A stretch of 64,000 bases of DNA. Origin: Halorubrum rutilum (GTDB taxonomy: Archaea; Halobacteriota; Halobacteria; Halobacteriales; Haloferacaceae). Each line of letters opens with the position of its first letter. Position 1 is the first letter of the stretch. The position numbers and the translations under genes were made by a program. The stretch lies in assembly GCF_024494565.1 (NCBI RefSeq), contig NZ_JANHDN010000001.1, positions 310,001-374,000 on the forward strand, written 5' to 3'. The notes beneath the pieces are model-generated. The model ran no database searches. It was not told the origin of the DNA and saw only the letters and a list, made by a program, of their open reading frames with translations. Positions 1-64,000 of this stretch are shown piece after piece.

Positions 1-884
1 ACGACGCTTCCGTGCTCTACGTTGACGCTAGCGAGGAAGGAGGCGGAATCGCGGTGATCGAGGGTCAAGAGCTCGTTGATAATGAAGAAAAAGTAACTAT
101 CGTGGCGCTTCAAAGAGAATTTCGCCGGAGCGGGACTGGCCGGGTCACAGTAGAACTTCAGCCGGCTGTAAGTCCCACAGATGAAATTCCCGATGGGCCG
201 CTTACTATTACTATTCCTACACGGCTGAGCGAGAGCGACTGGGAAAACAAGACGAACATCACAAGCAAAGATGCCTACGTTAGCGTTACGGACGACAACA
301 ACGACGACATCTACGACTTGGAACTCAGTACGACTGCTGAGAACCTAACGGTTGATACAGTTGGCGTACAGGAAGCACCTGAGGATCCGACACAGAACGG
401 CGGCGGGACTGGTGGCGATGGTGGAACCGATGGTGGCGATGGTGGAACCGATGGTGGCGATGGTGGAGCCGATGGTGGTGATGGTGGTGGGACAACTACA
501 CTGTACCCGTCAAGTGGTACTGCAGATGCCGGTACTCTGTCTGACTTCGAGAATATGCAAGCTGATGATGGAAACGAAGCATTGTTGCAAGGGGTAACTA
601 GCGGTTCAGATAAACAATCATTTGATGTGACGACTACAACTGAGAATGTTCCTGCTGGTGATTATACTCTTGAGATTCAGGTAGGTAGCGGGTCGTCTTT
701 CCAAGGCAGTGGAGTTGATGTGACGGTGAGCGATACGAATGGTGAGATTGGTACCGGAACGATTAGTGGAACTGGCTTGTTTACAATTAATCTCGATCCG
801 TCTGTTGAAGGTGACATCACAGTAACTTATCAAGCAAGAAACCAGAATGCTGAACTGGAGGTGCAGTTCCAGCGTTTGGTATAG
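1..884 (+). CDS. C-terminal part of a secreted beta-rich surface protein (5' end outside window)
   Basis: The frame is open at the left edge (codons begin at base 3), so the true start lies upstream and the GTG at base 12 is probably internal. About 293 residues are visible. The first ~125 are Thr/Asn/Asp-rich and beta-like, followed by a Gly/Asp linker made of a seven-residue repeat (GGDGGTD), then ~120 residues of another Thr/Ser/Gly-rich beta domain ending at a TAG. No membrane segment lies in the visible part. The composition fits haloarchaeal pilin-like or cell-surface proteins, but I do not recognise the family with certainty. Base composition is clearly less GC-rich than all later genes, with codons such as att, aat and gtt common, suggesting a recently acquired or poorly ameliorated segment. 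Confidence 0.6.
   Translation, partial: DASVLYVDASEEGGGIAVIEGQELVDNEEKVTIVALQREFRRSGTGRVTVELQPAVSPTDEIPDGPLTITIPTRLSESDWENKTNITSKDAYVSVTDDNNDDIYDLELSTTAENLTVDTVGVQEAPEDPTQNGGGTGGDGGTDGGDGGTDGGDGGADGGDGGGTTTLYPSSGTADAGTLSDFENMQADDGNEALLQGVTSGSDKQSFDVTTTTENVPAGDYTLEIQVGSGSSFQGSGVDVTVSDTNGEIGTGTISGTGLFTINLDPSVEGDITVTYQARNQNAELEVQFQRLV
409..488 (+). repeat. 21-base in-frame tandem repeat coding the Gly/Asp linker
   Basis: About 3.7 near-identical 21-base units encode GGDGGTD and its variants inside the surface protein. A period that is a multiple of three keeps the frame, so copy number can vary without breaking the gene. This is typical of flexible linkers in secreted haloarchaeal proteins. Confidence 0.8.
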
Positions 885-1167
885 TTGTGTAGATAGTAGC
901 TTATGATCGTAAATCTTGAACTGGTATCTTCATGTGTCAGAAATATTCTAATTAACAATTTGTTATTTAATTGGACCTGACAAACGAGAATCACTGCTTC
1001 AAAATCTAGCAACAAGAGTTGAATTAAGTTATATAATCAGTAACATAAGTACTGAATAGGCTATTAATATTAGAACCGGCGTACTTGTTCCTTTGAGAGG
1101 CATTATTCCACAATCGACGTAAACCACCATCGACACACCCATATGCCGGCCGCATGAACGACCGTGC
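885..1167. other. AT-rich intergenic region with the hmgB promoter
   Basis: This 283-base stretch has no credible ORF and remains AT-rich until about base 1130, where composition jumps to the GC-rich level of the rest of the window. A TATA-like catatgc at 1139-1145 lies about 26 bases before the hmgB ATG at 1168, fitting a leaderless transcript. An ATG at 1154 opens a frame that stops after five codons and is not a credible start. Confidence 0.5.
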
Positions 1168-2511
1168 ATGACCGAAGTCGGCATCGACGCCGTCGAGATC
1201 TGGACCGGGAAGCTCAAGCTCGACTTGCCGGGCACGTTCGCCCCGGAGAAGGGCGACGATCCGAAGAAGTACACGAAGGGGCTCGGGCTCAACAACTCAT
1301 CGTTCCCGGACGTGTACGAGGACATCGTCACGATGGGCGCGAACGCCGCGAAGGGGCTGATGGACCGCAAGGGGCTCGAACCCTCCGATATCGGTCGGAT
1401 CGACGTCGCCACCGAGTCGGCGTTCGACCACTCGAAGCCGGTGTCGACGTACATCGCGGGCTGTCTGGAGCAGGTGTACGACGGCGACTTCACCCACGCC
1501 AACAAGGGCGAGCGCAAGTTCGCCTGCCTGGCGGGGACGCAGGCGATCGACGACGCGTACAACTGGATCCGGGCCGGGCGGCACCGCGACCGCGCCGCGC
1601 TCGTGATCACGACCGACACCGCGCTGTACGCCCGCGGCGACCCCGGCGAGGCGACGCAGGGCGCCGGCGCCGTCGCGATGCTGATCGACGAGGACCCGTC
1701 GCTCGTCGCGCTCTCGACGGAGCAGGGATACGGCTCGAAGGACGAGACTGACTTCCTGAAACCGAACCAGCAGTTCCCGAGCGTCGACGGGAAGCGCTCC
1801 GTGCAGGTGTACCTCGCCCGGATGCGGGAGGCGCTGGAGGACTACGAGTCGGTCACCGACGACATCTCGCTCGACGACTTCGCGTACGCCCCGTTCCACA
1901 CGCCGTTCCCGGGGATGGTCCGGAAGGCGGCCCTGCTCGCGTACCGCCACGTCATCCGCGACACGGGGTACGAGGCCGAGCTCGCCGACGAGATCGGCCG
2001 GCAGCCCCGCGAGGACGACTTCGCCGACCGCGAGGCGTACGAGGCGGCCATCAGCGACTACATGGACGAGCTGAAGACCACCGAGCAGTATCAGACGTGG
2101 TACGACACCGCCGTCGAGCCGACGCTGGGGCTCTCTCGGGAGGTCGGCAACTGGTACACGAGCTCGGTCCACATCGCCCGCGTCAGCGCCCTGCGCGACG
2201 CCCTGACGCGCGACCGGTCGTTCGTCGGCGAGACGCTGCTCGTCGCCTCGTACGGCTCCGGCGCACAGGCGGAGATCCACGCGGAGACGATCCGCGAGGG
2301 GTGGCGCGCGGAGGTCGAGGGGCTCGACATCGACGACCAGCTCGCGGCCCGCTACGACCTCGCGTGGGAGGAGTACGAGGACGTCCACGACGTCCACGAG
2401 TACGACATGGACGTGGAACGCGAGATCGAGGAGTTCACGCAGCCGGAGTCGGAGTTCGTCTTCACCGGCTGGGGCCGGATGAACGAGCGCAAGTACGAGT
2501 ACGTCGAGTAG
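1168..2511 (+). CDS. hmgB: Hydroxymethylglutaryl-CoA synthase
   Basis: It condenses acetyl-CoA with acetoacetyl-CoA to HMG-CoA, the first committed step of the mevalonate route to archaeal isoprenoid lipids, in the cytosol. The 447-residue length is normal for the family. The catalytic triad of the thiolase-fold enzyme is visible: Glu83 in ATESAFDHSK, the acyl-accepting Cys120 in FACLAGTQ, and His244 in PFHTPFPGM. The C-terminal ~80 residues are very acidic, as usual for haloarchaea. The ATG at 1168 follows a TATA-like element at leaderless spacing. It is monocistronic: the next gene, rps19e, has its own promoter. The assignment is secure. Confidence 0.95.
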   Translation: MTEVGIDAVEIWTGKLKLDLPGTFAPEKGDDPKKYTKGLGLNNSSFPDVYEDIVTMGANAAKGLMDRKGLEPSDIGRIDVATESAFDHSKPVSTYIAGCLEQVYDGDFTHANKGERKFACLAGTQAIDDAYNWIRAGRHRDRAALVITTDTALYARGDPGEATQGAGAVAMLIDEDPSLVALSTEQGYGSKDETDFLKPNQQFPSVDGKRSVQVYLARMREALEDYESVTDDISLDDFAYAPFHTPFPGMVRKAALLAYRHVIRDTGYEAELADEIGRQPREDDFADREAYEAAISDYMDELKTTEQYQTWYDTAVEPTLGLSREVGNWYTSSVHIARVSALRDALTRDRSFVGETLLVASYGSGAQAEIHAETIREGWRAEVEGLDIDDQLAARYDLAWEEYEDVHDVHEYDMDVEREIEEFTQPESEFVFTGWGRMNERKYEYVE

Positions 2512-2614
2512 CGCGTCTCGGTCGCGACCGCCCCGCGCTCGCGTCGCCCGAGGCCGCGGTAGAGGGCCGCAACACCGTGAAAACGGCTACCACGGGGCTC
2601 TCTCGATACGATGG

Positions 2615-2622
2615 TTTTAAAC
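2615..2622 (+). promoter_or_regulatory. TATA box of rps19e
   Basis: The sequence ttttaaac sits about 29 bases before the rps19e ATG (2647), the spacing expected for a leaderless haloarchaeal transcript. It rules out the longer reading frame that opens at 2611. Confidence 0.65.
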
Positions 2623-2646
2623 GACGCTAGGGTGAATCGGTACTCA

Positions 2647-3102
2647 ATGGTAACCATCTACGACGTGCCGGCGGACGCCCTCATCGAGGAGGTCGCCGCG
2701 CGACTCGAAGACCGGATCGACGAGCCCAACTGGGTGGAGTTCGCCAAGAGCGGCTCCGGCAAGGAGCTCCCGCCGGAACAGGAGGACTTCTGGTACGTGC
2801 GCTCCGCGAGCCTGCTCCGGAAGGTCGCCCAGAACGAGCCCGTCGGCATCGAGCGGCTCGCCACCGAGTACGGCTCGAAGAAGCGGGGTTCGAACCGCTA
2901 CGCCGTCCGTCCCGGCCGCCACTCGGGCGGCTCCCGCAAGCTCATCCGCGCGTCGCTGCAGGCCCTCGAAGCGGAGGGGCTCGTCACGACCGCCGCCGGC
3001 GAGGGCCGCCGCGTCTCCGACGAGGGCGAGGCGTTCCTCTCGGAGGTCGCCACCGAGGTCTTCGAGGACCTCGACCGTCCGGAACTCGAACGCTACGCGT
3101 AG
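2647..3102 (+). CDS. rps19e: 30S ribosomal protein S19e
   Basis: Small-subunit ribosomal protein of the archaeal/eukaryotic S19e family, a winged-helix protein needed for 40S/30S maturation. The 151 residues run from MVTIYDV to ELERYA; the conserved core (WYVRSASLLRK, YGSKKRGSNR, LIRASLQALE) matches the family. The ATG at 2647 is chosen over an in-frame start at 2611 because the latter would include the TATA box in the coding region. It stands alone between hmgB and the convergent ppc. Archaeal S19e genes are often next to a DNA-binding TFAR19 gene, which is not seen here. Confidence 0.93.
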   Translation: MVTIYDVPADALIEEVAARLEDRIDEPNWVEFAKSGSGKELPPEQEDFWYVRSASLLRKVAQNEPVGIERLATEYGSKKRGSNRYAVRPGRHSGGSRKLIRASLQALEAEGLVTTAAGEGRRVSDEGEAFLSEVATEVFEDLDRPELERYA

Positions 3103-3365
3103 ATCGCCGATTCGCTTTCCGGCTCTGCTTCTCCCGTCGAGCGGCGGCTCTCGCGGCGTGTTCGCCGCCGGATCTCCGATTTCTCGACCGTCGCTTCCGC
3201 CCGTCGATACCCGGTGGTTCGCCCCGCGTTCGAAGGCTTACATCAAATGACGCTATACGAAATATGAGGATTCCCGCCCGCACCCTCCACGTTCGCGTAG
3301 CTGGTTCGCCGACGCGGTCTATACGGTCGAAAAAGGAACCGGGAGTCCGCCGCCTCGTCGCCGCG

Positions 3366-6068
3366 CTATCCGGTGTTCTTCATCCCCGCGGCGATGCCGT
3401 TGACGGTGAGCCGGAGGGTGCGCTCCTCCTCTTCGGTGCGGTGGGTGCGGCCGAGGAGGTTCGCCTGTAGCAGGTTCAGCGGGTCGACGTAGGGATTCCG
3501 CCGGTCGAGGCTCTCTTCGAGCCACTCGCGCCGGAGGAGCTGGTCGCGGCCGCTGATTTCGAGGACGAGCTCGCGGCCGCGCTCGTACTCCCCGATCAGC
3601 TCGGGGAAGAAGCGCTCGCGGAGCTCGTCGTCGGCGAGGTCGGCGTACTCGGCGGCGATCTCCGGCTCCGTGCGGGCGAGCGCGAGCCCGGCGTTGTCGA
3701 GGGTGGTCCGGAAGAACGGCCACTCCTCGTACATCTCGCGGAGCGTTTCGAGCCCCTCCTCCTCGCCGGCCTCGTCGAGGTAGGCGTCGATGCCGGAGGC
3801 GAGCGAGTACCAGCCGGGGAGGATGAGCCGCGTCTGGGTCCACGAGAACACCCACGGGATGGCGCGGAGGTCCTCGACGGTGCGCTCGCCGGAGCGGGAG
3901 GCGGGCCGCGAGCCGAGGTTGAGGTCCTCGACGACGGAGATGGGCGTCGCCTGCCCGAAGTAGGAGACGAAGCCGTCGGTGTTCAGCAGGTCGCGGTACG
4001 TCTCGCGGGCGGCGGGCGCCATCGTCGTCATCGCGTCGACCCACGCGTCGGGCACGTCCTCGGTGGGCTCCGCGTTGGCCTCGTGGCGGGCGCGGATCTG
4101 CGCGTCGAGCATCTGTTCGAGCTCGCGCTCGGCGATCCGCGGGTTGGCGTACTTCTCGGCGATCGCCTCGCCCTGCTCGGTGAACTTCACCTGGCCGGTG
4201 ACGGTCTCGTTCGGCAGCGCGAGCAGCGCCTCGTTCATCGGGCCGCCGCCGCGCGAGATGGAGCCGCCGCGGCCGTGGAACAGCCGGAGCGTGACGTCCT
4301 CCTCGCGGCAGAACCGCGCGATCCGCCGCTGGTTCTCGTAGAGGTCCCAGTTGGCGGCGAGGAACCCGTTCTCCTTGTTGGAGTCGGAGTAGCCGAGCAT
4401 CACCTCCTGCAGGTCGCCCCGGCTCTCCAGCGCGGCCGCGTACGCCTCGTTGTCGAACAGCGCCCCGAGGATGCGCTCGGCGCCGTTGAGCGCCGACTCG
4501 GTCTCCAGCAAGGGGACGACGTCGAGCCCGCAGTGGTCCGGCAGCGAGACGGCGCCGACCTGGTCGGCCAGGAAGAGCACTTCGAGCACGTGGCTCGGCT
4601 CCTCCGTCATCGAGATGCAGTAGGTGTCGATCGCCTGCTGGCCGTACTCCTCCTGCCAGCCGGCGAGCTCGCTGAACCGCTCCAGCACGCGCTCGGTCGT
4701 CTCGGAGACGTCGCCGGGCTCGTCGGCGTCGACGACGGGGTCGTCCTGGAGGATGGCTCCGGTGAGGAACTCCTGACGCGCGTCCTCGTCCATCCCGCGG
4801 TAGTCGACGCCCTCGCTCGCGACCGCCTCGGCGACGGCCTCGGTGTGGTTCTCGCGGTGGTCGCGGAGGTCGAGCGAGGCGAGCGTGAACCCGAACGTGT
4901 CCACCTGTCGGCGGAGCGGCTCGACGAACGACTCGCGGACCGCGTCCTGGCCGTCGGCGCGGAGCGACTCGGCGATCACGTCGAGGTCGGCGAGGAACGC
5001 GTCGCCGTCGGGGTACTCGCCGGGGCGGACATCGTCCACGCGGTCGAGCCGCTCGCGCATCAGGCGGAGCTTCTGGCGGTACGGCTCGTCGGGGTAGCGC
5101 TCCCGCGCCTCCTCGACGACCGTCGGGAACCGCTCGGCGTCGGCCGCGAGCGACTCGGTGAGCCGGTCGTCGATCGCGTACCGCTCGCCGTCCTGGCTCA
5201 ACACGGCCGAGAGGCGCTTACACCGGTCGCGGTACTTCTCGATGGCGACGGCCCGCTGGCGCTCCAGCGTCTCGTCGGTGACCTCGGGCGTGACGAACGG
5301 GTTGCCGTCGCGGTCCGACCCCGCCCACGACCGGAACTCGAACAGCTTCGGGCAGTCGACGTCGTCGTACTCCCCCGAGATGGTCTCCTCGAACTCCTCG
5401 TAGGCGTCGCCGACGACGTCGAAGAGGGTGTTCTCCAGGTACCAGCCGACGTTTCGCGCCTCGTCTTCCGGCTCCGGGCGGCGCTGGCGGACCTGCCGGG
5501 TACCCCAGAGGCTCGTCACCTCGGCGGTGACGTCGCGCCAGGTCGCGTTGCGCTCGCGCTCGGTGAGGTTGCGCTCGTCGAGCTCCTCCAAGTGGTTGGC
5601 GATCGAGCGGAGCTTCGCCTTCACCGTCGCGCGGCGCGCCTCGGTCGGGTGGGCCGTGAACGTCGGCTCGATGAGGACGTCCTCCAACAGCTCGCGCAGC
5701 TCGTCCGCCTCGACGCCCTGCTCGGCGAACTCCGCGATCGTCGCCTCGAAGGAGTCGTGGAGGGCGCCCTCGTCGTCGGCGTTCCGGATGGCGCGGACGC
5801 GCTCGCGCTCCTCGGCGAGGTTGATCAGCTCGAAGTAGGTGGTGAACGCGCGGGCGACGATCTCCTCGCGGTTCGACGAGAGCCCGTCGACCGACTCGTG
5901 GAGCCGGGCGCGGCTCTGCGCGTCGCCGCGACGGTACCGGATCGCCTCGTTCCGAAGGTCTTCCACCGTCTCGTACGCTTCCGTGGAGGCCTGCGCGGCG
6001 AGGACGTCACCCACGAGCGCACCGAGCTCCCTGACGTCCGTCCGCACGTCTCGATTGTGCAACTCCAT
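3366..6068 (-). CDS. ppc: Phosphoenolpyruvate carboxylase
   Basis: It carboxylates phosphoenolpyruvate to oxaloacetate and so refills the TCA cycle. The 900-residue length is that of bacterial-type PEPC rather than the short archaeal PpcA. Key motifs are in order: catalytic His140 in FTAHPTEA, GSDRDGNP near 249-256, LGYSDSNKENG around Lys563, FHGRGGSISRGG from 595, and the invariant C-terminal tail ending KNTG. The ATG at 6068 is chosen because the 29-codon upstream extension is Cys/Arg-rich and unlike PEPC, and a TATA-like ttttaacc (complement of 6095-6102) lies about 29 bases upstream. Its long antisense frames are shadows of GC-rich codon bias. Confidence 0.95.
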   Translation of the reverse strand: MELHNRDVRTDVRELGALVGDVLAAQASTEAYETVEDLRNEAIRYRRGDAQSRARLHESVDGLSSNREEIVARAFTTYFELINLAEERERVRAIRNADDEGALHDSFEATIAEFAEQGVEADELRELLEDVLIEPTFTAHPTEARRATVKAKLRSIANHLEELDERNLTERERNATWRDVTAEVTSLWGTRQVRQRRPEPEDEARNVGWYLENTLFDVVGDAYEEFEETISGEYDDVDCPKLFEFRSWAGSDRDGNPFVTPEVTDETLERQRAVAIEKYRDRCKRLSAVLSQDGERYAIDDRLTESLAADAERFPTVVEEARERYPDEPYRQKLRLMRERLDRVDDVRPGEYPDGDAFLADLDVIAESLRADGQDAVRESFVEPLRRQVDTFGFTLASLDLRDHRENHTEAVAEAVASEGVDYRGMDEDARQEFLTGAILQDDPVVDADEPGDVSETTERVLERFSELAGWQEEYGQQAIDTYCISMTEEPSHVLEVLFLADQVGAVSLPDHCGLDVVPLLETESALNGAERILGALFDNEAYAAALESRGDLQEVMLGYSDSNKENGFLAANWDLYENQRRIARFCREEDVTLRLFHGRGGSISRGGGPMNEALLALPNETVTGQVKFTEQGEAIAEKYANPRIAERELEQMLDAQIRARHEANAEPTEDVPDAWVDAMTTMAPAARETYRDLLNTDGFVSYFGQATPISVVEDLNLGSRPASRSGERTVEDLRAIPWVFSWTQTRLILPGWYSLASGIDAYLDEAGEEEGLETLREMYEEWPFFRTTLDNAGLALARTEPEIAAEYADLADDELRERFFPELIGEYERGRELVLEISGRDQLLRREWLEESLDRRNPYVDPLNLLQANLLGRTHRTEEEERTLRLTVNGIAAGMKNTG

Positions 6069-6316
6069 ACCACAGGTACACCGGTCGCCGCGGGTTAAAA
6101 GCGATGTCCCGACGAATGTTTGCCTCGCTTCCGAGTGAACATCCCGATCGATCATGTTCCGCGTCGAGACCGACTGTCCGTGCGGGTCGTTCCCGGTCGT
6201 CCGTGCGGGTCGCTCCCGGCCGTCCGTGCGGGTCGCTCCCGCGTCGGGTCCGACCGATCGACCGCCGCGGTGGCCGGTTCGTCACCCTTTTTACCGATCC
6301 ATCCCGAACTGCGCGT

Positions 6317-7159
6317 ATGAGTAAGTCCGACAAGTATCCGGCCGAGTCCGGTCGACGACGCTTCGTCAAGGGCGTCGTCGGGGGCGCGGCCCTCGCGGGC
6401 GTCGGGGCGATGGGGTCGGCGACCGTGAACACGCTGACGACCGCCGGGGGGGTCGGCGGCGGCGCGACGGTCGCGACGACGATCGCGAAGACCGGCGGCC
6501 CGGCGCCGCGCGGGCTCCCGCAGATCCCGCTTCGGGTGACCGACGACGGGTTCATCGAGGGCATCTGGCCCGAGACCCAGACGGTCACGCAGGAGGGACA
6601 GGAGATCCAGGTCGCTCAAGAGGAGCTCGGCGGGAAGACCTACTCCGGCGAGTGGTTCCAGTACTGCGGCGTCGAGTCCCAGGAGAACATCGCGCCCGAC
6701 TTCGAGTCGGACAACCTGTTCCGCGCCGCCCCCGGGAAGTACGACTGGCAGGACGAGACGTACGACGCGGGCGAGCGCATCCACGTCGACGACTTCGAGA
6801 ACTACGACACGTGGGGCAACGGGATCGGCGACGACGGCGTCGGCAAGCCGGCGTCGGTCACGTGGCGGTCCGAGGACGCCGAGACCAACCTGAACGCGAT
6901 CGTCATCCGCTCGCCGCGGATCGAGGAGGCCGTCGCGAACTCCGACGACGAGTGGCTCCAAGCGTCCACCGACATGGGGTTCATCGCGTACCTCAACGTC
7001 TGTACGCACTTCTGCTGTATCCCCGACTACAAGGTGTTAGAGGAGTCCGCCCGGTACGACGCCGCCAACGGCACCTACTGCGTCTGCCACCAGTCGGTGT
7101 ACGACCCGTTCACGCTCGAAGAGGCGCTGTTCATCGCCCGTCCGCGTCCGGAGGAGTAA
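6317..7159 (+). CDS. Tat-exported Rieske [2Fe-2S] protein
   Basis: A 280-residue Rieske subunit of the kind that transfers electrons from a quinol-oxidising cytochrome b complex on the outer membrane face. The N-terminus has a twin-arginine signal (SGRRRFVKG, residues 11-19) followed by a hydrophobic anchor to about residue 40. The Rieske boxes are Cys229-Thr-His231 and Cys255-Val-Cys257-His258; Cys234 and Cys257 can form the stabilising disulfide of high-potential Rieske proteins. Cys233 beside Cys234 is an extra cysteine. The ATG at 6317 starts right at the Tat signal; upstream in-frame codons are Arg-rich noise. No cytochrome b gene is adjacent, so its partner must be encoded elsewhere. 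Confidence 0.88.
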   Translation: MSKSDKYPAESGRRRFVKGVVGGAALAGVGAMGSATVNTLTTAGGVGGGATVATTIAKTGGPAPRGLPQIPLRVTDDGFIEGIWPETQTVTQEGQEIQVAQEELGGKTYSGEWFQYCGVESQENIAPDFESDNLFRAAPGKYDWQDETYDAGERIHVDDFENYDTWGNGIGDDGVGKPASVTWRSEDAETNLNAIVIRSPRIEEAVANSDDEWLQASTDMGFIAYLNVCTHFCCIPDYKVLEESARYDAANGTYCVCHQSVYDPFTLEEALFIARPRPEE

Positions 7160-7266
7160 CGCCGGTCCCCCGCGGCTTCGACGCGGTTCGCCCCTTTCCG
7201 CCCGCGGCTCCCGAACCGGTCCCGGCGAGCGCCGCGCTTTTGCCTCGGCTTCGCGTACGTGAGTCC

Positions 7267-7641
7267 ATGAGCGACGACGACGCGACGGACGCCGACGCGA
7301 GTCCCTCCAGTGACGGCGCGTCCGCCGGCGACGGCACCTCCGGCGGCGACGCGTTCGCCGCCGAGCTCGACCGCGCCCGCGGGCTCCTCGACGGCGACGA
7401 CATCGAAGCGGTCCACGTCGGCGTCGTCCGCGACGGCGAGGTCGACACGACGTTCGCGCAGCGGGCCGACGACGACCCCGAGGGCGAGGGGCTCCGCGCG
7501 CTCGCGCTGCTCGCGGCGCACGTGCGACTGGTCTCGAACGAGGCCGGCGTCGAGCCCTCCGCGGTCGCCGGCGACGCGGCGACGCTCGCCGGGCGGGTGG
7601 AGCGGATCCCCGCCAGCACGGACGACCTGCCCGACGAGTGA
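7267..7641 (+). CDS. Conserved haloarchaeal hypothetical protein
   Basis: A 124-residue cytosolic protein with a ~28-residue acidic, Asp/Ser/Gly-rich disordered N-terminus and a compact helical domain beginning around residue 33 (ELDRARGLL, VHVGVVRDGEV, LALLAAHVRLV). No signal peptide or membrane segment. It follows the Rieske gene by about 107 bases in the same direction, so co-transcription is possible but not shown. I do not recognise the family. The acidic N-terminus and codon bias agree with a real haloarchaeal gene. Confidence 0.7.
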   Translation: MSDDDATDADASPSSDGASAGDGTSGGDAFAAELDRARGLLDGDDIEAVHVGVVRDGEVDTTFAQRADDDPEGEGLRALALLAAHVRLVSNEAGVEPSAVAGDAATLAGRVERIPASTDDLPDE

Positions 7642-7681
7642 GAGCGGCGACGCCGCCCTCGCGGCCCGTCGCGGTCTCCGC

Positions 7682-8155
7682 CTACTCGCTCGCCCGGATG
7701 CGCGAGAGCTGGTGGGCCACGCCGGCGAGCGCGACGAGGAGTATCGCGAGGTTGAACGCCGCCAGCGCGATCGGCTGGTAGGCCGGGTCGAGCCACGTCC
7801 GGATCGCGGCCCCGGTCTGGCTGTAGAACCCCCAGCCGGCGATCAGCGCGAGCAGGACCAGCGCGGCGAGGCCGACCCGGTCGAGGATCCCCCGAAGGCG
7901 GTCGGTCGAGAGCCGACCGATCCCGCCGTCGGTCGACCGGTTCGGGTCGCCGTCGTCGGTCGCGATTGGTTCTGTCGGTTCGGCGGCCGGGGTCGGTTCG
8001 GCCGTCGCGGTCGATTCGCCCGTCGCGGTCGCGTCGGTGTCGGTCATGGGTTGGGTCGCGGGTGGGTCGTCGTCGCGGTCGGCGGTGGATCGGTCGTCGT
8101 CGCGGTCGGTCGTCCGTCCGTTCTCGTCCCCGGCGGGACGCTCGTCGCCCGTCAT
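7682..8155 (-). CDS. Small two-span membrane protein
   Basis: The 157-residue product has a long Thr/Asp-rich hydrophilic N-terminus (about 90 residues) and two hydrophobic segments, roughly residues 96-117 and 128-152, predicting a membrane hairpin with a short charged C-tail. Its ATG at 8155 overlaps the stop of the upstream PGF-CTERM gene (ATGA), so the two are probably translated together. An internal ATG about 35 codons in is an alternative start. Function unknown; coupling to a surface-anchored protein suggests a role at the cell envelope. Confidence 0.65.
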   Translation of the reverse strand: MTGDERPAGDENGRTTDRDDDRSTADRDDDPPATQPMTDTDATATGESTATAEPTPAAEPTEPIATDDGDPNRSTDGGIGRLSTDRLRGILDRVGLAALVLLALIAGWGFYSQTGAAIRTWLDPAYQPIALAAFNLAILLVALAGVAHQLSRIRASE

Positions 8156-9171
8156 GCTCGCCTCCGCGCGTACAGCGCCGCGGCGAGGAGCGCGGCGAGC
8201 GCGACGACCGGGCCGAAGCCGGGCGTGCCGTCCTCGGTGCTCCCGTCGCCGGTCGGCGCGCCGGCGTCCGCGCCGTCGGCGCCGCCGGCCGCGTCGTCGC
8301 CGCCAGCGAAGTCCTCGACGGAGAACTCCACCTCCTCGACGGTCTCGTCGGCGGAGATCGTCTCGCGGGGGTTCAGGTTGGCGACCCCCTGCGTCTCGTC
8401 GATGAGGACGTCGTCGCTCCACAGCGCCGCGTCGACGTAGTAGTTGTAGTTCGCGGGCACCTCGACCGTCATCGTCACCGTGTCGGTCCGACCGGGCCGG
8501 ACCGACCCGACGGTCTCGCTGGCCTCGTCGGCGATCACGTTCGACTCGGCCTGCCGCATCAGGAGCCGGAGGTCGAGTGGCTCGGAGGCGGTGTCCCCGC
8601 GGTTGGTCACCGAGACGGAGACCGACAGCGTCGCGGTGGTGTTGTCCGCCTCGCGCACGCTCACCGCGACGGTCGGCCAGACGTTCCCCTCGGTGAAGCC
8701 GACCCGCGTGTCGGCGTAGTCGGGCGTGAGCGCGGCCACGCCGCCGACGCGGGTCGTCCGGCTCTCCCGGCGCTCCCCGTCGGCGAAGACGACCGTCTCG
8801 ATCCGGTAGCCGCCCTCGCGCTCCACGTCGACGGAGCCGTTGATCGTGCGTTCGCCGCCGCCGTCGACGGTGCCGACGTCGACCGTCGTCTCGTCGACGA
8901 GCAGTCCCGAGTCGGCGCCGATCGCGCGGTGGCGCACGGTGACGTTCTCGACGGGCGGTCCTCGGTGCCGGAGGTCGACCCCGAGTCGGAGCTCCGCGGT
9001 CTCGCCGCGGACCTCGCCCGGCGAGACGACCACGCCGGCGACGTGGAGGTCGCCGGGGCGCTCGGTCTCCTCGCGGGGATCGTCGAGGGCGTCCGGCGCG
9101 GCGACGACCCCGACCGCGCTCACGACGAGCACCGCGGCCGCGGCCGCCAGGAGGGCAGTTCGCGTATCCAT
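8152..9171 (-). CDS. PGF-CTERM-anchored cell-surface protein
   Basis: A 339-residue secreted protein: N-terminal signal segment (residues ~5-27), two or three beta-sandwich-like repeats rich in Val/Thr, an acidic Gly/Asp-rich linker, and a C-terminal PGF tripeptide in GTPGFGPVV followed by a hydrophobic stretch and Arg-rich tail. That tripartite end is the PGF-CTERM signal processed by archaeosortase A and lipid-anchored in the membrane. Several N-x-T/S sequons could be glycosylated. The ATG at 9171 is chosen because a TATA box (9192-9199) sits at leaderless distance; the GTG three codons upstream is less likely. The ligand or function is not recognisable. Confidence 0.82.
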   Translation of the reverse strand: MDTRTALLAAAAAVLVVSAVGVVAAPDALDDPREETERPGDLHVAGVVVSPGEVRGETAELRLGVDLRHRGPPVENVTVRHRAIGADSGLLVDETTVDVGTVDGGGERTINGSVDVEREGGYRIETVVFADGERRESRTTRVGGVAALTPDYADTRVGFTEGNVWPTVAVSVREADNTTATLSVSVSVTNRGDTASEPLDLRLLMRQAESNVIADEASETVGSVRPGRTDTVTMTVEVPANYNYYVDAALWSDDVLIDETQGVANLNPRETISADETVEEVEFSVEDFAGGDDAAGGADGADAGAPTGDGSTEDGTPGFGPVVALAALLAAALYARRRA

Positions 9172-9191
9172 ACGTCGCACGTCAGACCGGC

Positions 9192-9199
9192 GATATAAG
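9192..9199 (-). promoter_or_regulatory. TATA box of the PGF-CTERM protein operon
   Basis: On the minus strand the sequence reads cttatatc, centred about 25 bases before the ATG at 9171. It decides the start codon and drives the two-gene unit 9171-7682. Confidence 0.65.
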
Positions 9200-9255
9200 T
9201 GCTTTGTCGAGTCCGGGGCCGCCGGACGGCGGCGCCGACCGTTCCTCCGGCCGGC

Positions 9256-9786
9256 TCACAGCACCCGATACCGCCCCCGCGACTCGGAGAGCTCGCCGCG
9301 CCGCGTCAGCTTCGTCAGGATCTCGCGGGCCGCCTCCGGGGGAATCCCGTGCTCGCTCGCGCGCGCGACGACGTTCGACTCGGTCGGCTCCTCGGCGGCC
9401 TCGACCGCGTCGCGGACGACCTCCGTCCGGGTCCGGGAGTTCGCCTCGCCGCCCTCGGCGCGGGCGCCGGCCTCGTCGACGGCGTCGGCGTCGATCCCGC
9501 CCGCTTCGAGGTACTCCCGGTCGTCGATCCCGGCGTCGTCGACGGCGCGTTCGAGCTCCGAGACGTGGTCGACCTCCGCGAACGCCGCGCTCTCGTCCCG
9601 CTTCTTCGCGAGCAGCGCGGCGCGGGCCTCCCGGGCCGCGTCGCGGTCCTCCGACTCGAAGAACCGCTTGAGCTTCGCCGTCCGGTGCGTCTTCCCGCAG
9701 CGCGGGCAGGTCGCGCTGTCGCTGGTCCGGGGGTCGGAGAGGAGCCACATGGCCGCGCACTCGTTGCAGCCGACGACCGCGTACAT
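9256..9786 (-). CDS. Zinc-ribbon protein with C-terminal helical domain (DUF5817-like)
   Basis: A 176-residue protein with an N-terminal zinc ribbon: Cys7 and Cys10 in VGCNECAAMW and a second pair in CPRCGKTH. It is followed by a KLKRFFESED segment, an Ala/Arg/Glu-rich linker, and a C-terminal ~45 residues resembling a winged-helix domain (GIPPEAAREILTKLTRRGEL). I place it, from memory, with the haloarchaeal DUF5817 family; function unknown, though zinc ribbon plus winged helix suggests nucleic-acid binding. The GTG/ATG choice is simple: the ATG at 9786 begins the ribbon. Confidence 0.75.
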   Translation of the reverse strand: MYAVVGCNECAAMWLLSDPRTSDSATCPRCGKTHRTAKLKRFFESEDRDAAREARAALLAKKRDESAAFAEVDHVSELERAVDDAGIDDREYLEAGGIDADAVDEAGARAEGGEANSRTRTEVVRDAVEAAEEPTESNVVARASEHGIPPEAAREILTKLTRRGELSESRGRYRVL

Positions 9787-9796
9787 GTACTCGGGT

Positions 9797-9830
9797 TCCG
9801 CGGCGCGGGATTTGAACCCTCGGCTATACT
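9797..9830 (-). other. tRNA 3'-end-like fragment
   Basis: Read on the minus strand, this segment contains GGGTTCAAATCCC flanked by pairing bases, the classic T-arm of a tRNA, followed by a seven-base acceptor-like strand and a discriminator A. No matching 5' acceptor strand, D-arm or anticodon arm is visible upstream, so it is not a complete tRNA. It lies between the zinc-ribbon gene and element copy A. It could be a remnant attachment site or chance. Confidence 0.3.
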
Positions 9831-9852
9831 CAGTTGACCAGGTCTCACCGAC

Positions 9853-9888
9853 GAACGCTTCCAGAGTCCCAGGCGGTTATTTACAACC
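9853..9888 (-). repeat. Degenerate 3'-end unit next to element copy A
   Basis: Minus-strand reading gives ataaccgcctgggactctggaagcgttc within this span, a decayed version of the unit TTATAA-x-CGAGCGGCTGGGG-CTTTGG-GTGTTC found at the other four copies. It lies about 20 bases beyond the 3' end of copy A. Confidence 0.5.
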
Positions 9889-9909
9889 AATTGTTGACAG
9901 ATTGACGGC

Positions 9910-10240
9910 GAACTCTTCCAAAGCCCCGGCCGGGAGGACTCGATGCGCTCGCTGTCGTTCGAGACGCCGAAGGCGTCTCGTGACGACGAAACGGCTTCGC
10001 CGTTTCGAACCACGGTCCTCGTCGCTCACTCCGTTCGCGCCTGCGGTCCTTGCGTCGCGCGTCTTCGTCCTCCCGACTGCCCCTTTGAGTCCCACCCGAC
10101 CGCAACCGCACCGCAGCCTCACACCTCCCCAACCTCGTCGCTGGCGCCGTCGGTGCCAGCGACTCCCTCGCGCGGCGCTCCTTCGCGGCCGCCACCGGCG
10201 GCCGCTCGGAGGCGCGCGCCACCGCGTTCAGTTATAAATA
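9910..10240 (-). repeat. Structured intergenic element, copy A (candidate RNA)
   Basis: One of five related elements in the window, reading right to left. It has a TATA-like tatttataac at the 5' end (10231-10240), GGCGCGCGCC at 10220-10211, the fixed block TGGGGAGGTGTGAGG, the fixed block GGGACTCAAAGGGGCAG, and the 3' arm ending GGCTTTGG. The long terminal helix pairs 10067-10087 with 9918-9939. Its apical region is enlarged with two extra perfect hairpins (gagacgcc/ggcgtctc and gaaacggc/gccgtttc). It fills the gap between the zinc-ribbon gene and hemC and contains no credible protein; ORFs here are artefacts of the repeat. Confidence 0.8.
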
Positions 10241-10327
10241 ATCGCGTCGGCGTTCCCCGTTTCATCCGCGCGCCGGTCCCACGCCCGAACTAATGCCCTT
10301 TTGAACGCGGGGGACCTCCGTCCGGGT

Positions 10328-11512
10328 ATGACCGAGACCCTCAGGCTCGCCACGCGCGGGTCGGACCTGGCCCTCCGACAGGCCGGGGCCGTCCGCGACG
10401 CGCTGTCGAGCCGCCGACGCGACGTGGAGCTCCGGCGCGTCGAGACCCGCGGCGACCAGATCCCCGACGAGCTGATCCACCGGCTCGGGAAGACCGGCGC
10501 CTTCGTCCGGTCGCTCGACGAGGAGGTGCTCGCCGGCGACGCCGACCTCGCCGTCCACTCGCTGAAGGACGTGCCCACCGAGGGGATGGACGACATGGTC
10601 GTCGCCGGCGTCCCCGAGCGCGCGCCCTCCGGCGACGTGCTCGTCCACCCCGACGGGCTCGGGATCGCGGACCTCCCCGATGGCGCCGTCGTCGGGACGG
10701 GCTCGCTCCGGCGGACCGCCCAGCTCAAGGCCGCGCGCCCGGACCTCGTCGTCGAGCCGCTGCGCGGGAACGTCGACACCCGGATCGAGAAGCTGCTCGC
10801 GCCCGGGCTCCAGGCGGAACACGAGCGCCGGCTGATCGCCGCGGGCGAGGCGAGCGCGATGACCGCCGAAGAGGGCGGGACGGGCGAAGAAGGCGATGGG
10901 GAGGCCGACGCCGACGCCGAGGGCGACGAGCCCGAGGTCGACGAGGAGTTCGAGACCACCGTCGAGGAGTGGTTCGACTCCCTCTCCGACCTGGAGCGCT
11001 CGGCGATGGAGCGGAAGGTGGAGACGGAGTACGACGCCGTCGTCCTCGCGGAGGCCGGGCTCCGGCGCTCCGACCTGTTCCGCGAGGTCCCGACGACCCG
11101 GCTCCCGCGCGAGGAGTTCGTCCCCGCGGCGGGCCAGGGCGCCATCGCGGTGACCGCGACCGACCCCGACGTGATCGAGGCCGTGCGCTCCGCGGTCGAC
11201 CACCCGCGGACCCGGGTGGCGGTCACCGTCGAGCGGACGATCCTCGGCGAGCTCAACGGCGGCTGCGTCGCGCCCATCGGCGTCTCGGCGCTCGTGCAGG
11301 GCGAACACGTCCACACCCGCGTTCGGGTGCTCTCGACCGACGGCACCGAGGAGGTCGCCGACACCCGCGACCTCCCGATCCGGTCGCACGCGAAGGCGGC
11401 CGAGTCGTTCGCGGCGGACCTGGCGGACCGGGGCGCGGCCGACCTGATCGCGGCCGCCCGCGATGAGGCCGAGACGGACGAAGGGACCCGTCAGGAGGCG
11501 GACGATGAGTGA
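10328..11512 (+). CDS. hemC: Hydroxymethylbilane synthase (porphobilinogen deaminase)
   Basis: It polymerises four porphobilinogens into hydroxymethylbilane, the precursor of heme, siroheme and cobalamin. The 394-residue protein has the expected motifs: ATRGSDLAL at the N-terminus, catalytic Asp81 in HSLKDVP, TGSLRR, RGNVDTR, and the dipyrromethane-anchoring Cys313 in LNGGCVAP. Residues ~175-232 are an acidic Gly/Glu/Asp-rich insertion absent from bacterial HemC, making the protein about 80 residues longer than usual. The ATG at 10328 is 1168-style leaderless, with a TATA-like ccttttga about 28 bases upstream. It is first gene of a hemC-SUMT-hemD operon; its stop overlaps the next start by eight bases. 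Confidence 0.95.
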   Translation: MTETLRLATRGSDLALRQAGAVRDALSSRRRDVELRRVETRGDQIPDELIHRLGKTGAFVRSLDEEVLAGDADLAVHSLKDVPTEGMDDMVVAGVPERAPSGDVLVHPDGLGIADLPDGAVVGTGSLRRTAQLKAARPDLVVEPLRGNVDTRIEKLLAPGLQAEHERRLIAAGEASAMTAEEGGTGEEGDGEADADAEGDEPEVDEEFETTVEEWFDSLSDLERSAMERKVETEYDAVVLAEAGLRRSDLFREVPTTRLPREEFVPAAGQGAIAVTATDPDVIEAVRSAVDHPRTRVAVTVERTILGELNGGCVAPIGVSALVQGEHVHTRVRVLSTDGTEEVADTRDLPIRSHAKAAESFAADLADRGAADLIAAARDEAETDEGTRQEADDE

Positions 11513-12326
11513 GGGAGGAGGGGCGGCGACGCCGACCGAGGGGCGAGCCGACGCCGACCTCGGCACCGTCTACCTCGTCGGCTCCGGCCCGGGCGACCCG
11601 GATCTCATGACCGTGAAGGCCGCCCGGCTGATCGAGTCGGCCGACGTGGTCCTCCACGACAAGCTCCCCGGTCCGGAGATCCTCGACGAGATCCCGGCCG
11701 AGAAGCGCGAGGACGTCGGCAAGCGCGCCGGCGGCGAGTGGACCCCCCAGGAGTACACCAACCGGCGCCTCGTCGAGCTGGCGCGCGAGGGGAAGTCCGT
11801 CGTCCGGCTGAAGGGCGGCGACCCGTTCGTCTTCGGCCGGGGCGGCGAGGAGGCGGAACACCTCGCCGACGCCGGGGTCCCGTTCGAGGTCGTCCCCGGC
11901 GTCACCTCGGCGATCGCGGGCCCCGCGGTCGCCGGGATCCCGGTGACGCACCGCGACCACGCCTCCTCCGTCTCCTTCGTCACGGGCCACGAGGACCCGA
12001 CGAAGGAGGAGTCGGCGGTCGACTGGGACGCGCTCGCCGCGACCGGCGGCACGATCGTCGTGCTGATGGGGGTGGGTAAGCTCCCGGCGTACGCCGCCGA
12101 GCTCCGCGACGCCGGCCTCGCCGGCGACACTCCCGTCGCGCTGGTCGAGCGCGCGACCTGGCCGGAGATGCGCGTCGCGACCGGGACGCTCGACACGATC
12201 GTCGACGTCCGCGACGAGGCGGGGATCGAGCCGCCCGCCGTCACCGTCATCGGCGACGTGGCCGCGACCCGGGACCGCGTCGTCGAGTTCCTCCGGAACG
12301 ACCGGGATCGGGGTGGAGAGGCGTGA
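11505..12326 (+). CDS. cobA: Uroporphyrinogen-III C-methyltransferase (SUMT)
   Basis: It uses two S-adenosylmethionines to convert uroporphyrinogen III to precorrin-2, the branch point to siroheme and cobalamin. The 273-residue protein shows the tetrapyrrole methylase motifs: VGSGPGDPDLMT near residue 25, RLKGGDPFVFGRGGEE about 100-115, VPGVTSA and GIPVTHRD, and a late TIVVLMG strand. An acidic ~20-residue N-terminal extension precedes the fold. The ATG at 11505 lies inside the last codons of hemC and its own TGA overlaps the hemD GTG, so the three are very probably translated as a unit. The related name sumT would be equally acceptable. Confidence 0.93.
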   Translation: MSEGGGAATPTEGRADADLGTVYLVGSGPGDPDLMTVKAARLIESADVVLHDKLPGPEILDEIPAEKREDVGKRAGGEWTPQEYTNRRLVELAREGKSVVRLKGGDPFVFGRGGEEAEHLADAGVPFEVVPGVTSAIAGPAVAGIPVTHRDHASSVSFVTGHEDPTKEESAVDWDALAATGGTIVVLMGVGKLPAYAAELRDAGLAGDTPVALVERATWPEMRVATGTLDTIVDVRDEAGIEPPAVTVIGDVAATRDRVVEFLRNDRDRGGEA

Positions 12327-13114
12327 GCGACGGCGGTGCCGAGACCGAACGCGACGACGTCCCCCGCGTCGCCGTCTTCCGCCCGGCCGACGAGCGGATC
12401 GACGACGCGGCGGCCCTGCTGGAGTCGCTCGGCGCCGAGCCGGTCGCCGACCCGATGCTCGCGGTCGAGCCGACGGGCGCGGTCCCGGCCGCGGCCCCGT
12501 GGGTCGTCCTCACGAGCAAGACCGGCGTCGAGCTCGCGGCCGAGGCGGGCTGGGAGCCGGGCGACGCGGCGCTCGCCGCCATCGGCCCCGCGACCGCGGC
12601 CGCGGCGCGCGAGGCCGGCTGGACCGTCGACGTGGTCCCCGACGAGTACACCTCGGCGGGGCTCGTCGAGGCGCTCTCGGAGCGCGTCGACGGCGGACGC
12701 GTCGAGGTGGCGCGCTCGGACCACGGCAGCGACGTGCTCCTGTCGGGCCTCCGCGAGGCGGGCGCGACCGTGAACGAGACGGTGTTGTACCGCCTGACGC
12801 GGCCGGCGGGCGCGGGCGAGTCCGCCGAGCTGGCCGCCGCGGGCGAGCTCGACGCCGCCGCGTTCACCTCGTCGCTCACGGTGACGCACTTCCTCGACGC
12901 CGCCGCGGAGCGCGGGGTCCGCGACGCGGCGGTCGCGGGCCTCGCCGACGCGGTCACGGGCGCCATCGGCGCGCCGACCGCGGAGACGGCGGCCGAACGC
13001 GGGATCGACGTCGACGTCGTCCCGGAGGACGCCGACTTCGCGGCCCTCGCGGCGGCCGTCGTCGAGGCGGCGACGGACGACGGGACGACCGCCGCCAGCG
13101 ATTCGGACCGATAG
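12323..13114 (+). CDS. hemD: Uroporphyrinogen-III synthase
   Basis: It closes hydroxymethylbilane with D-ring inversion to make uroporphyrinogen III. The 263-residue sequence has the low conservation usual for HemD but the right fold cues: VAVFRP near the start, TSKTGVE, IGPATAAAAREAG, ALSERVDGGRV, TVNETVLYRLTR, and FTSSLTVTHFLD. It starts with GTG at 12323, overlapping the SUMT stop as GTGA. Gene order after hemC and SUMT makes the call firm despite divergence. The C-terminal ~15 residues are a disordered Thr/Ser/Asp tail. Confidence 0.92.
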   Translation: MSDGGAETERDDVPRVAVFRPADERIDDAAALLESLGAEPVADPMLAVEPTGAVPAAAPWVVLTSKTGVELAAEAGWEPGDAALAAIGPATAAAAREAGWTVDVVPDEYTSAGLVEALSERVDGGRVEVARSDHGSDVLLSGLREAGATVNETVLYRLTRPAGAGESAELAAAGELDAAAFTSSLTVTHFLDAAAERGVRDAAVAGLADAVTGAIGAPTAETAAERGIDVDVVPEDADFAALAAAVVEAATDDGTTAASDSDR

Positions 13115-13274
13115 ATCTCGAAATCGATACTCCGGTCCGACCCGACCGCGCCGTCGCGAGAACCGTCGGCCTGAACGCCCTCGGGGCGGTTCCTCTCGCC
13201 CGCGTCGCTGCCCGGAAATCAGAACCGATAATTCGAGACGCGTATTTATCAGCCGATAGGTGAGACGTAGCGGC

Positions 13275-13676
13275 ATGCAACCGAGCGAGCGCTGGTCGCT
13301 GCGGACCGACGACGCGGTGGTCGTCGTCGAGTTTCCGCACGGGACGGGGCTCAGCCCCGCCGACGGCGAGGCGCTCCTCGACCGGTGGCGGAGCGTCACC
13401 GCCGACCGCGCGGTCGGCGCCGTCGTGCTCGTGGTGCGAACGAGCCGCCCGTGCTCCGACGCCGGACGGCGGGCGCTCCGCGAGTCCGCGCAGATCGCCG
13501 TCGCCCGCGGCGTGGACCGGTTCGCCGTCGTCGGCGAGCGCTCGAAGCGCCGCTACCTCGAGCGCACGATCGACGTCGAGGGGGTCGACACCGAGGCGTT
13601 CAACGACGACGACGCCGCGCTGCGGTGGGCGAAGTGCCCGTCGGCGACCGCGCCCTCCGTCGAGACGTCGTCGTAG
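13275..13676 (+). CDS. Small STAS/SpoIIAA-like domain protein
   Basis: A 133-residue cytosolic protein with alternating hydrophobic strands and helices (AVVVVEFP, AVGAVVLVVRTSRP, RESAQIAVARGVDRFAVVGE) that resembles the STAS/SpoIIAA fold of small haloarchaeal regulators. This fold assignment is by pattern only. The ATG at 13275 is favoured over one five codons upstream because a TATA-like gtatttatc (13242-13250) then lies about 29 bases away. It converges on the DUF4382 lipoprotein gene, with stops only a few bases apart (13676/13677). Confidence 0.6.
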   Translation: MQPSERWSLRTDDAVVVVEFPHGTGLSPADGEALLDRWRSVTADRAVGAVVLVVRTSRPCSDAGRRALRESAQIAVARGVDRFAVVGERSKRRYLERTIDVEGVDTEAFNDDDAALRWAKCPSATAPSVETSS

Positions 13677-14732
13677 CTAGCTGCCGTCTCCGGTAGCGGT
13701 CTCGGTTTCAGTGTCCGTTCCGTTTTCCGCGTCTCCGTCGTCGCTCTCCTCGTCGTCGGCCCCGTCCTCGCCGTCCTCGTCGTCATCATTTTCGTCGTCC
13801 TCGTCGTCTTCGTCGTCCTCGTCGTCGATCTCGTTGACGTCGACGTCGCGGCCCGCGACTCCGCTCCCGGAGATCACGGGCTTGAGGATGTAGCCGTTGT
13901 TCGGCCCGCGCTTGACGACGTTGATGTCGAAGACGAAGCTGACCGGCTCGTCGGGCGTGACCTCGAAGCCGTTCGTGATCTGGAGCTTCTCGCTCGGAAG
14001 CTTGACGTCGACCGTCTCGCCGCCGACGACCCCCTCGACGTTCGAAACCTCGAGCTCGATCTTCTCGTAGCTCCCCGCCGGGATCTCGCCGTCGAACACG
14101 GCGATCGCGTCGTCCTCGATCACCCGCGTGAGGTCGACCGTCGCGCCGTCGAGTTCCACGACAGTGAAGCCGCGGTCACTCTCGTCCTCGTCGTCGTCTT
14201 CCTCAGGTTCCTCGTCCGCGTCGTCCCCCTCGTCCGCGTCGTCCTCCTCGTCCCCGCCGTCTCCGTCGTCTGTCTCGTTCGCCCCGTCGTCTTCGTCCGC
14301 CGTTCCGTTCACCGACTCATCGTCGCCGTCGGTCTCCGTGGCGTTCTGATCGGAGTCGTCGTCGTCACCGTCTTCCTCGTCGTCATCCTCTTCCTCGTCG
14401 TCATCTTCCTCCTCGCCCTCCGGCGCCTCGAAGACGCGGGCCTCGCTGAGCGTGACGTCCAGCCGGTCGAAGTCGGCGATGTCGGCCGGGGCGTCGCTGA
14501 TGAGGAGCCGGAAGTTTCCGGTGAGCGTCTGGGAGCCGTCGGAGCCGTCGGAGCCGTCAGCGCCGTCCGAGCCGTCCGAGCCGCCTGACGAGGGGAGCGC
14601 CCCGTCGCCGGCACAGCCCGCGAGCAGCGTCGCGCTCGCCCCGGCGCCGAGCGCCACGAACTCCCGTCGGCCGAAGCCGTCGGTCGAGGTATCGTACGAG
14701 TCGTCGCCCGTCGACTGCGATCGGTCCGTCAT
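13677..14732 (-). CDS. DUF4382-type lipoprotein with poly-acidic inserts
   Basis: A 351-residue secreted lipoprotein. It has a Tat-like GRREFVALG motif around residues 21-29, then a lipobox ending LLAGC at about residue 40. The folded part is a DUF4382-type beta domain split in two: LLISDAPADIADFDRLDVTLSEARVF and, after an insert of about 100 residues made almost wholly of Asp/Glu, FTVVELDGATVDLTRV through KLQITNGFEV and DINVVKRG. A second Asp/Glu-rich tail ends the protein. The two acidic tracts are unusual even for a haloarchaeon and may bind cations. A TATA-like cttatac (14761-14768, minus strand) precedes the ATG. Confidence 0.8.
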   Translation of the reverse strand: MTDRSQSTGDDSYDTSTDGFGRREFVALGAGASATLLAGCAGDGALPSSGGSDGSDGADGSDGSDGSQTLTGNFRLLISDAPADIADFDRLDVTLSEARVFEAPEGEEEDDDEEEDDDEEDGDDDDSDQNATETDGDDESVNGTADEDDGANETDDGDGGDEEDDADEGDDADEEPEEDDDEDESDRGFTVVELDGATVDLTRVIEDDAIAVFDGEIPAGSYEKIELEVSNVEGVVGGETVDVKLPSEKLQITNGFEVTPDEPVSFVFDINVVKRGPNNGYILKPVISGSGVAGRDVDVNEIDDEDDEDDEDDENDDDEDGEDGADDEESDDGDAENGTDTETETATGDGS

Positions 14733-15053
14733 GGTGATTCGTCGAACGGCCCCGACGCGGGTATAAGAGGAAGATCCTCGCCCCGAATTTGCGCGGATTA
14801 ACCCCGTTTGGGAGACTCCCGTCGCGGTTTCGGACCGAACCGTCGCGGCCGGGTTCCGTTGCGGAGGTCCGGGCGTCCCCGACGTGGCGGACGAACGCCC
14901 CCGAGAGGTCGAGACGGGAGCGTCCGAACGGAACCGACGGGCCGGGAGGTCCGCCGTGTCGAACGGTCGGCTCCGGAGCGTCCCCGTCAGGGCGCCTCGC
15001 GCGCCGTCGAGGGTGGAAAATACCTATGAGATTTCGCTCGCATACGCGCGGGT
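14733..15053. other. Intergenic region between divergent lipoprotein and P450 genes
   Basis: It holds the divergent promoters: a minus-strand TATA-like element at 14761-14768 for the lipoprotein and an AT-rich gaaaatacct near 15015-15024 about 30 bases before the P450 start. The central ~230 bases are GC-rich with no credible ORF and no obvious repeat. Confidence 0.45.
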
Positions 15054-16430
15054 ATGACGGGCGGTGACGCGGGTTCGGGACCGAACGGCGACGCCGACGA
15101 ACTCCCGCCGGGCCCCGACGGGCTCCCGGTGCTGGGGAACGCCCATCAGTACGTCAGGCGACCGATGGGGTTCTTCGACGAACTCGCGAAGTACGGCGAC
15201 GTCGTCCGCTGCGAGTTCCCGCGTATCGACGCGGTCGCCGTCTTCCATCCCGATCACATCGGTGACGTGCTGTTGGACCCGAGCACGTACGAGCGGTGGA
15301 ACTTCGACGAGCTCAAGGAGATCCTCGACTACGAGATCGCACCGCGGGGGCTCACCTTCACCCGCGGAGAGGAGTGGCGGCGACAGCGACACTTCCTCCA
15401 GCCGATGTTCGGATTGGATCGGCTGGAGGGGTTCAGTTCGGCCATGGTCGCCGCCACCGACCGACTGGTCGCCGAGTGGGACGACGGCGAGGAGGTCGTC
15501 ATCAACGAGGAGTTCTCTCGCCTGACGCTCTCGATCCTGACGAACTCGCTCTTCGACTTCGACCTCGGGGAGCGGCGGCAGGTGATCACCGACGCCGCAG
15601 ACGAACTCCAAGCCATGGCCGATATGAGCGGTCTCGCGGCGGCGGAACTGCTCCTCCCGTCGTGGGTGCCGACGCACAGGAACCGTCGTTACACGCGGGT
15701 CATGGACGCTTTCGATGAGACCGTCGACGCGCTCGTCGAACGGCGACGAGCGAATCCGGACCGCTACGACGACCTGTTGACGACGATGCTCGAAAGGGAG
15801 GACGACCACGAGTACGCGATGAGCGACGAGGAGATCCACGACCACCTGATCACGTTCCTCATCGCCGGTCACGAGACGACCGCGACGGCGCTGACGTTCA
15901 CGTGGCTGTTGTTAGCGACCAACGAGGACGAGCGGCGCCGGCTCGAAACGGAGGTTACGACCGCGTTGGACGGCCCGCCGACCGCCGACGACCTCCCCGA
16001 ACTCGCGGTCACCGAGCGCGTGGCCAAGGAGGCGATGCGGATGTATCCGCCCGCGGGGATGCTGTTCCGGGAAGCCACCGAGGAGACGCGGCTCGGCGGG
16101 TATCGGATCCCCGAGGGGACGAAGGTCCTGCTCCCCCAGTTCACCGTCCACGCCGACGACCGATGGTTCGAGGCCCCCGACCGATTCCGTCCCGAACGCT
16201 TCACGCCCGAGCGGAGCGATCGGCGACCGGAGTTCGCCTACTTCCCGTTCGGCGGCGGTCCCCACCAGTGTATCGGCATGCACTTCGCGATGATGGAGCT
16301 GAAACACGTCGTCCCGATCCTCGCGCGACGCGTGCGGTTCGAGCTGTTGAGTTCGCCCGCGCCCGACGTGAACATGGAGCTGACGCTACAGCCGTCCGAG
16401 GACGTTCGGATGCGCGTCCACAAGCGGTGA
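15054..16430 (+). CDS. Cytochrome P450
   Basis: A 458-residue soluble-type heme monooxygenase; substrate unknown. The hallmarks are all present: the proline-rich ELPPGPDGLPVLG hinge near residues 16-28, WRRQR in helix C (109-113), the oxygen-activating I-helix AGHETT (271-276), ExxR in KEAMR (Glu326, Arg329), PERF near 380, and the heme loop FPFGGGPHQCIG with Cys406 as the thiolate ligand. There is no N-terminal membrane anchor. It is monocistronic, and no ferredoxin or ferredoxin reductase gene is adjacent, so it must use redox partners encoded elsewhere. The overall sequence resembles the CYP102/CYP110-like lineage common in haloarchaea. Confidence 0.93.
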   Translation: MTGGDAGSGPNGDADELPPGPDGLPVLGNAHQYVRRPMGFFDELAKYGDVVRCEFPRIDAVAVFHPDHIGDVLLDPSTYERWNFDELKEILDYEIAPRGLTFTRGEEWRRQRHFLQPMFGLDRLEGFSSAMVAATDRLVAEWDDGEEVVINEEFSRLTLSILTNSLFDFDLGERRQVITDAADELQAMADMSGLAAAELLLPSWVPTHRNRRYTRVMDAFDETVDALVERRRANPDRYDDLLTTMLEREDDHEYAMSDEEIHDHLITFLIAGHETTATALTFTWLLLATNEDERRRLETEVTTALDGPPTADDLPELAVTERVAKEAMRMYPPAGMLFREATEETRLGGYRIPEGTKVLLPQFTVHADDRWFEAPDRFRPERFTPERSDRRPEFAYFPFGGGPHQCIGMHFAMMELKHVVPILARRVRFELLSSPAPDVNMELTLQPSEDVRMRVHKR

Positions 16431-16450
16431 ACAAGGCGGCTACGCGGGGA

Positions 16451-17776
16451 TCACGGCGCGGGCGCGTCGATTCCCGCCTCCTCGACCACGCGCTTCGCCT
16501 CCCGAGTGGCGCGCGCGCGGACCGCCTCGGCGTCGATCCCGACGTGTTCGCCGTCGTCGTACCGGACCTCGCCGTCGACCATCGCGAACATCACGTCGTC
16601 GCCGTGGGCGGCGTAGACGAGGTGCGAGAGGGGGTCGTGGACCGGGGTGGCGCGCGTGCGGTCCGTGGTGAGGCCGATCACGTCGGCGCGGTGGCCCTCG
16701 CGGAGGGTCCCGAGGCGGTCGAAGCCGGCGGCGCGCGCGCCGCTCGTCGTCGCCATCTTCAGCACGGTCGCGGCCGGGAGCCGGGTCGGGTCGCGGGCGT
16801 CGACCTTCCCGAGGAGGCTCGCCTGCCGCATCTCGGTGAACGGGTCGAGCGTGTTGTTACAGGGCGGGCCGTCGCTGCCGAGCGCGACCGTGATCCCGCG
16901 GTCGAGGTAGTCCTGGACGGGCGCGATCCCCGAGGCGAGCTTCATGTTCGACGACGGGCAGTGTGCGACGACCGTGTCGGTCTCGGCGAGCACCTCGCGC
17001 TCGCGCTCGTCGGTGTGGACGCAGTGCGCGAGGGTCACGTCCGGCCCCGTCAGGCCGACCTCGTCGAGCCACAGGACGTTCCGCTTGCCCGTGTCCGCCT
17101 CCACCGCGGCGATCTCGTCCTCGTTCTCGCTCGCGTGCGTGTGGATCGTCACGCCCTCGTGGCGGTCGGCGAGCGCGCGACAGCCCCGCAGGCAGGCCTC
17201 GCTGCAGGTGACGGCGAACCGCGGCGTGACCGCGTACCGGACCCGGCCGCCGGCGGCGCCGTGGTACTCTGAGATTAGGGCCTCGCTCTCGGCGAGCGCG
17301 GCGTCGGTGTCCTCCAGCAGCCCCTCGGGGGAGTCCCGGTCCATCAGCACCTTCCCGAGCCGCGCGCGGATCCCGGTGTCGACCGCGGCCTCGAACGCCT
17401 GCGCCGCGTGGTTGACCGAGAGGTGGTCGACGACGGTGGTCGTCCCCGATTCGAGGCATTCGAGGTAGCCGAGCTCGGCGGCGGCGCGGGTCGCCTCGGC
17501 GTCCATCGCGGCCTCCATCGGGAGCACCGCGTCGAACAGCCAGTCGAGGAGGGCGTCGTCGTCGGCGATCCCCCGGCCGAGCGACTGGACCGAGTGGACG
17601 TGGCCGCCGACGAGGCCGGGCGCGACGATGTCGAACGCGCGGCGCTCGTGGTCGGGGTAGCGGTCGCGGAGGGTGCTCTCCTCGCCGACCGCGGCGATCG
17701 TCTCGCCCTCGACGACGACGGCGCCGTCGGCGATCACGGTCTCGGGGTCGGCGACGACGGTTCCGGCGATCAGCAT
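16451..17776 (-). CDS. Amidohydrolase-family deaminase (5'-deoxyadenosine / S-adenosylhomocysteine deaminase type)
   Basis: A 441-residue zinc/iron hydrolase of the TatD/ATZ-like amidohydrolase superfamily. Metal-site motifs are clear: His59-x-His61 in GGHVHS, HTHASEN, the late His in LAHCVHT, and the catalytic Asp in LGSDGPPCNN. This pattern matches MtaD/DadD enzymes that deaminate 5'-deoxyadenosine, methylthioadenosine or S-adenosylhomocysteine; guanine deaminase or chlorohydrolase specificity cannot be excluded. Such enzymes recycle SAM by-products, which fits an organism with radical-SAM and methyltransferase chemistry. ATG at 17776; monocistronic and convergent with the P450 gene. Confidence 0.82.
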   Translation of the reverse strand: MLIAGTVVADPETVIADGAVVVEGETIAAVGEESTLRDRYPDHERRAFDIVAPGLVGGHVHSVQSLGRGIADDDALLDWLFDAVLPMEAAMDAEATRAAAELGYLECLESGTTTVVDHLSVNHAAQAFEAAVDTGIRARLGKVLMDRDSPEGLLEDTDAALAESEALISEYHGAAGGRVRYAVTPRFAVTCSEACLRGCRALADRHEGVTIHTHASENEDEIAAVEADTGKRNVLWLDEVGLTGPDVTLAHCVHTDEREREVLAETDTVVAHCPSSNMKLASGIAPVQDYLDRGITVALGSDGPPCNNTLDPFTEMRQASLLGKVDARDPTRLPAATVLKMATTSGARAAGFDRLGTLREGHRADVIGLTTDRTRATPVHDPLSHLVYAAHGDDVMFAMVDGEVRYDDGEHVGIDAEAVRARATREAKRVVEEAGIDAPAP

Positions 17777-17869
17777 GTCCGTCCGTTCCTGACGGTCGAC
17801 TCATAAGAGGGTGTCCCTCGCGGGTCGGCGACGACCGAGGCGGACGTCGACGCCGCGGTCCCCCGCCCG

Positions 17870-18322
17870 CTACTCCGGTTCCGGCTCGCGCTCGCGCCGT
17901 TCCCCGGACTCGCGTCGGCCCGGAGACTCGCGTCGGCCCGGAGACTCGCGTCGGCCCGCGGCGCCGGCGTCGGTCCGGTCGTCCGGTTCCTCGGTCTCTA
18001 ACAGTCGGTCGAGCCGCCGCTCGAACTCCGCCTCGTCGATCTCGCCGCTCGCGTACCGTTCCCGGAGCGTCGCCAGCGGGTCCTCGGTCGCCGCGGTCGA
18101 CGACGCGGACTCCCCGTCGGGATCCGCGGACTCGACCAGCGGGAACTCGTCCCCGAGCAGCAGCACCAGCGGGATGAGCACGAAGAAGCCGAGGATGAAC
18201 GTGGCGGGTATCAGCGCCGACAGCGCCTCCGGGAGGAGGACGGCGAACAGCGACGTGAGTCCGAACGAGAGGATCGCGACGAGGCCGATCAGCTTCGTCT
18301 TCTCGAACGTCGGGAGGGCCAT
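17870..18322 (-). CDS. SHOCT-domain membrane protein
   Basis: A 150-residue protein with two transmembrane segments (about residues 10-32 and 37-57), an acidic linker, a SHOCT motif at about 82-111 (LRERYASGEIDEAEFERRLD), and an Arg/Glu/Ser-rich tail in which RRESPG repeats three times. SHOCT domains are short C-terminal helices thought to mediate oligomerisation. Function unknown. The ATG at 18322 is chosen since the upstream extension is out of family and Arg-rich. It diverges from the XTP pyrophosphatase gene. Confidence 0.78.
   Translation of the reverse strand: MALPTFEKTKLIGLVAILSFGLTSLFAVLLPEALSALIPATFILGFFVLIPLVLLLGDEFPLVESADPDGESASSTAATEDPLATLRERYASGEIDEAEFERRLDRLLETEEPDDRTDAGAAGRRESPGRRESPGRRESGERREREPEPE
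17907..17960 (-). repeat. 18-base in-frame tandem repeat in the SHOCT protein tail
   Basis: Three 18-base units encode the RRESPG repeat at the protein C-terminus. The period keeps frame, so unit number can change without harm. Confidence 0.7.
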
Positions 18323-18439
18323 GTCGCATACGGTCAGACGAACTGACAAAAGCGTGTCGCCGAGCGATCGGCGGTCGTCGTCGACCGGCGCGCGAGCGCG
18401 ACCGACGGCTATTCGTTCCGGCCGCCCCCACCCGGATCC

Positions 18440-19093
18440 GTGCTCAGATACGTGACGACGAACCCCGGGAAGGTGCGCGAGGCGGAGCGCTACCTCCCGG
18501 ACGGCTCGGTGGAGCGGCTCGACTTCGACTACCCCGAGATCCAGGCGGCCGAACTCGGACCCATCGCCGCGCGCGGCGCTCGGGAGGCGTACCGTCACGT
18601 CGGCGAGCCGGTGCTCGTCGACGACGCGGGGCTGTTCGTCGAGGGGCTCGACGGCTTCCCGGGGCCGTACTCCTCGTACGTCGAGGAGACGCTGGGGATC
18701 GAGCGCGTCCACGAGACCGCGAGCGACCTCGACGACCGCCGGGCCGCGTTCCGCTGCACCCTCGGCTACTGCGACGGCGACGGCTTCGCCGCGAGCCCGG
18801 ACCCGGTCGACCGAGGTGACCGGAACGCGGCCGCGGCGGCGGGCCCGGGGGGAGACGGCGACGGGGACGGAGCCGGTCAGCGCGGCGAGGCCGACGCGCT
18901 CCCGGTCAAGCTGTTCGAGGGGTACGTGCCCGGTCGGATCGTCGCGCCGCGCGGGGAGGGCGGCTTCGGCTACGACCCGATCTTCGAACACGACGGCGAG
19001 ACGTTCGCCGAGATGGACACCGACCGGAAGAACGCGGTGTCACACCGGGGTCGGGCGTTGGAGAAGTTCGCCGAGTGGTACGCGGACCGGTGA
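18440..19093 (+). CDS. Non-canonical purine NTP pyrophosphatase (XTP/dITP diphosphatase, Ham1/RdgB family)
   Basis: It hydrolyses ITP, dITP and XTP to the monophosphates, keeping deaminated purines out of nucleic acids. Family motifs: TTNPGKVREAERYL at the N-terminus, VLVDDAGLFVEGLDGFPGPYSSYV, GEGGFGYDPIF and the C-terminal KNAVSHRGRALEKF. The 217-residue length is ~30 longer than usual because residues ~118-153 are a Gly/Asp/Ala low-complexity insert between two core strands. The start is GTG at 18440, immediately before the conserved LRYVTTNPGK, with no plausible ATG upstream. Divergent from the SHOCT gene. Confidence 0.92.
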   Translation: MLRYVTTNPGKVREAERYLPDGSVERLDFDYPEIQAAELGPIAARGAREAYRHVGEPVLVDDAGLFVEGLDGFPGPYSSYVEETLGIERVHETASDLDDRRAAFRCTLGYCDGDGFAASPDPVDRGDRNAAAAAGPGGDGDGDGAGQRGEADALPVKLFEGYVPGRIVAPRGEGGFGYDPIFEHDGETFAEMDTDRKNAVSHRGRALEKFAEWYADR

Positions 19094-19150
19094 GGCGGCG
19101 ACCGCTCGGGCGGTGTCGTCGTCTCAGGCGGCGTCGTCGATGGCGGCGTC

Positions 19151-20491
19151 TCAGGCGACGTCCGCGATCGCGTCCGCGAGCAGGTCGCAGCCCAGCTCGA
19201 TCTCGCGCTCGGTGACGTCGAGCGGCGGGAGGACCCGGAGCACGTCGTGGCCGGCCGCCAGCGTGAGCAGGCCCCGGGAGAACGCCGCCTTCAGGGCCGC
19301 GTCGCGGCGCTCCTTCGTGTCGAACCCGAGCGCGAGCATGAGCCCCTTCCCGCGCACGTCCTCGACGCCCGGCAGGTCGGCGTCGCGCATCGTCTCCTTG
19401 AACTGTCGGCCCCGGACGGTGGCGTTGTCCATGAGGTCGTGCTCGCGGATCGCGTCGAGCGTGAGCGCCCCCTGCGCGGCGGCGACGATATCGCCGGCGC
19501 CCCACGTCGACGAGAGGCGGCTCTTCTCCTCGGGGAACACGTCCTCGCGGGAGACCGTCGCGCCGACGCGGAGCCCCTTCGCGCTGGCGATCACGTCGGG
19601 TTCGAGCGCGTAGTGGTCGGCGCCCCACAGCTCGCCGGTGCGGCCGACGCCCGACTGGATCTCGTCGGCGATCAGCGTGATGTCGTGCTCGTCGACGAGG
19701 GCGGCGACCTCGTCGGTGAACGCGTCGGAGGGGAACCGGTAGCCGCCCTCGCCCTGGATCGGTTCGAGGATGAGGTACGCCACGTCGTCGGGGTCGATGT
19801 GTCCGCGCTCGGGGTCGAGCTTCTCGCGCAGCCGGGAGACGCCGCCGGCGAAGAAGCCGCACGAGCAGCTCTCGGGGGTGCAGGTCCGGTCCTCGCAGAA
19901 CGGGGCGTCGTGGACGCCGCTGACCTCGGGGAAGTCGCGGCGGTAGACGGACTTGGAGCGGTTGAGCGAGAGCGCGCCGAGGGTCCGGCCGTGGAACGCC
20001 CCGTCGAACGTGATCGCGTGTTTGGCGCCGTCGGAGTCGTCGTACGCGATCTTGATCGCGTTCTCGACCGCCTCCGCCCCGGAGTTCGAGAGGAAGACGG
20101 TGTCCATGTCGTAGTGGGCGGTGACCTCGGTGAGCCGCTCCATCAGCCCGGACGACCCCGGGACCCCGTCGCCGGGTGAGTCGCCGCCGGCGACGTAGAA
20201 GTCTTGGCCCGCGATCTTTAGCGGATCGACGAGGTCGAACTCGGCGAGCGGCTCCATGATCAACGGATTATTGTAGCCGAGCGGCGCGGCGGCGACGTGG
20301 CTCGTGAAGTCCATGAGGACGTTGCCGTCGACGTCGGTGCAGAACGGGCCCTCGGCGGGCGCGGTGCGGTCCCAGACGAACTCGTAGACGTACGTGCTCG
20401 GCGCGGCCGACTCGTGGTGGTAGTCGACCCACTCCCGCGCGCGGTCGCCCGGGAGCTCGGTGACCTCGGGGGTGGCCGTGTGGCGATCCAT
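19151..20491 (-). CDS. Class III (PLP) aminotransferase
   Basis: A 446-residue fold-type I transaminase of the omega-amino acid/4-aminobutyrate group. It has the PLP contacts SNSGAEAVENAIK (about 135-147), FHGRTLGALS (167-176), the cofactor-binding Asp276 in IADEIQSGVGRTG, and the Schiff-base Lys305 in SAKGLRVG. Substrate cannot be told from sequence; gabT-like is a fair guess. Residues ~199-211 carry four cysteines (C200, C204, C209, C211), unusual for a haloarchaeal enzyme. The ATG at 20491 is preferred over a start 22 codons upstream because a TATA-like gatttattc (about 20515-20523, minus strand) is at leaderless distance. Confidence 0.88.
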   Translation of the reverse strand: MDRHTATPEVTELPGDRAREWVDYHHESAAPSTYVYEFVWDRTAPAEGPFCTDVDGNVLMDFTSHVAAAPLGYNNPLIMEPLAEFDLVDPLKIAGQDFYVAGGDSPGDGVPGSSGLMERLTEVTAHYDMDTVFLSNSGAEAVENAIKIAYDDSDGAKHAITFDGAFHGRTLGALSLNRSKSVYRRDFPEVSGVHDAPFCEDRTCTPESCSCGFFAGGVSRLREKLDPERGHIDPDDVAYLILEPIQGEGGYRFPSDAFTDEVAALVDEHDITLIADEIQSGVGRTGELWGADHYALEPDVIASAKGLRVGATVSREDVFPEEKSRLSSTWGAGDIVAAAQGALTLDAIREHDLMDNATVRGRQFKETMRDADLPGVEDVRGKGLMLALGFDTKERRDAALKAAFSRGLLTLAAGHDVLRVLPPLDVTEREIELGCDLLADAIADVA

Positions 20492-20644
20492 GTCCACGGG
20501 TCGCACGCGAGCCGAATAAATCCGAGGCGATCCCGCGGTCGTTGGAGATAGCTCCAACCGCGGTCGCGGGCGGGGAGAAACCGAGTGGGGCGGGAGAGAC
20601 GAGGAAAAGAGGGAAGCGAACGGGGCGGCGAGCGGCGAGGTCGG

Positions 20645-20920
20645 TCAGTGGTCGACGTACTGCGTCTCCCACTCGGTCCGGGCCTCGATCTCGCGGCGAC
20701 CGCGGCGCGTCAGCGTGTAGTAGTTCGTGCGGCGGTCGCGCTGACCCTTCTCGACGAGCCCCTTCTCGACGAGCGTGTCGAGGTTGGGGTAGAGCCGGCC
20801 GTGGTGGATCTCCTTCTCGTAGTACTCCTCGAGCTCGTCTTTGATCGCGAGCCCGTGGGGCTCGTCCAGGCCGGCGATCACGTAGAGCAGGTCACGCTGA
20901 AAACCCGTAAGGTCGTACAT
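20645..20920 (-). CDS. PadR-family winged-helix transcriptional regulator
   Basis: A 91-residue winged-helix protein: LTGFQRDLLYVIAGL (helix 1), HGLAIKDELEEYY (helix 2), the recognition helix LYPNLDTLVEKGLV, and the wing RRTNYYTLTRRGRREI. This is the short PadR type; the haloarchaeal oxidative-stress regulator RosR belongs to the same broad group, but orthology is not established here. The ATG at 20920 is chosen because codons upstream run into the promoter. An unusually AT-rich promoter and a perfect 12-base palindrome lie just upstream, suggesting autoregulation. Confidence 0.87.
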   Translation of the reverse strand: MYDLTGFQRDLLYVIAGLDEPHGLAIKDELEEYYEKEIHHGRLYPNLDTLVEKGLVEKGQRDRRTNYYTLTRRGRREIEARTEWETQYVDH

Positions 20921-20944
20921 ACAACTGACCGTACATTCCCGTTC

Positions 20945-20972
20945 TAAATAAATAAATATGCCGTTATAACGG
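20945..20972 (-). promoter_or_regulatory. padR promoter with perfect palindrome
   Basis: An AT-rich atttatttattta (about 20945-20957, minus strand) lies about 30 bases before the PadR start. Directly upstream, at 20961-20972, is the perfect 12-base palindrome CCGTTATAACGG, overlapping where TFB would contact the BRE. This is the expected position of an autoregulatory operator. Confidence 0.6.
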
Positions 20973-21467
20973 ACCTCGATCCGCGCTTCGACCCGCGGAG
21001 TCACTCGATCCGCACGGTTTGGATCTGTCAGAAGGCCAACTATGGTGCGCGGATCCGGGCCCGAACCGCCGCCCCGATCGAACGCTCGAAAACTGATACG
21101 TCGCCGTCGGGACGCGTCGCTCGTGACGGGGCGTGGAGCGGCGGAAAGCGACGGGACCCGTCCGAGCGGTCGCTCCCGACTGTCGGGGAGTGTCGCGAGT
21201 GTCGGTGAGTGTCGGTGATCGGCCGTCGCGTCGCTCGCGAAAAGGCGGTATCGCGAGCAGAAAGCCGGCGCGCCCGACGCGGAAAAAAGCCGCGTCGGGC
21301 GGCCGATTGGTCCCCGCTGACGCTTCGGCCCTCCAGACGAAGCGTCACCTGTCGATACAGGGTTCAAACTGATAAAGGTAACGAGCCTTCGCTATTGGTG
21401 TTCGATCGGTCACACGTTACGGGTCGAAACGGGTCGGTCGGGGGGAGTCTCGGGCCGTGCGACTCGC
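20973..21467. other. Intergenic region without a credible gene
   Basis: About 495 bases between the PadR promoter and the small gene ending at 21468. Reading frames here lack family features and haloarchaeal codon periodicity. It holds a strong GC hairpin at 21272-21300 and short direct repeats of agtgtcggtg around 21180-21220. Nothing else is recognisable. Confidence 0.4.
21272..21300. other. Perfect 11-bp hairpin with A-rich loop
   Basis: Arms gcccgacgcgg (21272-21282) and ccgcgtcgggc (21290-21300) pair perfectly around the loop aaaaaag. Isolated in non-coding DNA. It could be a structured RNA end or protein-binding site; there is no T-run, so it is not a standard terminator. Confidence 0.45.
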
Positions 21468-21614
21468 TCACATGTGTTCCTCTTCCAGCACCCAGCCGAG
21501 CGCGCGCTTGTAGTGGGTGAACAGCTGCTCGACGCCCCGGTGGTTCATCTCCTCGTCGTCGAGCTGCTCGCGGAGGAACTCGTACTGCTCGCGGATCTCG
21601 TCTTCGGAGCGCAT
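21468..21614 (-). CDS. Small conserved acidic protein
   Basis: A 48-residue acidic helical protein (MRSEDEIREQYEFLREQL ... HYKRALGWVLEEE). The pattern of charged heptads suggests a helical hairpin or coiled coil. Small proteins of this type are frequent in haloarchaea and this one has clean haloarchaeal codon bias. The ATG at 21614 begins the charged helix; upstream codons belong to a repeat tail unit. Function unknown. Confidence 0.65.
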   Translation of the reverse strand: MRSEDEIREQYEFLREQLDDEEMNHRGVEQLFTHYKRALGWVLEEEHM

Positions 21615-21690
21615 GGGCGCGGGTACGATTCGGGTCGGGATAGTGTTGTGGCCGCGGACGACGTATACGAGGCGTGATGCGGATCGACGG

Positions 21691-21724
21691 GGAAACATCT
21701 CTGACTCCCAGCCGCTCGGCTGTA
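21691..21724 (-). repeat. Degenerate 3'-end unit next to element copy B
   Basis: Minus-strand reading gives cagccgagcggctggg followed by a decayed ctttgg-gtgttc part. It is the same unit that follows the other copies, lying about 25 bases beyond the 3' end of copy B. Confidence 0.5.
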
Positions 21725-21746
21725 CGTGAGCGACGACTCCGCGGTG

Positions 21747-22014
21747 AACACTTCCAAAGCCCCAGCCGGGAGGACTCGATGGGCTCGCTGCGCTCCTCAG
21801 TCGCTCGTTTCACTCGCTCCCTGCGGTGCTTGCGTCGCCCGTCTTCGTCCTCCCGGCTGCCCCTTTGAGTCCCGCCCGACACGGCGACCGCACCTCACGC
21901 CTCCCCAACCTCGCGGCTCCCTCCGCTTCGCTCCGGTCGCCGCGTCCCTCGCGCGTGCACCTCGCGCCCTGCGAGCGCTCGGCGGCACGCGCCACCGCCC
22001 CGTTTATTTATAAG
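21747..22014 (-). repeat. Structured intergenic element, copy B (candidate RNA)
   Basis: It reads right to left: AT box cttataaataaa (22002-22014), GGCGCGTGCC (21993-21984) pairing with GCACGCGC further on, a variable hairpin, the block TGGGGAGGCGTGAGG, the block GGGACTCAAAGGGGCAG, and the long terminal helix pairing 21847-21867 with 21754-21775 (AGCCGGGAGGAC with GTCCTCCCGGCT, outer CAAAG with CTTTG). It occupies the gap between the small acidic gene and the primase gene. ORFs within it are artefacts. Confidence 0.82.
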
Positions 22015-22090
22015 TCGACACCGTTCCGTCGGTCCGAACTCGCCCGCGAACGATACGTTGATACGTCGACCGCCGGTACTCGGTGAGACG

Positions 22091-23254
22091 ATGGACGACC
22101 GGACGCGGGAGTACCTGAAGGGGCGGTTCGGCGACTACTACCGCCGCGCGTCGCCGTCGCTCCCGCCGGACGCGAACCTCCGCGAGTGGGGCCACATCCC
22201 GTGGACGCCCGGCTCCGGGACGACGATGGTCCGCCACCAGTCGCTGTTCGACCTGGGCGACGTCGACACGTTCTTCGCGGACAACGCGCCCCGGCACGCC
22301 TACTTCTCGGCCGCGCGCTACGACGACCCCAGCGCCTCGACGATGTCGAAGAAGGGGTGGCGCTCGGCGGACCTGATCTTCGACCTCGACGCCGACCACC
22401 TCCCCGGCGTGGACCCGGAGGCGACCCCGTACCCGGAGATGCTCGCCGAGTGCAAGGAGGCCCTCCTGCGGCTGCTTGACTTCCTCGACGACGACTTCGC
22501 CTTCGAGGACCTCACCGTCGTCTTCTCGGGCGGGCGCGGCTACCACGTCCACGTCCGCGACGAGAGCGTCCGGGAGTTGGACAGCGAGGCGCGCCGGGAG
22601 ATCGTCGACTACGTCCGCGCGATCGACCTCGACACGGAGGGGCTGATCCGCACCGTCTCCGAGCGCGGCACGACGAAGCGCGTGCTCCGGACCGAGGGCG
22701 GGTGGGGCGCGCGCGTCCACGAGGCGCTCGTCGAGTACGCCGACGACCTCCGCGACATGGACGAGGAGGCGGCCCGCGAGCGCCTGATGGAGCTGGAGGG
22801 GATCGGCGAGGGACGCGCGGAGACGATCCTCGGCGCGTTCGAGCGCAACCCGGCCGCCGTCCGCGAGGGCAACGTCGAGGCCGGGGGGCCGGGCGTGCGC
22901 CGGCTCGTCTCCGCGCTCGCCTCGCGCGTGACCGCGACCGACACCGCCCCGATCGACGAGCCCGTCACGACCGACACGCGGCGGCTCATCCGACTCCCGG
23001 GGACGCTCCACGGCGGGTCCGGGCTCGTCGTCACGCCGATCGCGCGCGACGACCTCGCCGGCTTCGACCCGCTGCGAGACGCGGTGCCCGACCGGTTCGT
23101 CGGGCGGGAGATCCGGATCGAGACCGACCTCGATCGGACGGTAGAATTAAACGGCGAGCGCGTCAGAGTTGAACCCGGTAGAAACACCGTGCCCGAGTTC
23201 GCCGGGGTCTTCCTCATGGCCCGCGGCGAGGCGCGGAAGGCACCCGAACGATGA
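22091..23254 (+). CDS. priS: DNA primase small (catalytic) subunit
   Basis: The catalytic subunit of the archaeal/eukaryotic-type primase, making primers for replication with the large subunit PriL (not in the window). The 387-residue protein has the metal-binding DxD, Asp98 and Asp100, in [11 protein letters not shown], followed by [15 protein letters not shown], and a late [17 protein letters not shown] that forms the nucleotide-binding part. Length and order match archaeal PriS. The ATG at 22091 begins [10 protein letters not shown]. The GINS gene starts inside its last codons (ATGA overlap), a replication pairing conserved in archaea. Confidence 0.94.
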
Positions 23255-24321
23255 ACCTCGACGAGCTCAGATCGGCGCAGGCGAAGGAACGCCGCAAGGA
23301 CAGCCTCCAGCACCTGCGGGACTCCTTCTACGACGACGTGGCCGCCTACGTCGCCGACCTGCGCGCGGCCCGCGACCGCCGCGCCGAGCAGGTCGACAAC
23401 CCCTTCTCCGACGACGACGTCCGCCGCCTCTCCGACGAGGTCGAGACGGCCGAGGAGGTCGCCGAGGCGCTGTACGAGCGCCGCGTCGGCAAGGTCGTCA
23501 AGCTCGCCTCGTTCGCGGCCGCCGACATGTCGGTCGACGCGGACGGCATGACGACCGAGGAGCGACGGCTGTTCGACGACCTCGTCGACCGGATCAAGGC
23601 GAACAAATCGAGCGTGCTCGACGTGCTCTCCGGCGAGGTGTCGACGGACGAGTCCGGGTCCGATCCGGCGTCCGGATCCGACTCGACGCCCGCGACCGAC
23701 CCGACGCCCGATCCCGATTCGACTTCCGAACCCGATTCGACCTCCGAACCCGATTCGACCTCCGAACCCGATCCGGCGCTCGCGTCCGACGAGGCCGCGG
23801 GGGACGGACGGCCGGCGGAGGACGGCGAGGTCCCCGACGCGCTCGCCGGCGCCATGGGCGGCGCGGACGACGAAGTCGCGGACGCGCTCGACGCGCCCGC
23901 AGACGAGGCGGGGGCGGCGCCGGATTCGCCCCCGCCGACCGACGCCCCGGACCGCGGACCGAGCGACGCCCCCGGTGAGGGGGCGACCACCGACGGCGGC
24001 CCGACCGCGGTCCCGCCGGACCCCGCGCCGCCGGGCGCCCCCGGGGTCGACGACTCGGGAGGCGCGAGCGACGGCGATTCCCCCGGGGACGCGAACGAGA
24101 CCGGCTCCCGCGACGGCGCGGCGGAGGCGCCCGCCGAGGGTGACGCCGGGACCGGCTCCGCCGTCGACGGCCGCGAAACCGTCCGGATCACGCGCGACGT
24201 CGGCGCCATCCTCGGCGTCGACGAGCGGGAGTACGACCTCGCGAGGGAGGACGTCGTGACCCTCCCCGCCGAGAACGCGGCCCCGCTCGTCGAGCGGGAC
24301 GCCGCGGAGCGGCTCGACTGA
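23251..24321 (+). CDS. GINS replication complex subunit with long acidic linker
   Basis: A subunit of the GINS complex that links MCM helicase, Cdc45/GAN and primase at the fork. The N-terminal ~125 residues form the helical A domain ([49 protein letters not shown]). The C-terminal ~55 are the small beta B domain ([22 protein letters not shown]). Between them lie ~170 residues of disordered Asp/Pro/Gly/Ser sequence, including three STSEPD repeats, making the protein 356 residues against about 200 in other archaea. The ATG overlaps the priS stop, so the two are coupled. Confidence 0.88.
23716..23769 (+). repeat. 18-base tandem repeat in the GINS linker
   Basis: Three 18-base units encode the DSTSEP repeat in the disordered linker of GINS. 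One unit differs by a single silent base. Confidence 0.75.
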
Positions 24322-24407
24322 GCCGGGAGCGCGACGCGCGGGTTTCTCCGAGGTCGCCCGAATCGGGACCGACGAGCACTAACGCCGCGGGCGACTACGG
24401 ATCCGCA

Positions 24408-25652
24408 ATGGAGGTCGAGTTCCTCGGCGGCGCCCGCGAGGTCGGTCGGAGCGCGGTCCTCGTCGACGACGCGCTGCTCCTCGACTACGGGCTGTTGACC
24501 GCGGAACCGCCGCAGTATCCGGTCCGCGATCCCGAGCCCGACGCGGTCGTCGTCTCGCACGGCCACCTCGACCACGCGGGCGCGGTGCCGGCGCTGCTGA
24601 AGGGCGACCGCCGGCCCGCGGTCCACTGGACCCCGCCCACCGCGGACCTGACGCGAACGCTCGCGCGCGACACGCTCAAGCTGCACGGCAACAGCCCGCT
24701 CTGTCCCTTCTCCGAGGAGCACGTCGCGCGGCTCGGCGAGGTCGAGGAGCGGCACGCGTACGGGGAGCCGTTCGTCGTCGAGGCCGGCGGGACCGACTAC
24801 GAGGTGACGCTGTTCGACGCGGGCCACATCCCGGGGTCGGCGCATGTGCTCGTGGACGACGGCCGGACCCGACTGCTGTACACCGGCGACTTCCACACCG
24901 ACGACCAGCGGCTCGTGTCCGGGACGACGGCGCGGCCCGACGCCGACGCCGTGATCTGCGAGTCGACGTACGCGGACGTGACCCACGGGAACCGCCGCGC
25001 GGTGGCGAAGCGCTGGGCCGAGAGCGTGCGGACGACGATCTGGGAGGGCGGCACCGTCGTCGCGCCCGCGTTCGCCATCGGGCGGACCCAGGAGATGATG
25101 CTCGTCGCCGAGGCGAACGACCTCACGCCATACGTCGACGGGATGGGGACCGAAGTGACGCGGCTGGTCCGTCGGTACCCCGAGTTCCTGTCCGACCCCG
25201 AGGCGCTCCGCCGGGCGGCGGGCGCCGCGCGGTTCGTCACCGGCCGCGACGGCCAGCGCGAGCGGATCGCCGCCGACAACGAACTGATAATCACCACCTC
25301 GGGGATGCTCGCGGGCGGTCCGGTCCGCTCGTACCTCCCGGCGATCCGCGGGAGCCCGACGAACCTCGTGACGCTGACTGGGTATCAGGTCGAGGGGACG
25401 CCGGGCCGAGAGCTACAGGACCGCGGGCGACTGGAGCTGAACGGTCGGGTCCGCCCCGTCAGTGCCCGGGTGGAGTCGTACGACTTCTCCGCGCACGCCG
25501 ACCGCGAGGGGCTGGAGTCGTTCCTGGACTCGTACCGCGGCGCGCGGGTGCTGGCGAACCACGGCGACCGGTGCGAGGCGTTCGCCGAGGACCTCCGGGC
25601 CGACGGGTACGACGCGAGCGCGCCCGACGTCGGAGCGCGGGTCGAGCTGTGA
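24408..25652 (+). CDS. MBL-fold beta-CASP nuclease (aCPSF2/RNase J-like)
   Basis: A 414-residue metallo-beta-lactamase/beta-CASP protein of the CPSF/RNase J group that processes or degrades RNA. Zinc motif 2 is His51-x-His53-x-Asp55-His56 (VSHGHLDHAG); later motifs are DAGHIPGSAHVLV, YTGDFHTDDQ, CESTYADVTHG, the beta-CASP signature around TSGMLAGGPVRSY, and the C-terminal FSAHADREGLESFL. There is no N-terminal KH domain, which separates it from aCPSF1 and fits aCPSF2. It has its own start 86 bases after GINS. Confidence 0.88.
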   Translation: MEVEFLGGAREVGRSAVLVDDALLLDYGLLTAEPPQYPVRDPEPDAVVVSHGHLDHAGAVPALLKGDRRPAVHWTPPTADLTRTLARDTLKLHGNSPLCPFSEEHVARLGEVEERHAYGEPFVVEAGGTDYEVTLFDAGHIPGSAHVLVDDGRTRLLYTGDFHTDDQRLVSGTTARPDADAVICESTYADVTHGNRRAVAKRWAESVRTTIWEGGTVVAPAFAIGRTQEMMLVAEANDLTPYVDGMGTEVTRLVRRYPEFLSDPEALRRAAGAARFVTGRDGQRERIAADNELIITTSGMLAGGPVRSYLPAIRGSPTNLVTLTGYQVEGTPGRELQDRGRLELNGRVRPVSARVESYDFSAHADREGLESFLDSYRGARVLANHGDRCEAFAEDLRADGYDASAPDVGARVEL

Positions 25653-25684
25653 GGAAGGCTGGTTGAGCTGTGAGGAAGGCGGGT
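25643..25684 (+). repeat. Short direct repeat duplicating the 3' end of the nuclease gene
   Basis: The last codons plus stop of the beta-CASP gene (gagctgtgaggaaggc) are repeated immediately downstream, about 21 bases later. It looks like a recent small tandem duplication in the intergenic space. Confidence 0.55.
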
Positions 25685-25755
25685 CGGATTACGGAAGAGA
25701 CGGATCGGGCCGTAGGGAAGGCGGGTCGTCGTCCTCGCTCTCGGCGGCGCTCCGG

Positions 25756-26013
25756 CTACTCGCCGCCGTCGGTGTACGCCCGGTCGTCGAGCACGCGGTC
25801 CGCGGTGGCGTCCGCCTCGGCCGGGCTGGGACACTGTCCGGAGACGACCTCGTCGGTGAGGTCGCAGGCGAGCGCGTAGACGGCCGAGCCGTCGGCGCGT
25901 TCGGCGACGCGCTCGAACGTCGGGCGGTAGCCGGCGGCGGCGCGCTGTCCGGTCTGGTCGAGGGAGGCGTCGATGGCGTACTCGAGCTGGCGAACCGCTT
26001 CCTGTGGTTCCAT
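25756..26013 (-). CDS. Small conserved haloarchaeal protein
   Basis: An 85-residue protein (MEPQEAVRQLEYAIDASLDQ ... ALACDLTDEVVSGQC), mostly helical, no signal or membrane segment, two cysteines. The ATG at 26013 is chosen because a TATA-like tacttaag (about 26036-26043, minus strand) sits about 27 bases upstream. Monocistronic, divergent from the IMPase gene. Function not recognised. Confidence 0.7.
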   Translation of the reverse strand: MEPQEAVRQLEYAIDASLDQTGQRAAAGYRPTFERVAERADGSAVYALACDLTDEVVSGQCPSPAEADATADRVLDDRAYTDGGE

Positions 26014-26117
26014 ATCCGAACGCTCGGCCTCGTCGCACTTAAGTATACTCGGATTCGGAATTGAGTTAATAATCACGCGCCAGCTGGAGTCGCCGGCGCG
26101 GAGGGGCGCGGATCGAC

Positions 26118-26126
26118 GTTTATACG
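26118..26126 (+). promoter_or_regulatory. TATA box of the IMPase-family gene
   Basis: The sequence gtttatacg is centred about 28 bases before the ATG at 26150, indicating a leaderless or very short-leader transcript. Confidence 0.6.
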
Positions 26127-26149
26127 CGGCAGGGTCCCGGAAGGCGTCC

Positions 26150-26947
26150 ATGACCGACGCAGACGAGCGGGCGGCCGTGGCCGAGCGCGCGGCGCGAGCG
26201 GGGGGCCGCGTGGCGCACGACCGCTTCCGGGACGACATCGCGGTCGAGACCAAGGGAGAGGACGACGTGGTGACGGCGGCCGACCGCGCCGCCCAGCGAA
26301 CCGTGATCGAGTCGATCCGGGAGACGTTCCCGGAGGACGCGATCGTCGGCGAGGAGAGCGACGAGCGCAAGACCGTGCCCGAGGAGGGCGCGGCGTGGGT
26401 GATCGACCCGATCGACGGGACGCACAACTACGTCCGCGAGATCCGCGTGTGGGGCACCGCGGTCGCGGCGGTCGTCGACGGCGAGCCGGTCGCGGCCGCC
26501 ACCGCCTGTCCCGCGCTCGGCGACGTGTACACCGCCGACGGCGACGGGGCGTTCCGGAACGGCGAGCCGATCGCCGTCAGCGACGTCGCCGACCCGCGTC
26601 GGGCCGCCGTCGACCCGACGCTGTGGTGGGACCACGACGCCCGCGACGAGTACGCCAACGCCTGCGAGGCGATCGTCCGGCGGTTCGCCGACATGCGGCG
26701 GTTCGGCGCCGCACAGGTCGTGCTCCCCACCGTCGCCGCGGGGGGCCTCGAAGGCGTCGTCTCGAACCTGCGGGCGAACCCCTGGGACTCCGTCGCCGGC
26801 GTCTTCATGATCCGACAGGCCGGCGGGCAGGTCACCGACCTCGACGGCGACCGCTGGCGACACGACTCGACCGGGCTCGTCGCCTCGAACGGGACCCTCC
26901 ACGACGAGGTGCTCGCCGCCGCGCAGGCGATCGAGGAGTCGGAGTGA
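26150..26947 (+). CDS. Inositol monophosphatase-family phosphatase
   Basis: A 265-residue Mg-dependent phosphatase of the IMPase/archaeal FBPase/CysQ fold. Metal ligands are in GEESDE (Glu68/Glu69) and DPIDGTHN (Asp86, Asp89), and the C-terminal third has NPWDSVAGVFMIRQAGG with the third metal Asp. Archaeal members often act on both inositol-1-phosphate and fructose-1,6-bisphosphate; the exact substrate cannot be told. Monocistronic, followed directly by element copy C. Confidence 0.88.
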   Translation: MTDADERAAVAERAARAGGRVAHDRFRDDIAVETKGEDDVVTAADRAAQRTVIESIRETFPEDAIVGEESDERKTVPEEGAAWVIDPIDGTHNYVREIRVWGTAVAAVVDGEPVAAATACPALGDVYTADGDGAFRNGEPIAVSDVADPRRAAVDPTLWWDHDARDEYANACEAIVRRFADMRRFGAAQVVLPTVAAGGLEGVVSNLRANPWDSVAGVFMIRQAGGQVTDLDGDRWRHDSTGLVASNGTLHDEVLAAAQAIEESE

Positions 26948-26954
26948 GTGCGGG

Positions 26955-27228
26955 TATTTATATATAGATCTGCGGCGGCGCGTGCCTCCGAGCGGGCCAT
27001 CGGCCCGCGAGGAGCACCGCGCGAGGGACGCGGTGAGCGCTCGGAGAGCGCGAACCGCGAGGCTGGGGAGGTGTGAGGTGCGGTTGCGGTGCGGTCGGGT
27101 GGGACTCAAAGGGGCAGCCGCGAGGACGAAGCACGGCGCAGTAAGCACTACAGGGAGCGAGCGTAGCGAGCGACCGAAGCGCGCAGCAAGCCGCGCGAGT
27201 CCTCGCGGCTGGGGCTTTGGAGGTGTTC
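26955..27228 (+). repeat. Structured intergenic element, copy C (candidate RNA)
   Basis: It reads left to right: AT box tatttatatata (26955-26966), GGCGCGTGCC (26977-26986), a variable hairpin with arms CGCGGT and ACCGCG, the block TGGGGAGGTGTGAGG, the block GGGACTCAAAGGGGCAG, and the terminal helix pairing 27107-27127 with 27199-27220. The core of that helix is AGCCGCGAGGAC with GTCCTCGCGGCT. Copy B has GGG/CCC where this copy has GCG/CGC, a compensatory change. The outer CAAAG/CTTTG pair is unchanged. Confidence 0.85.
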
Positions 27229-27250
27229 CCCGTCGATTTGGTTTCAATCA

Positions 27251-27285
27251 TTTATAACCGAGCGGCTGGGGCTGTGGCGGTGTTC
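27251..27285 (+). repeat. 3'-end unit next to element copy C
   Basis: The sequence tttataaccgagcggctggg continues with gctgtggcggtgttc. It repeats only the last ~25 bases of the element, preceded by TTATAA, about 22 bases beyond copy C. Confidence 0.7.
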
Positions 27286-27446
27286 GCGTCGAAGTCACCG
27301 TTCACGCACCGTCCCTCGACGAACGCGTCGGCGATGGCGGCCGCATTATCGGCAGCGATAGAGCGGCGACCTCGATATCCCTCCCAGCTATCCGCAACAC
27401 CTACCGAACCGAAGACGTGTTAGTGCTCGGGGCCCAAATCGAGGTA

Positions 27447-28724
27447 ATGGGAGTTCAGGAGCAGTACCCGTTCGACGTGGAAGCGCTCCGGGCCGATTTC
27501 CCCGTCCTCGACCGGAAGGTCGGCGGCGATCCGGAGTCGCCCGGCGAGGGGCCGGGCGACGACACGCCGCTCGTCTACCTCGACAACGCGGCGACATCGC
27601 ACACGCCGGACCCGGTCGTCGACGCCATCTCGGACTACTACCGGAGCTACAACGCCAACGTCCACCGCGGGATCCATCAGCTGAGCCAGGAGGCGTCCGT
27701 CGCCTACGAGGAGGCCCACGACGCCGTCGCCGACTTCGTCGGCGCGTCGGGCCGCGAGGAGATCGTCTTCACGAAGAACACGACCGAGGCGATGAACCTC
27801 GTCGCGTACGCGTGGGGGCTCGAAGAGCTCGGTCCGGGCGACAACGTCGTCCTCACCGAGATGGAACACCACGCCTCGCTGGTCACGTGGCAGCAGATCG
27901 GCAAGCGGACCGGCGCCGACGTGCGGTTCATCGACGTGACCGACGAGGGGCGGCTCGACATGGACGACGCCGCCGAGCTCATCGACGACGACACGGAGAT
28001 GGTGTCGGTCGTCCACGTCTCGAACACGCTCGGGACGATCAACCCGATCGGTGAGCTGACCGACCTCGCGCACGACCGCGACGCGCTGATCTTCGCCGAC
28101 GGCGCGCAGTCGGTGCCGAACCGCCCGGTCGACGTGAAAGAGCTCGGCGTCGACTTCTTCGCCTTCTCGGCGCACAAGATGTGCGGCCCGACCGGGATCG
28201 GCGCGCTGTACGGCCGGGAAGAGCTGCTGGAGGAGATGCAGCCGTACCTCTACGGCGGCGACATGATCCGGCGCGTCTCCTTCGAGGACTCCACGTGGGA
28301 GGACCTCCCGTGGAAGTTCGAGGCCGGCACGCCCTCGATCGCGCAGGGGATCGCCTTCGCGGCCGCGATCGAGTACCTGGAGGAGATCGGGATGGACCGG
28401 GTCGAGGCCCACGAGGACCTGCTCGCCGAGTACGCCTACGACGAGCTGTCGGCCCTCGGCGGCGTGGAGATCTACGGGCCGCCCGGCGACGACCGCGGCG
28501 GGCTCGTCGCGTTCAACGTCGAGGGCGTCCACGCGCACGACCTCTCCAGCATCCTCAACGACTACGGGATCGCGATCCGCGCCGGCGACCACTGCACGCA
28601 GCCGCTCCACGACGAGATGGGCGTCTCCGCCTCCGCGCGCGCCTCCTTCTACCTCTACAACACCGTCGAGGAGGTCGACGCCCTCGTCGAGGCCGTCGGC
28701 GAGGCGCGGGACCTGTTCGCCTGA
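27447..28724 (+). CDS. sufS: SufS-type cysteine desulfurase
   Basis: A PLP enzyme that takes sulfur from cysteine for Fe-S cluster assembly. The 425-residue protein has YLDNAATSHTP near residue 44, the PLP-stacking His region EMEHHAS (138-143), FADGAQSVPNRPVDV, the Schiff-base Lys244 in FSAHKMCGPTGIG, and the active-site Cys383 in RAGDHCTQPLH, as in group II (SufS/CsdA) enzymes. An acidic insert of ~15 residues lies before the first conserved strand. The ATG at 27447 is chosen over an upstream in-frame start for family fit. The SufU scaffold/transfer protein is encoded about 1 kb downstream. Confidence 0.93.
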   Translation: MGVQEQYPFDVEALRADFPVLDRKVGGDPESPGEGPGDDTPLVYLDNAATSHTPDPVVDAISDYYRSYNANVHRGIHQLSQEASVAYEEAHDAVADFVGASGREEIVFTKNTTEAMNLVAYAWGLEELGPGDNVVLTEMEHHASLVTWQQIGKRTGADVRFIDVTDEGRLDMDDAAELIDDDTEMVSVVHVSNTLGTINPIGELTDLAHDRDALIFADGAQSVPNRPVDVKELGVDFFAFSAHKMCGPTGIGALYGREELLEEMQPYLYGGDMIRRVSFEDSTWEDLPWKFEAGTPSIAQGIAFAAAIEYLEEIGMDRVEAHEDLLAEYAYDELSALGGVEIYGPPGDDRGGLVAFNVEGVHAHDLSSILNDYGIAIRAGDHCTQPLHDEMGVSASARASFYLYNTVEEVDALVEAVGEARDLFA

Positions 28725-29104
28725 GATCACCGGCCGTCCGGGTCCCCGACCCGTCGCACCATCGTCGCGTTCGCGCTCTCCCAGCGTTTCCCGCTCTCCT
28801 CGCGTTCTCCGCTCTCCCCTCCCCCTCCCCGTTATCGTCCGTATCGAGATATCACCGAGTAATCACCCGATCGGACCCTGGACGGTCCGCCGCGCCGACT
28901 CCGTCCGGGTTCGACCGACCGTCGCCGCCCCGAGAACCGGCGTTTTCTCGTGACGGCGTGATCCGTGCTAACAGGCTCCTACGGCCGTGAGAACGCCCGT
29001 CGCACAACCGTTATCACCCCGGCGATCGAGGGTGTAAGCCAGGACGCGGACTCCCGGTACCGTTCTCCGATCCGTCGAGATCTCGCCGCCGCGACCACCC
29101 GATC
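28725..29104. other. Intergenic region without a credible gene
   Basis: About 380 bases between sufS and the receiver-like gene. It includes a pyrimidine-rich stretch (ctccgctctcccctccccct around 28807-28830) downstream of sufS that could contribute to termination, and otherwise no ORF or repeat I can support. Confidence 0.4.
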
Positions 29105-29668
29105 ATGACCGACCACACGACGCGCACCACGTCCGACGACGCCACCACTGACACCGCCGATTCCGATGCCGACGACGCCGACGACGCCACCGACGACACC
29201 GCCGCCGATCGCGTCACCGATGCCGACGCCACCGCGCTGCTCCACGTCGAGCCGGACCCGCGCTCCGCGGAGCTGTTCTCGGTGTTCGTGGACCGGTTCG
29301 CCGACGGGATCGCGGTCCGGTCGGTCGACGGGACGGCGGCGGCGCTCGACGCGGTCGACGAGGCCGACTGCGTCGTGACCGAACACCGCCTCCCCGACGG
29401 CTCCGGGGTCGAACTGGTCGACCGGATCCGGGGGCGGGGCGTCGAGGTGCCCGTCGTGTTCCACACCACCTGCCGCGAGGCGGAGACCGAGGCCGCGGCG
29501 CTCGACGCCGGCGCGGACGCGTACTTCGCCAAGCGCTCGGAGCGGGGTCAGTACGGGCGCGTCCTCGAACGACTCCGCGGACTCCTCGGCGACGGCGACC
29601 CCCGGACCGCCCGCGCGGCGACGGGCGTCCCCCCGGACGTGTCGGCGTCGTCCGCCGGCGAGGAGTAG
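29105..29668 (+). CDS. Receiver-domain protein lacking the phospho-acceptor Asp
   Basis: A 187-residue stand-alone receiver-like protein. After a ~40-residue Asp/Thr-rich tail comes a CheY-like fold: LLHVEPDPRSAELF (normally an acidic pair), DCVVTEHRLPDGSGVELV, VVFHTTCREAE, and AYFAKRSERGQY. Aligning TEHRLPDGSG with the usual LDxxLPDxSG puts Glu93 where the phosphorylated Asp should be; the acidic pocket is Glu49-Pro-Asp51, while Thr121 and Lys143 are retained. It therefore probably cannot be phosphorylated, or sits in an active-like state. There is no output domain and no histidine kinase next to it. Confidence 0.75.
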   Translation: MTDHTTRTTSDDATTDTADSDADDADDATDDTAADRVTDADATALLHVEPDPRSAELFSVFVDRFADGIAVRSVDGTAAALDAVDEADCVVTEHRLPDGSGVELVDRIRGRGVEVPVVFHTTCREAETEAAALDAGADAYFAKRSERGQYGRVLERLRGLLGDGDPRTARAATGVPPDVSASSAGEE

Positions 29669-29725
29669 CCGCTCGTCGGGGGCGACGGAACCCTTTTGAC
29701 CCGCACCGGCCTACCTGTGACCGAT

Positions 29726-30148
29726 ATGGGACTGGGCTCGGACATGTACCGGCAGCAGATCCTCGACCACTACAAGAACCCGCGCAACTACGGGGAGCTC
29801 GAGGAGCCGGACTTCACGCACGTCGGCGAGAACCCCTCCTGCGGCGACACGATCCGGATGGACGTCGACCTCGACGAGGCGGGCGAGACGATCGAGGCGG
29901 TGCGCTTTACGGGCGACGGCTGCGCCATCTCGATGGCCTCCGCGAGCATGCTCTCGGAGCGGCTCCACGGGATGGCGGTCGCGGAGCTCCACGAGATGGA
30001 CACCGACGACGTCACGGAGATGCTCGGCGTCGACATCTCCCCGATGCGCGTGAAGTGCGCGGTGCTCGGCCGGCAGGTCGCGCAGGACGGCTCGAAGATC
30101 CACCGCGGCGAGCTCGACCCCGACGACCGCACGATCACCGAGGAGTAG
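29726..30148 (+). CDS. sufU: SufU-type iron-sulfur cluster assembly protein
   Basis: An IscU-fold protein of 140 residues that receives sulfur from SufS. The three conserved cysteines are Cys39 in NPSCGD, Cys66 in GDGCAIS and Cys111 in VKCAVLG, with Asp41 completing the metal site. The insertion before the last Cys is the SufU arrangement, in which zinc is bound and the protein acts as sulfurtransferase rather than as a scaffold. The ATG at 29726 begins MGLGSDMYRQQILDHYKNPRN, which matches the family N-terminus; a start ten codons upstream does not. SufS is encoded about 1 kb upstream on the same strand. Confidence 0.92.
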   Translation: MGLGSDMYRQQILDHYKNPRNYGELEEPDFTHVGENPSCGDTIRMDVDLDEAGETIEAVRFTGDGCAISMASASMLSERLHGMAVAELHEMDTDDVTEMLGVDISPMRVKCAVLGRQVAQDGSKIHRGELDPDDRTITEE

Positions 30149-30233
30149 TCGGCCTCGCGGCGGGACCGCGCCCCGCCGACCGCGGTCGTCCCGAGCCCAC
30201 GGACTTTTGCTCGTCAACGACGTGCGTCCACGC

Positions 30234-30875
30234 ATGAGCGACGGGTTCGACAAGGAGGCCGAACGCGAGAAGCTCCGCGAGAAGTTCGCGGACGACGAGG
30301 AGGAGCGCGCGCACACCCAGCGGATGTCGGAACTGCTCTTGCAGGGGGCGACGATGACGAACCGCCACTGCGACGACTGCGGCGACCCCATCTTCCGGAA
30401 GGACGGACAGGAGTTCTGTCCGACCTGCCACACGGTCGACGCCGAAGACGCCGCGGACGCCGGATCGGCCGCCGCCGGGCAGTCGCCGGCGTCGGAGGCC
30501 GACGGGGAGTCGCCTTCGGCAGCCGGCGAGGAGTCCCCGCCGGTCGGGGAAAACGGAGCGACCCGCCCCGGGGGGACCGACCCGCGACCGGATCCTGCAG
30601 GTCGGGAGTCGCCCGCCGAGAGGCCGGATCCGCCGACCGCTCCCCCCGAGTCGCCCGCGACCGAATCGGCCCCGGCCGCGGGCGGGTCCGCGGACGGGAC
30701 CGCGGCGCCGGCGAACGGCGGGTCGGGGAGCGTCGCCGACGCGCGGGCGTCCCTGACGCGCACCCTGCACCGGTTCGCCGCCGCGGCCGAGGAGACGGAC
30801 GACCCCCGACGGGCGCGCGACCGCCTGCAGGCGGCCCGCGAGGCGGCCGAGGCGCTCGCGGCGCTCGACCGGTAG
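30234..30875 (+). CDS. Zinc-ribbon protein of the Sjogren's syndrome autoantigen p27 family
   Basis: A 213-residue protein. The N-terminal 70 residues are the conserved unit: a charged helix (EAEREKLREKFADDE), SELLLQGATMTNRHC, and a zinc ribbon with Cys46-x2-Cys49 and Cys62-x2-Cys65. The middle ~85 residues are Pro/Ser/Ala/Glu-rich disorder, and the last ~45 form a helical domain (RASLTRTLHRFAAAAEETD). Archaeal members are widespread and of unknown function. The ATG at 30234 follows a TATA-like acttttgc at leaderless distance. Confidence 0.82.
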   Translation: MSDGFDKEAEREKLREKFADDEEERAHTQRMSELLLQGATMTNRHCDDCGDPIFRKDGQEFCPTCHTVDAEDAADAGSAAAGQSPASEADGESPSAAGEESPPVGENGATRPGGTDPRPDPAGRESPAERPDPPTAPPESPATESAPAAGGSADGTAAPANGGSGSVADARASLTRTLHRFAAAAEETDDPRRARDRLQAAREAAEALAALDR

Positions 30876-30996
30876 CGAGCGGGCCGCGGCGGGCGAACCG
30901 GTCCGGGCGAACGGACGAGGGAAGCCGAGCCGAGAAAGGGAAAAGGCGGACGAGCGATCCGAGAGACCGCAGATAGCGGGCTACGTCGAGCTCGGG

Positions 30997-31287
30997 TCAG
31001 GCGCCCGTCGCCTGCCCCGCCTCCGCCATCTCCTCCCAGCTCGGGCGCTGCTCGCTCAACAGCGACCGCACGATCCGGACGACGGCGTCGGTCCCCTCAC
31101 GGCAGTCGACCTCGCCGCGCTCGACGCGCCGGACGAACCGGTCGAGGTCCTCCAACGTCACCTCGCCGGCGGCGACCGCGCCGGTGATCGTCTCCGTTTC
31201 GCTCTCCATCGTCCGCACGAGGTCGGTCGGTGCGGTCGGACTCCGTCGGTCGGCGTGCGATGCGACGTCGGACTGCTTCGCGGTCAT
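30997..31287 (-). CDS. Small haloarchaeal protein with a regulated promoter
   Basis: A 96-residue acidic helical protein (TITGAVAAGEVTLEDLDRFVRRVERGEVDCREGTDAVVRIVRSLL in segments). No signal or membrane segment; single Cys. The ATG at 31287 is chosen because the AT-rich taatatatta box lies about 29 bases upstream; the longer frame to 31425 would run through that promoter. Overlapping palindromes just upstream of the TATA box suggest tight control. Function not recognised. Confidence 0.65.
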   Translation of the reverse strand: MTAKQSDVASHADRRSPTAPTDLVRTMESETETITGAVAAGEVTLEDLDRFVRRVERGEVDCREGTDAVVRIVRSLLSEQRPSWEEMAEAGQATGA

Positions 31288-31308
31288 GTCGATTGTTACT
31301 ATAGAACG

Positions 31309-31337
31309 AGTTAATATATTACTACCGGTAGCTACCG
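31309..31337 (-). promoter_or_regulatory. Promoter with two overlapping perfect palindromes
   Basis: TATA-like taatatatta (about 31311-31320) is followed upstream by CTACCGGTAG (31322-31331), a perfect 10-base palindrome, overlapping CGGTAGCTACCG (31326-31337), a perfect 12-base palindrome. The pair occupies the BRE-proximal position for the gene starting at 31287, as an operator would. Confidence 0.6.
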
Positions 31338-31456
31338 ATCTCGTGTCATGTCGCTTCGCGGGGGTCGCGATAGTCGCGTCGCTCACCGAGTGTCGGTCGC
31401 GTCGCGCTCCCGATACGTCGCTCACCGCGTTCGCTGCGCGCCGTTTCCGGTCTCGG

Positions 31457-32818
31457 CTACCGCCCGCTCTCGACGGCCACCAGCATGTCGGTCGCGAGCT
31501 GCTCGGCGCGGTCGGCGTCGGCGGACTCGGCGTAGATCCGGATCTTCGGCTCCGTCCCGGAGGGGCGCACGAGGACCCACGCGTCGCCGTAGTCGAGGCG
31601 GTAGCCGTCGGTGGTGTTCGGCTCGGCGTCCGCCGTCTCCACGTACGCCCGCGCCGCCGAGAGCATGTCGTCGCGCTCGGCGTCGTCGTCGTACTCGACG
31701 TTCCGCCGCACGAAGTGGTAGTCGGCGTACGGCGCGACCACGTCGCCGACCGGGTCGCCGGCGTCCGCGAGCAGTTCGAGGAAGCGCGCGCCGATGTACG
31801 CGCCGTCGCGCGAGAGCCGGTACGGCGGGAAGAACACCCCGCCGTTCCCCTCGCCGGCGACGGGGACGTTGACCCCCTCCTCGTGGAGCTCGCGCGTCCG
31901 GGTGATGATGTTCGTCGCGCCGATGGGCGTGAGTTCGAGGGCGGCGTCGTTCGCGTCGCAGACGTCGACGAGCCGCTGGGAGACGTTCACCGCGCTGACG
32001 ACGGCGTCGCCGGGCTCCAGACAGGCGTCGGCCATCGCCGCGAAGGAGGTGTCGCCGTCGACGAACCCCCCCTCCTCGTCGACGAAGACCGCGCGGTCCG
32101 CGTCGCCGTCGTGGGCGATCCCCACGTCGGCGTCGCTGGTCGCGACGAGCCGCGAGAGCGACCCGAGGTTCCCCGGGACCGGCTCCGAGTCGCGGCCGGG
32201 GAAGTGACCGTCCGGCGTCGCGTTCACCGTCAGCACCTCGCAGCCCAGCTCGCGGTAGATCCGCGGCGACGACACCGACGCCGCCCCGTGACCGGGGTCG
32301 ACCGCGACCGTCAGGTCGGCGTCGGCGATCGCCTCGCGGTCGACCGCGTCGAGCAGCTGGTTCACGTAGTCGTCGACCGCGCCCTCGACGGCGGTCGTCG
32401 CGCCGGCGGCCCGCCAGTCGGCGAGGTCGTACTCGTCGTCGAGGACGCGGCGCTCGACGCGCTCTAAGACGTCGACCGAGAGCTCGACGCCGTCGTCGCC
32501 GACGAGCTTGATCCCGTTGAACTCCGGGGGGTTGTGCGAGGCGGTGACGAGCACCGCGGGGACCCCGGCCGACTCGCAGTAGCTGCCGACCGCGGGCGTC
32601 GGCACGACCCCGAGCCGGTCGACGTCGCAGCCGACGGCGGCCAGCCCGCTCGCGGCGGCGTTGGCGAACAGCTCGCCGGTGGTGCGGGTGTCCCGGGCGA
32701 CGGCGACCCGGTCGGCGTCCCACACCGAACCGGCCGCCTTCGCGATGTCGAGGACGAGCTCCGGCGTGAGGTACCGCAGCGCGACCCCGCGGATGCCGCT
32801 GGATCCGAACAGCTCCAT
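31457..32818 (-). CDS. glmM: Phosphohexomutase (phosphoglucosamine mutase type)
   Basis: A 453-residue alpha-D-phosphohexomutase, interconverting the 6- and 1-phosphates of glucosamine or glucose/mannose for UDP-sugar synthesis. The phosphoserine is Ser94 in VTASHNPPEFNG; the metal loop DGDADRA is near residue 240, the sugar-binding GEGNGG near 343, and the phosphate-binding RPSGTEPKIRIY near 420. The start at 32818 begins MELFGSSGIRG, the family N-terminus, so the longer upstream frame is rejected. Phosphoglucosamine versus phosphomannomutase specificity cannot be decided by sequence alone. Divergent from the lipoprotein gene at 32946. Confidence 0.88.
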   Translation of the reverse strand: MELFGSSGIRGVALRYLTPELVLDIAKAAGSVWDADRVAVARDTRTTGELFANAAASGLAAVGCDVDRLGVVPTPAVGSYCESAGVPAVLVTASHNPPEFNGIKLVGDDGVELSVDVLERVERRVLDDEYDLADWRAAGATTAVEGAVDDYVNQLLDAVDREAIADADLTVAVDPGHGAASVSSPRIYRELGCEVLTVNATPDGHFPGRDSEPVPGNLGSLSRLVATSDADVGIAHDGDADRAVFVDEEGGFVDGDTSFAAMADACLEPGDAVVSAVNVSQRLVDVCDANDAALELTPIGATNIITRTRELHEEGVNVPVAGEGNGGVFFPPYRLSRDGAYIGARFLELLADAGDPVGDVVAPYADYHFVRRNVEYDDDAERDDMLSAARAYVETADAEPNTTDGYRLDYGDAWVLVRPSGTEPKIRIYAESADADRAEQLATDMLVAVESGR

Positions 32819-32945
32819 GGGCGGCCATGCGCCGGCCGACGGGAAAGCGGTTCCGAACGCGGGGCGGGAGGGGGCGTCGGGGAGGGACGAGAGAGGGCCG
32901 GTCCGAACGCGTGTCCTTGAAACCCGTCCCGCCCGTATCGCTCGT

Positions 32946-33548
32946 ATGGAGCGCACGCGACGCGACCTGTTGGCGCGGACCGGGGCGACGCTGGCGGCCG
33001 CGGGAGCGGCCGGCGTCGCCGGCTGCCTCGACTTCGCCGCCGGCGACGGGCCCCAGGGACCGGCGGGGATCCCGGAGACGCTGTCCTGCGAGGACGAGGG
33101 GTTCGTCCGGCTCGCGCAGCCGTTCGAGGGCGAGGTCGCGGGGACCCTCGTCGAGGTCGGCGGGACGACGGTCGAGCTCTCCTCTGAGGGGAACTCGGAG
33201 ACGTACGGCCAGCCGATCCGGCTCGTGTTGCGGAACACGGGCGACGAGCCCGCGACCGCCCTCGGGCGGCACGCCTACTCGCTACAGCGCGAGACCGCCG
33301 AGGGGTGGCTCGACGTCCGCGGCTCGACGACCGGCGAGGCCGTCGAACTCCCCCGGTCCGAGGAGACGTTCGACTCGACCGGCGCGTACAGCTGGTCGAT
33401 CGACCTCGAAGAGACGGCGATCGCGTCGGCGGTCCCCGACCTCGACCTGGCCGTCTGCCCGCCGCTCGGTCCCGGGACCTATCGGTTCGTCTACTGGGGG
33501 ATCGTCGACGCCCCGCCGCTCTCGGCGCAGTTCGAGCTGATCGGGTGA
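32946..33548 (+). CDS. Tat lipoprotein with an immunoglobulin-like C-terminal domain
   Basis: A 200-residue lipoprotein: RRDLLARTG Tat-like signal at residues 5-13, hydrophobic stretch, and lipobox ending GVAGC at about residue 27. The mature part is one beta domain with QPIRLVLRNTGDEPA, EGWLDVRG, and the terminal PGTYRFVYWGIVD. The same domain ends the larger lipoprotein at 46171-47355. Disulfide formation between the two remaining cysteines is possible. Function unknown; such domains often mediate envelope protein contacts. Confidence 0.75.
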   Translation: MERTRRDLLARTGATLAAAGAAGVAGCLDFAAGDGPQGPAGIPETLSCEDEGFVRLAQPFEGEVAGTLVEVGGTTVELSSEGNSETYGQPIRLVLRNTGDEPATALGRHAYSLQRETAEGWLDVRGSTTGEAVELPRSEETFDSTGAYSWSIDLEETAIASAVPDLDLAVCPPLGPGTYRFVYWGIVDAPPLSAQFELIG

Positions 33549-33573
33549 GGGGACGCGTCGCCCAGGCTTCCGG

Positions 33574-34182
33574 TTAGAACCCGGTCCAGTCGGAGGGGCC
33601 GCCCACCCGTCCGCGGACGCGGAACTCGCGGTCGTCGCCCTCCACGCGCGTCTCGACGACGACCTCGAACGGCTCGTGGAGCGTGTGGACCACCTGCTCG
33701 TCGTGCGCCGTCGACCCGACGACGCCGACGAAGGGCCACCCCTCGCCGGAGGTCTGCGAGGTCATGACGCGGGTGAACCGGTAGATGCGCTCGGGGTCCC
33801 AGTACATCAGCAGCTGAGAGAGCGAGTAGACGCCGACCGCGCGGTCGCGGCCGGCCGACGACTCGACGACGTCGGTGAACTTGATCCCGATATCGGTGAG
33901 GTTCCCGGCGCTGGCGACGTACTTCGTCGTCGGCGTGTCCTCGCGCTTGTCGCCCTGCTCGTGGGTGACGCAGTCGACGACGGTCACGTCGTCGCCGTCC
34001 CGCCCGGTGATCGTCTCGTAGTCGTCGCGGACCTTCTCCGCGGTGCGGCCGGTCGAGATGACGACCGGCTCGTCGGACCACTCCGCGAGCATCCGGTTGA
34101 ACAGGTCGTACTTCCCGCTCATCGGGGGGCCGCTGACGAGCACGCTGTCGGCGTCGCGGACAGCGCCGGGAAGCACGGTCAT
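33574..34182 (-). CDS. KaiC/GvpD-like RecA-superfamily ATPase homologue (DUF7504-like)
   Basis: A 202-residue protein with a P-loop, GPPMSGK, at about residues 18-24 (the usual Thr/Ser after Lys is Tyr, so nucleotide hydrolysis is doubtful) and alternating strands like RecA-fold proteins (VVISTGRTAEKV, VTVVDCVTH, AVGVYSLSQLLMYW, FVGVVGSTAHDEQV). It resembles the truncated KaiC-like proteins found near chemotaxis and gas-vesicle genes in haloarchaea. It is last in a reverse-strand group with the genes at 34226 and 34612. Confidence 0.68.
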   Translation of the reverse strand: MTVLPGAVRDADSVLVSGPPMSGKYDLFNRMLAEWSDEPVVISTGRTAEKVRDDYETITGRDGDDVTVVDCVTHEQGDKREDTPTTKYVASAGNLTDIGIKFTDVVESSAGRDRAVGVYSLSQLLMYWDPERIYRFTRVMTSQTSGEGWPFVGVVGSTAHDEQVVHTLHEPFEVVVETRVEGDDREFRVRGRVGGPSDWTGF

Positions 34183-34225
34183 GTGTCTGGGTTGAGAGGG
34201 TATCGCGTAAAACCCTTCCGAGGGA

Positions 34226-34612
34226 TCACTTCCGCAGCATCGACGGGAGATCGAGCGACGACGGGGGGCCCTCTCGGGGCGGTCGCGTCAGTGTCAGATC
34301 CGTTATCGCTCCGGGGAGCGCGGCCCGGACCGGCGGCTCGCGCGGCGCGCCGTCCCCGTCGACGAGCGCCTCCCACACCTCGGTCGGGTCGTCCGCCTCG
34401 TCGGCGGCGGCGAGCGCCTTGGTCCGGCCCTCGTCGTACGCGAGCTCGACGAGGCTGCGGTCGTACGCGCTCGGGAACGCCTCCATCACGCGGTCGAGTT
34501 CGGCCGGGCGCCGGTCCCCGACGCCCTCGGCGACGCCGAGGGCGAACGCCCGCCGGACGGCCTCCTCGCGGGTGAGGTCGTCCCACTCCGTGCCGAAGGT
34601 CCGGTCGTACAT
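34226..34612 (-). CDS. Conserved hypothetical protein coupled to a KaiC-like ATPase
   Basis: A 128-residue acidic, mostly helical protein (DDLTREEAVRRAFALGVAEGV, RSLVELAYDEGRTKAL) with a Pro-rich C-terminal tail. Its ATG shares one base with the stop of the upstream ATPase gene (TGATG), so translation is coupled and the two products probably act together. Family not recognised. Confidence 0.68.
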   Translation of the reverse strand: MYDRTFGTEWDDLTREEAVRRAFALGVAEGVGDRRPAELDRVMEAFPSAYDRSLVELAYDEGRTKALAAADEADDPTEVWEALVDGDGAPREPPVRAALPGAITDLTLTRPPREGPPSSLDLPSMLRK

Positions 34613-35307
34613 CAGTGGGTCACCGTCGCGGCCGAGCCGACGCGGAGCCCGCCGTCCGTGAACTCGATGTCGCGGATGTCGGTGTCGACGTCGGTCCCGC
34701 GCATCTTCAGCACCTGGATCCCGCGCTGCATCCCCTCGTCTTCGAGGTAGTTGTGCATGAAGACGACGCCGTGCGCGAGGTAGTGCTCCTCCGAGTAGGC
34801 GCTCGGGTCGGTCATCTCGGAGATGAGCAGCGTCGTCGCGTCCGTCCGCTTCAGCGAGGAGAGCAGCTGGACCATCGTGTCCTCGTCGTCGTCGAGGAGG
34901 AACCGCAACAGCATGGTGGAGTCGAAGACGACGCGGTCGATGTCGCGGGAGTTGATGAAGCCGGTGAGCCGGTTCGTCACCCCGGAGTGGTCCCGGCGCT
35001 CGCCCGGGAGGCCGAAGAACCGGCGGCCGTCCGAGGAGAACGAATCGAGGAAGGTGACCCGGTCCGTGTCGAGGGCCCGGTCGAACCCGAAGTCGTACCC
35101 GCCCATGTCGCGGCGGATCCCCTCCTTGGTCTCGTGCATGCTGATGTACAACACGTCTTCGCCGTTGCGGGCGCCCTGCGCGGCGAACTGCGAGCAAAAC
35201 GTCGTTTTGCCGCTGCCGGGAGGGCCGCTGACAACGTACAGGCGGTTCTCCGGGAAGCCGCCGCCGACGAGGTCGTCGAACCCGGGAACGCCGCTTGTGG
35301 CGCGCAT
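34612..35307 (-). CDS. KaiC-like RecA-superfamily ATPase
   Basis: A 231-residue single-domain KaiC/RadA-like ATPase. Walker A is GPPGSGKTTFC (residues ~28-38); Walker B is the VVFDSTMLL strand; FGFDRALDTDRVTFLDSF and LLISEMTD fit the KaiC core. Haloarchaea carry several such single-domain proteins, one class of which sits next to chemotaxis genes and may tune signalling. It starts just left of the cheW gene on the same strand, so a shared regulatory neighbourhood is likely. Partner proteins are encoded directly downstream. Confidence 0.82.
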   Translation of the reverse strand: MRATSGVPGFDDLVGGGFPENRLYVVSGPPGSGKTTFCSQFAAQGARNGEDVLYISMHETKEGIRRDMGGYDFGFDRALDTDRVTFLDSFSSDGRRFFGLPGERRDHSGVTNRLTGFINSRDIDRVVFDSTMLLRFLLDDDEDTMVQLLSSLKRTDATTLLISEMTDPSAYSEEHYLAHGVVFMHNYLEDEGMQRGIQVLKMRGTDVDTDIRDIEFTDGGLRVGSAATVTH

Positions 35308-35425
35308 ACGAAGGCACTCGCCGGTCGGCGCATAAGGGTTGGCTCCCGTTTCTCAGGGGTGAGAACGGTCGGCGGGGGATCCCCGTCGCGTCCGCGGGTC
35401 CGCGGATCCGCGCCGAGCCCCCGCG

Positions 35426-35896
35426 TCAGGCCTCGGCGTCCTCGGAGATCGCCTCGCCGACGTCGAAGTCCTCCACGTCGGGCGAGACCCAGACGACGAA
35501 GCGGTCGTCGGACTTGACGATCCCGCGGATCCCCTCGTCGTCGACGGTCGTCCCCCGGTCGACGTCCTCGGGCGCGACGTCGCGGACCTGGAACACCTCG
35601 TCGACCATCCAGCCGACGGTGCCGCCCTCGTCGATCTCGTCGTCGTCGAACACGACGATGCGCTCGCGGGGGCCCTCCTCCGCGATGTCGAAGAGCGTCT
35701 TCGGGTCGACGATCGTCGTCGTCCGGCCGCGCAGGTCCATGACGCCCTCGACGTGGGCCGGGGAGTTCGGGATGCGCGTGAGCTCGCCCGCGTCGACGAT
35801 CTCGTCGATGACGCCGATGTCCAGACAGTACGTCCCGTCGCCCAGTCCGAACTCCAACACCTTCGTGGGCTCGGCCTCCGTCTCGGTGGCTGCCAT
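35426..35896 (-). CDS. cheW: Chemotaxis coupling protein CheW
   Basis: A 156-residue adaptor joining receptors to the kinase CheA. The fold is clear: KVLEFGLGDGTYCLDIGVIDEIV, IPNSPAHVEGVMDLRGRTTTIVDPKTLF, WMVDEVFQVRDV and GIRGIVKSDDRFVVWV. It is transcribed away from cheB and shares a 150-base regulatory region with it. Its TATA-like gttattg (about 35920-35926, minus strand) gives a near-leaderless transcript from the ATG at 35896. Confidence 0.94.
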   Translation of the reverse strand: MAATETEAEPTKVLEFGLGDGTYCLDIGVIDEIVDAGELTRIPNSPAHVEGVMDLRGRTTTIVDPKTLFDIAEEGPRERIVVFDDDEIDEGGTVGWMVDEVFQVRDVAPEDVDRGTTVDDEGIRGIVKSDDRFVVWVSPDVEDFDVGEAISEDAEA

Positions 35897-35931
35897 GGGC
35901 GGACCTGCGGCGACGGGTCCAATAACCGTGT

Positions 35932-35949
35932 CCCCTGAATTATCAGGGG
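35932..35949. promoter_or_regulatory. Inverted repeat between the divergent cheW and cheB promoters
   Basis: CCCCTGA and TCAGGGG flank a 4-base centre, atta, between the cheW TATA region and the cheB TATA (about 35969-35976). A symmetric site between two divergent core promoters is the usual place for an operator controlling both. Confidence 0.6.
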
Positions 35950-35998
35950 TGATTCCTGGGTCCGTGGGTTTATGCCGATTCTGAGTCCGCCTTCGTGT

Positions 35999-37120
35999 AT
36001 GAGTGGGACGACGGATCGGCGGGGGGGTCGCGACGACCCGGTGCGGGTGGTCGTCGTCGACGACTCGCCGTTCATGCGGGGCCTGATCGCCGACCTCCTG
36101 ACGGACGCCGGCGTGGCGGTGGTGGGCGAGGCCGGCGACGGCGCGGAGGCGCTGTCGGTGGTCGCCGAGACGCGTCCGGACGCCGTGACGATGGACGTCG
36201 AGATGCCCGGGATGGACGGGTTGGAGGCCGTCGAGCGGCTGATGGCCGAGACGCCGACGCCCGTCCTCATGCTGTCCGCGCACACCGCCGAGGGCGCGGC
36301 GGTGACCTTCGAGGCGCTGGAGCGCGGCGCGGTCGACTTCTTCTCGAAGCCGGGCGGCGAGGTGTCCACCGGCGTCTCCCGGGAGTCCGATCGGCTCGTC
36401 GAGGCGGTCCGGTCGGTCGCGGGCGCCGACCTCGACGCGGCGACCCGCGACCGACGCGAGCGCGACGACGCGACCGACGCGAGCGGCTCGCGCGGCTCCG
36501 CCGGCGCGACCGGCTCGGCCGCTTCGAGCGACGGCGAGGCGGTCGACGTCGACGGGCCGCTGACGGTCGTGATCGGCGCGTCGACCGGCGGCCCGAACGC
36601 GGTCGAGCGCGTCATGTCGGCGCTGCCGATGGCGGACTGCCGGGTCGTGGTCGTTCAACACATGCCGGAGGCGTTCACCTCGCGGTTCGCCGACCGCCTC
36701 GACGCCGCCTCGGCGTACGACGTGCGCGAGGCGAGCGACGGCGCGCGGATCGGCGCCGGCGAGGCGGTCGTCGCCCGCGGCGGGAGCCACACCCGTATCG
36801 ACAGCTACCGCGCGGGGCGGCTCCGCGTCAAGCTCGACGAGGACGACTCCAAGTCGGTCACCCCGGCCGCCGACGTGACGATGCGCTCGGCGGCCGCGGT
36901 CGTCGACGACCCGCTCGTCGGCGTCGTGTTGACCGGGATGGGGTCGGACGCCGCGGAGGGGATCCGGGCGATGGCCGACGCCGGCGCGCGGACGATCGCG
37001 CAGAGCGAGGACACCTGCGTCATCTACGGGATGCCGAAGCGCGCGGTCGAGACCGGCGGGGTCGACGAGGTGTGCGACCTCGACGACGTCGCCGGCGCGA
37101 TCGTGGGAGGTGAGGCCTGA
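35999..37120 (+). CDS. cheB: Chemotaxis protein-glutamate methylesterase CheB
   Basis: It removes methyl groups from (and deamidates) chemoreceptors during adaptation. The 373-residue protein has a receiver domain with the phospho-acceptor Asp66 in VTMDVEMPGMDG, then an acidic linker, then the methylesterase domain with the catalytic set Ser195 (IGASTGGPNAV), His221 (VVQHMPEAF) and Asp317 (TGMGSDAAEG). The ATG at 35999 follows a TATA box at leaderless distance; the frame opening at 35972 does not. First of five co-directional chemotaxis genes with overlapping starts. Confidence 0.95.
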   Translation: MSGTTDRRGGRDDPVRVVVVDDSPFMRGLIADLLTDAGVAVVGEAGDGAEALSVVAETRPDAVTMDVEMPGMDGLEAVERLMAETPTPVLMLSAHTAEGAAVTFEALERGAVDFFSKPGGEVSTGVSRESDRLVEAVRSVAGADLDAATRDRRERDDATDASGSRGSAGATGSAASSDGEAVDVDGPLTVVIGASTGGPNAVERVMSALPMADCRVVVVQHMPEAFTSRFADRLDAASAYDVREASDGARIGAGEAVVARGGSHTRIDSYRAGRLRVKLDEDDSKSVTPAADVTMRSAAAVVDDPLVGVVLTGMGSDAAEGIRAMADAGARTIAQSEDTCVIYGMPKRAVETGGVDEVCDLDDVAGAIVGGEA

Positions 37121-39465
37121 TGGACTCCCACCGCGCCGCGTTCGTCGCCGAGGCGGAGGACGGCATCACGGACCTCAACAACGCCCTGCTCGCCCTGGAG
37201 GCCGACCCCGAGGACGCCGAGGCGATGGACGACGTGTTCCGCGTCGCACACACGCTGAAGGGGAACGCCGCGGCGATGGGATACGACGACGTCTCCGACT
37301 TCGGACACGCTCTGGAGGACTTACTCGACGCGGTCCGGCAGGGCGATCGGGAGGTGACGCCCGAGCTGATGGACCTGCTGTTCGAGGGCGTCGACACCGT
37401 CGAGGCGATGGTCGCCGAGATCGCCGACGACGGCGAGGTGGCGACCGATCCCGCCGACCTGGAGGGCCGACTCCGCGAGATGGAGGAGCACGGGACCGTC
37501 GGCGGCGACGCGGGCGACGCGGGAGACGCGGAGGGCGACGGCTCGGCGAGCGGCGGGTCGGTCGCGGACGCCGACGGCGGCGAGGACGGCGACGCGACCG
37601 ACCCGGACGACGCCGTCGACGGCGACGACACCGATATTTCCGTCCCCGAACTCCCCGCAGGGGTCGCGGCGCTCGACGGCCCCGTCGTGTACGCGGACGT
37701 GACGGTCGGCGAGACGGCGATGGCCGGGGTCGACGCCGCGCTCGTCCTGCAGGCGCTCGACGACCAGTTCGACGGTCACGTCACCGAGCCGGGCCCGGAC
37801 GCGCTGGAAGACGGCGAGTACGACGAGGGGTTCGACGCCTTCGTCGCCGACGCCGACCCCGACGTGGTCGCGGAGGGGCTCGGCGCGCTGACGCAGGTCG
37901 AGTCGATCGCGACGGCCCTCGTCGACGGTGACGGCGCGGCCGACCGCGACGGCGCGGTCGACGGCACGGCTGACGACGAGTGGGAGCCGGCCGATCCGGA
38001 GGCGACCTCCCCGGACGGCGAACCGGAAGCGACGTCTCCGGAGGACGAATCGGCCGAGGCGCCGGAATCGGACGACGGCGAGGTCACCGTCGATTCAGAC
38101 GACGGCGAAGTCGAAACCGATCCGGACGACGACGGCGAAGCCGAAACCGATCCGGACGACGGCGGGTCCGACTCCTCGTCCGGGAAGGCCGACCGCGACG
38201 AGATCAAGTCCATCCGGGTCGACGTCGACCAGGTCGACGAGCTGTACGGGCTCGTCGAGCAGCTGGTGACGAGCCGGATCAAGCTCCGGCGCGAGCTGGA
38301 GGCGGCCGACGCCGAGTCGGACACGTTAGACGAGCTCGACAAGCTCGCGTCCAGCCTGCAGGACACGGCGATGGACATGCGGCTCATCCCGTTCTCGCAG
38401 GTGTCCGACTCCTTCCCGCGGCTCGTCCGCGACATCTCGCGGGACCTCGACAAGCGGATCGACTTCGAGATCGAGGGCGACGACGTCGAGCTCGACCGGA
38501 CGATCCTGACGGAGATGCGCGACCCGCTCGTGCACGTCCTGCGGAACGCGGTCGACCACGGGATCGAGTCGCCCGAGGAGCGCGAGGCCGCCGGCAAGGA
38601 CCCGACCGGGCACGTCAGGCTCACCGCCGAGCGCGAGCGCGACCACGTGATCATCGAGGTCGCGGACGACGGCGGCGGGCTCGATCCCGACCGGCTCCGC
38701 GAGAAGGCGGTCGACGAGGGCGTCAGGAGCCGCGAGGCGGTCGAGGCGATGGAGGACGACGAGGCGTACGACCTCGTTTTCCACCCCGGCCTCTCCACCG
38801 CGGAGGAGGTGACCGACGTCTCCGGGCGCGGGGTCGGGATGGACGTGGTCCGGACGACCGCCCGCGACCTCGACGGGTCCGTCTCCGTCGAGAGCGAGCC
38901 CGGCGAGGGGACCACGGTCCGGTTCCGGCTCCCGGTCACCGTCGCCATCGTGAAGGTGATGTTCGTCGACGTGGGCGGGACGGAGTACGGCATCCCGATC
39001 AAGTCGATCGCCGAGGTCGCCCGCGCGGACGACGTGGAGGAGGTCCACGGCGACGAGATCGTCCGCCACGAGGACGACCTCTATCCCGTGATCCGACTGG
39101 AGGAGCGGCTCGGCGAGGTCGGCTCGACGGGGGCCGAGGCGTCCGCGGCCGAGGCGTCCGGGACCGGCCCCCCCGCAGCGGACGGCGGCGTCGCGCCCGA
39201 CGAGCCGGGCGACGACGGGTTCGTCCCGGCGGAGCCGACGGCGTCCGACGACGGCGGGGCCGGTGAACCGACCGACGACGGCATGCTCGTGCGGATCCGC
39301 GAGGAGACGCGACAGGTCGCGCTCCACTGCGACGCCGTGCTCGACCAGGAGGAGGTGGTGGTGAAACCGCTCGACGGCCCGCTGTCGGGGACGCCGGGAC
39401 TCAGCGGCACGGCGGTCCTCGGCGACGGCGACGTCGTGGCCGTCCTCGACGTGGTGAGCCTATGA
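37120..39465 (+). CDS. cheA: Chemotaxis histidine kinase CheA
   Basis: A 781-residue kinase that phosphorylates CheY and CheB. It contains an HPt domain with phosphorylated His44 (FRVAHTLKGNA), a long Asp/Glu/Ser-rich linker (about residues 130-390), the dimerisation and ATPase core (MRLIPFSQV, LVHVLRNAVDHGIE, DDGGGLD, GRGVGMDVVRTT, GEGTTVRFRLPV) and a C-terminal CheW-like regulatory domain interrupted by another acidic insert before RLEERLGEV. It starts one base into the cheB stop (TGATG), so it is translationally coupled. The linkers make it longer than bacterial CheA. Confidence 0.95.
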   Translation: MDSHRAAFVAEAEDGITDLNNALLALEADPEDAEAMDDVFRVAHTLKGNAAAMGYDDVSDFGHALEDLLDAVRQGDREVTPELMDLLFEGVDTVEAMVAEIADDGEVATDPADLEGRLREMEEHGTVGGDAGDAGDAEGDGSASGGSVADADGGEDGDATDPDDAVDGDDTDISVPELPAGVAALDGPVVYADVTVGETAMAGVDAALVLQALDDQFDGHVTEPGPDALEDGEYDEGFDAFVADADPDVVAEGLGALTQVESIATALVDGDGAADRDGAVDGTADDEWEPADPEATSPDGEPEATSPEDESAEAPESDDGEVTVDSDDGEVETDPDDDGEAETDPDDGGSDSSSGKADRDEIKSIRVDVDQVDELYGLVEQLVTSRIKLRRELEAADAESDTLDELDKLASSLQDTAMDMRLIPFSQVSDSFPRLVRDISRDLDKRIDFEIEGDDVELDRTILTEMRDPLVHVLRNAVDHGIESPEEREAAGKDPTGHVRLTAERERDHVIIEVADDGGGLDPDRLREKAVDEGVRSREAVEAMEDDEAYDLVFHPGLSTAEEVTDVSGRGVGMDVVRTTARDLDGSVSVESEPGEGTTVRFRLPVTVAIVKVMFVDVGGTEYGIPIKSIAEVARADDVEEVHGDEIVRHEDDLYPVIRLEERLGEVGSTGAEASAAEASGTGPPAADGGVAPDEPGDDGFVPAEPTASDDGGAGEPTDDGMLVRIREETRQVALHCDAVLDQEEVVVKPLDGPLSGTPGLSGTAVLGDGDVVAVLDVVSL

Positions 39466-40265
39466 GCGCCGAGACCCCCTTCGAGGGCGTCCTCAGACAG
39501 ATCGACGACACGGTGCCGTTCGAGCCCGGATACTACAACGAGTCGTACCTCGACCGCCGGATCACCGCGCGGATGCGCCGCCGCGACACCGAGTCGCACG
39601 CGGAGTACGAGCGGCTGCTCCGCGAGGACGAGGAGGAGCGGCAGGCGCTGATGGACGCGCTCACGATCAACGTGACGGAGTTCTTCCGCAACCCCGAGAT
39701 GTGGGACGCGCTCCGCGACGTGCTCCGCGATCGGACGAGCGAGCAGCGGCGGGTCCGCGTCTGGTCGGCCCCCTCGGCGGACGGCCGCGAGCCGTACTCG
39801 GTCGCGATGCTGGCCTGCGACGACCCCCGGATCGACGAGTCGCGGGTCGAGGTGCTCGGTTCCGACATCAGTCAGGAGGCGCTCGACAGCGCCCGCGAGG
39901 GCGTCTACCACACGACCCGGACGACGGACATCGCCGAGGAGCTGGAACCGCTCTCCGACCCCGATCGGTACGTCGAGCGCGACGGCGACACGTTCGAGGT
40001 GCGGCGGGCGGTCAAGCGCCTCGTCGACTTCGAGACCCACGACCTGATCCGCGACGGCGCGCGCGACCCGTTCGACGTCGTGCTGTGCCGCAACCTGCTG
40101 ATCTACATCGACGCCGACCACAAGGGGGCGCTGTTCGACACGCTGGAGGCGTCGATCGCCGACGACGGCGTGCTCGTGCTCGGCATGACCGAGAGCGTCC
40201 CGCCGGACCGGTCCGACAGGTACGAGCCGATCGACAAGCGCCGACGGGTGTTCGGGAGGGTCTGA
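39462..40265 (+). CDS. cheR: Chemotaxis protein methyltransferase CheR
   Basis: A 267-residue SAM-dependent methyltransferase that methylates receptor glutamates. It has the N-terminal helical domain (RRITARMRRRDTESHAEY in segments), NVTEFFRNPEMW, RVWSAPSADGREPYSVAM (here SADGREPYS replaces the usual SCGEEPYS), VLGSDISQEAL, DVVLCRNLLIYI and VLGMTESVP. The start overlaps cheA by four bases (ATGA) and its stop overlaps the HEAT-protein start. All five genes are therefore likely made as one polycistronic unit. Confidence 0.94.
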   Translation: MSAETPFEGVLRQIDDTVPFEPGYYNESYLDRRITARMRRRDTESHAEYERLLREDEEERQALMDALTINVTEFFRNPEMWDALRDVLRDRTSEQRRVRVWSAPSADGREPYSVAMLACDDPRIDESRVEVLGSDISQEALDSAREGVYHTTRTTDIAEELEPLSDPDRYVERDGDTFEVRRAVKRLVDFETHDLIRDGARDPFDVVLCRNLLIYIDADHKGALFDTLEASIADDGVLVLGMTESVPPDRSDRYEPIDKRRRVFGRV

Positions 40266-41476
40266 TGTCGCTGTATCAGCACGCTCGGGACGAGAACGTG
40301 GAACGGCTCAGAGACGCGCTGAGCAGCGACAGCGCCGCGGTCCGGCGCCGGGCGGCCGAGTTCCTCGGCGAGGTCGGCGACGTCGGCGATCAGGCGACCG
40401 TCGACGGACTCCTCCGCGCGGCCACGAGCGACGACGACGCGGAGGTCCGGGGCGCCGCGGTCGACGCGCTCGACGAGCTCGGACAGGCGGCGCTCGAACA
40501 GCTCCTCGAAGAGCTCACCGGTACCAGCGGCTCCGAGGCGGAGTGGGTCACCGCCCGCAAGTTCGCCCGCGCGCTCAAGGCGGACCGCCCGGAGCTCCGG
40601 ATGGCCGCCGCGAACGCGCTCGGCGGGCTCGACGACGCCACCGGGCTCCCACACCTCGTCGAGGCGCTCGACGACGAGGACTCCCGGGTTAGGCTGCGCG
40701 CCTGTCAGGCCTGCGGGACGTTCGCGGACCAGCGGTCGGTGCCGGCCCTCACGGAGCGGCTCGACGACGACGACCCACGGGTCAGGCGGGCCGCGGCCAA
40801 CGCCCTCGGGAACGTCGGAACGGACCAGGCGCTCTCGCCGCTGCTCGACCTCCTCGACGCCGGCGACGAGTCGCTCCGGCGGATCGCCGCGGGCGCGCTC
40901 GGGAAGGCGAACAACCCCGAACCGGTGGAGCCGCTGGCGCGCGCGCTCGGCGACGAGAGCGCCGTCGTCCGCAACGCCGCGGTGTACTCGGTCATCGAGC
41001 TGCTGTCGAACGTCCCGACCGAACAGAGCCACGCGGTCCGGGACCGCGTCGTCTCCAAGCTGAAGTCGGCCGACGACGACACGGTCGTCGAGCCGCTCGT
41101 CGAGATCCTCACGGAGGGTCAACAGAGCCGTCAGCGCCGGAACGCGGCGTGGATCCTCGGCCGCGTCGCGGAGCCGGAGTCGGCGCTCGCCGTCGAGGCG
41201 CTCGCGGACGCGCTCGCCGACGATGACGCACAGACCGCCCAGTTCGCGGCCACCAGCCTCAAGAGCCTCGGCGGCCCGGTCGTCGAGGACCGGCTGCTCG
41301 ACCGGATCGGCACCGAACACCCGGAGGACGCCAGGGCGAAGGCGGTGTTCGTCCTCGGGCAGATCGGCGGGCAGGAGACGCTGAACCGGCTCGAAGGCCT
41401 CACCGACGACGAGAGCTCCGCGGTCCGGCAGCGGGTGTTCTCGGCGGTCTCCAAGCTCCGGGCGGGGGGGCCGTAG
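40265..41476 (+). CDS. HEAT-repeat (PBS-lyase-like) chemotaxis-associated protein
   Basis: A 403-residue all-helical protein built of about a dozen ~31-residue HEAT repeats (AVRRRAAEFLGEVGD, EVRGAAVDALDELG, RVRLRACQACGTF and so on). In Halobacterium salinarum a HEAT-repeat protein from the chemotaxis cluster binds CheF and links the Che system to the archaellum; this gene sits in the same relative place, directly before cheF. Coupled to cheR by a TGATG overlap. There is no lyase active site. Confidence 0.9.
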   Translation: MSLYQHARDENVERLRDALSSDSAAVRRRAAEFLGEVGDVGDQATVDGLLRAATSDDDAEVRGAAVDALDELGQAALEQLLEELTGTSGSEAEWVTARKFARALKADRPELRMAAANALGGLDDATGLPHLVEALDDEDSRVRLRACQACGTFADQRSVPALTERLDDDDPRVRRAAANALGNVGTDQALSPLLDLLDAGDESLRRIAAGALGKANNPEPVEPLARALGDESAVVRNAAVYSVIELLSNVPTEQSHAVRDRVVSKLKSADDDTVVEPLVEILTEGQQSRQRRNAAWILGRVAEPESALAVEALADALADDDAQTAQFAATSLKSLGGPVVEDRLLDRIGTEHPEDARAKAVFVLGQIGGQETLNRLEGLTDDESSAVRQRVFSAVSKLRAGGP

Positions 41477-42349
41477 ATGTCCGACGGCGGCGGCGAGTAC
41501 AAGGTGGCGGACACCCAGGGACGCTTCGCGGTCGCGGTCCGGGAGGGGCGGAAGGTGAGCGACGTCTCGTGGACGCCGGGCCGGGTGCTCCTCTCGAACC
41601 GGCGGCTGATCTTGGCCGGCAACGACGGGAAGCGCACGATCCCCCTCTCCGAACTCCGGGGGCTGGGCGGGCGCCACGACGCTAACCAGTCGGTCGCGCG
41701 CGTCTCGAACTACGTGAGCTTCGACCTCGGCGACCAGGTGCTGTTGGTCGCCGCGTCCGACCACGAGGAGTTCGAGCGCGACGTGTACCGGGCGCTGCTC
41801 GACCAGCGGACGGTGACCGCCAAACACCCCGCGATCGAGGGCGGCGTCGTCCGGGAGACGGAGTGGGAACAGGCCCGCGTGAAGGTCGACGAGAACGGCC
41901 TCAACGCCGCCTTAGAGGGCGGCGCGTTCGTGGAGTTCGACCTCGACGACATCAGCGGGCTCGACGCCGCCAAACGCACGGTCAACGGCGAGAAGAAGCC
42001 CGTCATCGAGGTGTCCCACACCGACGACGAGGGCACCAGTATCGAGACGCACGTCGCGGGCGACCCCAACCGGATGCGGTTCGTCGAGGCGTGGCTCCGG
42101 AAGGGCGAGGAGCGCTCGTCGACGAACGTCGACCTCTCAAGCCGCGACCGGGAGGTGTTGATGGCGCTGTACTCCGGCGTCTCGCCGTTCGAGATCCCGT
42201 CGTTCCTCGGGATGGACGTCGACGCGGTCGAGGAGACGTTCGAGCGGCTCGTGGAGCTCGAAGTGGTCGAGGAGGTGCGCGTGCGCCGCGAGGTGGCGCT
42301 CAACTCCCGCGGCCGGAACATCGCCAGCGAGGCGATGAACGAGCAGTGA
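41477..42349 (+). CDS. cheF: Archaeal chemotaxis adaptor CheF
   Basis: A 290-residue DUF439 protein found only in archaeal chemotaxis systems. In H. salinarum CheF proteins connect CheY, CheC and CheD with the archaellum motor. Visible parts: an N-terminal PH-like beta domain (GRFAVAVREGRKVSDVSW, GRVLLSNRRLILAGND), a middle domain, and a C-terminal winged-helix-like segment (SSRDREVLMALYSGVSPFEIPSFLGM). The ATG follows the HEAT gene stop with no gap. Only one cheF is present, and no archaellum genes lie nearby. Confidence 0.93.
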   Translation: MSDGGGEYKVADTQGRFAVAVREGRKVSDVSWTPGRVLLSNRRLILAGNDGKRTIPLSELRGLGGRHDANQSVARVSNYVSFDLGDQVLLVAASDHEEFERDVYRALLDQRTVTAKHPAIEGGVVRETEWEQARVKVDENGLNAALEGGAFVEFDLDDISGLDAAKRTVNGEKKPVIEVSHTDDEGTSIETHVAGDPNRMRFVEAWLRKGEERSSTNVDLSSRDREVLMALYSGVSPFEIPSFLGMDVDAVEETFERLVELEVVEEVRVRREVALNSRGRNIASEAMNEQ

Positions 42350-42578
42350 GCGGACGGACCGCGGTCGAGGTGCGTCTCCGCGGAAGTGGCGAACAGCCGG
42401 CGCGGGCGCGGCGGCTCCCCCGCGGCGGTGCGCCGGACTCCCGCCTCGGTCGCCGCGGGCGATCGGTCAGTTCACGGGCGCGTTGGCCGCGGCATCGGTG
42501 ATAAGCGGGCGGTCCGTCGGAGCGACCGCCGGCGCCCCGTCGAACCACGCTTAAGTCGCCGCCCGGCCGAGTGGAGTC
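42350..42578. other. Promoter region of the pentose bisphosphate gene cluster
   Basis: GC-rich and without a credible ORF. A TATA-like gcttaagt at about 42549-42556 lies about 27 bases before the HAD-gene ATG (42579), making that start leaderless. Confidence 0.5.
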
Positions 42579-43292
42579 ATGAGCTACGAGGCGGTCTGTT
42601 TCGACCTCGACGACACCCTGTACCCGTACCCGCCCTGTAACGAGGCGGGCAAGCGGGCGGCGCTCGCGGCACTCCGCGACCGCGGCCACGAGATGGACCG
42701 CGAGGCGTTCGACGAGCTGTACGCGACCGCGCGGCGGGAGGCGAAGCGGGAGACCGCCGGCACCGCCGCCTCCCACGACCGGCACATCTACTTCAAGCGC
42801 GCGCTCCGGCGCTACGCCGGGGAGTGCGACGCCGGGACCGCGCTCGCGGTCGGCGACGCCTACTGGGACGGGTACGCCGAGGAGATGGCGCTCTGTGACG
42901 GCGTCGAGTCGGTCCTCGACGCGCTCGCGGCGGCCGGGACCGACGTCGCGGTCGTGACGAACCTCACGACCCGCGTGCAGCTCCGGAAGCTCGCGCGGCT
43001 CGGGATCGGCGACCGGATCGACCGGCTCGTCACCTCCGAGGAGGTCGGCCGCGAGAAGCCCAGCGCGCTCCCGTTCACGACCGCCCTCGCGGCGTTCGAC
43101 TGCCGACCGAGCGAGGCGCTGATGGTCGGCGACAACGTCGAGGCCGACGTCGCCGGCGCGAACGCGGTCGGGATGGACACCGCGCTGTTCGTCGCCGGCG
43201 GCGACGCGCCCGACGAAGGGGAGCTCCGCGGGCCGCGGCGTCCGGACCACCGCCTCGATGCCTTCGCCGACCTGACGGAGGTGGCGCCGTGA
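42579..43292 (+). CDS. HAD-family phosphatase (candidate ribulose-1,5-bisphosphate phosphatase)
   Basis: A 237-residue HAD hydrolase. Motif I is Asp9-x-Asp11 in CFDLDDTLY, motif II Thr in VVTNLTT, motif III Lys in GREKPSAL, motif IV in [13 protein letters not shown] mobile helical cap lies between residues ~18 and 90. Operon context makes it the likely RuBP phosphatase of the Rubisco-free pentose bisphosphate pathway described in halophilic archaea, giving ribulose-1-phosphate for the aldolase encoded next. The aldolase start overlaps its stop (ATGA). Substrate is inferred from neighbours, not from sequence. Confidence 0.85.
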
Positions 43293-43963
43293 GCCGGGAC
43301 GCGCCGGCCTCTGACCCGGACCTGCTCCGCGACGCCCGCGAGGCGGTCGTCGAGCACGCCCCGGCGCTCGCCGCCCTGACGCCCGGTCGGACGGGGAACC
43401 TCAGCGTCCGCGACGGCGACGCGGTCGCGGTGACGCCGACCGGCGTGCGGTACGACGCCTTCGACGCCGACGACGTGCCGGTGGTCTCGCTGGGGGGCGA
43501 GCGACTGGCGGGCCGGATGGCGCCGTCGAGCGAGGTGCCGATGCACACGGGCATTTACGAGCACGACCGGCCGGGCGCGATCGTCCACACCCACTCGCCG
43601 TGGGCGACGACGATGGCGACGCTCGGCCGGAAGCTGCCGCCGGTCCACTACATGATCGTCTCGGTGGGGCGCGAGGTCCCGCTCGCCGACTACGCCCCGT
43701 ACGGCACCGAGGAGCTGGCCGCGAACGCCGTCGCCGCGATGGCCGAGGCCGACGCCGACGCGGCGATCCTCGCGAACCACGGGCTCGTGGTGACCGGGCC
43801 GGACGTCGAGACCGCGATCGAGAACACGCACCACGTCGAGGACCTCTGTCGGCTCTACCTCCGGGCGTCGGCGGTCGGCGAGCCGAACGTCCTCACCGAC
43901 GACCAGCTCGCGACCGTCGAGGAGCGGTTCGAGAGCTACGGGCAGCGGCCGGACGCGGAGTAG
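43289..43963 (+). CDS. Class II aldolase/adducin-family protein (candidate ribulose-1-phosphate aldolase)
   Basis: A 224-residue zinc aldolase of the fuculose-1-phosphate aldolase family. Catalytic Glu82 (PSSEVPMH) and zinc ligands His100, His102 (VHTHSPWAT) and His164 ([10 protein letters not shown]) are present, as is the GRTGNLSVR phosphate loop. In halophilic archaea such an enzyme splits ribulose-1-phosphate into dihydroxyacetone phosphate and glycolaldehyde; location directly after the HAD phosphatase supports that role. Translationally coupled to it through an ATGA overlap. Confidence 0.88.
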
Positions 43964-43990
43964 GATCCGGATCCCGTGACGGTCGCCCGG

Positions 43991-44001
43991 TTTTATAAAT
44001 A
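43991..44001 (+). promoter_or_regulatory. Internal promoter before the R15P isomerase gene
   Basis: A strong TATA box, ttttataaata, is centred about 28 bases before the ATG at 44024. It gives the isomerase and kinase their own promoter, separate from the HAD-aldolase pair upstream. Confidence 0.65.
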
Positions 44002-44023
44002 GCCGGCCGGCTACCGGATCGGT

Positions 44024-44995
44024 ATGACCGAGCACGAGCCGGCGGCCGCGGTGCGCGAGACCGCCGAGGCGATCGCGACGATGGAGGTCCGCGGGGCGGC
44101 GACCATCGCGTCCGCGGCGGCCGAGGCGCTCGCCGAGCAGGCGCGCGCGGCCGCGGCGAGCGGCCGGACCGCGAGCGATCCGGCGGCGTTCCGCGCGTCG
44201 ATGCGCGCCGCGGCCCGGACCCTCCGCGAGACGCGCCCCACGGCCGTCTCGCTGCCGAACGCCCTCCGGTACGTCCTCCAGCGGATGGAGGGGGAGTCGG
44301 TCGACCGGCTCCGCCGGAGCGTGGTCGACGCGAGCGAGGCGTTCGTCCGCCAGCTCGACCGCGCGCGGGAGGACCTCGGGCGGGTGGGCGCGAACCGCCT
44401 CGCCGACGGCGACACGGTGATGACCCACTGCCACTCGACGGACGCGCTCGCGTGTATCGAGACGGCCGTCGAGCAGGGGAAGTCGATCTCGGCGGTCGTC
44501 AAGGAGACCCGCCCGCGCCAGCAGGGCCACATCACCGCCGAGCAGCTCCGCGACGCCGGAGTCCCGGTCACCCTCATCGTCGACTCCGCGGCGCGGCGCT
44601 ACCTCGACGAGGTCGACCACGTCGTCGTCGGCGCCGACTCGATCGCGGCCGACGGCGGCGTCATCAACAAGATCGGCACCTCGGGGCTCGCCGTCAACGC
44701 CCGCGAGCGCGGCGTCCCGATCATGACTGCCGCCCAGACGATCAAGCTCCACCCGGAGACGCTGACGGGCCACACCGTCGAGATCGAGATGCGCGACGAG
44801 GCGGAGGTGATCGACGCCGAGGCCCGCGAGGCGATCGGCGAGATCGACGTCGAGAACCCCGCCTTCGACGTGACGCCGCCGCGGTACATGGACGCGATCG
44901 TCACCGAGCAGGGGCAGTTCCCGCCCGAGAGCATCGTGACGCTCATGCGGGACCTGTTCGGCGAGGGCGCCGCGGAGCCGTGGGCGGAGCCATGA
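44024..44995 (+). CDS. Ribose-1,5-bisphosphate isomerase
   Basis: An eIF-2B/MtnA-fold isomerase of 323 residues that converts ribose-1,5-bisphosphate into ribulose-1,5-bisphosphate in nucleoside salvage. The catalytic pair expected from the Thermococcus enzyme is visible: Cys136 in MTHCHSTDALA and Asp205 in VGADSIAADGGV; ETRPRQQGH and NKIGTSGLAV complete the site. No Rubisco gene is near, in keeping with the non-carboxylating route in halophilic archaea. Often misannotated as translation initiation factor eIF-2B subunit. The kinase gene starts at its last codon. Confidence 0.9.
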   Translation: MTEHEPAAAVRETAEAIATMEVRGAATIASAAAEALAEQARAAAASGRTASDPAAFRASMRAAARTLRETRPTAVSLPNALRYVLQRMEGESVDRLRRSVVDASEAFVRQLDRAREDLGRVGANRLADGDTVMTHCHSTDALACIETAVEQGKSISAVVKETRPRQQGHITAEQLRDAGVPVTLIVDSAARRYLDEVDHVVVGADSIAADGGVINKIGTSGLAVNARERGVPIMTAAQTIKLHPETLTGHTVEIEMRDEAEVIDAEAREAIGEIDVENPAFDVTPPRYMDAIVTEQGQFPPESIVTLMRDLFGEGAAEPWAEP

Positions 44996-46110
44996 GCCGG
45001 GACGGGGCGGCGGACGGCGCCGGATCGGGCGACGACGGGAGAGGGACGAACGACGGGAGAGGGACGAACGACGCGAGAGGACCGGAGGGCTCGGCCCCGG
45101 GCGAGGACGCCGGCCACGTCGACGAGGACCCCGACCTCGCGCCCGACGAGTCGGGCCGCGGCCCGAAGGTCGTCACCGCGGGTCACATCAACTGGGACGT
45201 GACGATCCACGTGGACCGGCTCCCCGAGCCGGACGGGGAGACCCGGATCGAGCGGCTCGAACAGTCCGGCGGCGGCAGCGCCGCGAACGTCGCGGTCGGG
45301 CTCGTCGACCTCGGCGGGCGGTCGGTGGTCTACGGGAGCGTCGGCGGCGATGAGTCGGGCGCGCTCGCCCTCCGCGAGCTCGCGAGCGCCGGCGTCGACC
45401 CCGGGCAGGTCCTCGTCGACGCCGACGAGCCCACCTCGGTGAAGTACGTGATCGTCGACGGCGGCGGCGAGCTCCTGATGCTGGCCAACGACGGCGCCAA
45501 CGAGTCGTTCACGGCCGCCGGGCTCGACCGCGACGCCCTCGCGGCGGCCGACCACCTCCACCTCACGGGCCAGCGGCCCGAGACGGCGGCGGCGCTGGCG
45601 ACCGCGGCGGGCGAGGCGGGCGCGACCCGGAGCTTCGACCCGGGGCGGCGCGTCGGCGACCGCGAGTTCGGCGCGGCGCTCCACGCGGCCGACGCCCTCT
45701 TCCTGAACGCTCGGGAGGCCGACGCGCTGGCCGACTCGACCGACGTCGACCCGTGGGAGCCGGAGGACCGCGTCGTCGCGATCAAGCTCGGCGACGAGGG
45801 CGCGACGGTCCGGACGCCTCACGGCGACGTCTCGCATCCCGGCTTCGACGTCGACCCCGTCGACACGGCCGGCGCCGGCGACGCCTTCGCGGCCGGGTTC
45901 CTCGGCGCGGCCCTCCGCGAGCCGGAGATCGTCGACGGCGGGTTCTCGCACGACCCGCGCGACTACCAGGTGCCGCTGCTCGTCGGCAACGCGTGCGGCG
46001 CGATCGCGGCCGAGACGGTGACCGCCCGAGCGGAGCTCTCGTGGGACCGCGTCCGCGAGACGATGGGCGAGTCGCCCGAGTCGGACCTCCTGATCGAGGT
46101 GCGAGCCTGA
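44992..46110 (+). CDS. PfkB-family sugar kinase (candidate ribose-1-phosphate kinase)
   Basis: A 372-residue ribokinase-fold kinase. After a ~60-residue disordered acidic N-terminus come GHINWDVTIHVDRLPEPDG, the substrate motif GGGSAANVAVGL, and the catalytic DTAGAGDAFAAGFLG near residue 290 with its general-base Asp. Halophilic archaea phosphorylate ribose-1-phosphate from guanosine phosphorolysis with an ATP-dependent kinase of this family; ATGA coupling to the isomerase gene makes that the best assignment. Cytidine/adenosine kinase activity cannot be excluded by sequence alone. Confidence 0.87.
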   Translation: MSRDGAADGAGSGDDGRGTNDGRGTNDARGPEGSAPGEDAGHVDEDPDLAPDESGRGPKVVTAGHINWDVTIHVDRLPEPDGETRIERLEQSGGGSAANVAVGLVDLGGRSVVYGSVGGDESGALALRELASAGVDPGQVLVDADEPTSVKYVIVDGGGELLMLANDGANESFTAAGLDRDALAAADHLHLTGQRPETAAALATAAGEAGATRSFDPGRRVGDREFGAALHAADALFLNAREADALADSTDVDPWEPEDRVVAIKLGDEGATVRTPHGDVSHPGFDVDPVDTAGAGDAFAAGFLGAALREPEIVDGGFSHDPRDYQVPLLVGNACGAIAAETVTARAELSWDRVRETMGESPESDLLIEVRA

Positions 46111-46170
46111 CGCGGACGGGCTCGACGGCGGACGCGACCGCTGCGCGCGGACCCGACGCCTCCGCCTCCG

Positions 46171-47355
46171 TCACCCCTCGTAGTCGAACGCGACCGCGAG
46201 ATCGGCGGCGCCGAAGAAGACGAACCGGTAGCGACCGGGGACGAGGTCCGGACAGACCCGGAGCGCGTCGGCGTGCGGCCCGCCCTCGACGAGCCCCGAC
46301 TCGGTCATCTCGAACTCCCACGCCAGCGTCTCGCCCGGATCGACGGCGAGCGCCTCGTCCGTGTAGCCGAGGGTCGCGTTGCCGTCGGTCCCGCGGAGTT
46401 CGGTCCAGCCCGCCGCCGTGCGGATCTCCAGGTTGTACTTCCCCTGGTTGCCGACGTACGCCACCCGCCATGAGACGTTCGTCAGTTCGATCCGGAACCG
46501 GGTCCCGCGGCCGATCGCGAGCGGGTCGGACCCCGGGGCGCCGTCGCCGGGGATCACGACGCGGAGCGCGAGCGGGCCGTCGCCGCCCGATTCGCTGCCT
46601 GCGCCGCCCCCGCCGCCCCAGTTGACATCGCCGTCGTACGCCTGCGGGTGGCGCTCGAATCCCTCCGCGTCGCAGTCGAAGGCGGCGGGGACGTTCGAGG
46701 GCTCGTGGTCGGGACGGACGTCGCCGGCGAGCCCCTCCGGGTCGCGGATCCCGTCACCGTCGCGCACCGTCCCCGTCTCGCCCCAGCCGTCGGTGAGGGA
46801 GACGCGGGCCGAGTCGGGACGGGCGTCGGTCGTCGCTCGGAGGAACGCCCCGGAGTAGGTGATCGCCTCCCCGCAGGCGACGTCGTCGCCGGGCCCCTCG
46901 ACGGTCGCGCTCGCGACGAGAGTTCCGTCATCGACCGCGACGTCGGCGAACGAGACCCTGGCGTGGCAGGTCGTCGGGCCGACCGACTCGACGTACGCGA
47001 GCACCGACTCGTCGAAGTCGGTCGCCTCGACGAACGCGACCGTCTCCGCGGGGGCGTCCCGGAGCAGCCACGCCGCGTCGCTCTCCTCCGCGAACAGCGC
47101 GCAGAAGCCGCGTCGTTCCTCGCGGTTCCACGCCGGCCCGGAGAGCGCGCCGCCGACCTGATGGACCGCGGTCTCGGGGTCGGGATCGCCGTCGTCGCCG
47201 TCACCGTCGTCCGCGGCGTCACCGTCGCTCCCGTCGCCGTCACCGTCACCACCGTCGCCGGTTCCCGGGTCGTCCTCGCTCGTGCAGCCGGCGAGCGCGG
47301 CGACGCCTCCCGCGCCGAGGCCGCACAGGACCGCCCGCCGCGTGCGTCGGGTCAT
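46171..47355 (-). CDS. Tat lipoprotein, two-domain, paralogue of the 32946 lipoprotein
   Basis: A 394-residue lipoprotein with RRTRRAVLCGLGAGG Tat signal and lipobox ending AALAGC near residue 23, then an Asp/Gly-rich linker (25-60). Domain 1 (about 65-250) is beta-rich with several Cys; domain 2 (about 260-394) has RFRIELTNVSWRVAY, GWTELRG and the end motif PGRYRFVFFGAADLAVAF, matching the single domain of the smaller lipoprotein at 32946-33548. Monocistronic. Function unknown; probably anchored on the outer face. Confidence 0.78.
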   Translation of the reverse strand: MTRRTRRAVLCGLGAGGVAALAGCTSEDDPGTGDGGDGDGDGSDGDAADDGDGDDGDPDPETAVHQVGGALSGPAWNREERRGFCALFAEESDAAWLLRDAPAETVAFVEATDFDESVLAYVESVGPTTCHARVSFADVAVDDGTLVASATVEGPGDDVACGEAITYSGAFLRATTDARPDSARVSLTDGWGETGTVRDGDGIRDPEGLAGDVRPDHEPSNVPAAFDCDAEGFERHPQAYDGDVNWGGGGGAGSESGGDGPLALRVVIPGDGAPGSDPLAIGRGTRFRIELTNVSWRVAYVGNQGKYNLEIRTAAGWTELRGTDGNATLGYTDEALAVDPGETLAWEFEMTESGLVEGGPHADALRVCPDLVPGRYRFVFFGAADLAVAFDYEG

Positions 47356-47426
47356 GGCCGTCGCTACGCCGGACGCTCATAAGTGTTTCCCGTAAGCGCA
47401 AACGGCTCCCTGTGCCTTCTCGCCCA

Positions 47427-48509
47427 TCAGACGTCCGGCGTCCGGAACAGGTCGGCGAGGGCGTCGCCCCCGGCGCCCTCCCCGCCGCGGTCGAGGTCGG
47501 CCGCGAGCCCGAGCGCGAGCGCCACCCGCGCCTTCGACGCGGGGAGCGGGCCGGCGAACGTCGCGCCGTGCTCCGCGAGCGTGACCGCGCCGCCGGGCGT
47601 GCCGTACACCGGCTCGGTCGGGCCCGCCGGGGGGCGTCCGGCGACGACGACGGGGGTCTCCGGGAGGACCTCGGCGGCCGCGTCGCCGATCGCCGCGGTC
47701 GCGTTCCCGAGGCCGGTCCCCTCGACCACGAGCCCGCCGACGCCCGCGTCGACCGCGCGCTCGATCGCGTCAGCGCCGACGCCCGTCCCGGAGTGGATCA
47801 CGGGGACCTCGGGGACCTCGTCGGCGCCGCCGATCGCGTCGGCGAGCGGGTCGACGTCGACGCCGCGCTCGGGCGTCCGGACCAGCCGCGACCCGGCCCG
47901 GGTGAACGTCGCGACCGGGCCGGTCCCCGGCGAGGTCATCGTCGAGAGCGCGTTGCTGTGGCCCTTGATCACGTCGCGGGCGGCGTGGCACTCGTCGTCG
48001 AACGCGACGTGAACGCCCGGCGCGAACCGGTCGTCCGCGGCGGCGCGGACCGCCAGCGTCAGGTTCGCGGGCGCGTCGCTCGACGCCTCGTCCAGCCGGC
48101 GCTGCGCGCCCGTGACGACGACCGGCGCGTCGAGGTCGGTGAGCAGGTCGAGCGCGAACGCGGTGTCGGCGAGCGTGTCGGTGCCGTGGGTGACGACGAC
48201 GCCGTCCGCCCCCTCGGCGACCGCCTCCCGCGCGGCCGCCGCGGTCGCGAGCACGTCGCGCCACCGCACGTCGAACCCCGGCCGCGAGCAGACCTCGCGG
48301 GCGCTCACGGTCGCGTGTCGCTCGACGCCCGGCACCGCCGCGACGAGGTCGTCGCCGGTCTTCGCCGGCGCCGCGCCGCCGTCGTCCGGCTCCGAGGCGA
48401 TGGTGCCGCCGCAGGCGAGGACCGCGACGCGCGGCTTCGTCCCGCCGTCGGCCGCGGTCCGTCCCTCCCCTCGCGCTCCGCGTTCCGCCGTCGGCTTCGC
48501 GTTCGTCAT
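47427..48509 (-). CDS. ansA: L-asparaginase (type I family)
   Basis: A 360-residue amidohydrolase converting asparagine to aspartate and ammonia. The nucleophile Thr is in VLACGGTIAS and the second catalytic Thr/Asp pair in VTHGTDTLADTAF; VVTGAQR, NLTLAV and VIHSGTGVGADAI match the family. The N-terminal ~25 residues are a disordered extension. There is no signal peptide, so it is cytosolic. A glutaminyl-tRNA amidotransferase GatD role is unlikely because the GatD-specific N-terminal domain is absent. Divergent from the small membrane protein gene. Confidence 0.88.
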   Translation of the reverse strand: MTNAKPTAERGARGEGRTAADGGTKPRVAVLACGGTIASEPDDGGAAPAKTGDDLVAAVPGVERHATVSAREVCSRPGFDVRWRDVLATAAAAREAVAEGADGVVVTHGTDTLADTAFALDLLTDLDAPVVVTGAQRRLDEASSDAPANLTLAVRAAADDRFAPGVHVAFDDECHAARDVIKGHSNALSTMTSPGTGPVATFTRAGSRLVRTPERGVDVDPLADAIGGADEVPEVPVIHSGTGVGADAIERAVDAGVGGLVVEGTGLGNATAAIGDAAAEVLPETPVVVAGRPPAGPTEPVYGTPGGAVTLAEHGATFAGPLPASKARVALALGLAADLDRGGEGAGGDALADLFRTPDV

Positions 48510-48642
48510 ACCTCCCGGTACTCCCGGAGGACCAAAGCGGTTGGTCCCGCGGCGGCACCCCGTCCGACGGGGCGGCGGGACCGTTCGGCGGCGATCCGGA
48601 TCGATCTCCGACCGCGGCCGAAAAAAGATATCATCCCTCTAT

Positions 48643-48681
48643 GAACGTTTTACTCGTCTCTGAAGGCGTTCTAAAACGTTC
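48643..48681. promoter_or_regulatory. Perfect 10-bp inverted repeat in the asparaginase / membrane protein intergenic region
   Basis: gaacgtttta (48643-48652) and taaaacgttc (48672-48681) are exact complements separated by 19 bases, about two helical turns from arm start to arm start plus loop. They lie between the divergent genes at 48509 and 48763, suiting either a dimeric regulator or an RNA hairpin. Confidence 0.5.
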
Positions 48682-48762
48682 GTCGTCCGCCGAGAAACGT
48701 GGTGAAATCCCCCGAACCCTCTCCCGGGTATATGTGGGTCCCCGTCGTAGTGAGCGGTGTCC

Positions 48763-48984
48763 ATGTCGATCCCCGCTCCCACGCGCCTCGCCTCCGGCCG
48801 ACAGGTGGCCGGACTGATGACCGGTACCGTGAAGGCCGCCGCCTTCTGGGCCGCGATCGCCATCCCGGCCGCCTACCCCGTCCTCCTGTACTCGGGGCTC
48901 GACGGCGGCACCGGCCTGCTGTTCGTCGGCCTGCTGTTCGCGAACGCGCTGGCGCTCGCGGTCGGCCACGACTACAAGCGCTGA
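48763..48984 (+). CDS. Small two-span membrane protein
   Basis: A 73-residue protein with two hydrophobic segments (about 22-42 and 46-66), Gly-rich turn between them and a HDYKR tail, predicting a helical hairpin in the membrane with both ends inside. A TATA-like gtatatgtg at 48728-48736 precedes it; the GTG two codons upstream (48757) would be leaderless, the ATG at 48763 would have a leader of a few bases. I favour the ATG. Function unknown. Confidence 0.7.
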   Translation: MSIPAPTRLASGRQVAGLMTGTVKAAAFWAAIAIPAAYPVLLYSGLDGGTGLLFVGLLFANALALAVGHDYKR

Positions 48985-49154
48985 CCGGCGCGGCGCCCGG
49001 AGCCGAGGCGCCGCCCTTCGACCGCATCGGACCGTTCGACGACGCCCTCCCGCTCGCCTTCTGCGATCGCCTTCCGCGGTCGCGGCCGTCGATACGGCGG
49101 CCGGCCTCCCGGCCGTCTCGAAGCGCTTACCCACGGGCCGACCCGACCGCCCGT

Positions 49155-50813
49155 ATGACCGACGAGACGCACGTCGAGTGGCGCGACTGGGGCGCCGAGG
49201 CGTTCGCCGAGGCCGACGAGCGGGACTGTCCCGTGCTCCTCTCGCTGTCCGCCACCTGGTGCGAGGGCTGTCACGAGATGGACGCCGTCACGTACGCGGA
49301 GCCCCGCGTCGCCGCCAACGTCAACGAGGGGTTCGTCCCGGTCCGCGTCGACGTCGACCGGCGCCCCCGGGTGCGCGAGCGGTACAACATGGGCGGGTTC
49401 CCGACCACGGCCTTCCTCACGCCCGACGGCGAGCTGCTCACCGGCGCGGGCTACCTCGACGTCGACGGGATGCGACAGGTGCTGGAGTCTGTCCGGGGGA
49501 TGTGGGCCGACAAGGGGCGGTCGGCGGGACGGGTCCCCCGCGCGCTCGACGCCGACCTCCCGCCGCGCGGCGAGCTGACCGACGCGATCGAGAGCCACCT
49601 CGCCGGACAGGTCGAGGCGAAGTACGACGCCGAGTACGCCGGCTGGGGGACGGACGCGAAGTTCCCGCTTCCCCGCACCGTCGAGTTCGCGCTCAAGCGC
49701 GACCGCGACCGCGCCCTCCGGACGCTGGACGCGGTGCGCGACCACCTCGCCGACGACGTCGCCGGCGGCTTCTTCCGGTTCGCGGGGACCCGCGACTGGG
49801 GCGACGTCGCCTACGAGAAGCCGATCGACACGAACGCGGCCGTCACGCGCGCCTTCGCGAACGCCTACCTCTACACCGGCGACGAGGCGTACCTGACGCC
49901 CGCGACCGACGCGGTCGGCTTCCTCACCGACGACCTCTGGACCGGCTACGGCGTCGGCGGGAGCCTCGGCCCGGGGCTCGGTCGCGCGTACTACGCCGCG
50001 CCCGCCGACGACCGCGCGGAGCTCGACGCGCCCCGCCGCGACCTCACCGTCTTCGCGGGCGGGAACGCGCTCGCGGCCGACGCGCTGCTCGCGGTCGCCG
50101 CCTACACCGACCGCGAGCGCGCCCGGGAGTACGCCGAGCGGATCCTCGACGGCCTCGAACGCGACCTGATCGACGCCGACTCGGGCGAGGTGACGCACTT
50201 CCGCGGGAGCGACGAGGCCGGCGAGTCGGACCTGCTCGACGACGCCGCCCGCGTCGTGAGCGCGTACGTCCGCGCCGCCGGGGTCCTCGGCGAGGGCGTC
50301 GACGTCGCCCGCGCGGTCACGGACCGAGCGATCGACCGCCTGCACGTCGACGGCTCCTTCGTGGACGGGCCGCGGTCGGGGGCGGGCCTGCTCGACCGCC
50401 CGTTCCGCCCGCTCGACGGCAACGTCGAGATGGCGACCGCGCTGCTCGACCTGGCGGCGCTGACCGGCGAGGACCGCTACCGCGAGGTCGCCCGCGAGAC
50501 GGCCGAATCGTTCGCGGGGGCCACGGAGCGGCTGAGCGTGCAGGTCGCCGGCTACGGGAGCCTCGTCGGGCGGCTCCGCCGCGGCACCACCGTCGTCGCG
50601 GTCGGCGACGAGCCCGGCAGCGACCTCCACCGCGCGGCGTGGCGGGTCGCCGACCACGAGAAGGTCGTCGCGCCGAACGCCCACCTGGAGGAAGCGCCCG
50701 CGCCGCGGTCGGTCCCCGCCGGGTCGGCGGTCGTGCTCGCTGGCGACGCAGTCTCCAAGCCCGCGGAAACGCCGGACGAGTTGATGCGGCGGGTCGCCGA
50801 GACCGCGGAGTAG
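49155..50813 (+). CDS. Thioredoxin-fold/YyaL-type (DUF255) protein
   Basis: A 552-residue protein. Residues 1-115 are a thioredoxin domain with Cys36-x2-Cys39 (ATWCEGCHEM) and a cis-Pro in GGFPTTAFL; residues ~150-500 form an alpha/alpha-barrel like N-acylglucosamine epimerase/glycoside hydrolase (GGFFRFAGTRDW, YEKPIDTNAAVTRAFANAY, LDGNVEMATALLDLA). This is the YyaL/SPATA20 architecture, in which the substrate is unknown. No signal peptide, so it is cytosolic. Slightly shorter than bacterial YyaL, mainly in the linker after the thioredoxin part. Confidence 0.85.
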   Translation: MTDETHVEWRDWGAEAFAEADERDCPVLLSLSATWCEGCHEMDAVTYAEPRVAANVNEGFVPVRVDVDRRPRVRERYNMGGFPTTAFLTPDGELLTGAGYLDVDGMRQVLESVRGMWADKGRSAGRVPRALDADLPPRGELTDAIESHLAGQVEAKYDAEYAGWGTDAKFPLPRTVEFALKRDRDRALRTLDAVRDHLADDVAGGFFRFAGTRDWGDVAYEKPIDTNAAVTRAFANAYLYTGDEAYLTPATDAVGFLTDDLWTGYGVGGSLGPGLGRAYYAAPADDRAELDAPRRDLTVFAGGNALAADALLAVAAYTDRERAREYAERILDGLERDLIDADSGEVTHFRGSDEAGESDLLDDAARVVSAYVRAAGVLGEGVDVARAVTDRAIDRLHVDGSFVDGPRSGAGLLDRPFRPLDGNVEMATALLDLAALTGEDRYREVARETAESFAGATERLSVQVAGYGSLVGRLRRGTTVVAVGDEPGSDLHRAAWRVADHEKVVAPNAHLEEAPAPRSVPAGSAVVLAGDAVSKPAETPDELMRRVAETAE

Positions 50814-50927
50814 GACGCGGCGGTCGGCGCGTTCGACCGTATTCGGTCGGTTTCCGCGATCGGCCCGGTCCGCCGCCGCCCGGGCACGGCGGGCTTCCCA
50901 CTACCTCCGCGTGTAAACGGGCGACGT

Positions 50928-50936
50928 GTTTATATC
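50928..50936 (+). promoter_or_regulatory. TATA box of the TrmB-type regulator
   Basis: gtttatatc is centred about 26 bases before the ATG at 50958, a textbook leaderless promoter. Confidence 0.7.
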
Positions 50937-50957
50937 GGTGCCGTCTGATCGGTCCGT

Positions 50958-51764
50958 ATGGCATCCCTTCGGGACCTGGGGCTCTCCGAGTACGAGGCGC
51001 GCGCCTACCGCGCGCTGTTGCGCACCGGACCGACGACGGCGAAGGACCTCTCGCGGGCCAGCGAGGTCCCCATGGGACGGGTGTACGACGTGCTCAACAG
51101 CTTAGAGCAGCACAGCCTCGTCCGGAGTCAGGCCGCCAGCCGGCCGAAGAAGTACGCGGCGGTCGAGCCCGACGCGGCGCTCGACCGGCTGTTAGAGGAG
51201 AAGAAGCGGGAGCTGGAGACGCGGGCGGAGCAGTACGAGGAGGTCGTCGCCGACCTCTCGACCGAGCTCGACGCGGGGGAACCGGTCGACGGCCAGTTCT
51301 GGACCGCGGCGGTCGGCGCGGAGGAGGCGACGGACCTCCTCTTGGAGCGGATCGCGGCCGCCGAGCGCCGGATGGTGGTGGTCGTCGGCGCGCCGGCGAC
51401 CGGCTTCGACCTCGGCACGATCGGCGAGCAGGTCGCCGCCGAGCTGGAGTCGGCGCTCGACCGCGGCGTCGAGATCCGGGTGTTGCTGTCGCCGGAGACC
51501 GTCGACGCGCTCCCGCGGAGCGTCGGCCGGCGCTACACCGCGGAGCTGTCGGACAAGGCGGGGTTCGAGGTCCGAACCACTTCGGGCGTCGACGGGACGT
51601 TCAACGTCTTCGACGGGATCGAGGTGTGCATCGAGGTGCCGCATCCGCTCTCGGGCGACGAGCCGTTCGCGATGATCGACGTGAAGGACGCGGAGTTCGC
51701 GACGAGCGTGAGCGAGGAGTTCGAGCCGCGGTGGACGGAGGCGGAACCGCTGTCGTTCGGGTGA
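50958..51764 (+). CDS. TrmB-family transcriptional regulator
   Basis: A 268-residue sugar-sensing type regulator. The N-terminal winged helix (LGLSEYEARAYRALLRTGPTT, ASEVPMGRVYDVLNSLEQ) is followed by a coiled-coil segment (LDRLLEEKKRELETRAEQYEEV) and a C-terminal phospholipase D-like effector domain (TDLLLERIAAAERRMVVVVG, VEIRVLLSPETV). The long TrmB sugar-binding extension is absent, as in the short haloarchaeal members. Ligand unknown. Monocistronic; element copy D follows directly. Confidence 0.9.
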   Translation: MASLRDLGLSEYEARAYRALLRTGPTTAKDLSRASEVPMGRVYDVLNSLEQHSLVRSQAASRPKKYAAVEPDAALDRLLEEKKRELETRAEQYEEVVADLSTELDAGEPVDGQFWTAAVGAEEATDLLLERIAAAERRMVVVVGAPATGFDLGTIGEQVAAELESALDRGVEIRVLLSPETVDALPRSVGRRYTAELSDKAGFEVRTTSGVDGTFNVFDGIEVCIEVPHPLSGDEPFAMIDVKDAEFATSVSEEFEPRWTEAEPLSFG

Positions 51765-51845
51765 GATCGATCCGTTCGATATTCGCTGACACACGCTGAG
51801 CCGACCTCGGCCAGCGGAGACGCGGCAGCGAGCGACGGCGGTGAC

Positions 51846-52127
51846 TATTTATAAACAACGACGCGGTCGGCGCGTGCCGGTGAGCGCCGCAACGCGGCGC
51901 GAGCCGCACGCGCGAGGGAGCCCGCGGCCGCCGCCGGCGGCCGCGGCGAGGCTGGGGAGGTGTGAGGCTGCGGTTGCGGTGCGGTCCGGGTGGGACTCAA
52001 AGGGGCAGCCGCGAGGACTGCGCAGGCGACGCCAAGCACCGCAACGAGGAAGCGAACAGAGTGAGCGACCGAGTGAGGAGCGCAGCGAGCGTGCGCAGTC
52101 CTCGCGGCTGGGGCTTTGGCGGTGTTC
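51846..52127 (+). repeat. Structured intergenic element, copy D (candidate RNA)
   Basis: It reads left to right: AT box tatttataaa (51846-51855), GGCGCGTGCC (51869-51878) pairing with GCACGCGC, a hairpin with arms CCGCGGCCGCC and GGCGGCCGCGG, the blocks TGGGGAGGTGTGAGG and GGGACTCAAAGGGGCAG, and the longest terminal helix of the family, 51998-52024 with 52092-52119 (core AGCCGCGAGGACTGCGCA plus the outer CAAAG/CTTTG). The G-run opposite G-run between them stays as an internal loop in every copy. No credible protein is encoded. Confidence 0.86.
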
Positions 52128-52303
52128 ACCGGCAATCCAGTATCAATCAGTTATAAGCGAGCGGCTGGGGCTTTGGCGGTGTTCACCGGCAATCCAGTAT
52201 CAATCAGTTATAAGCGAGCGGCTGGGGCTTTGGCGGTGTTCACCGGCAATCCAGTGGCGACCGCGTACAACCGAGCGGCTGGGGCTTCGGCGGCGTTCGC
52301 TAC
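52104..52303 (+). repeat. 57-base tandem array of the element's 3' end
   Basis: Units begin at 52104, 52161, 52218 and 52275 with a 57-base period; the first is the true 3' end of copy D, the next two are almost identical, the last is partial and diverged. Each unit holds gcggctggggctttggcggt, gttcaccggcaatccag, and a spacer ending ttataagcga (the third has cgtacaaccga instead). Repeats of the 3' end only, with TTATAA at each junction, suggest serial additions of 5'-truncated copies. Confidence 0.85.
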
Positions 52304-52377
52304 AGAGTGGGCGACTCGATCTGATCGAGCGGTTAGAGCGTTCGAGGGTCGTTCGGTGAACGGGTATCTGGCTGCGT

Positions 52378-53307
52378 CTAGCGCGCGTTCAGTTCGGTCC
52401 GCAGGTCGCCCATCGTGACCTCGCGCTCGGCGTGGGCGTTGTGCTGGTGGATCGACTCGTCGTTCGACTGTTTCATGCGGATCACGGCGTCGTCCGGTAG
52501 GTGGTCGAACTCCTCGATCGTCCCCTCGGCGAGCGCGCGGACGCAGTCCTCGACGAACTTCGCGTCGGCGTGGGCCTCGTAGGTCATGTGGTCCTCGTCC
52601 GGCCGCTTCGCCATGTTGTAGATCCGCGCGCTCATCGAGTCGCGGGCGACGTCGATGAGGTCGCGCAGGTCGATGTCGGGGTGGCCGTCGGTGGTCACGG
52701 TGAGCGTCGCGTGACCGCGCTGGGAGTGGCCCGGCTGCGGGACGGCGTCCAAGAACTCCTCGGTCGTCTCCTCGTCGACGCCGAGCTCGGCGAGCTTCTC
52801 GCGGGCGCGGGACTCGCTCATCCCCTGCGAGCAGGGACAGACGGTCATGCCGGTGACCTCCGCGCCGATCTCCTCGCGGGTGCCGTCCTCCGTCGCGGTC
52901 GCGCTGGCGATGATGGTCGACGTGCTCTGCGTCTCGATCCCGGACGCCGGCGTGTCCTCGCGGGTGACGAGCTCCGCGGTCATCGACACCTCGGCGGTGG
53001 TGGTGTAGTCGTGCTTCTCTAAGAGCCGCTCGGCGGCGTCCCCGCAGACGTCCTCGACGCGGTACGCCTCCTCGCGGGTGATCTCCTCTAGGATCTCGTC
53101 GATCGTCGCGAGGTTCCGCGACATGTCGATCCCCTTGCGGCCGCTCGGGAGGTCGACGAACACCTCGAACTCGGCCATGAGGACGATGGGACGGCGATCC
53201 CCCCGGGCGAGCTTGACGAGCTTCTCCACGCCGGTGACGCCGACCTGTGAGAGCCCGACCGTGACGTCGGGCGCCGACGCCTGTACGTCCGGCAGCTGAT
53301 GACTCAT
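52378..53307 (-). CDS. mptA: GTP cyclohydrolase MptA (archaeal GTP cyclohydrolase IV)
   Basis: It opens GTP to 7,8-dihydroneopterin 2',3'-cyclic phosphate, the first step to the archaeal pterins and folates. The 309-residue protein shows the FolE2/MptA pattern: [19 protein letters not shown] N-terminus, [23 protein letters not shown], the metal/active-site [22 protein letters not shown], and the end [15 protein letters not shown] with conserved His residues. The ATG at 53307 is chosen over one three codons upstream by family fit and TATA spacing (ctaatc about 28 bases upstream). Antisense to the right flank of the copy D array. Confidence 0.92.
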
Positions 53308-53636
53308 TACGAACACGTTAGGGAACTCCCGGGATTAGCACTTTCGATAGGGGGGCTTGCATGGGGTAGTTTCGGCGCCCGCGGCGGGGGTCTCGGACCC
53401 CGCTCCTCGGCGGCGACTTCCTCGCGTCGTTCGATCGACGAACCGCCCCCGCCGGGCGCGTTCGATCCGGTGCCCGACCGGGGACCGATCCGGCGTCTGC
53501 CAGCGGACCGATCCGGAGTCCGACCCGGAGCTCGATTAGGGCCGACCCGGCGCCCGACCCGGGCATGGTACCCGATCTCGGGCGAGACCCGTAACGCACC
53601 ATTTATACCTGCGGCAGCGGAACGTAGCCCAAGACC
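53308..53636. other. Divergent promoter region of mptA and rpl21e
   Basis: 329 bases. The mptA promoter is near 53330-53337 (minus strand) and the rpl21e TATA box (atttatacc) is at 53601-53609. The middle is a GC-rich run of degenerate cgaccgg-type motifs with no supported gene. Confidence 0.45.
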
Positions 53637-53930
53637 ATGCCGAGTTCCAATGGGCCTCAGAAGGCGACCCGCGACAAGCTCTCGAACAAACCGCGCGACC
53701 GCGGCACGTCGCCGCCGCAGCGAGCCATTCAGGAGTTCGAGACGGGCTCGCAGGTCCACCTCAAGATCGACCCCAGCGTCCAGGAGGGTCGCTTCCACCC
53801 CCGCTTCGACGGTCGGACGGGGACCGTCGTCGGCAAGCAGGGCGCCGCGTTCAAAGTCGAGATTCCGGACGGCGGGAAGACGAAGACGCTCATCGTCCGC
53901 GCCGCCCACATGAGCGCCCAGCAGAACTGA
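53637..53930 (+). CDS. rpl21e: 50S ribosomal protein L21e
   Basis: A 97-residue ribosomal protein of the large subunit, archaeal/eukaryotic type. Sequence features: [20 protein letters not shown] basic N-terminal tail, then an SH3-like barrel ([30 protein letters not shown] in segments, [19 protein letters not shown]). A TATA box sits about 30 bases before the ATG. The RNA polymerase subunit gene rpoF starts one base after its stop, the standard archaeal rpl21e-rpoF pair. Confidence 0.95.
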
Positions 53931-53931
53931 G

Positions 53932-54288
53932 ATGACGATCTTCAAAGAGAAGGTCGACGAGGAGTACGTCACGGTCTCCGAGGCGAAGGAGGTCCTCGTG
54001 GACATCGAGGCGGAGCGCGCCGAGGACGAGGACCGCGACCTCCGCTACGAGCTCGCCCGCGCGATCGAGCACGTCAACCGGTTCGCCCGGCTCGACGCCG
54101 ACGAGTCCCGCGAGCTCGTCGAGGAGCTGACGGAGTTGGAGCAGATCGACGTCCCGACCGCCGTGAAGATCGCCGACCTGCTCCCCGAGGACCGCACCGA
54201 GCTGCGCTCGGTGTTCGCCCAGGAGCGCTACTCGCTCGACGGCGACGAGCTCGACGACGTGCTGGACATCGTCGCGAAGTACGCCTGA
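53932..54288 (+). CDS. rpoF: DNA-directed RNA polymerase subunit F (Rpb4-like)
   Basis: The 118-residue Rpb4 homologue that forms the polymerase stalk with RpoE. It has MTIFKEKVDEEYVTVSEAKEVL at the N-terminus and the helical HRDC-like C-terminal part (AVKIADLLPEDRTELRSVFAQERY). Co-transcribed with rpl21e. In many archaea a DUF655 gene and the rRNA methylase ksgA follow; here the order is broken right after rpoF by element copy E. Confidence 0.94.
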   Translation: MTIFKEKVDEEYVTVSEAKEVLVDIEAERAEDEDRDLRYELARAIEHVNRFARLDADESRELVEELTELEQIDVPTAVKIADLLPEDRTELRSVFAQERYSLDGDELDDVLDIVAKYA

Positions 54289-54355
54289 GACGTCGCTGAG
54301 CGGCTTTCTGTTTCGCGTTTCGTTCGATACGTCACTGACGGTTGCTCTGCAGAGT

Positions 54356-54389
54356 GCACCGCCAAGGCCCCAGCCGCTCACTTATAAAT
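54356..54389 (-). repeat. 3'-end unit next to element copy E
   Basis: The minus strand reads atttataagtgagcggctgg followed by ggccttggcggtgc, the same short 3'-end unit with TTATAA as at the other copies, about 22 bases beyond the 3' end of copy E. Confidence 0.65.
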
Positions 54390-54410
54390 GGCTGCCGGTG
54401 GATCGCCGAC

Positions 54411-54676
54411 GAACATCGCCAAAGCCCCAGCCGCGCTCGACTCCCACAGCTCGCTGCGGTCCTCGGTCGCTACGCTCCCTGCGGTCCTTGCGTCGCTGGG
54501 GTTCGTCGAGCGCGGCTGCCCCTTTGAGTCCCGCCCGACCGCTCCGCACAGCGCCTCACGCCTCCCCAGCCTCGTCGGTGGTCCTCCGCGTTGCTCCGGA
54601 CCACCGACTCCCTCGCGCGTGCGGTTCGCGGCCTACCGGCCGCTCACCGGCACGCGCCACCGCGTTTTTTGATCGG
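54411..54676 (-). repeat. Structured intergenic element, copy E (candidate RNA)
   Basis: It reads right to left: a weak AT stretch (54662-54672), GGCGCGTGCC pairing with GCACGCGC, a perfect 11-bp hairpin GTCGGTGGTCC / GGACCACCGAC, the blocks TGGGGAGGCGTGAGG and GGGACTCAAAGGGGCAG, and the terminal helix 54505-54526 with 54419-54441. That helix is AGCCGCGCTCGAC with GTCGAGCGCGGCT, a different sequence from copies B, C and D but equally complementary. It separates rpoF from the eIF-2B-like gene. Confidence 0.84.
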
Positions 54677-54725
54677 TCGGCGAAACCCCGGAATCCCTTT
54701 GAACGGCGGCGACGAGGGGATCGGT

Positions 54726-55568
54726 ATGATCGACGAGACCGTCGCCGAGATCCGGGCGATGCGGACTCACAGCACGTCGGCGGTGGCCGTGAAGGCGACG
54801 CGCGCGCTCGCGGAGCTGCTCGACCGCGAGTACGTGACCGTCGACGAGTTCGAGCGCGACCTAGAGCACAACGCGGGCGTCCTGCGGCGGTCGAACCCCT
54901 CCCACGCCGCGCTCCACAACGCGATGCGCGACGTCGAGCGCTCGATCATCGGCGAGCCCACGAGCGTCGAAGACGCGAAACAGCTCCTCGAAGACACCAT
55001 CGACCGGGTCGCCGACGACATCGAGACGGCCAAGGGGGAGGCCGCCGCCAACGCGGCCGAACGCATCGAGGACGGCGAGACGCTGCTCGTCCACGACTAC
55101 TCGACGACGGTGTTGGAGTCCATCGAGAACGCCGCCCGCGACGGCGCGCACCTGACCGTCTACGTCACCGAGGCGCGCCCGCGGACCCTCGGCCGGAAGA
55201 CGGCGCGCGTGCTCGCCGGGATGTCCCGCGTCGACGTCCACATGGTCGTCGACAGCGCGATGGGGTACGCCCTCCGCGACTGCGACCGCGTCCTCCTCGG
55301 GATCACCTGTATTACCGGCGGCACCTACTACAACCGGATCGGGACCTTCCCCCTCGTGGTCACCGCCCGCGAGCTCGGGATCCCGGTGACCGCGGTCGGC
55401 TCGGGCGCGAAGACGATCGAGGAGTTCCGCTTCGAGAACGAGTTCCGCGACGCCGTCGAGGTGATGCGCGAGCCGGTCGAGGACGTCGAGATCGAGAATC
55501 CGAGCTACGACGCGACCCCGATCGGGATGATCGACACCGTGATCACCGACGACGGCGTCGTCGAGTAG
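54726..55568 (+). CDS. eIF-2B alpha/MtnA-like protein without the isomerase residues
   Basis: A 280-residue eIF-2B-family protein, paralogous to the R15P isomerase at 44024. Aligning conserved blocks, the catalytic Cys position (THCHST in the isomerase) is Asp124 here (VHDYST), and the catalytic Asp position (VGADSIAADGG) is replaced in LGITCITGGTYYNRIGT. It therefore should not catalyse the same isomerisation, although ETRPR-type (EARPRTLGR) and NRIGTFPL blocks remain. Function could be regulatory or a different sugar-phosphate activity. The ATG at 54726 begins the conserved N-terminal helix. Confidence 0.85.
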   Translation: MIDETVAEIRAMRTHSTSAVAVKATRALAELLDREYVTVDEFERDLEHNAGVLRRSNPSHAALHNAMRDVERSIIGEPTSVEDAKQLLEDTIDRVADDIETAKGEAAANAAERIEDGETLLVHDYSTTVLESIENAARDGAHLTVYVTEARPRTLGRKTARVLAGMSRVDVHMVVDSAMGYALRDCDRVLLGITCITGGTYYNRIGTFPLVVTARELGIPVTAVGSGAKTIEEFRFENEFRDAVEVMREPVEDVEIENPSYDATPIGMIDTVITDDGVVE

Positions 55569-55584
55569 CCGGGGAGTCGCCGGC

Positions 55585-55671
55585 GGTCGCCGGGCGGTGG
55601 CCGGGCGGTCGCCGGGCGGTGGCCGGGCGGTCGCCGGGCGGCAGCCGGACGGCAGCCGGACGGTGGGCGAC
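55585..55671 (+). repeat. 11-base tandem repeat
   Basis: Seven to eight units of 11 bases (ggtcgccgggc alternating with ggtggccgggc, then ggcagccggac twice) lie just after the eIF-2B-like gene. Two unit types alternate, so part of the array probably expanded as a 22-base dimer. Confidence 0.75.
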
Positions 55672-55763
55672 CGCTATCGAACCCGGCGCCGACGCGGAGC
55701 CACCGCGTCGGAGCCCGAACGCGGACGTAACTGCTTTGTGTATGTACCGTGTTAACGAGCGTA

Positions 55764-56720
55764 ATGAGCGTGTATTCGGGCTCCGCCAACGTCTTCCGGA
55801 TCCGCCACGCGGACCCGGAAGCGATGAGAGAGTGTACGGGCCTCTCGTGCGAGGTCGGCGCGGCGGCGACCGAGCCGGCCGCCGTCGTCGCGGCGGTCGT
55901 CGTCGGGCTCGCGGCGTTCCTCGCGTTCGCGTACGTCCGCGAGGCGGTCGACGCCGACCAGCGCGAGCGGCGGCGCGTCCTCGCCGAGCGCGACGCGTTC
56001 GAGGAGTTCGCCGACCGCGTCTCCACGCTCGACCCGGCGCCGACCGGGTCGACCGGGCCGGGGTTCGACGGGTCGATGGCCGCGGTCCGCACGGCCGACC
56101 GCGTCGGCGGCGACGACGTCAGGCTCAGGCGGGTGCTGGCGGCGTACCGCGACACGGTGATGTCGGTCCCCCACTACAGGGAGGAGTACGACGAGACGAT
56201 CCCCGAGAGCCTCGCCGCCGAGCTCGGCCCCGACACGGCGGCCGCGCTGGCGTCGAACGGCACCCTCTCCGCGGCGTCCCAGTCGGCGCTCGTCAGGCGC
56301 AGCCGGCGGGCGGCCGAGGCGCGCTCGTCGCTCGCCGACGGGATCGACGAGGAGATCGAGGCGCTGCGGGCGTTCGAGAGCGACCTCTCCCGCGTCGACT
56401 GCCGCCGGCGGCGCCTCCTCGAACACCTCGACGGCGTCTCCGGACCCGGGACCGACGCGGCGCTCGACGTCTGGGAGCGGCTCGACGAGCTCGAGGACGA
56501 GTGCGACGAGATCGCGGCGGAGCGACAGGAGACGCTCGCCGACCCGCCGATGACGCCGGACCCCGCGACCGACCCCGGCGAGGACCGCGCCTTCTACGAG
56601 TACCTGTACGAGCCGACGGACGGGCCCCGATACCCCGTGCTGGCGCAGGTGTCCGAGCTGGCGGAGCGGATCCGCGACGACCGGGACCGCGTCGCGCGGC
56701 GGCTGGCCGACGGACGGTAG
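55764..56720 (+). CDS. Haloarchaeal membrane protein with coiled-coil domain (DUF7260-like)
   Basis: A 318-residue protein with one clear transmembrane segment (about residues 38-59) followed by a charged helical region (VREAVDADQRERRRVLAERDAFEEF), then a Glu/Arg-rich helical body (LADGIDEEIEALRAF, WERLDELEDECDEIAAERQ). The C-terminal part faces the cytoplasm if the positive-inside rule holds. It resembles, from memory, the haloarchaeal DUF7260 family of unknown function. The ATG at 55764 starts the N-terminal hydrophilic tail. Confidence 0.72.
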   Translation: MSVYSGSANVFRIRHADPEAMRECTGLSCEVGAAATEPAAVVAAVVVGLAAFLAFAYVREAVDADQRERRRVLAERDAFEEFADRVSTLDPAPTGSTGPGFDGSMAAVRTADRVGGDDVRLRRVLAAYRDTVMSVPHYREEYDETIPESLAAELGPDTAAALASNGTLSAASQSALVRRSRRAAEARSSLADGIDEEIEALRAFESDLSRVDCRRRRLLEHLDGVSGPGTDAALDVWERLDELEDECDEIAAERQETLADPPMTPDPATDPGEDRAFYEYLYEPTDGPRYPVLAQVSELAERIRDDRDRVARRLADGR

Positions 56721-56859
56721 CCGCCGACGCCGCGCGCCTCGTCGAGGCGCTCCGCGCCGGTCGTCGCGGGAGACGTGTTCCCGTGTGCTCCGACGAGGGG
56801 CGTCACCGACCCCAGCAGCCGTGCACTGCTACCCGCAATTTGACAAGCTTCCACTTTCC

Positions 56860-56875
56860 CACGAATATGTTCGTG
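56860..56875. promoter_or_regulatory. Inverted repeat upstream of the type II DMSO-reductase-family operon
   Basis: cacgaa and ttcgtg flank tatg at 56860-56875, in the AT-richer 150 bases before the operon. A TATA-like tcataatc (about 56918-56925) follows about 50 bases before the GTG start. The repeat is a plausible site for an anaerobic or redox regulator. Confidence 0.5.
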
Positions 56876-56940
56876 CGGGTGCACTACATTTCGAAAACGC
56901 GGTGGCTCCTTTGTAAGGTCATAATCGGAATCTCACGCGT

Positions 56941-56982
56941 ATGCGCCCGAACGAGCACGGAGGTGGACCGGCGTGGAACTGA
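56941..56982 (+). CDS. Possible 13-residue upstream ORF overlapping the operon start
   Basis: ATG at 56941 opens 13 codons ending in a TGA at 56980-56982, overlapping the GTG start of the molybdopterin subunit (56973) by ten bases. The internal ggaggtg (56958-56964) also serves as the Shine-Dalgarno sequence of that GTG. If translated, it could couple ribosome flow into the GTG. Its length gives no coding statistics, so it may be chance. Confidence 0.3.
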   Translation: MRPNEHGGGPAWN

Positions 56983-59375
56983 GCCGACGGGAGTTCATCA
57001 CGTCCGCGGCCGCGGGTGCGGTCTCGGCACTGGCGTCGAGCGGCTGGGCGGCGACGCAGTCCGTCGATCCGGTCACCGACGTCGAGAACCCGTTGCGGTC
57101 GTATCCCAACCGCGACTGGGAAGAGGTGTACCACGACATCTACGCATACGACGCGGTCGACTGGACGGTGTGTCACCCCAACTGTACCCAGTCGTGCGCG
57201 CTGAACTTCTACATGCGGAACGGGGTGCCGATCCGGGCCGAACAGATATACCACGAGGAGGAAGGGAGCCCCGGACCGGGGAGCCCGGGCGGGTACGAGG
57301 AGGCCGGCGTCAGCCGCCACTGGAACCCCCGCGGCTGCATGAAGGGGCTGACGCTCCACCGGCGCACGTTCGAACCCAGCCGGATCAAGTACCCCCTCGT
57401 CCGCAAGGGGTGGGACCCGGACGACCCCAACCCCGAGGGGCGAGGACGGGACGAGTTCGAGCGCGTCTCGTGGGACGAGGCGCTCGACCTGATCGCCGAG
57501 AAGATGGCGAGCTTAGAGGACGAGCGTCGCTTTCACGTCTTCAACGCGATCAAGGCCGACGGCCTGTTCACGCGGCACGGCTCGGCGCGTCGCCTCGCGT
57601 CGATCTTCGGCGGGAGCGAGTGGACCGAGTACGACTGGTACGCCGACCTCCCGCCGGGCCACGTCATGACGACGGGTCATCAGACCAGCGACGCCGACGC
57701 CTCGGCGTGGCGGGCCGCCGACTACACGATCATTCAGGGGAAGAACCTCATCCACAACAAGCTCGCGGACAACCACTGGCTCCAGGAGAGCCGCGAGCGC
57801 GGCGGGAAGATGGTCGGGATCTATCCCGACTACTCGCCGACGGTCCAGAAGTGCGACCGGTGGCTCCCCGTCCGGCCCGGGAGCGACCCCGCGGTCCCCC
57901 TCGCGTTCGCGCACGTCGTTATCGACGAGGGACTGTACGACGAGGAGTTCATGCGAGGGTACACTTCGCTTCCGCTGCTGGTCCGCGATGACACTGACAA
58001 GTACCTCCGGGCGCACGAGGTGTTCGACGACGTCGAGCCGCCCGAGGGCGGCGTCGAGAAGGAGCCGAGCCACCACATCGAGGGCGACTGGGGTCAGTTC
58101 GTCGCCGTCGGCGAGGACGGCGAGCCGTACGCCGTCGACCGCGAGTCGGTCGGGGCCGAGACCCCGAAGACACCGCAGCTGGAGGTCGACACCGAGATCA
58201 GCCTGGCCGACGGCAGTACGGTCTCCGTCCGGTCCGACTTCGCCCGCCAGAAGGCGAACGTGTTGGAGAACTACGCCCCCGAGACCGTCGCGGAGATTAC
58301 GACGATTCCGGCGGAGAAGCTCCGGCAGACCGCCCGCGAGTTCGCCGCCGCCGACAAGGGACAGTGGTTCACCGGTGAGGGAATCAACCACTGGTTCTAC
58401 GGCGCCAGCGAGGTCCAGCGCGGTATCTTCCTCGTCCAGGCGATGCTCGGGAACATCGGTCAGCGGGGGGCTGGCTACTACAACTACTCGGGCCAGTACA
58501 AGATCGAGCTCCTCGACGGCTATCCGACGTACGTCAACCCCGACGGCAACAGCGCCGAGGGGATCTACCCGGGCCACATGTTCGCGTTCTTCGGCGGTGA
58601 GACGCTCGATCCCCGCGAGGTCCGCGGGGAGTTCGAGGGCGACCTCGTCGCGCAGGACGACTTAGCGGAGCCGCTGATGCCCGAGGACGCATCCTCGTTC
58701 AACCTCCACCGGCCCGAGATCCTGTGGACGATGAACTGCAACCTCCTGAACCAGACGAAACACCAGGAGCACGTGATGGACAACTTCGTCACGCACCCCG
58801 ACACGGCGAACGAGCTGTTCGTCGTCTCGGACATGCACATGACGTACTCGGCGGAGTACGCCGACATCGTCCTCCCGGTCCCCTCCTGGCTGGAGTGCGA
58901 CTACCCCGACGTCACGGTCGGGCCGGAGAACCCGTTCGTCCAGATGGACAGCGGGGTGATGGACCCGATCTACGACACGATGCAAGACGGGGAAATCGTC
59001 GCGCGCGTCGCCGAGAAGCTCGACGAGAAAATCCCGCCCGCGGAGCGCAACGTCGACTCCTACCGCTCGTACTTCGCGGAGTTCCTCGACGATGACGGCG
59101 ACGTCACCGAGTACATTCAGGAGGCGTTCGACGCGGGGACCACGACCAAAGACATCGACGTCGAGGACCTCCGCGACGGGCCCGAGCGGCTCCAGCTGAA
59201 GACGTATCCCCGGATCCCGTTCTACTCGCAGGTCAACGAGGACCGCCCCTTCTACACGAAGACCGGGCGGATGGAGTTCCACAAGGAGGAGGACCGGCTC
59301 ATCGACCTCGGCCGCGACGACATCCACCACTTCGAGAGCGTCGAGGGGACGCCGTACGACCCCGGCGAGAAGTAG
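56973..59375 (+). CDS. Type II DMSO-reductase-family molybdopterin subunit, part before an in-frame TAG
   Basis: The catalytic subunit of a Tat-exported molybdoenzyme of the NarG/SerA/DdhA/PcrA (type II) family. The first 800 residues include the Tat signal LSRREFIT, the Fe-S ligand set Cys67-His68...Cys71-x3-Cys75...Cys122, the molybdenum-ligand region YDWYADLPPGHV with its Asp, and QGKNLIHNKLADNHW. Base 59373-59375 is TAG, but the same frame continues into the C-terminal pterin-binding domain (next entry). The GTG start has a Shine-Dalgarno (ggaggtg) nine bases before it. Substrate (DMSO, nitrate, chlorate, selenate or other) cannot be read from sequence. Confidence 0.88.
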   Translation: MELSRREFITSAAAGAVSALASSGWAATQSVDPVTDVENPLRSYPNRDWEEVYHDIYAYDAVDWTVCHPNCTQSCALNFYMRNGVPIRAEQIYHEEEGSPGPGSPGGYEEAGVSRHWNPRGCMKGLTLHRRTFEPSRIKYPLVRKGWDPDDPNPEGRGRDEFERVSWDEALDLIAEKMASLEDERRFHVFNAIKADGLFTRHGSARRLASIFGGSEWTEYDWYADLPPGHVMTTGHQTSDADASAWRAADYTIIQGKNLIHNKLADNHWLQESRERGGKMVGIYPDYSPTVQKCDRWLPVRPGSDPAVPLAFAHVVIDEGLYDEEFMRGYTSLPLLVRDDTDKYLRAHEVFDDVEPPEGGVEKEPSHHIEGDWGQFVAVGEDGEPYAVDRESVGAETPKTPQLEVDTEISLADGSTVSVRSDFARQKANVLENYAPETVAEITTIPAEKLRQTAREFAAADKGQWFTGEGINHWFYGASEVQRGIFLVQAMLGNIGQRGAGYYNYSGQYKIELLDGYPTYVNPDGNSAEGIYPGHMFAFFGGETLDPREVRGEFEGDLVAQDDLAEPLMPEDASSFNLHRPEILWTMNCNLLNQTKHQEHVMDNFVTHPDTANELFVVSDMHMTYSAEYADIVLPVPSWLECDYPDVTVGPENPFVQMDSGVMDPIYDTMQDGEIVARVAEKLDEKIPPAERNVDSYRSYFAEFLDDDGDVTEYIQEAFDAGTTTKDIDVEDLRDGPERLQLKTYPRIPFYSQVNEDRPFYTKTGRMEFHKEEDRLIDLGRDDIHHFESVEGTPYDPGEK

Positions 59376-59474
59376 GACGCGGCGAAGACCGGCAGCAACG
59401 ACCTCTACGAAGACGGTAAACGGTTCCACTACAACACCCCGCACCCGAAGTACCGCACCCACTCCTCGTGGGGG

Positions 59475-60155
59475 ATGACCGACTGGAACCTCATCTGGTC
59501 GTCGCGCGACTTCGGTTCCACCAACGCCGACCCCGCGGGCACCGAGCGGCTGGTCGACGACTTCTCGTTCCCGACCGGCGACGGCGAGACGAACGACGCC
59601 CCGCCGCTCGGCGAGCCGTTCGTGGAGATGCACCCGACCGACGCCGAGGAGATCGGGATCGAGACCGGCGACTACGTCCGGATCTCGGGCGAGCGCGGGT
59701 CGATGGTGGTCCGCGCGATGGTCAGCGAGCGCCAGCGCCCGACCGACGCCGGCGACGTGGGGCAGCTCACCATCTGGCACGGGTGGTGGGACCAGCAGTT
59801 CCCCGAGGACGAGAAGAACCCGGACAAGGAGGCGCACGGTTACAACGTGGCCACGAACATCTGGCTCGATCCGCTGCTGGAGTCCGACGGGATGGTCCAC
59901 AAGCCGACCTTCGGCGACCCGAACGTCTCCGAGCTCGTCGACGAGGACGTCGCCTGGCACGACGCCGGCTTCGCGCAGGGGTACGAGGAGGCGGTCTGGG
60001 CCCCTACCGGCGTCGAGCGCGACACGCTCGTCGAGGTCGAAAAGTACGAGGAGGCGGACTGGCGGCCGGGCGACGCCCGGCAGGACGATCTGGTGACCGA
60101 CTACATCGACGGCAGCCTACAGACGACGAGCAGTGCGGGCGGAGGTGACGACTGA
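59475..60155 (+). CDS. C-terminal domain of the same molybdopterin subunit, after the TAG
   Basis: In the same frame as the upstream ORF with nothing but the TAG between. Codons 59376-59474 already read DAAKTGSNDLYEDG ... FHYNTPHPKYRTHSSWG, the conserved TPHP...S motif of type II enzymes, so a fresh start at the ATG 59475 would drop essential residues. The last ~225 residues are the molybdopterin dinucleotide-binding barrel (MHPTDAEEIGIETGDYVRI, GQLTIWHGWW). Whole frame would encode about 1060 residues. The TGA overlaps the Fe-S subunit ATG (TGATG). Confidence 0.85.
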   Translation: MTDWNLIWSSRDFGSTNADPAGTERLVDDFSFPTGDGETNDAPPLGEPFVEMHPTDAEEIGIETGDYVRISGERGSMVVRAMVSERQRPTDAGDVGQLTIWHGWWDQQFPEDEKNPDKEAHGYNVATNIWLDPLLESDGMVHKPTFGDPNVSELVDEDVAWHDAGFAQGYEEAVWAPTGVERDTLVEVEKYEEADWRPGDARQDDLVTDYIDGSLQTTSSAGGGDD

Positions 60156-61336
60156 TGCCACGGACCTACAATCCGCAGCTCGGCCGTGAGCAGAGCTATC
60201 CCTACGAGAAGCGCGAGGAGGAGCGCGACTGGCACTGGGGGATGGTGATCAACACGAACCGGTGTATCAACTGCAACACGTGCTCGTTCGCCTGCAAGTC
60301 CACGTGGACCAGCGGCGAGGGCGAGGAGTACATGTGGTGGATGAACGTCGAGACCGAGCCGTACGGCGGCTACCCGATGGGGTGGGACATGCGGCTGCTC
60401 GACGACCTCGGCGCGGACCGGACGATATTCGAGGCCGCCGAGGAGGGCGAGCAGGTCCGCGGGTACGTCGCCGAGAAGGAGGACTGGGAGTACCCGGCGC
60501 TCGGCGACGACCAGTCCCACGGAGAGTACCCCGCCGGCGACGTGGTGGAGTCGGATCCCCACGAGGAGGAGTACCACGACATGTGGCAGTTCTACCTCCC
60601 GCGGCTCTGTAACCACTGCAAGAACCCGGCCTGCCTCGCGGCCTGTCCGCGGAAGGCGATCTACAAGCGCGAGGAGGACGGCATCGTCCTGCTCGATCAG
60701 GAGCGGTGCCGCGGCTACCGTCGATGCGTGAAAGCGTGCCCGTATCACAAGCCGATGTACAACCCGGAGACGGGCATCTCCGAGAAGCCCGTCGGCTGTT
60801 TCCCGCGCATCGAGGACGGCAACGTCCCGCGGTGCGTCTCCTCGTGTATCGGGAAGACCCGCCTGCACGGCAACATCAACCGCGGCCCCGACGCCGGACG
60901 CCCGAACGGCGTCTCCTCGGCCGCGGCGGGACGCTCGCCGATCAACTACCTCGTCAAGTCCGACGAGAAGGTCGCGCTTCCGCTGTACCCGCAGTTCGGC
61001 ACTCAGCCGCAGGTGTTCTACATGCCGCCGTTCCACGTCCCGCCGGAGTTCCTCACGCAGATGTTCACGCCGAACGTCGAGGAGAAGCGGAACGACTGGC
61101 CCGGCTCCACGTACGAGGAGTCGGTGAAGATCATCCAGCGGCGGGCCCGCGATCCGAGCCACCACGTGCTCGGCATCCTCCAGCTGTTCGGCGCGACCAC
61201 CCGTCTCATCGAGACGTACACCGTCAAGGAGAACCGCGTGAAGGGGTGGGACCGCAAGGGAAAGAAGGTGGTCGACATGCCCATCGAGGAGCCGATGGAA
61301 GTGCGCGAGGGCGAGCAGTGGACGAATCAGCCCTGA
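60155..61336 (+). CDS. Type II DMSO-reductase-family Fe-S subunit
   Basis: A 393-residue NarH/DdhB-like electron-transfer subunit carrying up to four Fe-S clusters. Cys groups: CINCNTCSFACK (I), CNHCKNPACLAACP (II), CRGYRRCVKACP (III, with Tyr in the position of a former Cys as in other family members), and a group IV that reads EKPVGCFPRI ... CVSSC. NarH-type proteins have EKCxxCYPR at that spot, so one expected Cys is Pro here. No signal peptide: it should be carried out with the catalytic subunit through its Tat signal. Coupled to it by a TGATG overlap. Confidence 0.92.
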   Translation: MPRTYNPQLGREQSYPYEKREEERDWHWGMVINTNRCINCNTCSFACKSTWTSGEGEEYMWWMNVETEPYGGYPMGWDMRLLDDLGADRTIFEAAEEGEQVRGYVAEKEDWEYPALGDDQSHGEYPAGDVVESDPHEEEYHDMWQFYLPRLCNHCKNPACLAACPRKAIYKREEDGIVLLDQERCRGYRRCVKACPYHKPMYNPETGISEKPVGCFPRIEDGNVPRCVSSCIGKTRLHGNINRGPDAGRPNGVSSAAAGRSPINYLVKSDEKVALPLYPQFGTQPQVFYMPPFHVPPEFLTQMFTPNVEEKRNDWPGSTYEESVKIIQRRARDPSHHVLGILQLFGATTRLIETYTVKENRVKGWDRKGKKVVDMPIEEPMEVREGEQWTNQP

Positions 61337-61346
61337 GGTGATCCAA

Positions 61347-62108
61347 GTGACTGAACACACCGACGCGACGACCGACGACGCGGACGACGGCTCGCATCCC
61401 GTCGACGCTCCCGGCCGTCACGGATCGCGGGCGGCGCTGTACGCCGCCGCCGCCGGCGCGTTCTGTTACCCGGAGCCGGAGCGGGTGGCAGCGCTGACCG
61501 CGGACGACGCGATCGAAAGCCTCCGGACGGCGGCGGCGACCGTCGACTGCGCCGCGGCCGGAGACGCGCTCGCCGACGCGCTCTCGGACCCGGCGCTCGA
61601 CGACGAGACCCTCGCGGACGGGTACGACGCCCTGTTCGGGCTCCCGGGCGACGAGGGCGAGTACCCGGTCGTGCCGTACGAGGCGAACTACACCGTCAGA
61701 GACGACATCGGCGCCAGACAGCGTCGGATCGCGACGGTATCCGGCCTCCTAGAGCAGTTCGACCTCGCTCGCGCCGATTCGTTCCACGAGCGGCGCGACC
61801 ACGTCGCCGTCGAGCTCGAGCTCCTGCAGGTGCTGGCGGCGCGGCGCGCGCTCGCCGCCGAGGAGGGCGACCGCGAGCGGGCGGAGCAGCTCGCGCTCGC
61901 GGAGGCGACCGTGTTGGACCGGCACCTCGCTGACTTCATCCCGGCGCTCGCCCACGAGCTCGGCGGAGCCGTTGAGCGGGAGGCGGGTCCGGACCCGGCG
62001 GCGGACGTGTACGTGGCCGCGGCCGACCTGGCGACCGCGCTCGTCGAGCGCGACCGGGCGGCCCATCCGGAACCGCCGGAACCCGAAACCGGAGGTGAGC
62101 CGGCGTGA
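61347..62108 (+). CDS. TorD/NarJ-like assembly chaperone
   Basis: A 253-residue cytoplasmic chaperone that holds the molybdopterin subunit until cofactor insertion and Tat export. All-helical with the family YDALFGLPGDEGEYPVVPYEANYTVRDD region (in parts) and a late LADFIPALAHELG helix; the C-terminus is acidic. The GTG at 61347 is preferred over the GTG at 61338 because gaggtgat (61335-61342) is a good Shine-Dalgarno for it. The heme subunit GTG overlaps its stop (GTGA). Confidence 0.85.
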   Translation: MTEHTDATTDDADDGSHPVDAPGRHGSRAALYAAAAGAFCYPEPERVAALTADDAIESLRTAAATVDCAAAGDALADALSDPALDDETLADGYDALFGLPGDEGEYPVVPYEANYTVRDDIGARQRRIATVSGLLEQFDLARADSFHERRDHVAVELELLQVLAARRALAAEEGDRERAEQLALAEATVLDRHLADFIPALAHELGGAVEREAGPDPAADVYVAAADLATALVERDRAAHPEPPEPETGGEPA

Positions 62109-63130
62109 GCGGCGACCGAATCCGCGCCGCGGTCGGAGTCGCGACCGACCGCTTCGACTCCTCCGCCGTGGCGCAGGCAGCGGTCGTGACCGTCGCGGTC
62201 GTCGCGCTCCTGATCGGGGTGCAAGCGGCGGTCAGCGCCGCCGCGGTCAGCGGGAGCCAGCCCGTCGAAAACGTCGGCGGCGGCGTCCCCTCGTCGCCGG
62301 GCGCCGACGCGTGGGCGGACGCGGAGCGCCGGACGGTCAACCTCGACCCCCAACGGATGGCGATTCCGCGTGGGGGCGGCTCCGTCGACGAGGTCGACGT
62401 GGAGGCGGTGACGAACGAGTCGCACGTCGCCTTCAGGCTGACCTGGGAAGACGAAACGCGAGACGCGAGCCTCGGAGCGCCGAACAGCTACAGCGACGCC
62501 GCCGCGGTGATGCTCCGCCGCGGCGAGGAGCCGCCGATCACGATGGGCGCGGCCGGCGAACCGGTCAACATCTGGTATTGGCGTGCGAGCTGGCAGTCGG
62601 CCGACGATGCCGACGGCACGGGAGACATGTACGCGTACCCGCAGGACGACGAGACGACGACGCCCGGGCTCGCGGCGGATAACCCCCTCTCGAAGGAGCG
62701 GTACACGCGCTACGCACAGAACTACTACGCCGAGGGGTTCGGCTCGCTGACCCACGCGGAGACGCAGCCGGTATCGGCACAGGGTCGCTACACCGGCGGC
62801 TTCTGGCAGGTGACGTTCGTTCGCGAGCGAACTACCGACGGCGAGTACGACGCGGACCTGACCGCCGGCGAACCGGTCCATCTCGCGTTCGCGGTCTGGA
62901 ACGGGAGCGCCGACGAGGTCAACGGTGCGAAGTCGCTGACGTATCGGTACAGCCAGCTAGAGGGGGACGCGCTGTCCGTCCCCGGCGACGGCTCCGGGTC
63001 CGACGGCGGGTCCGAAACGGACGGCGGTAGCGGTTCGGTTTCGTCGTTCGTTTCGGCGGTCGGCGGGGGCACCATCGCCGCCGCCGTCACCTTCCTCGTC
63101 GCGTACGCCATGATCAAGCGGAAGTCCTAG
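62105..63130 (+). CDS. Type II DMSO-reductase-family heme b subunit (ethylbenzene dehydrogenase gamma-like)
   Basis: A 341-residue membrane-anchored heme b protein that passes electrons between the Fe-S subunit and periplasmic-side carriers. It has an N-terminal TM (about 22-46) and a C-terminal TM (about 317-337), with the beta-sandwich heme domain between: Met147 in PITMGAAGEP and Lys276 in VNGAKSLTYRY match the Met/Lys axial ligands of EbdC. Starts with GTG at 62105. The anchoring at both ends differs from bacterial soluble gamma subunits. Confidence 0.88.
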   Translation: MSGDRIRAAVGVATDRFDSSAVAQAAVVTVAVVALLIGVQAAVSAAAVSGSQPVENVGGGVPSSPGADAWADAERRTVNLDPQRMAIPRGGGSVDEVDVEAVTNESHVAFRLTWEDETRDASLGAPNSYSDAAAVMLRRGEEPPITMGAAGEPVNIWYWRASWQSADDADGTGDMYAYPQDDETTTPGLAADNPLSKERYTRYAQNYYAEGFGSLTHAETQPVSAQGRYTGGFWQVTFVRERTTDGEYDADLTAGEPVHLAFAVWNGSADEVNGAKSLTYRYSQLEGDALSVPGDGSGSDGGSETDGGSGSVSSFVSAVGGGTIAAAVTFLVAYAMIKRKS

Positions 63131-63138
63131 CTTCACCC

Positions 63139-64000
63139 ATGTCTGACGACGAATACGCCAACTGGAGCGCACGGGGCCGAGCGCCGGCCGGAGACGAATC
63201 GACGCTTCGAGACCACCTGACCGCCGACGATCCCGGAGTCAGGCGCGACGCCGCGCTCGGTCTCGTGGACGCCTCGACCGACGGCCTCGACGAGGCCACC
63301 GTCGCCCGCCTCGCGGAGCGTGTCGAGGCGGACGCGGACCCGGACGTCAGGCAGTTCGCCGCCGAGGCGCTCGGCGCGGCCGGGGCGCCGGCAGCGACGG
63401 TCGCGCCGGCGCTGACGGACGCCGACGAGTGGGTCCGGGCCGAGGGGGTCGTGGCGCTGTCGCGCGCGGCGGCGCGGAGGGACGATGGGGGCGATGTCGA
63501 CGTCGGCGAACGCCTCCGCGCCGCCCTCGACGACGATTCGGGGGCGGTCCGGCGCAACGCCGTCATCGCGCTCGCGAAGACGGGGCGCGTCGACCCCGGG
63601 ACCCTCCGCGATCGGCTGAAGCGAGACTCACACGCCGGCGTTCGGGAGTACGCCGCCAGATACCTCGCCGACGATCCCGGTCAGACCGACGAAAGCGTGA
63701 CGCTCCTCGCGGCCGTCCTCGCACGCGACCGGGAGGCGCTGGTCCGCGCGGCGGCGGCGACGTCCCTCGGCGAGCTCGGCACCGACCGCGCCGTCGAAGC
63801 GTTGGAGTCGCAGGGCGTCACCGACCGCAGTCAGGACGTGGTCAGGGCGGCCCGTCGGGCGGTCGCGGTCGCGCGAGGGGAGGATCCGGAAGACGTCGAA
63901 CTGCCGTCAGCCGCGCCCGGTGGGGGCCCGGACCGACCGTCGGAGACGCTCGGCACGGCGTCGGGTACGACCGGTGGGCTTCGCGGCGGCGTGGACGGCG
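63139..64000 (+). CDS. HEAT-repeat protein (3' end outside window)
   Basis: The frame is open to the right edge, so the gene is incomplete here (287 residues visible). After a short acidic lead it has successive ~30-residue HEAT repeats (DPGVRRDAALGLVDAS, DPDVRQFAAEALGAAG, EWVRAEGVVALSRAA, GAVRRNAVIALAKTG, GVREYAARYLADD, ALVRAAAATSLGELG), then a disordered Pro/Gly/Ser-rich tail. It starts nine bases after the heme subunit stop, so it belongs to the operon; a role as assembly or regulatory scaffold is inference. Confidence 0.82.
   Translation, partial: MSDDEYANWSARGRAPAGDESTLRDHLTADDPGVRRDAALGLVDASTDGLDEATVARLAERVEADADPDVRQFAAEALGAAGAPAATVAPALTDADEWVRAEGVVALSRAAARRDDGGDVDVGERLRAALDDDSGAVRRNAVIALAKTGRVDPGTLRDRLKRDSHAGVREYAARYLADDPGQTDESVTLLAAVLARDREALVRAAAATSLGELGTDRAVEALESQGVTDRSQDVVRAARRAVAVARGEDPEDVELPSAAPGGGPDRPSETLGTASGTTGGLRGGVDG

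Follow-up and report, generated by a model that had tools for sequence, protein, structure and literature searches.

A dispersed, structured element of Halorubrum with a covarying fold and a 3′ hairpin domain found across Halobacteria

The window, which is the whole 64,000-nucleotide stretch of Halorubrum rutilum DNA analysed here, contains a structured element in five copies. Copy D, the starting point of the analysis, spans 51863–52121 on the + strand (5′ domain 51863–52008, H3 domain 51992–52120) and is neighboured by a TrmB-family gene and a FolE2-type GTP cyclohydrolase gene. It has TTTATAAA directly upstream (51848–51855, +), and its 3′ end is repeated in 3.4 tandem units of 57 bp containing TTATAA (52104–52298, +). 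The other copies, located like copy D with sequence and covariance models, are copy A (9917–10225, −; 5′ domain 10077–10225, H3 domain 9917–10093), copy B (21753–21998, −; 21857–21998 and 21753–21873), copy C (26972–27221, +; 26972–27117 and 27101–27221) and copy E (54418–54663, −; 54516–54663 and 54418–54532), so that two copies have + and three have − orientation. The sequence-only reading had described five copies sharing fixed blocks in a constant order, and the pattern GGGGAGGYGTGAG-N12..40-GACTCAAAGGGG indeed gave five matches in the window and none in 100 dinucleotide shuffles. All five were also recovered by cmsearch (E 2e-19 to 8e-27) with R1, a covariance model of the 5′ domain having 143 positions and 25 pairs, for which 32 copies, including three of the window, had been used. 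The description as a five-copy element holds for the window share only, as the core has 151 matches in one related genome. The flanks of two window copies match a locus of Halorubrum sp. SD626R (L071) at 93–97%. By our own gene caller, genes overlapped 4 of 113 copies, and no transposase gene was found in the element, the cores of 196–523 nt being too short for one; the element is without a protein of its own.

The architecture of the element is that of two domains, a 5′ domain with helices H1 and H2 and a 3′ domain formed by H3, and all three helices were found as the earlier reading had described them, H3 being longer than noted. Read from 5′ to 3′, TTTATAAA often comes first, followed by GCGGTGGCGCG, which opens H1, a helix interrupted by a bulged C and by an internal loop of tandem G-A. 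GAGGGA lies between the opening of H1 and hairpin H2, whose arms vary among many copies, and CGAGGCTGGGGAGGYGTGAGG together with a variable G-rich linker separates H2 from H3. H3 is bounded by GGGACTCAAAGGGGC at its opening and GGGGCTTTGG at its close; the AGCC..GGCT core noted earlier is enclosed by a further, outer helix (CTCAAAG/CTTTGG), which is separated from a 13-pair helix by a near-invariant GGG/GGG internal loop, and the inside of H3 holds several short helices in series around AAGCACCGCA/GAGGAGCGCAG.

The core length was 196–519 nt among 115 copies and 238–523 nt among 63 copies of H. xinjiangense (G001). Several copies carry double-hairpin insertions in their loops, as in the H3 of copy A (9953–10013, −; ends approximate, from hand-counted coordinates). 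Such modules also occur in L004, L017, L019, L023, L029 and L119, with similar letters recurring in different copies, and may themselves be small mobile repeats. At L125, L127, L131, L135, L140 and L142 (genomes G101 and G142) there is a 5′-domain-like part without a recognisable adjoining H3, and three of these (L127, L131 and L140) continue into GCGGTTGCTGT-like repeats. One to four tandem 57-bp units lie 3′ of 54 of the 63 G001 copies examined, which is a lower bound since the flanks end. These units hold TTTATAA, repeat the 3′ end of the element and are alike within one array; L128 and L136 have tandem 3′ ends with other periods. With the 57-bp units considered as candidate alternative partners of H3, the arm of a copy agreed with its first tandem unit in 33 of 49 cases (shuffled mean 24.7; 2 of 1000 shuffles as high), which fits local duplication.

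The core GGGACTCAAAGGGGC, with up to one mismatch, was found 151 times in the 3.3-Mb genome of H. xinjiangense, 82 times forward and 69 times reverse, and the reversed control gave 0. A pattern scan of GTDB contigs matched at least 120 stretches, and among the matches listed (80 stretches) all were from Halorubrum except one MAG, uncultured archaeon A07HR67. The search of Halobacteria genomes with covariance models, which the earlier reading had suggested, showed a dispersed family with a nearly class-wide 3′ domain. With 26 candidates scored per genome, H3 (model R2, 112 positions, E ≤ 1e-3) was present in 125 of the 145 Halobacteria genomes, its copy number ranging from 1 to at least 26, and the 5′ domain (R1) in 41 of 145; in eight genomes with weaker matches, R1 at E ≤ 0.01 gave 7 to 83 copies. 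In a draw of 196 genomes from the phylum, 29 genomes matched, all of them already in the Halobacteria draw (G001–G032), and none of the genomes first drawn in the phylum sample did. Using L121 as query, 53 plasmid records matched at E ≤ 0.01, and the matches listed include Halobaculum, Natrinema, Natronorubrum, Haladaptatus, Halopiger, Halobacterium sp. DL1, Salinigranum and Haloarcula. No match was obtained in an IMG/VR pattern scan of viral contigs or among the phages of INPHARED, and on this basis a viral origin was rejected.

In Halorubrum, H3 is joined to the 5′ domain, and two other arrangements of H3 were observed in the class. A second unit at E ≤ 1e-5 was found in 11 of 22 class-search loci (within L163–L191), and all 11 pairs are head-to-head (L163, L172, L174, L177–L180, L183, L184, L187 and L190), with a spacing of 29–34 bp in 8 of them and a GCCGGCTGACCAACCGGC-like palindrome in the gap of several. 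Genomes G036 and G080 also have such pairs, seven among 35 matches and four among 21, respectively. In the other arrangement, H3 lies upstream of a gene for an RPA-like OB-fold protein. This was seen at 6 of the 10 plasmid loci examined, which came from the L121 search and two sister searches (one of the ten is unannotated), and, in genomes with few copies, at 5 of 29 loci. When the search was made gene-first, H3 (E < 1e-7) was found at 17 of the best 30 RPA-like loci, two of the 17 being identical, and in all 17 it is divergent from the gene with its near edge 434–598 bp upstream. The gene, coding for about 290 aa, occurs at L153, L155, L156, L157, L159, L161 and most of L237–L266; its product matched OB-fold models below the cut-off and solved OB-fold proteins, the best being 2kbn. 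The conserved noncoding region of about 450 bp between the gene and H3, whose motif is present in 31 of 33 loci examined, is probably structured and possibly a separate large RNA. R1 matched this region weakly on both strands (best E 0.0016), and a 5′ domain common to it and the Halorubrum copies, which inspection by eye had suggested, found no support. The RPA-like protein as a necessary partner likewise found no support, as the copy-rich G001, G012, G039, G111 and G133, with at least 26 H3 copies each, have no strong member (best OB-fold family E about 1e-12), although plasmids may be missing from the assemblies. Because R1 is absent at the RPA loci and a strong member may be missing even where copies are many, the link between H3 and this gene is treated as a lead only.

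The claim that the arms vary while the pairing stays was tested with many more copies and holds as covariation both within Halorubrum and across Halobacteria. When 124 copies from 100 sources were aligned to R1, changes on both sides were found in 19 of the 25 H1/H2 pairs, and 88.8% of the H1/H2 cells were pairing, against 74.1% (sd 0.5) in shuffled and 23–45% in slid alignments; the pairing of H2 is understated because about a quarter of its rows are shifted by one base. For H3, 28 sequences from several families, three from the window and the others from other haloarchaea, showed compensatory changes in 27 of 32 pairs, with 92.8% of the cells pairing against 71.0% shuffled and 32–45% slid. 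A set of 65 matches fitted to the H3 model, a procedure that favours the model and in which three matches repeat training sequences, gave 26 of 32 double-changed pairs and 94.3% pairing cells. The outer H3 helix, which in Halorubrum is CTCAAAG/CTTTGG, reads CTGAAAG/CTTTC in others, GAACG/CGTTC at L128 and L154 and GCAAG/CTTGC at L219, and GCACC/GGAGC changes to GGACC/GGACC. The unpaired loops are near-invariant across Halobacteria.

The strand that folds was approached through the balance of G-U and A-C. The anchored, alignment-free counts in Halorubrum were 30 G-U to 9 A-C for H3 and 9 to 0 for H2, adding up to 39 to 9 (p 2e-5); H1 (11 to 8) was left out of the sum because letters are fixed by the anchor used for it and the inner positions are out of register. 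The class-wide anchored count for H3 was 15 to 7 (p 0.13, not significant), and these p values are optimistic because the rows are related. In the MAFFT alignment A6 with hand-written pairs the count was 20 to 11. Model-aligned counts, which depend on the fitting, were 74 to 69 overall in A4 (H1 61 to 18; H2 13 to 51, with about a quarter of the rows shifted by one) and 51 to 19 class-wide in A7. G-U counts made on folds chosen by RNAalifold are biased, as G-U was favoured on either strand at the RPA loci (171 to 43 on one and 138 to 31 on the other), and the A7 count was therefore not used as evidence. The excess of G-U over A-C in the H3 and H2 arms of Halorubrum suggests that the sense strand is probably the one that folds and, together with the covariation, supports the earlier claim of selection on a folded strand. 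G-T is milder than A-C in DNA too, and the excess is therefore no proof of RNA.

The occupation of orthologous sites was compared among genomes. The first neighbour gene of copy D was matched in all 15 genomes with strong R1 matches, and the partner-gene anchor was within 1.2 kb in 10 of the 15 and not found in five. Among these 10, the site is filled in five (L195, L196, L198, L200 and L205), has only 60–109 nt in four (L194, L197, L199 and L201) and has 1.1 kb without the element in L193; the L196 copy is without H3, which is missing between GGGGC repeats. The window also has an element-free site at 31348–31456 (strand not applicable), and its orthologous loci L018 and L114 are filled. Among locus pairs, which were chosen for having an element, 16 of the 17 with an element on both sides had it in the same position and orientation, and in one (L032/L085) it was inverted in place; four further pairs, not all of them resolved, had no recognised element on one side. 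One flank is shared in inverse orientation by L099/L082, L021/L069 and L017/L046. For a MITE, terminal inverted repeats shared with a transposon and a target duplication would be expected; by eye, some 5′ and 3′ flanks resembled each other when one was inverted, and some of the U-versus-D matches are orthologous flanks. Orthologous copies vary in their arms. No transposase was found and, as far as the junctions of filled and empty sites could be followed, neither a target-site duplication nor a precise end of the element.

Genes around the copies were found in all four orientations (44 convergent, then 28, 23 and 18 of 113, by our own gene caller), and for want of a fixed orientation a riboswitch, leader or terminator was rejected. 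Convergent gaps are over-used, at 39% against 19% of large element-free gaps. A TATA-like hexamer lies at −45 to −12 in 72 of 122 copies, the corresponding numbers for more distant upstream windows being 3, 1 and 16; it mostly starts 15–18 nt before GGTSGCG and recurs near +31 and +88 downstream. The distance from TATA box to start is usually about 26 nt in archaea, so that a start set by the upstream box would fall within H1, after its 5′ arm, and the hexamer may therefore mark an insertion preference and not a promoter.

The earlier reading could match the element to no named RNA family, and Rfam 15 likewise gave 0 window matches at gathering score, which speaks against a known Rfam RNA. An Rfam scan of 51700–52400 at E ≤ 10 returned only HSR-omega_2 on the other strand (13.4 bits against 55), a chance-like match, and four matches at five plasmid loci included none on H3. 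The TnpB reRNAs (sotRNAs) of haloarchaea, being structured RNAs linked to mobile elements, bear comparison with the element; unlike them, the element matches no Rfam family and does not lie at tnpB ends, and this class was rejected on the finding of a single TnpB RuvC-III-like motif, searched with a pattern of our own, in 327 sources (1.62 Mb). L153:4505–4700 comes close to the gathering score of Rfam sot2652 (59.6 bits against 61), and this TnpB-linked RNA is separate from the element. The REP, ERIC, BOX and Correia sequences are high-copy intergenic repeats of bacteria that can fold; the present element differs in being archaeal, in its two domains and G-rich internal loop and in its nearly class-wide 3′ domain.

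Likeness is also seen with the PATEs (palindrome-associated transposable elements) of Haloquadratum walsbyi, which are transposase-free, palindromic and heterogeneous, number 177–194 per strain, are tied to IS605-type ends and undergo core deletions between direct repeats (PMC3119063). Halorubrum lacusprofundi also has PATEs, one of them, of 489 bp, strongly expressed (PMC10544981). The element shares with them the haloarchaeal host, the absence of a transposase, palindromes, heterogeneity, high copy number and a core deletion between direct repeats, but PATEs have IS605-type ends, whereas only the one TnpB-like motif was found around the element copies. In the parts of the PATE literature consulted, no report of class-wide covariation over a whole fold was found. 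The SMR repeats of Haloquadratum, of about 110 bp and with mobilisation unknown, resemble the element in occurring in opposite orientation at one site, according to a supplement caption. The SMR-A repeats have terminal inverted repeats, insert into PATEs and are commonly more than 95% alike within a type (PMC3119063), whereas the element copies diverge yet keep their fold. No description of the element was found in the portion of the literature covered by our searches, sequence strings included. It could be among the 22 conserved halobacterial sRNAs reported without function, as far as that account goes (PMC7002113), and a knockout system has been reported for H. lacusprofundi (PMC5052560).

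Taken together, the copies are best read, at a probability of about 0.55, as a non-autonomous mobile element that is dispersed in Halorubrum and its relatives and in which selection keeps the fold of one strand, as RNA or as single-stranded DNA. The mobile part is suggested by the 151 core matches, the polymorphic presence at orthologous sites, the one apparent in-place inversion and the tandem units; as 16 of 17 site pairs agree in position and orientation, movement would be slow or old. The folded strand would be recognised by a trans-acting protein, with the AAGCAC/GCGCAG loop and the G-rich internal loop of H3 as its probable contacts, and this protein would move or maintain the element, the class-wide H3 hairpin serving as the putative recognition module. 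Against mobility, neither a transposase nor a target-site duplication nor a precise end came to light, presence and absence could come from loss, as with the missing H3 of L196, and so strong a structural constraint is unusual for a parasite; against the part on the strand fold, the counts are weaker outside Halorubrum (class-wide, A6 and A4). More tentatively, H3 may be a new module, class-wide in haloarchaea and made either of RNA or of folded single-stranded DNA, whose G-rich loop is read by a protein; SINE-like derivatives in Halorubrum would have spread it to about 150 places in one genome, and the RPA-like loci would hold the parental RNP.

The same data bear on three other explanations. 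A cellular family of non-coding RNA genes, each copy giving an RNA of about 250 nt that works in an RNP and the copies having grown by duplication, would account for the wide occurrence of H3, the sense-strand G-U excess in Halorubrum, the tandem G-A internal loops, the hexamer near the 5′ end and the divergent H3 upstream of the RPA-like gene. It is rather unlikely, because the hexamer is too close for a start ahead of the 5′ arm of H1, the roughly 31 bp between head-to-head units would be too little for two promoters, and presence varies between genomes. We are equally doubtful of a folded single-stranded DNA element, either a non-autonomous IS200/IS605 relative (PATE) or an RPA or replication signal, with the hairpin recognised on one strand. 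Strand-specific folding is expected of single-stranded DNA as well, H3 adjoins the RPA-like gene (six times on named plasmids) and forms head-to-head hairpin pairs, and transposase-free, palindromic PATEs are on record from Haloquadratum in high number and from H. lacusprofundi; the scarcity of TnpB motifs, the copy-rich genomes without a strong OB-fold member (best E 1.9e-12 in G001, with the reservation about plasmids given above) and the silence of the consulted PATE reports on whole-fold covariation speak against it. Least credible by far is that no selection acts and palindromes are kept alike through template switching and gene conversion between copies. Inverted-repeat conversion, which the sequence-only reading had named as a possible refutation, does agree with arms and whole hairpins that vary among orthologous copies and turn up again elsewhere, with tandem units alike within an array and with the non-significant class-wide strand counts. 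However, it leaves the near-invariant unpaired loops and the compensatory pairs between families unexplained, and it should give equal G-T and A-C, unlike the 39 to 9 of Halorubrum.

The favoured reading of a mobile element with a selected fold thus concerns a covarying structure that is present in 125 of 145 sampled Halobacteria genomes, belongs to no Rfam family and reaches 151 core matches in one genome. If it acts as folded DNA, it would represent a new kind of substrate, specific to one strand and connected with RPA-like proteins. If it is RNA, few structured RNAs in archaea would be repeated as often, and RNP-driven mobility in archaea would become testable.
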